28,778 nucleotides of DNA from a virus. The notes beneath the pieces were generated by a model that worked only from the letters and a program-made list of their open reading frames with translations, was not told the origin of the DNA and did no database searches. This document shows positions 1 to 28,778 of this stretch, in pieces (the stretch's first letter is position 1; the number at the start of each line of letters is the position of its first letter). A program made the translations under genes and the position numbers. The stretch spans positions 1-28,778 of IMG/VR virus record IMGVR_UViG_3300030106_006139; one strand, 5' to 3'.

Positions 1-240
1 CATAATAAAAAATCTAAATTCAAATCTAACTTAGGGTATCTGTGGCACAATGTTCGCAATCTGCTTATAGATTACCCGAAAAACCTACAAATCATTTTTG
101 CACACAATAGAGCAGGAGCTAAAAAAATCATTCCACTAATTCTGCACTATGGAGACGGATTGTGGAATACAGATTTACAATATTTTATAGACGAACGAAT
201 AAATGTCTTGGAAAAAGGGAAAACAAGGATATCGGTTTGA
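1..240 (+). CDS. C-terminal end of an unidentified phage protein (5' truncated)
   Basis: An open frame runs from the first base of the window to a TGA at 238-240, giving the last 79 residues of a protein whose start lies outside. The visible part is basic and mixed alpha/beta, with segments such as YLWHNVRNLLIDYP and NLQIIFAHNRAGAKK. I do not recognise the family. Its last 38 bases overlap the start of the terminase gene in another frame, which suggests translational coupling. By position it could be a small terminase subunit, but no helix-turn-helix is visible in this tail end, so this is only a positional guess. It is too short and edge-truncated to judge further. Confidence 0.5.
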   Translation, partial: HNKKSKFKSNLGYLWHNVRNLLIDYPKNLQIIFAHNRAGAKKIIPLILHYGDGLWNTDLQYFIDERINVLEKGKTRISV

Positions 241-2095
241 GCATTCGTCAGTTAAGCTGAACGAAGAGCTTTCGGCCATAGAAGATAGCATCAAAGAAGA
301 GGATGCTAAGTATTTGCTGTATAAGTTTCTACGGAACAATATAGCATTTACCTCTGAGTTATTTTTAGGGGTTAAATTATTTCCGTTTCAAGCAATGGCC
401 ATCAAAGGGATGATGGTTTCTGACTACTCCATGTTCGTATTTTCGCGGGGTATGTCGAAGACATTCTCTACAGCCATTTATGTTTTACTAGAGTGTCTGC
501 TTAATCCTAATGCAAATATAGGTGTTATTGCAGGTAGCTTTAGGCAATCAAAACAGATCTTCCAAAAGATGGAGGATATTGTTAGTAAACCCGAAGCTAG
601 TCTTTTAAAAGAGTGCGGTTTTAAAATAACCAAAGGAACTGACCAGTGGACATTAACTTTAGGTAAGGCTAGGGCGATAGCCCTTCCGTTAGCTAATGGT
701 GAAAGGCTCCGTGGATTTCGATTTAACAGGATTGTATTGGATGAGTTTTTAACTATACCTGAAAAGATATTCAATGAAGTTATTATACCATTTCTTGGTG
801 TGGTAGAAAACCCCACTGAGAGAGAGGAGTTATACAACTTAGAATCCAAATTAATCGACAAAGGCGAGATGAAGGAAAGAGACAGATATATCTGGCCTAA
901 CAACAAGTTAATAATTCTTTCATCTCCATCATTTAAGTTTGAATATATGTATAAACTTTATAAAAAATATGAAGAGTTGATATACGGGAATTCAGTAAAA
1001 GAGGGTGACGATGAGGACGATTTTAAAGATGATGCTTATAGGTTAATAATGCAGTTAAGTTATGACTGCGCTCCATCAAGACTATATGATCAAAACCTGC
1101 TTAAACAGGCTAAAGCCACTATGAGTGAAATGCAGTTTAAGAGAGAATTTGGAGCACAATTTATAGATGAAAGTGATGGATATTTTAGATTATCAAAAAT
1201 GGCGGCTTGCACGATACCAGATGGAGAGTTTCCCGCAGTTGAGGTTGTGGGCAACCCCAGTGATGAATACTTGTTATCTTTTGACCCAAACTGGGCTGGC
1301 AATACAAGTGCCGACCATTTTGCAATGCATGTTTACAAAATAGATAGAGACGCGCAAAAAGTCTGCGTAGTTCATGGATATGCCATAGCTGGAGTTTCTC
1401 TAAAGCAGCATATGGAGTATTTCTTATACTTAATACAACATTTTAATATTGTTGGTATATGCGGTGACTATAATGGAGGGGTTCAGTTTATAAATTCTTG
1501 CAACGAGAGTGCTTTGTTTAAAAAGGAAAATATAAACATAGGGGTTATTGATGTTGATTTAGAGAAGCCAGAAAACTGGCATTCAGACATTTTATCTTTT
1601 AAAAATCAATATAACAGAAAAGGAAGAAACTACTGCATCTTAAGGAAACCCACATCAAACTGGATAAGAAATGCTAATGAAATGTTACAGGCTGCTATAG
1701 ATCATAAAAGAATATTATTTGCTTCTAGGGCTGTGGATGCTCATTTTGACGAACAAAGGAAAAAGAATTTACCAATAGAAAAACTAAAGTGGGATATAAA
1801 AGCGCCAAAGGCTTCTAAGGGAGCAATGATGATCGACTTAATTGATCATCAAAAGTATGTGGTTGAACTTACAAAGTCAGAATGTGCTAATATTGAGGTC
1901 ATAGCTAACCCACAAGGATCTCAGTCTTTTAATCTACCTCAAAACCTCAGAAGGCAAAAGGGGCCGAACAGAGCTAGAAAAGACTCATATTCTTCCTTAG
2001 TTTTAGGCAATTGGTTCGCTAAGGTGTTTTTTGATTCAGAAAACGCCTCAGAGGAGAAAAAACCCCAAGGAACATTTATTCCTTTTGCAATTTGA
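203..2095 (+). CDS. Terminase large subunit (packaging ATPase and nuclease)
   Basis: This is the DNA-packaging motor, which translocates DNA into the prohead through the portal and cuts the concatemer. The 630 residues have the expected two-domain order. The N-terminal ATPase shows a phage-type Walker A, SRGMSKT at 81-87, a Walker B, RIVLDE at 176-181 with D180/E181, and a coupling-type motif LIILSSPSF around 236-244. The C-terminal RNase H-like nuclease shows acidic residues in the right contexts: D361 in LLSFDPNW, D422 in GICGDYNGG, and D545 or D548 in MMIDLIDHQ. Length is normal for the family. The start at ATG 203 follows a TAA and has no clear Shine-Dalgarno sequence. It lies directly upstream of the portal gene, the usual order. 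The family assignment is secure; the packaging strategy (cos, pac or other) cannot be read from this. Confidence 0.95.
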   Translation: MSWKKGKQGYRFEHSSVKLNEELSAIEDSIKEEDAKYLLYKFLRNNIAFTSELFLGVKLFPFQAMAIKGMMVSDYSMFVFSRGMSKTFSTAIYVLLECLLNPNANIGVIAGSFRQSKQIFQKMEDIVSKPEASLLKECGFKITKGTDQWTLTLGKARAIALPLANGERLRGFRFNRIVLDEFLTIPEKIFNEVIIPFLGVVENPTEREELYNLESKLIDKGEMKERDRYIWPNNKLIILSSPSFKFEYMYKLYKKYEELIYGNSVKEGDDEDDFKDDAYRLIMQLSYDCAPSRLYDQNLLKQAKATMSEMQFKREFGAQFIDESDGYFRLSKMAACTIPDGEFPAVEVVGNPSDEYLLSFDPNWAGNTSADHFAMHVYKIDRDAQKVCVVHGYAIAGVSLKQHMEYFLYLIQHFNIVGICGDYNGGVQFINSCNESALFKKENINIGVIDVDLEKPENWHSDILSFKNQYNRKGRNYCILRKPTSNWIRNANEMLQAAIDHKRILFASRAVDAHFDEQRKKNLPIEKLKWDIKAPKASKGAMMIDLIDHQKYVVELTKSECANIEVIANPQGSQSFNLPQNLRRQKGPNRARKDSYSSLVLGNWFAKVFFDSENASEEKKPQGTFIPFAI

Positions 2096-2138
2096 AAAGT
2101 TTAAAAGTAACTTTTATAACTTTAGTGTAAACTTTGAT

Positions 2139-4121
2139 ATGCCTCGTAAATATACCAAAAGATCAGAATACTGGAGTAAGTTCAAAAAGAGTGAGTCCTC
2201 TCTTGAGGGTTTAACAAAAATGAACAACAACGAGGAGGCTGGTCCAGAGCTTATAGGTGATGCTATTTTCACATCCAGCGAGGCTTCTAGGCTTAGCTCG
2301 CCAAATACTAGAACCGCAGCCAGAACTAATGCTGCGGCGAGGAATGGTTTGGGGGGAGGATTTGATAATATTAAAAATGGAATTTTACCCTTCAATTACG
2401 CAAAAGATTCGGCAGATGCGCGAGAGGCTATAGAGCTTTGCCAGAAAGCTTATTTTAATATATCTTCTTTTAGGGGAACTGTAGATCTTTTATCGGAATT
2501 TGCTAACTCTGAATTATATATCGAAGGTGGTAGCGAGAAATCTAGAAAATTTGTAGAAGCTTGGTTTAAGAGAATCAAGATGCATGACATGAAGGCGCAG
2601 TATTTTAGAGAATACTATCGCTCTGGAAATGTTTTCTTTTATCGTTTAGATGGAAAAATTCCATTAAAGAATTCTCAGAAAATGCTGGAGGCTTATGGGG
2701 CTAGTAGTAGGAAAGAAATCCCAATAAAGTATTTATTAATCAATCCAACAGACATCGCAACAAAGGGTTCTATATCTTTTAGTGGGTATGAATATTTTAA
2801 GGTTCTCTCTCCATTTGAGATAGCAAGATTACAAAAGCCAGAGACAGATCATGAGTTAGAGATGTTTCAATCCTTACCTGAAGACGTTAAAAAAATGTTA
2901 GCTTCGGGTCAAACTTCTTACTCTATGGCTAGAGTGCAAATCAAATTAGATCCCAAGTTACTGCATGTAGTTTTTTCTAAAAAACAGGATTATGAGCCTT
3001 TGGCTATTCCAGTTGGTTATTCCGTGTTGGATGATTTAAATAGAAAAATAGAATTAAAAAACATTGATCAGGCAATTAGCAGGTCTATCGAAAATGTTGT
3101 TTTACTTGTAACTATGGGGAATGAGCCAGAAAAAGGAGGGGTAAATCATAAGAACCTAGCTGCAATGCAGCAAATCTTTAAAAACCAAAGTGTTGGTCGA
3201 GTCCTTGTATCTGATTATACAACAAAAGCTGATTTCATAATTCCTGATATACGCAAGGTTGTTGGGCCTGATAAATATGAGGTCATAAACAAAGATATTG
3301 AAGACGGGTTACAAAACGTATTGATAGGCGATTCTAAATACTCTGATGCACAAATGAAAATGAAAGTATTCTTCCAAAGATTAGAAGAGTCTAGAATTTC
3401 ATTTTTAAATGATTTTATTAATCCAGAGATAAGAAGAGTTTGTAAGTCTGCTGGATTGAGGTCATGGCCTGTTGCTAAATTTTCTAGAACTGATACAATG
3501 GACGATTCTAACTTAGCTAAGTTAGCCACAAGGCTCATGGAGCTTGGTGTGCTGACCCCAGAGCAAGGAATGAAGGTTGTTCACACTGGATCGTTCCCAG
3601 AAGCAAAAGATATGCGGAAAGCTCAAGACAAGTTTAAAGAGGATAGGGAAAATGGACACTACATGCCATTAGTGAACACAATTAATCTTTATAACGAGGG
3701 AGAAGAGGGTGGAGACCCAGAACCTAAAGATGCTCAAAAACCTGAGGAAAAGCCAATATCGCCATCAGGGGGAAGACCTATGGGTGTTTCTAATTCTAAT
3801 AAATTCTCTAAGAAGCATATTGTTGAGGCAACTAAAAAACTAAATGAGTTTGAGTTATTAGCGTTCAGAGAGTTTGCCTCTAAGTTCGGTATTAAGAGAA
3901 TGTCTAAACAAAAAAAGGAGATGGTCGCTCAAGTCTGTGAATCAATTGTTATAGCCAAGGAATCTACTGATTGGGAATCAACATTAGCAGAAGTTGTCAA
4001 AGATTTAGATAAGCTAACAGACTTAAATGTTCATGAAAAAATACTAGAACTAGGGTCTGAGCATCAGTTAGATGATCTATCTTCTGCAATTTTATATCAT
4101 TCTACCCAAATTTCTGTGTAA
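2139..4121 (+). CDS. Portal protein
   Basis: The portal is the dodecameric ring at one capsid vertex through which DNA enters and leaves and on which the neck is built. Evidence is position (terminase before it, protease/scaffold and capsid after it), size (660 residues from ATG 2139), and a mixed helical/beta middle with a long helical stretch around NRKIELKNIDQAISRSIENV, in the place of the portal stem and wing. The frame stays open back to an ATG at 2031 inside the terminase gene. I prefer 2139 because the first 36 residues of the longer version only translate terminase-overlap and leader DNA, and because GTGTAA lies 14 bases upstream of 2139, exactly as for the next gene. The C-terminus carries a Pro/Glu-rich linker, then about 110 helical residues. 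This tail is unusual and could contact scaffold. No motif proves the call. Confidence 0.85.
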   Translation: MPRKYTKRSEYWSKFKKSESSLEGLTKMNNNEEAGPELIGDAIFTSSEASRLSSPNTRTAARTNAAARNGLGGGFDNIKNGILPFNYAKDSADAREAIELCQKAYFNISSFRGTVDLLSEFANSELYIEGGSEKSRKFVEAWFKRIKMHDMKAQYFREYYRSGNVFFYRLDGKIPLKNSQKMLEAYGASSRKEIPIKYLLINPTDIATKGSISFSGYEYFKVLSPFEIARLQKPETDHELEMFQSLPEDVKKMLASGQTSYSMARVQIKLDPKLLHVVFSKKQDYEPLAIPVGYSVLDDLNRKIELKNIDQAISRSIENVVLLVTMGNEPEKGGVNHKNLAAMQQIFKNQSVGRVLVSDYTTKADFIIPDIRKVVGPDKYEVINKDIEDGLQNVLIGDSKYSDAQMKMKVFFQRLEESRISFLNDFINPEIRRVCKSAGLRSWPVAKFSRTDTMDDSNLAKLATRLMELGVLTPEQGMKVVHTGSFPEAKDMRKAQDKFKEDRENGHYMPLVNTINLYNEGEEGGDPEPKDAQKPEEKPISPSGGRPMGVSNSNKFSKKHIVEATKKLNEFELLAFREFASKFGIKRMSKQKKEMVAQVCESIVIAKESTDWESTLAEVVKDLDKLTDLNVHEKILELGSEHQLDDLSSAILYHSTQISV

Positions 4122-4129
4122 GAAGAAGT

Positions 4130-5638
4130 ATGTCATTGGATGATTTTAACATTTGTTTATTTGAAGGCTCGGTAAAAAAGATAAGCGAAGAAGAATTTGA
4201 GTCATTTGGTCTTTCAGAAGGAACTATTCAAGAGGCGGCACAATCATTGTTGCCTGATGATTTTAATCCTGAAGAAAACATTGATGTATTACCTGTAGTC
4301 TTTAATTTAGCAAAGGTTAATGAATTCAATAAAAACGGAGACGGCATAGATGCTAAAACTGCTGTAGCCGCTGTAAAAAGATTTATCAATAAGCCAATAA
4401 ATATTGAGCATAAAAAAGATAAAATTGTTGGTCACATGATCAATGCGTCCTTCTCAGATCGAGAGTTTGACTTTAAAAACAACGATATTGAATCTTACGC
4501 CGACAAAAAGGAACCCTTTTACATCAACGCGGCTGGACTTATCTATAGTCAAATATATCCAGAGCTAGCTCAAGCCATATCAGAAGCTTCTGATGAGGAT
4601 GATGAGTCTTACCAAAGCATATCCACTAGCTGGGAATTGGCTTTCAAAGATTTCGAAGTAGCCGTAGGATCTAATCTTTTAAAAGATTCTACAATAGTAA
4701 ATGGTGCCGAAAAAAACGACCTAAAGCAATATATCAAGGGGTTGGGCGGCAAAGGAAAAAACGAAAACGGCGAGCTTGTTAACAGATTAATTGTTGGTCA
4801 AACATATCCATTAGGGGCAGCATTAACTAAAAACCCTGCTGCTTCTGTTCGAGGTGTTTATACTTCTGAAAAAACAACTAAACAGGAAAGTGTAGAAAAA
4901 ATTTCCCGAAATACTAATATTAATGTAAAGACTGACAAATTAAAAAACATTTTTAATATGGATAAAGAACAATTCGACCAACTTATTACTCAGTTGTCAA
5001 AGAGCGTTGCTTCCGCTGTGAAGGAAGGTTCAGAGGCTAAAACTGTTTCAGAGAGTATCCGAGATACTCTCGTAGAGCACAACGAGTCTTGGACAGCCAA
5101 GATGGAAGTTGAAAAGGAAGCTAAGGCAAAAGCTGAAGCTGAGCTTGAAGAGTTAAAAGACTCTTTTAAGCAGACGAAAGAAGAACTCGATTCCCTCAAG
5201 AGCGATGTCGAAGCAAAAGCTGCGGTCGATCTCTTTAATGATCGCATGAACTTCGTTGATAATGACTATGACCTTAACGAAAAGGAAATGGCTCTTGTTA
5301 CCGCTGAAGTGAAGGAGTTGGGTAGTTCTGAAGAAGATTTTAATTCCTATAAGGAAAAACTTGAAGTTATTTTTGCTCACAAGCTCAAAAAGAATATCGA
5401 GGCTCAAGAGGCAGACATTAAAGCTCGCATTGAGGAAGCTGTTGCTAATCGCGAAGAAGGCGAAGAAGACGGTGACCCAGAAGAGGGCGAAGATGAAGCT
5501 GAAGAGAAGCCTGAAGAAGAGCTTGAGGCAGAGGGAGACGAGGCAGAAGCTGCCATCCCTAATAATAACGCTGAAGCAAGTGAAAGTATTTCTTTAGTCG
5601 ATAGACTTAAGAAGAGCTTCGAAGTCGAAGTTTCTTAA
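4130..5638 (+). CDS. Prohead maturation protease fused to scaffold protein
   Basis: This is a two-part protein of 502 residues. Residues about 50-245 look like a prohead serine protease: a conserved-looking INKPINIEHKKDKIVG segment with His94, followed by a serine-rich strand SYQSISTSWELAF (S163, S165 and S167 are candidate nucleophiles). Such enzymes cleave scaffold and capsid after assembly. Residues 277-502 look like scaffold: heptad-rich charged helices (about 300-360 and 385-440), then a very acidic stretch at about 445-485 and a basic C-terminal helix LVDRLKKSF that could bind capsid. The start follows AAGAAG, a weak Shine-Dalgarno, with GTGTAA 14 bases upstream. The protease/scaffold fusion just before capsid genes is a known arrangement, as in lambda gpC/Nu3. 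The exact catalytic triad is inferred. Confidence 0.8.
   Translation: MSLDDFNICLFEGSVKKISEEEFESFGLSEGTIQEAAQSLLPDDFNPEENIDVLPVVFNLAKVNEFNKNGDGIDAKTAVAAVKRFINKPINIEHKKDKIVGHMINASFSDREFDFKNNDIESYADKKEPFYINAAGLIYSQIYPELAQAISEASDEDDESYQSISTSWELAFKDFEVAVGSNLLKDSTIVNGAEKNDLKQYIKGLGGKGKNENGELVNRLIVGQTYPLGAALTKNPAASVRGVYTSEKTTKQESVEKISRNTNINVKTDKLKNIFNMDKEQFDQLITQLSKSVASAVKEGSEAKTVSESIRDTLVEHNESWTAKMEVEKEAKAKAEAELEELKDSFKQTKEELDSLKSDVEAKAAVDLFNDRMNFVDNDYDLNEKEMALVTAEVKELGSSEEDFNSYKEKLEVIFAHKLKKNIEAQEADIKARIEEAVANREEGEEDGDPEEGEDEAEEKPEEELEAEGDEAEAAIPNNNAEASESISLVDRLKKSFEVEVS
4958..5638 (+). CDS. Probable nested scaffold protein (internal start)
   Basis: In-frame ATG 4958 (Met277 of the longer product) opens a 226-residue protein, beginning MDKEQFDQLITQLSK, that contains only the helical and acidic scaffold part. 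Codon choice changes close to this point. Upstream leucine is mostly TTA and the style is AT-rich; downstream CTT/CTC, GAG, AAG and CGN become common, matching the highly expressed decoration and capsid genes. The start is preceded by an A/T-rich tract like other starts here, with no Shine-Dalgarno. Lambda Nu3 within gpC is the established precedent for making extra scaffold this way. Independent initiation is inferred; without it, the scaffold could be freed by protease cleavage instead. Confidence 0.5.
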   Translation: MDKEQFDQLITQLSKSVASAVKEGSEAKTVSESIRDTLVEHNESWTAKMEVEKEAKAKAEAELEELKDSFKQTKEELDSLKSDVEAKAAVDLFNDRMNFVDNDYDLNEKEMALVTAEVKELGSSEEDFNSYKEKLEVIFAHKLKKNIEAQEADIKARIEEAVANREEGEEDGDPEEGEDEAEEKPEEELEAEGDEAEAAIPNNNAEASESISLVDRLKKSFEVEVS

Positions 5639-5661
5639 TTTAAACACAACTATTATTAATC

Positions 5662-6291
5662 ATGGCAAACGAAATTACACGTTTACTGCCCTTCCGTCAA
5701 TACGACGAGAATGATGTTATTAACTTCTATTCTCTCGATACGGTAACGGGCGAGGCGGGTTCTGTTGTGCAAGTTAGCTCTGCTAACTTGAGCACTGAGC
5801 CTACTCAATTCGTAGAAAGAACCGATTCGGATTCTTATGATGCTACGCAAGGTCATGCGCTTTCCCTTTACCCCGAAGTCCCTTACAAGGTGACTAAAAG
5901 CACGGGGACGGGGGCTGCTGTAAGACCTTTAGGGATTCTTTTGCGCGATGTTCGCAATAAAGATGAAAATGGAGAGAACCTTTTATACTACCCAGAAAAG
6001 AAAGAAGAACTTCAGTGTGTTGTATCTGGTGAGGCAGTTCCTGTCGCCACTAAAGGTATCTTCACAATGAATGCTAAGGCTTTCAGTCGCGGTGTTACTC
6101 CCAGTGTGGGGCAATTCGCGCAAGCTGGCCCGAATGGAACTGTGACTGGTGTTACGCCAACTGCGGCTAACCACCACACTCATCACGTTCATTCTATCGG
6201 TAAGTTCATCGGAACTGGTCTTAGGGAATCTCAGTCAAGCACTGATGCTTTTGCGGGTGCATATGCTCTACTTCAACTTAACTGCTTATAA
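5662..6291 (+). CDS. Probable capsid decoration / head-stabilisation protein
   Basis: This 209-residue protein sits between the scaffold and the major capsid gene, the usual place for a head decoration protein that binds the outside of the expanded shell. It is predicted beta-rich and Gly/Thr/Ser-rich. A mid-segment (VRPLGILLRDVRN, then LQCVVSGEAVPVATKG) resembles the small barrel layout common in decoration proteins: a ligand-like strand, then 'GEAVPV' before the C-terminal strands. A histidine cluster HHTHHVH lies at 171-177. Codon use is optimised (CTT, GGT, CGC frequent), implying high expression. The start at ATG 5662 has an A/T-rich leader without Shine-Dalgarno. The call is positional plus composition; it could instead be a minor head protein or head fibre base. 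Confidence 0.6.
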   Translation: MANEITRLLPFRQYDENDVINFYSLDTVTGEAGSVVQVSSANLSTEPTQFVERTDSDSYDATQGHALSLYPEVPYKVTKSTGTGAAVRPLGILLRDVRNKDENGENLLYYPEKKEELQCVVSGEAVPVATKGIFTMNAKAFSRGVTPSVGQFAQAGPNGTVTGVTPTAANHHTHHVHSIGKFIGTGLRESQSSTDAFAGAYALLQLNCL

Positions 6292-6300
6292 TTTACGATC

Positions 6301-7446
6301 ATGAAAATCACTATTAAAAGAACTGAAGATCAGTTGGCTCTTATTAGGGCAATGGGATCTAATAATCGTGAAGAAGCTTATGAGGCACAGGCAGCAGTCG
6401 CTGACTTACTTGGACCAGTCATCTCTGAGGTGATTAACAACGCTCCTACTGTTGGAAACTTGTTCACCACTCTCACTTATGATTGGGACGATAACCCTTC
6501 CTTACCTCTTGATTTATTTCACGATATCACTGATGAGGACTACATTCAGGTGTATTCTCAGCAGGTAGCTGGGGGTCTTCCTTACAGTCAAGTCTTCCCC
6601 GCTCACAACGAACTCAAGTTCCAGACTTACACCTTGGACAGTGCTCTTGCGTTTGATCGCAAGTATGTCCGTAAGGCTCGTCTTGACGTTGTTAGCAAGA
6701 CTTTCACTAGGATGGCTCAGGAAATTCTTCTGAAGCAGGACCGCACGGCATTTAATGTCCTTGCGACTGCTCTTATTAAAGCAACCACTATTTCTGCCGC
6801 TGGTGGCTCTGCTGCCGCAGGAAATCACATTACAACCGCAAGTGCTACCGATAGGTTTGTCTTAGCTGACTTCAATAAGCTTATCACTCTTAGCAAGAGG
6901 ATTAATTCCTCGTTTGTTGGTGGAACTCCTGTTGGTGGCTCTAAAGCTGGTATCACTGATATCATGTGTTCACCAGAAATGGTTGAGCAACTCCGTGGCA
7001 TGGCTTACAACCCAATCAACACTGCTAATTCTCCTTCTGGGACAACTGGCGGTGATGGTTTTGTAGCACCAGATTCTCTCCGTGAGCAACTCTATAGTGC
7101 CGCTGGTCTTCCAGCTTTCTATGGAATTAACATCATGGAGCAACTGGAGCTTGGTAAGAGTCAACGCTTCAACAAGATTTTCGCAAGCATCAACGCCGCT
7201 GAAGGAAGCCCTGTTTCCAGCTTCGCGTCTGATGATGACGAAATTCTTATCGGAGTTGACCGCTCTAAGGACGCTCTTATTCGTCCTGTTGTTCTTGACG
7301 AGGGTAACACTGGCGATCTGTCAGTTCTCGTTGACGATCAGTTCTCTGTTCGTCAGAACAAGATCGGTTACTACGGAAAAGTCGAAGAGGGTCGTGTCTG
7401 TATTGATGACCGTGCTCTTGTTGGCTTGCACGTTGAGCTTAGCTAA
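6301..7446 (+). CDS. Major capsid protein
   Basis: This is the main shell protein, 381 residues. Support comes from its place directly after the scaffold and decoration genes, its typical length, and a capsid-like order: an N-terminal helical segment to about residue 45, a long E-loop-like beta stretch around FPAHNELKFQTYTLD, a spine helix around SKTFTRMAQEILLKQDRTAF, and a later P/A-domain part with IMCSPEMVEQLRGMAYN and the closing strands IGYYGKVEEGRVCIDD. Most arginines here use CGT/CGC, whereas neighbours mostly use AGA/AGG, and leucine uses CTT. This bias fits the most highly expressed protein of the virion. A strong terminator follows 25 bases after the stop. An HK97-type fold is expected for tailed phages but not proven here. 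Confidence 0.88.
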   Translation: MKITIKRTEDQLALIRAMGSNNREEAYEAQAAVADLLGPVISEVINNAPTVGNLFTTLTYDWDDNPSLPLDLFHDITDEDYIQVYSQQVAGGLPYSQVFPAHNELKFQTYTLDSALAFDRKYVRKARLDVVSKTFTRMAQEILLKQDRTAFNVLATALIKATTISAAGGSAAAGNHITTASATDRFVLADFNKLITLSKRINSSFVGGTPVGGSKAGITDIMCSPEMVEQLRGMAYNPINTANSPSGTTGGDGFVAPDSLREQLYSAAGLPAFYGINIMEQLELGKSQRFNKIFASINAAEGSPVSSFASDDDEILIGVDRSKDALIRPVVLDEGNTGDLSVLVDDQFSVRQNKIGYYGKVEEGRVCIDDRALVGLHVELS

Positions 7447-7471
7447 TTCAAGCTAAACAACCTTAAAAATC

Positions 7472-7505
7472 GAGCCACCCCTTTCGGGGGGTGGCTCTTT
7501 TTTTT
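7472..7505 (+). terminator. Strong intrinsic terminator after the capsid gene
   Basis: A perfect 10-bp GC-rich stem (7472-7481 with 7488-7497) encloses TTTCGG, which can close as a T-G pair around a UUCG tetraloop. Eight T residues follow (7498-7505). This is a textbook rho-independent terminator, placed so that most transcripts from the capsid genes stop before the neck genes. Confidence 0.93.
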
Positions 7506-7537
7506 GATTTTTTAAGTGTATATATATATTATAAGTT
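7504..7537 (+). promoter_or_regulatory. Candidate promoter upstream of the neck genes
   Basis: TTGATT at 7504-7509 is followed after 17 bases by TATTAT at 7527-7532, inside an alternating TA tract (7521-7534). A restart of transcription is expected here because a strong terminator lies just before. The -10-like box is only 5 bases from ATG 7538, so the message would be leaderless or nearly so, unless an upstream part of the TA tract is the true box. The 14-base TA tract matches 12 of 14 positions with the tract before 13086. Confidence 0.4.
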
Positions 7538-7954
7538 ATGGCTAAGAAAAAAAGTGCTAAAAAGAAGTCTGCAAAAAAGATTGATGCGACTCATTTGGAG
7601 GAGTTTGATGTAACCGATGGAAAAGATAGGACATCTAAAGAAAAACATATAGAAGAGACAAGAGAGCTAGAAGAGCTTTTAGGGGTTAATCAGTGCAACC
7701 CATATCAAACCTTAAGTAAGGAGGTTTTTGAGGACAGAATATCAAATGCCTCCGTAACCGAACTAACAGAGTTAGCCGTAAGAGTTGGTGTAACGCCAGC
7801 AAAAAATATTAGTTTATTAAAAAAGGATTTAATTAAATCTTTTGACATTTTTGCGACGAGACACAATGTTTCCGTGCAGGGTCAAGCTAAACCAATTATA
7901 GATCCGAGTTCCCCAGATTATGAATCTGCTGTAAAGTTATTTGGAGACATTTAA
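7538..7954 (+). CDS. Small basic-tailed head/neck protein, SAP/Rho-N-like motif
   Basis: This 138-residue protein begins with a lysine/alanine repeat (AKKKSAKKKSAKK, residues 2-14) like a histone H1-type tail, then a charged helical middle. Around residues 70-97 a helix-extended-loop-helix segment (VTELTELAVRVGV followed by NISLLKKDLIKSF) resembles SAP, LEM or Rho-N modules, which bind nucleic acid in other proteins. It ends with an acidic, Pro-containing tail. It is the first gene after the capsid terminator and is followed by the next gene after 3 bases. A role at the DNA-filled head or at the portal/neck is plausible, but I do not recognise a specific family. Confidence 0.6.
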   Translation: MAKKKSAKKKSAKKIDATHLEEFDVTDGKDRTSKEKHIEETRELEELLGVNQCNPYQTLSKEVFEDRISNASVTELTELAVRVGVTPAKNISLLKKDLIKSFDIFATRHNVSVQGQAKPIIDPSSPDYESAVKLFGDI

Positions 7955-7957
7955 CTT

Positions 7958-8452
7958 ATGAACGACCTTGGACATATAGCTAGCGGAATCGTTACTTACG
8001 ACTTCCCTAACGATACTGGTAATTATAATATTGGTTTTGTGTCTGGTTGGTTAGAAACCAATATAGGTGAATTAAATGGTTATATTCACGAAGAGTTTGA
8101 GGTTAATTCAACAGGTCAGGTTGTTTTAAAAGGAACTGATTCTGGTTTAATGCCAGTAGAAAGAAATATTTTTACTGCTTTATATGAGCTTTGGTATTAT
8201 CAGAAATCGTCCAGAGAGTCGTTAAGGTCTTTTACTTATTCTGATTCTGTTGATTGGGTCACTATAAAAGAAGGTGATACGACCATCCAAAGACAAAACA
8301 AAAACTCTGTAGCAAAGACATATAGAGATTTATCTGAGCAAGCGGGGTCAAGATTGAATGATTTAATTTATCAATATAATTATCAAAAATCTTCGCCAAT
8401 TCAAGTTGCAGGAACAGATGGCACATACAATTTATCTGGAAAGCTAGTATGA
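7958..8452 (+). CDS. Putative head-tail connector (adaptor) protein
   Basis: This 164-residue protein lies at the start of the small-gene neck cluster, where the connector that docks under the portal is normally encoded. It has a beta-rich first third, a helical core (NIFTALYELWYYQKSSRESL, then VAKTYRDLSEQAGSRLNDLI) and a short beta C-terminus. A compact helical bundle of this size fits portal-binding adaptors, but no diagnostic motif is visible. The gene starts 3 bases after the previous stop and is followed by the next gene after 4 bases, so these are one transcription unit. It could alternatively be another head-completion protein. Confidence 0.5.
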   Translation: MNDLGHIASGIVTYDFPNDTGNYNIGFVSGWLETNIGELNGYIHEEFEVNSTGQVVLKGTDSGLMPVERNIFTALYELWYYQKSSRESLRSFTYSDSVDWVTIKEGDTTIQRQNKNSVAKTYRDLSEQAGSRLNDLIYQYNYQKSSPIQVAGTDGTYNLSGKLV

Positions 8453-8456
8453 AATT

Positions 8457-8903
8457 ATGGCATCATTACTTACAGACGCAGAAAAAACAGAGATCAATTC
8501 AGCACTAAGTGATGTCCATGATACTTTTGCTAGAGATATATATGTTTATGTAGAAGAAGCTTCTAGCACTCCCGCTGAACTTAACTACAATCCTCTTTAC
8601 GGACGCACGAAGAACACAGCAAAAATCTCATCAGAGGTAACCCTAACAAAGCATACTTTTGCCGCTCGTATTTTTTACAAAAATGAGCAGAAAGAAGATA
8701 TAATTGATGGAGGAGGACAAATGAATTTGCTGGCATCAGAGGGGCAGATAAGAATCAAAGTCAAATCTGATGCTTATGAAAAAATTAAAATTTGTTCCAA
8801 GATAGAGGTTGACGATGAGTTATATATCGTTGATGGAGATGCTAAATCTATTGGGCCATTTGATAGTCAGTTTTATTCTATATTCTTAAAGCGTGAGAAT
8901 TAA
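8457..8903 (+). CDS. Putative head-closure (stopper-like) protein
   Basis: This is a 148-residue, mainly beta protein. Its layout resembles head-closure proteins: an N-terminal helix, a strand with DIYVYVEE, a variable loop, then a series of strands ending with KIEVDDELYIVDGDAKSIG and a terminal strand YSIFLKREN. The 'initial conditions, then value' type strand pair is common in this group. Such proteins bind the adaptor and seal the packaged head. Its order after the adaptor-like gene and before a basic tail-completion-like gene supports the assignment. The stop codon overlaps the next start by one base (TAATG), implying coupled translation. Confidence 0.5.
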   Translation: MASLLTDAEKTEINSALSDVHDTFARDIYVYVEEASSTPAELNYNPLYGRTKNTAKISSEVTLTKHTFAARIFYKNEQKEDIIDGGGQMNLLASEGQIRIKVKSDAYEKIKICSKIEVDDELYIVDGDAKSIGPFDSQFYSIFLKREN

Positions 8904-9538
8904 TGGCGAGAAAAGCGTTTATATCGGTATCAAAGCCAGTAGTCACAGTTAACGCAAAAGAGCTTCTTAAAGAGTTAAGCGTTGATAACGATAAAAATAT
9001 GGGTAGGATTCTGAGGAGATTCTTAGAACCTAAAATAGAGGAGAGAAGAAAGGAACTTGAGAAAAAATTCCAAAGTCACCCTATAACTATTGAATTAAAG
9101 TCTGGCCCGAACGCAAGCAATACTAGCGGCACATTAGGCGGGTATGGAAACCTTTTTTCTTTCATAGGTTTCAGTGGGGGAGATCAGCCAACAGAGGTAA
9201 TAGAAAATATTTTCCAGCAAAAAATAAGATTTAAGGTGAGAAGGAAAAACTCTGCTGGTCAGTATTCTGTTACTTTCTACATCCCGACTACGGAGGAAAT
9301 TTATTCTCTAACTCCTATTCCTTGGATGACTGGAAAAAGCTGGGCTAAAAGTGTGGAAAAAGGAGGGTTAAGTAATTTGGGTCAATTTTTATTTAGTTCA
9401 ACTGGATTTGCTACTTCAAGGTCTGGGACAGGTATGCAAGCCAAAAACAAGTCTTCTGGTGTAAGTTTTAGAAACACTCCTTATATATCCCAATTAATAA
9501 ATGATTTTAAAAAGAGATTATTAAGATTAGATAAATGA
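8903..9538 (+). CDS. Putative tail completion / HK97 gp10-like neck protein
   Basis: This basic 211-residue protein has an N-terminal helical region (residues 18-55, ending in IEERRKELEKKF), a Gly/Ser-rich centre around residues 70-95, a beta segment with QKIRFKVRRKNSAGQYSVTF, and a basic helical C-terminus NDFKKRLLRLDK. In siphovirus-like clusters the gene after the head-closure gene often encodes an HK97 gp10-like protein that helps join head and tail. Size, charge and position fit; sequence identity to that family is not claimed. It shares bases with both neighbours (TAATG before, ATGA after). Confidence 0.45.
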   Translation: MARKAFISVSKPVVTVNAKELLKELSVDNDKNMGRILRRFLEPKIEERRKELEKKFQSHPITIELKSGPNASNTSGTLGGYGNLFSFIGFSGGDQPTEVIENIFQQKIRFKVRRKNSAGQYSVTFYIPTTEEIYSLTPIPWMTGKSWAKSVEKGGLSNLGQFLFSSTGFATSRSGTGMQAKNKSSGVSFRNTPYISQLINDFKKRLLRLDK

Positions 9539-10422
9539 AAGCGCAATTTGACCAGAATGTTTTATCAAGTTTTTACTTGTGGTTTGAGAATCGTTTATTG
9601 AAAAGCGATTCTCAAGCTTATGAGACAAATTTGAGTAACGCTTTCACATCTGGCGACTTCCCAGATATCCCCTCTTCACATATAGCATTTCAAGGCAAGT
9701 ATAGACAACTTGTTGCAGAGAATGATGTCGTTCAGCCAAATTCAGGATTCTTTTTAGGAAATGCATTTATTACGGGAAATTACGATCAAAACGGAGGTGT
9801 CTATACGGATTACGATAATGGAAGATTGATTTTTCCAGCGGCTTCTGGTTCAGCAATAGGGAGCACTGCACTTACCGCCAATTCAACTGTAAAAGAGGTA
9901 AATACTTATATTACAAATGACACTGACGCGCAGGTTATACTGCATTCAGATTTTAAAGATAGTTCAACCGAATTGCCTTATCAATATGGAAAAACAGGCG
10001 AATTTGATGAAACAACCTATTTTTTACCAGCGTGTTTCATCTCTTTGACTCAATCAGAAAATACAGAATTTTCTTTTGGTGGAGAAGAGGACACAAGATC
10101 GAACATAAGGGTTATGGTTCTTTCTTTTGACAATTATACCCTAGACTCAGTGCTCTCTCTTTTTAGAGATACAGTTAGGGAAGATATGACCCAAATTCCA
10201 TATGGGAGTTTTCCTTATGGATTCTCTTTTTCAATTAAAGATTTCCCTTATGCTTATGATAGTCTTGTAGATGCTCAGGGAGACAGTCCCGTAAAATCCC
10301 ATATTACAGATGTATCTGTGTCAAAAGTGGTCTCGGAGAAATTAAGGGAAAACCTAAACAAAAACATATCAATAGGCTATATTGACTTCGAAATATGCAC
10401 TTATCGTTTCCCTAGAGCCTAA
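9535..10422 (+). CDS. Virion neck/tail protein, possibly tail terminator
   Basis: This 295-residue protein is the last of the neck cluster and lies just before the tail tube gene, the place of the tail terminator ring. It starts with a helical segment (FDQNVLSSFYLWFENRLLKS), then a long beta-rich, Gly/Asn/Asp-rich body with FFLGNAFITGNYDQNGG and VYTDYDNGRLIFP. It ends with a conserved-looking strand-helix region (HITDVSVSKVVSEKL and SIGYIDFEICTYRF). It is about twice the usual terminator length, so either it carries an insertion or it is a different virion protein. It overlaps the previous gene by ATGA. Confidence 0.4.
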   Translation: MKAQFDQNVLSSFYLWFENRLLKSDSQAYETNLSNAFTSGDFPDIPSSHIAFQGKYRQLVAENDVVQPNSGFFLGNAFITGNYDQNGGVYTDYDNGRLIFPAASGSAIGSTALTANSTVKEVNTYITNDTDAQVILHSDFKDSSTELPYQYGKTGEFDETTYFLPACFISLTQSENTEFSFGGEEDTRSNIRVMVLSFDNYTLDSVLSLFRDTVREDMTQIPYGSFPYGFSFSIKDFPYAYDSLVDAQGDSPVKSHITDVSVSKVVSEKLRENLNKNISIGYIDFEICTYRFPRA

Positions 10423-10433
10423 ATCCGTGTAAG

Positions 10434-10455
10434 AAAGTGTAAACATTTACACTTT
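10434..10455. repeat. Perfect 10-bp inverted repeat before the tail tube gene
   Basis: AAAGTGTAAA (10434-10443) is followed after CA by its exact complement TTTACACTTT (10446-10455). The arms are AT-rich and the centre is too short for a good terminator loop without losing a base pair. A protein-binding site or a processing hairpin is at least as likely. It also contains GTGTAA, the sequence seen ahead of other starts in this window; a further GTGTAA lies at 10427-10432. Confidence 0.6.
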
Positions 10456-10470
10456 TAAATTTATTACAAC

Positions 10471-11730
10471 ATGGCTTCTAGAACAAGAGTAATTTCACAA
10501 AGCAAGGCCGTTTATGTTGCACCAACTGGGATGCTTCCCACAACGGTGAACAGAGGCGATGCCGCAGCAGCAGTAGCGGCTGCTGGCCTTTCAGGTTATT
10601 TGCCTGATCAACTTCATCGTGTTGATACCTTTTCTTTTGATATTGATTTAGCGGGAGCTAGACAAGATATCAGAGAATTTGGACAATTAGCGCGAATCGG
10701 AACAATAACAATGTCGGAACTTAACCCAAGTTTCTCGATGGGTTATTATTTAGGGAATGGTGAGAACGAAGGTCACTTAGGATTTAATCCTCAAGGAATT
10801 GGTCACCTTACCGAAGCAGCAAGAAGCCAGTTTATTTCTGGTGTTATAACTGAGAACGAATTCAAAAGAGAAAAGAACATTTTTGTCTTGACTGCTAAAG
10901 AAGGACAAGATGCTTTCCAGAGTTCTGCTTATACTTCTGCTGATAGATCAAATCATGACGTTGTTGGGTTTGGTAACGCAACTGTTAATAGTTATACAGT
11001 TAATTTTGCAGTAGGAGAGATACCCAGAGTGGATATTGAAGGAGAAGCTTCTAATATTCAATTTTATGAAGGAATGAGTTCTGGTTTGGCTAACCCATCC
11101 TTGGCTCAAGACGGGGCAAGGGCAGATACTGGACAAGCTAGACTTGATGCAGGAAGCACTGGAGATATGAATGTTCTGGTTCTTCGTCCTGAAGATGTCA
11201 CCTTAAGTTTCTCTGACGATGAGTTTGGTGTTGGTGGAACAAACCTCTCAGACATGCACGTTCAGAGTGCCTCTATTGAGGTTCCAATGGCTAGAACTAA
11301 CATTTCTGCTCTTGGGTCAGAGAGGGCTGTCGCTAAGCCGCTTGAGTTCCCAATTAACGTAACGATGTCTGTCAGCGCATTGCTTAAAAACTTCCACGCT
11401 GGAGCTATAGACACAATCTTAACTGGAGTAGCTGGAGAAGAGACAACTAACATCACTCTGCTAGTTAAAGATGAATTTGGCACTGCAAAGCACAAGTATC
11501 TTTTACAAAAAGCGACATTGGATAATCAATCCTTCTCTGTTGGGTTAGACGACAACGAGACTATAGACTTGACGTTCTCCGCTCAAATTGGTGGACCTAC
11601 CACAACAGACCAAGGCTTGTATTATTCTGGTATATTTGGCGATAATGCTGATTTTATTACCCGTAATACAACAGCAAATAGTCTGTCAGGTAAAATGTAT
11701 AAGAAACAAGCTTCAAGAGCGCCTTATTAA
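10471..11730 (+). CDS. Major tail tube protein with duplicated tube fold
   Basis: This 419-residue protein is the best candidate for the major tail tube subunit. Two halves share the same module. Residues 51-97 (VDTFSFDIDLAGARQDIREF and following) match 264-308 (VQSASIEVPMARTNISALG and following): an alternating strand, an R-x-x-I-x-x-L/F-G turn, and a strand ending in a small loop. Each is followed by a strand-turn-strand part (FVLTAKEGQDAF against TLLVKDEFGTAKH) and a closing strand pair. A doubled tube fold in one chain is known from the T5 tube protein pb6, where trimers replace hexamers. Position between neck and chaperone/tape measure genes agrees, as does the terminator just after it. 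It is one of the more secure calls from structure-like repeats, although no database match was run. Confidence 0.75.
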   Translation: MASRTRVISQSKAVYVAPTGMLPTTVNRGDAAAAVAAAGLSGYLPDQLHRVDTFSFDIDLAGARQDIREFGQLARIGTITMSELNPSFSMGYYLGNGENEGHLGFNPQGIGHLTEAARSQFISGVITENEFKREKNIFVLTAKEGQDAFQSSAYTSADRSNHDVVGFGNATVNSYTVNFAVGEIPRVDIEGEASNIQFYEGMSSGLANPSLAQDGARADTGQARLDAGSTGDMNVLVLRPEDVTLSFSDDEFGVGGTNLSDMHVQSASIEVPMARTNISALGSERAVAKPLEFPINVTMSVSALLKNFHAGAIDTILTGVAGEETTNITLLVKDEFGTAKHKYLLQKATLDNQSFSVGLDDNETIDLTFSAQIGGPTTTDQGLYYSGIFGDNADFITRNTTANSLSGKMYKKQASRAPY

Positions 11731-11748
11731 GATTTACCTTAATATCAA

Positions 11749-11780
11749 AAAAAAGCCTCGCAGAAATGCGGGGCTTTTTT
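11749..11780 (+). terminator. Intrinsic terminator after the tail tube gene
   Basis: A 14-bp stem (11749-11762 with 11767-11780) with a single G-T wobble encloses a GAAA tetraloop. The arm begins with six A and ends with six T, so the T run is part of the stem and the structure could also stop transcription from the other direction. It begins 19 bases after the tail tube stop codon. Confidence 0.92.
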
Positions 11781-11795
11781 GTGTAAACTACTAAT

Positions 11796-12653
11796 GTGGC
11801 TAAGGTAGATAGAGTTCATTCAAGTGATACACAGGTCTTCGTGGATACTGTGAGAATACCTATGATAAACTCTTTGAGTTTTTCTAGCTCTAAAAATATT
11901 GTAGATTTACCTGCTCTTGGAGTAGGTCATGTCCAAGATAGAATATTAGGAAGAAATCAATCTACCTCTATAGACCTCGGAGCTATAATTTGCACAGGAG
12001 CTTCGGGCATAGATCCATTGTATAAATTCCAACAAAGAAATTTTGGGTTTTTAAATACTGGCAAATATGACTTCCAAATAAAAGATCTGGCTGGTGTGAC
12101 AACTATATCAGAAGCTTCTCTTACCTCTTATTCTGTAAAAGGTAGTTTGGGTTCTTTAGTTGAAGCTTCTACCTCATATGAAGGCAATGGAGCAACTCAC
12201 ACCCCTGCTGGCGCTCTTACCATTTCAAATCAAACTGAAGATGAATTTGGCGGGGTTTTTGCTCCTAATGATATAGAGATAACCACTACCACCAATGGTT
12301 CTGAATCTGTCAATTCTAATAGCATGACAATACAGGACTTTGATATTTCCGTTTCCTTGACAAGAAATCCTGTAACCAGATTAGGAGAAAGAGAGCCTCA
12401 GTTTAGGTATCCTGAACTTCCAGCGCAAGGAAATCTTTCTTTTTCTGCTGTTAAAAATCAAGTTACAGGTCTCAATCTTTCTAGCCTTGTCTGTGAAAGC
12501 GGAATAATTAAAATTGATTTAAAAGACGCAAATGGAGACTCTGTTATGGATTTTACAACCAGTGGGTGCTGCTTAGAATCAGTGGATGAATCAACAAGTC
12601 TAGATGATAATAATATGGTTTCATTCACCTACTATTTCCCAATACTATTATGA
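11796..12653 (+). CDS. Second tail-tube-like protein (duplicated fold)
   Basis: This 285-residue protein has the same two-part module as the tail tube protein, again twice. Residues 24-66 (INSLSFSSSKNIVDLPALG and following) match 178-221 (IQDFDISVSLTRNPVTRLG and following). Each is followed by a strand-turn-strand part (DFQIKDLAGVTTI and IKIDLKDANGDSVMDF) and closing strands. It is probably a tube paralogue, such as a minor tube subunit, a tube-initiating tip ring or a tail terminator-side ring. The start is GTG at 11796; an overlapping ATG at 11794 reads into TAG after four codons and is not used. GTGTAA at 11781-11786 is 15 bases upstream and partly beyond the terminator. It overlaps the next gene by ATGA. 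Confidence 0.6.
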   Translation: MAKVDRVHSSDTQVFVDTVRIPMINSLSFSSSKNIVDLPALGVGHVQDRILGRNQSTSIDLGAIICTGASGIDPLYKFQQRNFGFLNTGKYDFQIKDLAGVTTISEASLTSYSVKGSLGSLVEASTSYEGNGATHTPAGALTISNQTEDEFGGVFAPNDIEITTTTNGSESVNSNSMTIQDFDISVSLTRNPVTRLGEREPQFRYPELPAQGNLSFSAVKNQVTGLNLSSLVCESGIIKIDLKDANGDSVMDFTTSGCCLESVDESTSLDDNNMVSFTYYFPILL

Positions 12654-13048
12654 TAACTAGCGGCAGTTTACCAGATTACAAAAATTGTTATTATGAGGTT
12701 GGGTTTAATGTTGATAGCCCTGACAGCGGTTTTGCTTTTCATTTAATGGAAAGTGGCATCGACGGCACATTTAAAGAAGCTCAACTAGTCTCAATATCAG
12801 GTAAAGATGGATATTTATTTGATCAAAGTGGTAAGTTTTTTTGCGGTTATGAAAGCGGAGTAAATTTTGAAATGCAAATATTTTACGATCATACCAACAA
12901 AAGTTTTTCTTATTATTATGAAGATGTATTAATGTCTAATTCATTAGATGTTACTGGTTTCAGTATTTTGGACGGTAAAGTCAACTTAGTTAAATTCGAA
13001 CACCACGGGAACTCCTCTGCGAGTGTTTTGGCCAGTGGATTAATTTAA
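12650..13048 (+). CDS. Small beta-rich virion protein, LamG-like sandwich possible
   Basis: This 132-residue protein has no charged helical parts and looks like a single jelly-roll or LamG/concanavalin-type sandwich. Short alternating strands are separated by Gly/Ser/Asp turns: YYEVGFNV, SGFAFHLMESG, KEAQLVSISGKDG, FEMQIFYDHTNKSFSYYYED and then VLASGLI at the end. The FYDHTNKSFSYYYED strand-turn-strand is the kind seen in LamG domains of phage fibres. It overlaps the tube-like gene by ATGA, so it is co-translated with it. It may decorate the tail tube or bind surface sugars. Function is inferred from fold impression only. Confidence 0.45.
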   Translation: MITSGSLPDYKNCYYEVGFNVDSPDSGFAFHLMESGIDGTFKEAQLVSISGKDGYLFDQSGKFFCGYESGVNFEMQIFYDHTNKSFSYYYEDVLMSNSLDVTGFSILDGKVNLVKFEHHGNSSASVLASGLI

Positions 13049-13085
13049 TTGATTTTAGCTATTTTTTATATATAATATAATGTAA
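13049..13085 (+). promoter_or_regulatory. Candidate promoter upstream of the tail chaperone genes
   Basis: TTGATT (13049-13054), a 16-base spacer, and TATAAT (13071-13076) lie in the 37-base gap before ATG 13086. A second TATAAT lies at 13076-13081. As with the element before 7538, the boxes are so close to the start that the transcript would have almost no leader. The TA tract at 13067-13080 is nearly the same as that at 7521-7534. Confidence 0.45.
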
Positions 13086-13895
13086 ATGAAAGAGTTATAT
13101 TCATTCGATGTTTCAAGGAAAGTTGAAAAAGAGGTTCCTCACGTTAAAAAGACCAAGGATGGTCCCGTAGAGACGACCAAAAAGGTTAAAAAAACTATTA
13201 AAAATAGAATTGTTTTTGCTAAACCCTCTATATCTGATAGAGAGGACGCTGAGTTTTTCTATGGTCAGAAGTTCAATGAGTTTATAAACGCGGGGTTTTT
13301 GACAAAAGCTATGTTGGCAAAAAAAATGGGAGATTTAGGGGGATTTACTTCTAAGAAAACTTCTGAAATTATGACAGAAACAGTCTTGGAAAATATTGAG
13401 GCCAGCAGGACTATAGAGTTTTTTGAAGGCGGCAAGGATTTAGATGAAGAGCAAAAGAGTCAGTTAAAAGATGCTAAGAAAAAGTTTGCTGAAACAAAAA
13501 AAGATATTTACGATTACGAGGAATCTTTAAGGGGGCAGTTTAGTCAAACTGCTGATGCTAAGGCTGAGCATAAATTAATAGAATGGCTTGTTTTAAATTT
13601 TTCATTCTTTGAAGAAGAGTTAGATGATAAAAAAGAAGTATTCCCGATGTTTGATGGCGAGGATTATAAAAGCAAGCGAGTCAACTTGCTGATCTTGCAA
13701 GAAAACGAAGAGGAACAAAGTAAAGATGCCGCATATTTAAAACGTAAAAAAATCTATGATGAGTCTTTTACTACTTTGATTAGAGTTGCTAGCATTTGGT
13801 ATAATCAGCTTGGAAACGACCAAAAATCCATAGATAAAGCTATTAAAGATCTTTTCGAAGAGGAAGATAGACTTAATGAAGGAAAAGAGATTTAA
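13086..13895 (+). CDS. Putative tail assembly chaperone, first of a pair
   Basis: This 269-residue highly charged protein lies between the tail tube genes and the tape measure, exactly where siphoviruses encode chaperones that coat the tape measure before tube assembly (lambda gpG/gpGT position). It begins with a basic segment (residues 10-45, rich in Lys/Val) and continues with helical regions, including DLDEEQKSQLKDAKKKF and an aromatic-rich helix LIEWLVLNFSFFEEEL; its last 30 residues are acidic. The start follows the TA-rich candidate promoter. It overlaps the next gene by 20 bases. The usual fusion by -1 frameshift is not possible here, since -1 quickly meets a stop; the second gene is in the +1 frame. 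Position is the main argument. Confidence 0.5.
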   Translation: MKELYSFDVSRKVEKEVPHVKKTKDGPVETTKKVKKTIKNRIVFAKPSISDREDAEFFYGQKFNEFINAGFLTKAMLAKKMGDLGGFTSKKTSEIMTETVLENIEASRTIEFFEGGKDLDEEQKSQLKDAKKKFAETKKDIYDYEESLRGQFSQTADAKAEHKLIEWLVLNFSFFEEELDDKKEVFPMFDGEDYKSKRVNLLILQENEEEQSKDAAYLKRKKIYDESFTTLIRVASIWYNQLGNDQKSIDKAIKDLFEEEDRLNEGKEI

Positions 13896-14751
13896 TGAGG
13901 ATTCTTGCAACCTTTTAGATATAGTTCGGGCTTACAGTGTATTAACACACGAAGATAAAGATTATTTTTTTAAGCATTTTCTTGTTGTAGATATTCTTGA
14001 ATTAGAAAGAAAAGAATGTTTAGATATAGATTTGGCTGTTAAAAAAGGAGTAAACAAAAGCGAAGATATAATTAAGCAAGCTATCAAAAATGGAGCTTGG
14101 AGTCTTAAGGAAGATGAAGATATCAAGTCAAAAGAGTGGATGATCAAAAAATCGACTCTCTCTTTAAATAAGATAACAGATCCTACTCAGAGAAGAACTT
14201 TTGCAGAGCAGATAGAAAGGCAAAGAGATTCTCTAAAAGAGCTTAAGTCGAAAAAAAATAAGCTTCTTGCTTTTAGCGCCGAAACCCTAGCAGAAGCTAA
14301 AAAAATTAAAAGAATGATAAGAGGACACCTCTTTTTTGATTCTGAATTTAAAAAGCCTCTAGACGATGAACAGGTGATGGAAATATTATCTCCTGATTTG
14401 TTTACAAGATACGCAGATTTAAACAATAAGGACAATATCCTAAATGCTTCTTTTCACGGGGGTTTTTTCGAAATATTTGTAACGCAGAGTAAAAACCCTC
14501 TAGTGTTATTAGGTGGTTCATTCGAAAAAATCACATTATTCCAGAAAAATTTATTAGTTTTATCTAATGCTCTGTTGAATAAAATGAAAAACAGTGAAAT
14601 ACCTGACGAGATTTCAGATGATCCAAGTAAAATACTAGAATATGAAGAGCCAGAAGATAATAATCCCAATGTCTCTCATGGCTTAGATGATTTAAGGGCA
14701 AAAATGAAAGCAAGGGGTGGAGAGCTTAAAGCAGAGGACTTTTTAACGTGA
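13876..14751 (+). CDS. Putative tail assembly chaperone, second of a pair
   Basis: This 291-residue mostly helical protein immediately precedes the tape measure gene. Visible parts are a helical N-terminus (NLLDIVRAYSVLTHEDKDYF), a basic coiled-coil-like middle around residues 90-150 (with LKELKSKKNKLL), a more globular part around 160-250, and an acidic Pro/Glu-rich C-terminal tail. AGAGGA lies about 11 bases before ATG 13876, one of the few decent Shine-Dalgarno matches in the window, which argues for a real start inside the end of the previous gene. The frame is open upstream only to 13834. It could instead be a tape measure accessory protein; I know no specific family. Confidence 0.5.
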   Translation: MKEKRFNEDSCNLLDIVRAYSVLTHEDKDYFFKHFLVVDILELERKECLDIDLAVKKGVNKSEDIIKQAIKNGAWSLKEDEDIKSKEWMIKKSTLSLNKITDPTQRRTFAEQIERQRDSLKELKSKKNKLLAFSAETLAEAKKIKRMIRGHLFFDSEFKKPLDDEQVMEILSPDLFTRYADLNNKDNILNASFHGGFFEIFVTQSKNPLVLLGGSFEKITLFQKNLLVLSNALLNKMKNSEIPDEISDDPSKILEYEEPEDNNPNVSHGLDDLRAKMKARGGELKAEDFLT

Positions 14752-14770
14752 TAGGTGTAATTTAGACTAT

Positions 14771-17700
14771 ATGGCATCTAGTCTAAATGCAACTTTAAAT
14801 GTTCAACTAAACCCTCAAAGCCTGAATGCTTCGGCAAAGCAGGTTCAACAGGCTTTAGGTAGGATTACAGGGCAAGCATCTGAGTTTCAAAAATCTCTAG
14901 ATGCTTCTACAGCCCGTGTTTTTGCATTCGGTGCCACCACTGTTGTTATAAATGGCGTAACACAATCATTTAAAAAGTTGGTAGCTACAACAGTAGATGT
15001 CCAGAAGAGATTAGTAGAAATTAACTCCATTTTCCAAGCTAGTGAACAAACTTTCAATAAGTTTAGGAATTCTATTTTTCAAGTAGCTAAAGACACTGGG
15101 CAATCTTTCGCTACTGTCGCTGATGGCGCGGCAGAATTAGCTCGTCAGGGTTTAAGTGCAGAGGAAACAGCGAGTAGGCTTAAATCTGCATTAATACTTA
15201 CTAGGATATCTGGCTTAGATGCAGAAAAATCCGTTAAAGCATTAACTGCTGCTATCAATGGTTTTACTTCTGCGGGTCTTTCAGCTAATCAAATTGTCAA
15301 TAAAATGGTAGCGGTAGATACAGCTTTTGCCGTATCAACTAACGATCTAGCAGAGGCTTTCACGCGAGCAGGTTCTACAGCAGAGGATGCTGGAGTGTCT
15401 TTTAACCAGTTGTTGGGTCTCATAACGGCGGTCGAGCAAAGAACTGCTAGAGGAGGTGCTGTTATTGGTAACGCATTTAAATCAATTTTTACTCGTCTTT
15501 CGAGGGGGACTACAATAAGTTCACTACAGGAGCTTGGTGTTGAAATTGATGCAACTCAAACTGGTGTTCAAAAATTACAAGCCCTGTCTAATGCTTTACA
15601 AAATATCGCAGACCCGACTGTTGTTTCAAAGATAAAGGAATTAGCGGGTGGAGTTTTCCAGATAAACGTAGTTAGTGCAGCTTTAAAAGATATTGGTAGT
15701 CAAACTTCGATTTTTGCCAAAGCATCTGAGACGGCTGCTAGCGCGACAAACGAAGCTTTAACTAAAAATAAAGAGCTTAATAAAACAATCGCCGCCCAAA
15801 TAAACTCTCTTGTGCAAGGTGTTACTAGCCTAGCGGAAAGGGTTGGGGCAATTACTTTTGGTCCTTTATTGGAAAATATTATCGGTATAGCGAGTAAGCT
15901 TAGTAATTTCTTAGATAAAGCTTTAGACCCAGAAAAAGGCAATGTTTTTATTAAAGGTTTATTCAAAGCTATAGGTTCGTTTTTGAGTGGGCCAGCAGTG
16001 ATTATATTTACAGCCGCATTTGTTAAAATATTTAAATTAGTTGCTAAGTTCGCAGGAGAGGGTTTAAAAGCCCTCTTCTCAATGGGAACTCAAAGTGAAA
16101 AGATAAGAAGTATAGAGGGTGGGATTGTCGCTCTATTGCAAAAAGACGAAAATTTAAGAAACCAAATAAATGCCTCTACTACGAGTCAGGCTCAAAAAGA
16201 ACAGTTGATTATTGATGCTATAAGGCGAGAGAATGCCTTGTTGATGCAACAAGCTCAAATTGTTCGTAGTTTGGCTGCTGGCGCTGCTGCAAGGGGGGTA
16301 ACTGGTTTTGGTGCTAGTGGGTTTACAGGTGGAAGAGGCAGATTTAGTATGGGCTTTAGGGCAGAAGAAGCAGAGGCAAGGGCGCTAGGAGCACCTGCTA
16401 ATGTTAGGGCTAGATTAAGTCAAGGCACTATTAATGGTGAAAGGGCTATAATAAACGATAAAGAGATAGAAGTTCGCAACTTCATGGGAGGCAAAGACTC
16501 TGCTATAATTCCGACTTACGCGAGAGGCTTTGTCCCAAATTATGCGGGCGTTGGAAGCATATCGGCAGGTGCTAATAGGCGTGACACTCTGGCCAATATT
16601 ATAAGGGGAGGTAGGGCTGGATTAAAGGGGCAATTCCAAAGAGGAATTGGAGACCTCTCTGTGGAAGAGGCTAATGCAGCATTAAAAAGGGGGAGAGACT
16701 CAAGGAGAGGCCCAGCGGCAGCAGCACAACAATTCAGGAATGTGATGGTGGTAAACCCCAACACAGGAGGAATGCTTATCCCTACAATTCAGGCTAAACT
16801 CAAAATCGCACCAAGAACAAAAGGAACCTATAAGGGTAAGGGTAATAAGCCAGTTCATTATGAATACCAGCATGGAATGCCTGTTCATGGACCGCAAGTT
16901 CCTCACGCAGTTGATCAAGCCGCAGACCCAGAGGACGAACAGTTAAAGAAAAATATAACTAAAAAAGTTACTGAAGAAGCTAGAAAATTTGCTGCTCTGG
17001 TTCATCCAGTTTTAGGTAAGCCTAAGCGTTCGGAAATAGAAAGCATGCTCAAGTCCCAAGGAGGAGGCAAGGGGGCATTAAAGGGTATAATAGGGGCTGC
17101 TTTCGAAGCGGCAGTTAATGTCGGATTGGATCTAAGCCCAGCTAAAAAAGTAGAGGGGGGAGACTTTGATGTAAAGAAGCTTGAGTTCGAAAAGATGGAT
17201 AAGATTAGGGATTTATTCGGAATCAAAAATGCCAAAAGAAACTTGCTTGATTTCAAGCATGATATGACTGACGGGACAGTAGGTAGCTTTGCTAAAAAAT
17301 TAGTTAACGAGGGAAAATTTAAAGTAGAAAAAAGACCTCTTAAGAGAGCGCGGAAGTCGATGGGTTTTATACCTAATTACGCTAGCGGAGGTGGCGTTCC
17401 TCAGTCTTTAATGAGGATACACTCTGATGATAAGGGGAGACAGGTTCTGACAAATATAAGAGATGAGCCTAACGGGGTGCAAGACGCTATAAAGAGAGAG
17501 CGCAAGGGTATTGGCATGTTTGCTAGCGGTTTTGTTCCTAACTATAACGCAGGAGATACAGGAATGAAAGGAGAGATGAGGCTGATGGCTCTCTCTTCGG
17601 CATTCATGGCTCTTCAGGGGGCGTTAATGTCAGTTGAAGCAAATTATGAGCAATCAATAGCTGTTCAAGAATCTGATATAGAGTCTAAGAGAAATTTAAT

Positions 17701-20242
17701 AATGGCGAGCGATGAGGAATTCGGCGCTAAAATGAGGGCTATAAATTCGCTAAATAAAGAAGCTAATCAAATTGGCAAAACAACACCAACATTAGTTTCT
17801 TTAGCTAAAGGGGCAACTGTAGCTACTAATGCGTTAATGGCTATGGCTGCTCTAAATATGGTTACAGGCGGTGGTCTGGGTAGATTGGGAGGTAGGGCAT
17901 TAGGGGGAGTTGGCAGAGGTATGGGTAGATTCTTTGGTGGAGCGGCCCGAATGACGGGTATTTCTGCTGGAGCTAGGGCTGTTAAGGGGATGGGCAGCAG
18001 AACGATGGCCAAAGGTAAGAGCCTCTTTGGTGCTGAGGCCCGAAGGGCAGCGGGTAGGTCGAGGGCTGGATTACCAAAAGGGGGAGCCGTTGAATTTAGG
18101 CAAAATTTAATAAAGCAAGGCGCTACACCTGCTCAGGCTTCTCACTTAACAAGGCAGAAGCTAGCAAGCACTGCTACCACAAGAGGGGTTAAAAGTAGTG
18201 CAGGAATGAAAGCAGCAAGAGGGCTTGGGCGATTCGGAGGCGTTGCTGGAGTTGCTTTAGGAGGTTTTGAGATAGCGAGCATCTTAAGAGATGATAGTTT
18301 AGACAGGAGAACAAAGAGAACTAAAGTAGCAGGAGTCGGCGGGGGAATGGCTGGAGGTCTCGGTGGCATGAAGCTTGGAGCAATGGGGGGAGCGGCAATA
18401 GGCAGCGTTGTTCCAATCGTAGGAACTGCTGTAGGAGGTATAATCGGAGGGTTAGTTGGAGGATTAGCTGGATGGTTTGCTGGGAAGAAAGGGGCTGAAG
18501 CAATAGCAGATGGGATTCAGGGTTCTGGAGCAGATCCTGAAGCAGCTTTCGAAGCTGGCACTCACAAATTTATTTCAACGCTAGGTTTTAAAAGGTCGGC
18601 TCAAGGGGATCGTGATGCGGCAACCGTGTCTAATGACGCTTTTTTTGATAGGGTAGAAACTGTTCAAGCGAGAATGAAAAAGGAAGGAGTTCCTCAATCA
18701 GAGCTTAACACAATGAATCAAGAATATCTAGCGGCTCAAAAAGAATTAAATGAAGCAACAAAAGCAGAGACAGAACAAAAGAATAAATTTTTTGGAAATA
18801 AAAAGAAAGAGGAAGAATTAACTCAAGCAAGATTAGAAGCAGAGGAAAAACTTGAGCAAGCTGCTAGAAGGTTAGCGGGTGTAAGATTCAAAGAAGCTGG
18901 TGAATTTGAGACTGTAATGGATCGCCAACTCGACTTTGAAGATAGGTTGGGGAAAGCTAAAGCTACTCTAATTGATTCGGAGACAAAACTTTCTAACGCT
19001 ATAAGTCAAAGAACTAGTTTCGAGTTGCAATTAGCTCAGGTCTCTAAAGGTAAGTTAACTACAGGGCAACTTGAGATTAACAAAGAGAGGGCAAACATAA
19101 TGTCTGGGCTTATGGTAGATCCTCGTTTGGAACACGCTAGAGGGGCTACGGCAGCGAAGCGTCATAATAAAACATTTGATGACTTAGCTCAGCTATCTAT
19201 TGCAGAATCAAAATTAAAAGGTGAATTACAAGAAGCCAAATTAAGAGACGCTCAAAGAAATAAATTTGGAGGAACCGCAGAAGGTCGCGCAGAAATAGCA
19301 GAAATTCAAAAGAAGCTTAAGGCCGCTGGTGTTAGTTTTAAAAACGCGGCCCACCAAGCTGGTATTAGTTTTAAAAACGAGATGTTGCAGCTTGAGGTGG
19401 CGATGGAAGAAAATCAGAAGAAACTTCTAGAAGCTAGAAAAACCGCTGAAAAGAAATTTATAGATTCTGTGTTCGGAAAGGATGACATAGGAGGGGCATC
19501 AGCAGATGAAGAGATTGGGCAAAACATAAAAGGCATGAACGATGTGCTTAAGCAGATCACAAGTCTTGAGGGTAGAGTTAAGAGAGGTAACTTAGATCGA
19601 AGAACTGCTGAGATGTATCTAAAGCCCTTGAGAGAGCAGCTTCGCCAAGAATACCAAAGAACCACCGATTCTATGGATCGTGGAGGATACGGTGATGTAG
19701 ACAAAATAGATGCAATAGTTGGTATATCGAAAGATATGGGCCTTCAGGCAAGTATGACCGTTGACACTCTTTCAAGAATTGCCAATACACTTGATAAACA
19801 ACACACAAGAGGAAGAGGCGATATCCGTGCTTCTGCTGGAGATGCAGTCGGTAGATATATGCGAGGACAAAGTGGGGCGCTTGCGATTGCTCAAGGAGGA
19901 AATCCTGAAGAAGCAACAAAAGACCTTGTTAAAGAGCAAGAAGCATTAAGGGGCGAAATGGTTGCGGTAACAGAAGCTTGGGCGAGATTCAATAAAGATG
20001 AAAAAACTCGCCCAATGGCAAGGACAGTGCAGAAATATAAAGACGAGCTTGATAAAGCGGGTGAAAATCTAGGAAACCTTAATGTGTTTATTGATAAAAA
20101 CATGAACACAGCAGAACAGACTTCCGACTTTATAAAAGCAACCAACGATTTATTAGCGACCTCAACTGACAGAATTAATGAGTTGATTACTATTGTTAAT
20201 GATCAAAGACAAGACATAAAAGATATTCTGGACGAAAAATAG
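14771..20242 (+). CDS. Tail tape measure protein with inserted domain
   Basis: The tape measure sets tail length and is ejected ahead of the genome. This one has 1823 residues. Residues about 60-330 match the phage tape measure core of the TP901 type: a helical array with QVAKDTGQSFATVADGAAEL, an ARQGLSAEE turn, and later RGGAVIGNAFKSIFTRLSRG. A hydrophobic helix follows at 405-425. Residues 500-930 are Gly/Arg-rich and hold three GFxPNY repeats (586, 865 and 920) around an insert at 720-845 with possible nuclease residues E779, D798/D800 and D827-x-K829. Residues 1030-1240 are again Gly/Ala-rich, ending in a glycine-zipper stretch (1187-1240) that could enter membrane. The remainder to 1823 is charged coiled coil. 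At about 1.5 angstrom per residue, a known rule of thumb, the tail could be near 270 nm; inserted domains would make the real tail shorter. Confidence 0.92.
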   Translation: MASSLNATLNVQLNPQSLNASAKQVQQALGRITGQASEFQKSLDASTARVFAFGATTVVINGVTQSFKKLVATTVDVQKRLVEINSIFQASEQTFNKFRNSIFQVAKDTGQSFATVADGAAELARQGLSAEETASRLKSALILTRISGLDAEKSVKALTAAINGFTSAGLSANQIVNKMVAVDTAFAVSTNDLAEAFTRAGSTAEDAGVSFNQLLGLITAVEQRTARGGAVIGNAFKSIFTRLSRGTTISSLQELGVEIDATQTGVQKLQALSNALQNIADPTVVSKIKELAGGVFQINVVSAALKDIGSQTSIFAKASETAASATNEALTKNKELNKTIAAQINSLVQGVTSLAERVGAITFGPLLENIIGIASKLSNFLDKALDPEKGNVFIKGLFKAIGSFLSGPAVIIFTAAFVKIFKLVAKFAGEGLKALFSMGTQSEKIRSIEGGIVALLQKDENLRNQINASTTSQAQKEQLIIDAIRRENALLMQQAQIVRSLAAGAAARGVTGFGASGFTGGRGRFSMGFRAEEAEARALGAPANVRARLSQGTINGERAIINDKEIEVRNFMGGKDSAIIPTYARGFVPNYAGVGSISAGANRRDTLANIIRGGRAGLKGQFQRGIGDLSVEEANAALKRGRDSRRGPAAAAQQFRNVMVVNPNTGGMLIPTIQAKLKIAPRTKGTYKGKGNKPVHYEYQHGMPVHGPQVPHAVDQAADPEDEQLKKNITKKVTEEARKFAALVHPVLGKPKRSEIESMLKSQGGGKGALKGIIGAAFEAAVNVGLDLSPAKKVEGGDFDVKKLEFEKMDKIRDLFGIKNAKRNLLDFKHDMTDGTVGSFAKKLVNEGKFKVEKRPLKRARKSMGFIPNYASGGGVPQSLMRIHSDDKGRQVLTNIRDEPNGVQDAIKRERKGIGMFASGFVPNYNAGDTGMKGEMRLMALSSAFMALQGALMSVEANYEQSIAVQESDIESKRNLIMASDEEFGAKMRAINSLNKEANQIGKTTPTLVSLAKGATVATNALMAMAALNMVTGGGLGRLGGRALGGVGRGMGRFFGGAARMTGISAGARAVKGMGSRTMAKGKSLFGAEARRAAGRSRAGLPKGGAVEFRQNLIKQGATPAQASHLTRQKLASTATTRGVKSSAGMKAARGLGRFGGVAGVALGGFEIASILRDDSLDRRTKRTKVAGVGGGMAGGLGGMKLGAMGGAAIGSVVPIVGTAVGGIIGGLVGGLAGWFAGKKGAEAIADGIQGSGADPEAAFEAGTHKFISTLGFKRSAQGDRDAATVSNDAFFDRVETVQARMKKEGVPQSELNTMNQEYLAAQKELNEATKAETEQKNKFFGNKKKEEELTQARLEAEEKLEQAARRLAGVRFKEAGEFETVMDRQLDFEDRLGKAKATLIDSETKLSNAISQRTSFELQLAQVSKGKLTTGQLEINKERANIMSGLMVDPRLEHARGATAAKRHNKTFDDLAQLSIAESKLKGELQEAKLRDAQRNKFGGTAEGRAEIAEIQKKLKAAGVSFKNAAHQAGISFKNEMLQLEVAMEENQKKLLEARKTAEKKFIDSVFGKDDIGGASADEEIGQNIKGMNDVLKQITSLEGRVKRGNLDRRTAEMYLKPLREQLRQEYQRTTDSMDRGGYGDVDKIDAIVGISKDMGLQASMTVDTLSRIANTLDKQHTRGRGDIRASAGDAVGRYMRGQSGALAIAQGGNPEEATKDLVKEQEALRGEMVAVTEAWARFNKDEKTRPMARTVQKYKDELDKAGENLGNLNVFIDKNMNTAEQTSDFIKATNDLLATSTDRINELITIVNDQRQDIKDILDEK
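16526..17548 (+). repeat. Three GFxPNY repeats in the tape measure
   Basis: GFVPNYA (residues 586-592, bases 16526-16546), GFIPNYA (865-871, 17363-17383) and GFVPNYN (920-926, 17528-17548) share a heptapeptide but use different codons at many positions, so selection acts on protein. Each lies after a small/basic residue run (TYAR, KSM, FAS). Similar GFVPNF-type repeats occur in other large phage tape measures, from memory. They may be processing sites, hinges or binding loops. Confidence 0.75.
16928..17305 (+). other. Embedded domain in tape measure, candidate PD-(D/E)XK nuclease fold
   Basis: Residues about 720-845 of the tape measure have a composition unlike the surrounding Gly-rich linkers. 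A helix with Glu (GIIGAAFEAAVNVGL, E779) is followed by GGDFDVKKLE (D798, D800), a helix, then NLLDFKHD (D827-x-K829) and another helix. Helix-Glu, strand-Asp, strand-(D/E)xK, helix is the order of the PD-(D/E)XK superfamily. Spacing is short but within what that diverse group allows. The identification is by eye and needs a profile or structure comparison. Confidence 0.4.
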
Positions 20243-20243
20243 C

Positions 20244-21800
20244 ATGGCCTCACTAATAGTAAATAATGTTATATCTTCCTCTGTCGAAATCAGCTATGAG
20301 TATTTAGGCACAGAAGAATTATTTGGTTACAACGTAAGGGGTAATTATGAAATTGATGTTTCTGATATTAATATTGAACAAGGGGACACAGTTTTATTAA
20401 ACGGTAGAGAAGCTATAAAAGATGCTTATGCAAGACCCAATATAGTAGCAAGGATAGGTGCCGATTCTTATTTAAACGGAAGAATACAATCTTTTAATTT
20501 TCAGGAAAGCTCTTTAGTGGGGTCAGAAACAGTTAATATAACTATAGAAGAGTTTAGAAAATTAGACGATTACTCCCAAAGGACTTACGGTAGATATGCT
20601 CCAAACCCACATCGCATATCTTCTTTTACAGAAAGTTATAAATTCTCCAGAAATGGTTCTGAGTATTCATCAACCAGAGATGTAAATTTAACTTACAATC
20701 AATCAGCGGGAGATCAGTTTTTAAATGACGCTAAGACATTTTTAACTAATTTTTATTTCGCATTTAGACCTCCTTTTGGATATCAGCAAGACGGTATATC
20801 GGAAAACGCTAAAATAGATAAGGGTTTTACGGGGAATATCACTGAAACATATGACCTTATTGGTCTTACTGTTTCGCTTTCTGAAAATGTTAACTCTTCT
20901 TTTATTGATGAGCAATATGATGTCAGCAGGAAGCAGGTCGAAAATATAACAATTGATGAAAAAGGTTACTTAAATAAAACTTACTCAATTGATTTAATTT
21001 CTTTGAGGCGCGATTCACAAAATGTTTTGTTGAATGCTATTTCTAAGATAATAGACGAGGTAAAGGCAGCAGAAGAGTCGGAATATGGTTCGCCTTTTTC
21101 GATATCAAAAGGTGTAAAAGAAGACGGCAATAGTTCGTCTTTGAGTATTTCTTTTTCAACTGACCCCAACAAATCTCAAGACGATTCTATTTCTTATTCT
21201 GGATCTGAAAAAAAAGCTGGAAGATATAAAGAATATACCTTGAGTATGAATTATACTTCGAAGGGAAAGGATAACAAGGAAAAGTTTTCTAATGCATCTG
21301 CTGCTTGGAAAGCGGCTCAAAATCTAAACCCCTCAAGGATAAAAAGAATGTTCCATCCTACAGAAGATTTTTTTGAAAAATCTAGGAGCACAAATTTTCA
21401 GCAATCAGAAGGTAGGATTGCAGAGTCGATTGTTTTTACTACAGATGATTCTTATAAAGAAAGAGAAGATGGTCTTTTAAAATTAAAAAAAACCTTGTCA
21501 AAGACTCATCAAATTAAAAGAATAGAGAAATTTATGGATGTCTCTTCTTTAGAAGATCAAGTTGTCCAAAACGAATTAAAAACAGTTGGTTCAGCTAATG
21601 TTACGGCTTCTGCTGTAGCTAGCCAAAGTATGGGGATATATGCAACTAAGGACGTTTTGGAGTCAGAGGCTACAACTAATGAATTAAATGACTTGGTAGA
21701 TGAGGATGTAATTCATATAACTAATGACGAAGTTTCTTTAAACTTAGGTGAAGGAACTGCCACAAGAAGTTTAACTTACCTGTTTCATAAAAATGGCTGA
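20244..21800 (+). CDS. Tail tip / baseplate protein A
   Basis: This 518-residue beta-rich protein begins one base after the tape measure stop, the usual position of the distal tail protein or another first tip component. Residues about 65-105 (YLNGRIQSFNFQESSLVGSE, then TVNITIEEF) read as a strand pair of a tail-type barrel. The middle (130-340) consists of alternating strands such as YDVSRKQVENITIDEKGYL and SSLSISFSTDPN. The same succession can be seen in the next gene, so the two appear to be distant paralogues. A short helical part (NVLLNAISKIIDEVKAA) lies at 260-276. I cannot assign it to a named family with certainty; Dit-like or tip-ring roles are inferred from position. Confidence 0.55.
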   Translation: MASLIVNNVISSSVEISYEYLGTEELFGYNVRGNYEIDVSDINIEQGDTVLLNGREAIKDAYARPNIVARIGADSYLNGRIQSFNFQESSLVGSETVNITIEEFRKLDDYSQRTYGRYAPNPHRISSFTESYKFSRNGSEYSSTRDVNLTYNQSAGDQFLNDAKTFLTNFYFAFRPPFGYQQDGISENAKIDKGFTGNITETYDLIGLTVSLSENVNSSFIDEQYDVSRKQVENITIDEKGYLNKTYSIDLISLRRDSQNVLLNAISKIIDEVKAAEESEYGSPFSISKGVKEDGNSSSLSISFSTDPNKSQDDSISYSGSEKKAGRYKEYTLSMNYTSKGKDNKEKFSNASAAWKAAQNLNPSRIKRMFHPTEDFFEKSRSTNFQQSEGRIAESIVFTTDDSYKEREDGLLKLKKTLSKTHQIKRIEKFMDVSSLEDQVVQNELKTVGSANVTASAVASQSMGIYATKDVLESEATTNELNDLVDEDVIHITNDEVSLNLGEGTATRSLTYLFHKNG

Positions 21801-23448
21801 ACATGTATCATATGGTTCGTATACTTTCCCTACCCCTACCCCTTTAGTTAGTTTAGGGGTAGATACGGTATATATAGGTGGAGTAGCGGATCATTACTCT
21901 GAAGAGATAGGGGTTGTCGGGACTTTAACTGGACAAAATTTAAGTGGTATTCATCTTCAAAAAATGCAGATGATTAGTGGCCTATTGTCAGAATATAAAA
22001 CTTTAAATGTTTCTAATGATGAATCAACTGATTCTGGGCCGCATGGAAATGCGAAGGAATATACATGTGCTACTCCAACTGCCATTTCTTTTGGGGCCAG
22101 TGATTTAACTACAACCCTTCCTTATTCAGTAACTTTTAACACTTTTTCTTCTGCGTCTTTTTCTGAATTTTTTGGAGTAGCGGAGCCGACAGATAATTGG
22201 ACGTTTACAGAGCAAGATGGAAGAGTTACCGAAGTTCAACACTCTGTTTCAGCCAGAGGAGTGAAGGTTGATTCTCAAGCTCCATTGCAAAATGCTAGAG
22301 ATTTCGTAACTGGCAGGGCTACTGGTTGTTTGGATATAAGTCTTTTCCAAACTGGGCAAAGCGATAAAAATGGCAGCTTAAGAGCTTTTCTCGTTTCAAG
22401 AAACGAGGATATAGATAAAACAAAAAATCGTTATTCTTTACAAGAAACTTTTCAGTATAGCACTTCGCAAAGTTTATATTTAACAGGAATAACCTCATCA
22501 GGGATATTATCTTGTGACACAAAGATTTCATATGAAAAGGATCAGGGGTTAAATATAGAGGTTCAAGCTAATGTCAAAGGGGGAATTGTTACTGGAGCGG
22601 GAGTTGGCTTAATAGATACGGGTCTCTTTACCCCAGACCAAGCTACGCAAGTCGCGATCAACGCTGTTAAAAACTCAACATCATCATTCGAAAGTGGTTG
22701 CTATACTTTTGTTGATAGAGGTCCAAAAACAATTTCATATGATATAGACACTGGGTCTAACTCAGTCTCTTTTAAATATAGCTTTGCTGATCCAGACAAT
22801 CTAGAGCAGCAGGGGAATGTTATGCATAAAAGAAGTTCCTCTGTTGATGCTAGCAAGGATGATTCTAAGATAAGGGTATCTGTTAATGGAGAACTCAACT
22901 ATAATGGACCATTTGATGTTTTGGGGACAGGAGATCCAGCCACGGGTGAAAGATTTAAGGAGGTTAATGCTAGATTTAGTGGAGTAGCTGCAAATTCAGG
23001 TTTTTTAAATTTAGCTATCGAAGCTCTAGACGTTTTTACTGGGGATGCCACAGGATATCACATAAGTGGAAATTTTCTTAATCCTGAGCCTTTAGACAAA
23101 ACAATTAATAAGATTCCAGCAGAAAGCAAAATAACTTATGCTGTTTCTTTTGATAACAGAGTAGACTTGTCTTCGGGGACTTTATCAGGGTTAAAAGTTT
23201 CTATTAAAGATAAAAAACCCTTAGAAATAAGTGGGATAGTGCCTAGTTTAGTAGGATTCGCTAAGCAAAAAATTTATAACAGGAGGGCGGGGGAGATAAA
23301 TGTTTCAGCTACTTGCGAAGCAGACACAGGCAGTCTGCAAAATCTCATAGATGTTGCGAGTGGTCACATAACTGGAATTTTCCCTTTTGCTGAATCAAGT
23401 AGTTTAAATGAGCAAACTATTTCTTATAATATGAGTAGATATTATTAA
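21793..23448 (+). CDS. Tail tip / baseplate protein B (paralogue of the previous gene)
   Basis: This is a 551-residue beta-rich protein whose start overlaps the previous gene by 8 bases. Segments LPYSVTFNTFSSASFSEFFG (110-129), WTFTEQDGRVTEVQHSVSAR (136-155), LQNARDFVTG (165-174) and SVSFKYSFADPD (324-335) follow the same order as comparable pieces in the previous protein (NDAKTFLTN at 161-169, SLSISFSTDP at 299-308). That suggests a shared architecture of stacked beta domains. Likely a ring or tip component of the tail. The C-terminal 170 residues add further strands and a short helix, and end with NEQTISYNMSRYY. No enzymatic motif is seen. Confidence 0.5.
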   Translation: MAEHVSYGSYTFPTPTPLVSLGVDTVYIGGVADHYSEEIGVVGTLTGQNLSGIHLQKMQMISGLLSEYKTLNVSNDESTDSGPHGNAKEYTCATPTAISFGASDLTTTLPYSVTFNTFSSASFSEFFGVAEPTDNWTFTEQDGRVTEVQHSVSARGVKVDSQAPLQNARDFVTGRATGCLDISLFQTGQSDKNGSLRAFLVSRNEDIDKTKNRYSLQETFQYSTSQSLYLTGITSSGILSCDTKISYEKDQGLNIEVQANVKGGIVTGAGVGLIDTGLFTPDQATQVAINAVKNSTSSFESGCYTFVDRGPKTISYDIDTGSNSVSFKYSFADPDNLEQQGNVMHKRSSSVDASKDDSKIRVSVNGELNYNGPFDVLGTGDPATGERFKEVNARFSGVAANSGFLNLAIEALDVFTGDATGYHISGNFLNPEPLDKTINKIPAESKITYAVSFDNRVDLSSGTLSGLKVSIKDKKPLEISGIVPSLVGFAKQKIYNRRAGEINVSATCEADTGSLQNLIDVASGHITGIFPFAESSSLNEQTISYNMSRYY

Positions 23449-23459
23449 TATGAGTAGAT
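23427..23459 (+). repeat. 14-bp direct repeat spanning a gene junction
   Basis: TAATATGAGTAGAT occurs at 23427-23440 and again at 23446-23459. The second copy holds the stop of the previous gene's last codon region and the start of the next gene (ATG 23450). The first copy encodes the last residues of the previous protein in another frame relation (offset 19). It may be a small duplication that created or copied the start region. Confidence 0.6.
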
Positions 23460-25717
23460 CAGCATTAGAATATAGTCTTGGAGAAACTTTTGGTGGCAAC
23501 GGAAGGCTTTTGGTCCATTATAATTTTTCGGGTCTTAGTGGTAGACACATGGGTTCGGATTTTGATACCCAATACACAACTATTTTTGAAAATTGCGATC
23601 CAGCAATAAATACGGGAGTCTTTAGTGGCAGGGTCACGGATTCCTTGAGAAGTTCAATAGCTTTGTCTAAAAAATTTACTACAGGAATATTCTTAGACAA
23701 TAATCAGGCCAATTTATCAGGGTCTAATATTATGGTTTCTGGGACAACGGATATACCTTTTTCTAAAAGCTCTACCCTTTTTGATTTTGAATTCAACGGA
23801 TCTGTTTCGAATGGGATTTTGTTTGGTTCGATGAAAAAATTATCCACGGAATTTGAAGGAGAAGTTTATACTGGCGCTAGTGGATATAATTTAGGAATAA
23901 ACGATAGGGGTAAATTATTTTATCAAGGCTTTAATCAAAATGGTGATTTTATCAAAACAGCGAACTCAATAGAATTGTCAAAAAGAAATGTTGTTAGCTT
24001 TTCTGTTGGTTCTAATTCTTTAAGTATAGCAAGGCATGACCTTTTAAATAACGAAACACAAAGAGAAGATTTCGTTCTTAATACAAATGTAATTTCGAGT
24101 AATGATAAATTTTATTTAGGCGGTGCTCCTGAATATTTTAGAGGGGGGCCAAATGGTCCGTCTGGAGAATTTAAAACTTTAGACGTAAGTTTAAATTCTT
24201 TCTCTTTATTTTCTGGTTATATACCTGCTTCAGAAATGTTGGGTATGGCTAGCGGTGTAGTTGGAGATTATTTCTTTAATGCTGGGACCGCTGTTACTAA
24301 AAAAGAGATAACTGGATATCTTCAAACAACCGTATTTAAAACAGGTATAACTGGTTATACCTTTGAGGATACTGGGAGTATTTATATATCTACAGGCAGA
24401 TATATGAGGACAGGCTCTTTCGGCAATGCAAGCACCAAAAACACGGGAGAAGGAGAAAGATATTTTGTATATAATTTATTTAATGAAAGCGGAGTTTACA
24501 ACTTTAACAAAGAAGAAGTAGGCGCGTTATATACTGCGGGTGGATCTGGATATCAGTATACTCCCACTGGAGAGGGCGCTTTTGCCACTTTAGGGTTAAG
24601 GGATATAGATGTTGCTGTAACTGAATACGCCTACGAAGCTTTTGGATCATCAGGCACTCCAGCTTTAGAAGTAACTCTTTATGGCGCTAATGAGCAGACG
24701 GGTGTTCTTTCAGAGGTTAGTGGTGTTATACAAACCCCACAGTTTAGAACTGTTGAATCTGTCCCTGCTCTACCTACCTCTGGTATAACAATGGGTGGCT
24801 CAGCCTCTTTTTTCAAGAAAGATTATGCTTACTATTTGGGCCATAGGTTTATTGCTGCTGGAACAACAGCAAATTCAGAATTTTTCACTGGGATTTATGA
24901 TTCGGTGATGAGCACTGGGACTCATCAAATATCAGGAGCACATGCTGACCATACTCTTGATAAATTAAACTTAGACGTTGTAGGGGGTATAGATGGTTCG
25001 TTCTTTTATGATAGATCAAAAAGCACTGGACAAAGAGAAGTTAGGTTAGTTTCTAATGGACAAACTTTATTTCAAGAAGAACCATTAACAACAGAATCTA
25101 TAGGCCAAACTGTTTATGCGATACTCACTGGAGACTTTTTTACTAAAGGCGAAGACGCAACCCCAATCGAAAGAAGTCAATTATTTTTTGACCCGTTAAC
25201 TCCTCATAAGCCTCGCTATCTTATGGGCTTTGATGTTGTTACAGGTGGGATGTTTGCTGGGACAGGAGACCTTGGCCTTTCTTTAAATAAAAGTATAAGT
25301 GGTAAATACTCAACCGCAGAACCAGAGGAGTTTGAGTATTTTATAAACGGTATAAAAGTTTATTCTGGGGATGGGGTCGGTCTTGCTAATGGGGTTGGAG
25401 GAACTCAAGGATGGCAAGTTGGTTTTGGAACATCGCCCCTTATAGGGGGATTTGTTGATAGTAATAATAAAAATAATTTTAAATATACTGCATACAAAAA
25501 AGCACCCAATACTATTTCTGTGACTGGTAGTAGTCCAGAAGTTTTTGGCACAGGGTTTATAGAGGGTAGAACGAAATATTATGTAAATGGAGTAAACAAT
25601 CCTCAGGAAAACTACATAGAGCTTTATACAGGTGTAAACATTATCAAGAAAGATATCGGATGCACCATAAGCGGTAGTTTAATTGATTTAAAAAGCGGAA
25701 GTAAGTTGCTTTTATGA
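23450..25717 (+). CDS. Tail protein with LamG/lectin-like domain, possible receptor binding
   Basis: This 755-residue protein is almost wholly beta. Residues about 18-270 have the feel of a LamG/concanavalin-like sandwich: LLVHYNFSGLSG at the start, TLFDFEFNGSVSNGILFGSM in the centre, NVVSFSVGSNSLSIARHDL, and FYLGGAPEYF before a closing strand SFSLFSGYIPA. Such domains occur at the end of phage tails and fibres and often bind sugars. Later parts (300-755) are rich in Gly/Thr/Ser with repeated 'TG-I-TGY' type turns (FKTGITGYTFEDTGSIYIST), perhaps a series of small domains. No helical coiled coil or chaperone-type C-terminus is visible, so it is more like a tip-attached protein than a trimeric fibre. 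It overlaps the hub gene by ATGA. Confidence 0.5.
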   Translation: MSRSALEYSLGETFGGNGRLLVHYNFSGLSGRHMGSDFDTQYTTIFENCDPAINTGVFSGRVTDSLRSSIALSKKFTTGIFLDNNQANLSGSNIMVSGTTDIPFSKSSTLFDFEFNGSVSNGILFGSMKKLSTEFEGEVYTGASGYNLGINDRGKLFYQGFNQNGDFIKTANSIELSKRNVVSFSVGSNSLSIARHDLLNNETQREDFVLNTNVISSNDKFYLGGAPEYFRGGPNGPSGEFKTLDVSLNSFSLFSGYIPASEMLGMASGVVGDYFFNAGTAVTKKEITGYLQTTVFKTGITGYTFEDTGSIYISTGRYMRTGSFGNASTKNTGEGERYFVYNLFNESGVYNFNKEEVGALYTAGGSGYQYTPTGEGAFATLGLRDIDVAVTEYAYEAFGSSGTPALEVTLYGANEQTGVLSEVSGVIQTPQFRTVESVPALPTSGITMGGSASFFKKDYAYYLGHRFIAAGTTANSEFFTGIYDSVMSTGTHQISGAHADHTLDKLNLDVVGGIDGSFFYDRSKSTGQREVRLVSNGQTLFQEEPLTTESIGQTVYAILTGDFFTKGEDATPIERSQLFFDPLTPHKPRYLMGFDVVTGGMFAGTGDLGLSLNKSISGKYSTAEPEEFEYFINGIKVYSGDGVGLANGVGGTQGWQVGFGTSPLIGGFVDSNNKNNFKYTAYKKAPNTISVTGSSPEVFGTGFIEGRTKYYVNGVNNPQENYIELYTGVNIIKKDIGCTISGSLIDLKSGSKLLL

Positions 25718-28161
25718 AAGAGGGCATAACAAAAATAGATCTAAATTTTAGTAACAGTGGGAGTGGACACACCGCTTCTGTTTCTAGTGTTCTCAATGCT
25801 AAAAATATACAAAATGGTTCTGATGGTTTGGGCGCTGTAAGAGGATCTATAGGAGATGTTGGAACCTTTTCTCATCCAGAGATACACGATATGATGAGTT
25901 CTTTTGTTTGCACCGAAACCACAACGTCAAAAGACTCAACTAAGACTTCAATTTCAAGAAAGTATGTAGATAGAGTATCTAGACTATTAAAATCTTATAT
26001 AGTTTTAGTTAGAGGTAAAAATGCAGGTCCAGAATCTCCAGAGTATGAGGGGCCAATCCCATTTTTTACTGAGGTTAGCAATAGTCCGTTGCCGTCATTC
26101 AAGAGCGAGGGTCCAAGGCTTTATAGGGATAAGTCTGTTATCTTGGCTGGTAGAATATATAATATGGAATCAGCAACAACATATGAAGGGTTTAAGCTGA
26201 CTCTGGTTTATAATAATAAAAAATTAGTAACAGATCTCTGTGTTAATGAAGAGTTTTGTAGCCCTCAATATAAGGCGAGTCCTGATTTAGCTCAGTTTGA
26301 CTTAAAATTAGGTTATACTGCTGCTGACTTTATTCAAATGCTCGCCCTTATAGGTATTAATGTAGACGGCATTGAGCCAAGGGAAGATATTTTATTTGAA
26401 CAAAGTGGGACTTTAGATTCGGTAGTATCTTCTATTGCTTCTTTTTATGGTTTCTACTGGTTTGTAGATCCAAAAACAATGACCATAAAATTTGTTGACA
26501 CGGCTTCAGCTTCCATGATGAAGGTAGAGAACTTTACAGAGACAGGAGATGAAGGTGTTGTAAGTGCGAGTTTTACAGAATCAGAAACCGTTGACAAAAA
26601 TATAAATGTTTACATTGGAACAGCAGAACAAAAAGAGGACCAAAGTCAAAACGAAAGGGAGCATAGGGGGAGAAAGGTTTATTTTAAAGCTTTAAGTATG
26701 AGCAAATTACTGTGCCTTAAACCTCATATTGGGCTAAGAGCACTTGATAAGAATAAGAATGATAAATGGTGGTTAGAAATAGGAATTTTATTTGGGATAT
26801 TTAATCAGGATGAGGGGGAAGATTGCTTTAATAAAATGATTTATTATTTAAGTCACTTAAATCAAAGACAAGTTCGGGGCCAAGATAGTGAGTTTGAAAA
26901 GAAATATGGAAGAAGAATGCTTCTTAGAAACCTTTACAAAGACGCGCCTTGGTCTTGGGCTACTTGGCACTTTTATACTCAATTCGGAGGCAAGCTCGCT
27001 ATATATAGAAACGAACAGGCGGCGAAAAACAATAGAAAAGCCAAGACTAAATTTGGCAACATGGATAGGATCAAAAATCGTTATCAATACAAGACCCTTA
27101 TGAAAAATAAGGATCAAGCTATGGAGGTTCCTTCTGCTTCAGAGCTTTACAAAATTCTCAAATTGTTTTTTGCCTTAGCTGGTGGGTTTTATATATCAAA
27201 TGCATATAGTGCTTATAGAGTAGATAGAATGATAATGCAAAATTCAAATAGAGCCAATGTAATAGGCCCATTCCACAGAAAAGAGTGGATTGGAAATATT
27301 CCTGAGCTTGCGGAATTGTCTGATTTTTTTGATGCTTTAGGTTTCCCAGATGTAACAATAGGGGGATTAGCTAGGTTGACTGAAGGAGAGGCTCGGCAAA
27401 CTCATGACTTTCATTGGGTCGCAATTAGAAACATTAAAAAACTAACAAAAAATGCTAGAAACAGGGTTCCATACGACAAGGTTATAATGGAGTTTATGGA
27501 GATTGTAAACAGTTTCGGGCAAGGGGCGGCTCACCTTGACGGAAAGTCTTTTTTAGGAGTTCCTGCCAAGTTTAAAGCTGAATGGGTGTGGAGACTTACC
27601 GATCAATCTTTGAAAAACTATGAAAAAATAAAGGACATACCAAAAAGGTTGCCCATTAAGTATGAGAGAAGCAAGACTCGCGTTAATAGATTAGACGAAG
27701 ATGGAGAAGAAGAGGAGGATAACAAAATTGCATCAAGCGATTCTAATGCAAATAAAATGTCTGAACTTTTTGATAGATTTGATTTTAAAGCCTTTGGAAT
27801 TGATGGCCCAGTCCATAGCCCGCTAAATAACTTGAGCCTACAATCGGCATCAGGGTCAACAACTGAAATGGAGGCTTTGAGGTTAGCAAGGCCAACGCAA
27901 ATTGCTAGCCCGACTCATAGACCTTCTAGTTCTAGTCGAACCATATATGGTCTATTTATACCTGAATTTAATGAGTTGACATCAAATGTAACGATAAGCT
28001 TGAGTTCGGGTGGTGTTCAAACAACAATTACAGAATCTTCTATTAAGTTAATACCACCAGATCAGCAAATATTCACAAATCAAGGTATGGAGGTTTTAGC
28101 TAAAAAGTCTTTCACTCCAAGCAGAATGGCAGCAAGGCAAAGAAATGCTCTAGGATACTGA
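25714..28161 (+). CDS. Baseplate hub / tail-associated protein
   Basis: This 815-residue protein is the last of the tail operon. Residues about 80-270 carry a hub-like region: RLYRDKSVILAGRIYNMES, then LKLGYTAADFIQMLALIGI at 198-216, then LFEQSGTLDSVVSSIASFYG (227-246) and FYWFVDPKTMTIKFVD. The pattern of 'loads a short helix, then a strand pair with a Phe/Tyr-Trp-(F/Y)-V-D-P turn' is typical of phage hub proteins of the gp27/late-control D type. A long helical and charged middle follows (290-720), with an unusual Trp-rich patch (DAPWSWATWHFY). The C-terminus returns to strands (SSGGVQTTITESSIKLIPP). The hub closes the tube and leads the tape measure into the cell. The hub label is fairly good; the role of the large middle is unknown. 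Confidence 0.6.
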   Translation: MKEGITKIDLNFSNSGSGHTASVSSVLNAKNIQNGSDGLGAVRGSIGDVGTFSHPEIHDMMSSFVCTETTTSKDSTKTSISRKYVDRVSRLLKSYIVLVRGKNAGPESPEYEGPIPFFTEVSNSPLPSFKSEGPRLYRDKSVILAGRIYNMESATTYEGFKLTLVYNNKKLVTDLCVNEEFCSPQYKASPDLAQFDLKLGYTAADFIQMLALIGINVDGIEPREDILFEQSGTLDSVVSSIASFYGFYWFVDPKTMTIKFVDTASASMMKVENFTETGDEGVVSASFTESETVDKNINVYIGTAEQKEDQSQNEREHRGRKVYFKALSMSKLLCLKPHIGLRALDKNKNDKWWLEIGILFGIFNQDEGEDCFNKMIYYLSHLNQRQVRGQDSEFEKKYGRRMLLRNLYKDAPWSWATWHFYTQFGGKLAIYRNEQAAKNNRKAKTKFGNMDRIKNRYQYKTLMKNKDQAMEVPSASELYKILKLFFALAGGFYISNAYSAYRVDRMIMQNSNRANVIGPFHRKEWIGNIPELAELSDFFDALGFPDVTIGGLARLTEGEARQTHDFHWVAIRNIKKLTKNARNRVPYDKVIMEFMEIVNSFGQGAAHLDGKSFLGVPAKFKAEWVWRLTDQSLKNYEKIKDIPKRLPIKYERSKTRVNRLDEDGEEEEDNKIASSDSNANKMSELFDRFDFKAFGIDGPVHSPLNNLSLQSASGSTTEMEALRLARPTQIASPTHRPSSSSRTIYGLFIPEFNELTSNVTISLSSGGVQTTITESSIKLIPPDQQIFTNQGMEVLAKKSFTPSRMAARQRNALGY

Positions 28162-28778
28162 TTTTTTGCAGATCGCGATCAGTTTCCTGCATTCCTTGGC
28201 TGGAATATCGTCGTAAGACTTCCAGTTTGCCGCTTGTTCATTTCTATATATTTCTTCCTTCCAGAGCGCCCTCAGAAGCGCCTTGAAGTCATCGAAGGAC
28301 TTTACCCCATTATCCTCGTCCAAAGCCTTCTGGAGCGTTCCTGCTGGCGTTAATGGGAGCATAGCGGAGTCGCTAGAGGCATCATACTCCACGGTATTGG
28401 AATTATTAGCTCCTTTTGACTTATCTATCTCATCTGCGCCCACAATGTGAATATTGAGATAATTACGCACACAACGGACAAAAGCGCGATTACAGGCGAT
28501 TGTTTCTAGGAACTTGGCACAAAAAGCGTCTGTATTTGCTAGAGTTGCATTAGCTACATCAGAGTAAGAAACGCCACAAGCCGCAGATTCATAGTTATTA
28601 ATCCACTCTATAGTGCATTTAGCAGTGACATGTCCTTCTGCGACATTCTCTGTTTTGAAGCCGACCTTGTGGTATCCGCGCATTTTGGCGAGTTCCTTAA
28701 TGCCTCCAAGCATAATGAGAAGCTGCTTATCAGAGAGACCCTCAACAGAAGTAGGGACATCTTTCTTCCTAGATGCAA
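28150..28778 (-). CDS. Leftward protein, weak resemblance to Rad52/Erf-type annealing proteins (5' truncated)
   Basis: On the minus strand an open frame enters from the right edge and stops at TAG (28150-28152), giving at least 208 residues. The first Met inside the window is at 28713, but the frame stays open upstream to the edge, so the true start is probably outside. A strand-rich first part (HVTAKCTIEWINNYES), a turn with ACGVSYSDVANAT, and a helix FLETIACNRAFVRCVRNYLN resemble the layout of single-strand annealing proteins, which have a strand meander followed by an Arg-rich helix with an 'xNRAxxRxxRN' pattern. A variable linker and a helical C-terminal part (FDDFKALLRALWKEEIY) follow. 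GC content and codon choice are clearly higher than in the tail genes. Its end overlaps the hub gene by 12 bases. Confidence 0.4.
   Translation of the reverse strand, partial: ASRKKDVPTSVEGLSDKQLLIMLGGIKELAKMRGYHKVGFKTENVAEGHVTAKCTIEWINNYESAACGVSYSDVANATLANTDAFCAKFLETIACNRAFVRCVRNYLNIHIVGADEIDKSKGANNSNTVEYDASSDSAMLPLTPAGTLQKALDEDNGVKSFDDFKALLRALWKEEIYRNEQAANWKSYDDIPAKECRKLIAICKKSVS

Follow-up and report, generated by a model that had tools for sequence, protein, structure and literature searches.

A tape measure protein (TMP) encoded in a virus record of 28,778 bases, the whole of which is referred to hereafter as the window, carries an internal domain whose sequence is rewritten between related phages while a small set of catalytic-looking residues remains almost invariant, a combination which suggests that, together with their DNA, the phages inject a nuclease that can be changed. 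The domain, hereafter referred to as the cassette, is interpreted here, with a probability of roughly one in two, as a nuclease-like domain that depends on metal and has a PD-(D/E)XK-type site on a divergent fold, and that would be delivered with the TMP, cut nucleic acid at entry and be exchanged by recombination. TMPs are usually regarded as rulers and membrane conduits. If the above interpretation is true, the TMP is a vehicle for enzymes that enter the cell with the genome, and the cassette offers a direct test of phage action on host or rival DNA before the expression of any phage gene.

The tape measure protein and the distribution of the cassette

The open reading frame at 14771-20242 encodes a TMP, as judged by the matches to Pfam PhageMin_Tail and to several PHROGs tail-length TMP families, the location of the profile over the N-terminus, the very long reading frame and the position in a tail module. 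Upstream of the TMP gene, the structural module encodes the large subunit of a terminase and a capsid protein that was matched weakly. The features of the gene outside the cassette are as follows.

14771..20242, + strand: TMP gene, 1823 aa; Pfam PF10145 (PhageMin_Tail) E 2.6e-24, several PHROGs TMP families with a lowest E of 1.5e-37
14771..16525, + strand: conserved N-terminal part of the TMP (residues 1-585), 73-96% identical to the related TMP L004 (identity profile, 60-aa windows)
17444..17554, + strand: VLTNIRDEPNG...GFVPNYN (892-928), a conserved module that follows the cassette (sequence)
18329..18493, + strand: Gly-zipper-like hydrophobic stretch (1187-1241) (sequence)

The Gly-zipper-like stretch is, by analogy with published Gly-zipper segments (PMC10240207), possibly a membrane-inserting segment of the TMP. 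A [TFVI]N[ILTV]RDEPxG module, which lies directly 3' of the cassette in the window (17444-17476), recurs in 43 of the 128 TMPs described below and matches no known motif.

A search of IMG/VR with the TMP N-terminus identified 80 relatives, and further scans added more. The domain is embedded in the TMP, as the earlier note on this DNA had proposed, in no fewer than 108 phages: of 128 nonredundant TMPs with a length above 900 aa, 108 contain a homologue in the corresponding position, as detected by an iterated profile. When the contigs of IMG/VR were all scanned for motifs with the cassette alignment, 34 relatives were retrieved, every one of them at a TMP locus; 18 of these, mainly new ones, were looked at closely, and 17 carry the TMP N-terminal profile while the remaining one is a 5'-truncated contig. 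The TMPs with the cassette belong to a large group of uncultured aquatic phages. Ten TMP relatives were located in genome bins of bacteria, for the most part MAGs and most often of Flavobacteriia, viral contigs in bins being weak evidence for a host. A tblastn search of 50,697 phage records with four different cassettes gave no match. A suspected resemblance to Pelagiphage HTVC008M was irrelevant, its annotated TMP being a T4-like protein of 687 aa. No report of a nuclease-type cassette inside a TMP reading frame was found in the open-access literature, which is weak evidence of absence.

Conservation of the catalytic-looking residues

The earlier note had assigned a PD-(D/E)XK signature to E779 (codon 17105), D798 (17162), D800 (17168), D827 (17249) and K829 (17255), all of which are present at these positions of the 1823-aa reading frame. 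Their conservation was examined in 83 homologous domains with less than 70% identity, a set which, being collected by profile, is biased toward agreement at conserved positions; despite this bias, the contrast between the signature columns and the rest of the domain is very large. The background-corrected conservation score places D800, E779, F778, K829, D/E827 and G775 on top, followed by K/Q843.

17072..17116, + strand: GALKGIIGAAFEAAV (768-782), helix; G775 in 82/83, F778 in 78/83, position 779 E in 80 and D in 3 of 83 (alignment and model)
17156..17173, + strand: GGDFDV (796-801); D800 in 81/83, position 798 D in 24/83 (alignment)
17240..17263, + strand: NLLDFKHD (824-831), strand with the (D/E)xK motif; D/E827 in 83/83 (62 D, 21 E), K829 in 82/83 (alignment and model)
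17297..17299, + strand: K843, 72 K and 9 Q of 83; helix after the (D/E)xK strand (alignment and model)

Thus, since the signature residues are the top-scoring columns among the homologues, the pattern is more than a chance arrangement. Free variation of E779, D800, D827 and K829, which would have spoken against the signature, is clearly not what the homologues display, and these four positions of the proposed signature are retained. D798 drops out of it, the position being occupied by P, T, R, N and others wherever it is not D. A nucleotidyltransferase reading of the GGDFD stretch was rejected on the same ground, namely that D798 is not conserved. The conserved E in a helix, the D and the (D/E)xK follow one another in the order of the PD-(D/E)XK enzymes, and the exchange of D and E at the third motif position is typical of that superfamily. 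Among closely related cassettes, a median dN/dS of 0.20 over 25 pairs reveals purifying selection.

Extent and predicted fold of the domain

The unit of about residues 720-845 that had been suggested in the earlier note is too small, as the domain starts near residue 652.

16724..17344, + strand: swappable cassette domain (residues 652-858), N-terminal beta region and nuclease-like core; AlphaFold2 pLDDT 91.1, pTM 0.84; homologues in 108/128 TMPs
16766..16783, + strand: GGMLIP (666-671), N-terminal strand of the domain (model); xMLVP motif recurrent in homologues

An AlphaFold2 model of residues 708-864, which is without the N-terminal part, reached a pLDDT of 75.0 and a pTM of 0.53 only. An xMLVP segment recurs in the homologues about 40-60 residues upstream, and a second model, which includes the segment (residues 652-866, alignment of 74 sequences), is a confident compact fold with the values given above. 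The order in the model is a beta-rich N-terminal part, helices, the helix with E779 (764-785), a short bridge beside D800, a further helix, the strand with D827, the helix with K843 and a last strand. DSSP assigns the E-helix, the DxK strand and the subsequent helix and strand, with only a one-residue bridge near D800, and a clear beta1-beta2 hairpin is absent.

The structural match to PD-(D/E)XK enzymes that had been predicted was not obtained. Foldseek searches of the confident model against PDB and BFVD gave no match, and a second look with VIA returned unrelated chains only (best Z 4.0), although a nuclease missing from the lists for the good model does not exclude a nuclease fold. The searches with the poor first model, VIA included, gave nothing relevant.

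Relation to the PD-(D/E)XK nucleases

The cassette resembles the GxxFE-type PD-(D/E)XK enzymes (Hjc, Mrr_cat, YraN) in having G-x3-E in a helix, a D, (D/E)xK on a strand and K/Q in the next helix, in the same order and with the same spacing. It differs from them in its fold, which needs the N-terminal beta region and has D800 separated from the (D/E)xK strand by a helix, and in being without a Foldseek match or profile similarity to YraN and Mrr_cat. In hhalign comparisons with the YraN and Mrr_cat alignments the probability was below 1%, whereas YraN against Mrr_cat, the positive control, gave 96.5%. When the domain and 41 or 74 relatives were compared with Pfam, PHROGs, NCBIfam, PADLOC and PDB sequences, no family matched, and the few scattered matches were to single members. 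One such single-member match, to the ThaI restriction enzyme (E 0.12), was taken as chance.

A detectable profile relationship to the known families, which supports rather than strictly defines membership in the superfamily, was therefore not found. Since the active-site pattern is strong, yet neither fold nor profile matches, membership is not established, and the domain has either a very divergent PD-(D/E)XK fold or another fold with a convergent site. The best reading of the cassette is that of a new nuclease-like family which would enter the host with the TMP, act catalytically there and find its target in DNA.

Exchange of the cassette between related phages

The cassette is bracketed by two copies of a short motif.

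16526..16546, + strand: GFVPNYA (586-592), upstream bracket, directly followed by a collapse of the identity among related TMPs (identity profiles)
17363..17383, + strand: GFIPNYA (865-871), downstream bracket, at which the identity with L004 is restored (identity profiles)

In 60-aa windows the TMP of the window and that of L004 are 73-96% identical up to GFVPNYA, about 22-27% through the domain and highly identical again from GFIPNYA. The TMPs L010 and L012 share 98% identity over the N-terminus but 23% over the cassette, the corresponding values being 97% and 13% for L165 and L162, and the opposite direction is seen in L144 and L036 (N-terminus 39%, cassette 59%). Over 5,778 pairs the rank correlation between the identities of the TMP N-terminus and of the cassette is only 0.17, and the median pairwise identity between cassette domains is about 20%. 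PNYA-like motifs flank both sides in 73 of 112 cassettes and in none of the shuffled sequences. While a chimeric metagenome assembly could mimic one swapped pair, it could hardly produce a recurrent pattern with the same borders. On these sequence comparisons, the domain behaves as a swappable cassette that occupies one fixed position in the TMP, between GF[IV]PN[YF] motifs.

The genes flanking the L010 and L012 TMPs within about 6.5 kb are all 91-97% identical, and the deepest drop of identity inside these TMPs is the stretch 601-920. Their contigs (79.7 and 58.8 kb) are syntenic, the exceptions being the cassette, a block resembling sugar metabolism and some small genes. The comparison of the two contigs (L354-L360) places the sugar-metabolism-like module, the main differing block besides the cassette, at about 33.5-43 kb in G087; a gene of 289 aa at 27121-27987 is only 39.5% identical.

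Copies of the GF[IV]PN[YF]A motif (16526, 17363 and 17528 in the window) recur along the TMPs and bracket the cassette in the relatives also; they are possibly processing sites, assembly contacts or recombination anchors.

The sharp exchange borders in conserved flanks, together with the retention of the catalytic residues while the remaining cassette changes, are compatible with a selfish homing-type element that would cut the TMP gene of co-infecting phages with another allele and spread by repair from the resident copy, the diversity and the sharp borders then being the result of allelic gene conversion and not the mark of an injected effector. In phages, homing endonuclease genes often target the TMP gene, where they are carried by introns or stand free, and swapping of nuclease domains is documented (PMC10448857). 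The cassette shares with the homing endonuclease genes of ICP1 the location of a nuclease sequence inside the TMP locus and its exchange between phages, but in ICP1 an intron-borne HNH gene is spliced out, whereas the cassette is an in-frame domain of the mature reading frame (PMC10448857). Neither empty alleles near occupied ones nor an intron, an intein or a free-standing gene was seen, and no known homing family was matched. Homing is thus disfavoured because the in-frame presence of the cassette in a structural protein is nearly universal, and we consider it quite unlikely.

Inside the tail the end of the genome is in contact with the TMP, and the domain might act on the own genome of the phage at entry or packaging by end trimming, nicking or branch resolution. 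Enzymes of the PD-(D/E)XK type include resolvases and packaging nucleases, and a virion head-completion protein with a restriction endonuclease fold is known (PMC7824862). A conserved housekeeping step is hard to reconcile with cassettes that are 23% identical in sister phages with structural genes 91-97% identical, and such a role appears improbable because sister phages exchange their cassettes.

Proposed function

We propose that E779, D800, D/E827-x-K829 and K/Q843 form a metal-dependent active site on a divergent fold which matches no known structure. The cassette would be built into the tail as part of the TMP and would probably enter the host with the genome or just ahead of it, the Gly-zipper segment possibly helping, and it would most likely cut the nucleic acid met at entry, be it DNA of the host, of a prophage, of a plasmid or of a competitor. 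The sequence of the cassette would be changed by recombination at the GF[IV]PN[YF] motifs of the conserved flanks, and such changes would presumably alter its specificity or allow escape from inhibitors. Conflict with inhibitors, DNA modification or rivals may be what drives its variability. If so, the cassette would account for part of the extreme variability of the central region of TMPs in aquatic phages.

Delivery by the TMP is consistent with the behaviour of the lambda protein, which, while the genome is injected, touches proteins of the host inner membrane and of its cytoplasmic side, and which the defence nuclease SNIPE senses (PMC13190303). The proposal complements that finding, in which a host nuclease binds TMPs and strikes at this very point (PMC13190303). 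On the other side, a folded domain of 200 residues would probably need unfolding to pass the tail tube, and this speaks against the proposal, as does the lack of a PDB or BFVD match, of similarity to YraN or Mrr_cat, of a sequence family match, of a clear hairpin and of a co-swapped immunity gene.

A nuclease-derived structural domain that binds metal or DNA would explain the missing nuclease fold match. It would hold on to the end of the genome or to a protein of the host inner membrane, and would vary so as to match host partners or to escape TMP-binding defences such as SNIPE, and it is known that TMPs dictate the host inner-membrane partners, are bound by SNIPE and give escape when changed (PMC13190303). 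Pure binding leaves the near-invariant E, D and D/E-x-K unexplained at the low median identity of the cassettes and is disfavoured because the active site is conserved; we regard it as unlikely, and prefer the metal-dependent nuclease-like domain.

Enzyme-like domains in TMPs have precedents in tail-associated lysins and transglycosylases (SPbeta YomI type), in which N-terminal TMP homology is likewise detectable. Such domains act on the cell wall, whereas the cassette has a nuclease-type signature and is exchanged. The identity profiles and the pair statistics reveal an exchangeable domain on a conserved carrier, as in polymorphic toxins, toxicity being putative in the present case. Polymorphic toxins and T6SS DNase effectors such as Tde1 similarly combine a conserved carrier with an exchangeable nuclease-type domain, and Gly-zipper segments are common to Tde1, where they serve translocation, and to TMPs (PMC10240207). 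The cassette differs from them in being internal and not C-terminal and in having a virion protein as its carrier; in addition, the comparison of the L010 and L012 contigs revealed no co-swapped immunity-like gene beside the TMP.

Other contents of the slot

Other sequences occupy the slot in some TMPs. In the TMP L075 (reading frame from 6312), the nuclease is replaced at slot residues ~600-960 by a stretch (SDLHAGNIMISNDG ... VVDPGHF) that looks kinase-like by eye only and had no match in Pfam. A second nuclease-like layout (RGDIMEDAL ... GQYAADAIAEKIALEVKSGEY) is found in the same slot at L068:8433-9158, in a TMP without the main cassette, and had no match in the phage records. A GNAT-like segment (RGKGYGRELYEYMAKYAKRNGYGGLYG...) lies in the slot between PNY motifs at L175:8298-8732, the match to Pfam Acetyltransf_1 (E 0.022) being below the cut-off.

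It is conceivable, and we advance it tentatively, that the TMP is a carrier of polymorphic injected effectors, with one slot that holds mostly the new nuclease-like family and elsewhere other enzyme-like domains such as the GNAT-like (L175) and kinase-like (L075) segments, which would be shuffled in the manner of the polymorphic toxins of bacteria and, as the genome enters, act against the host or competitors.

The second cassette copy of L074 is without an equivalent of D800; two copies of the cassette per TMP are present in L063, L074, L084 and L210.
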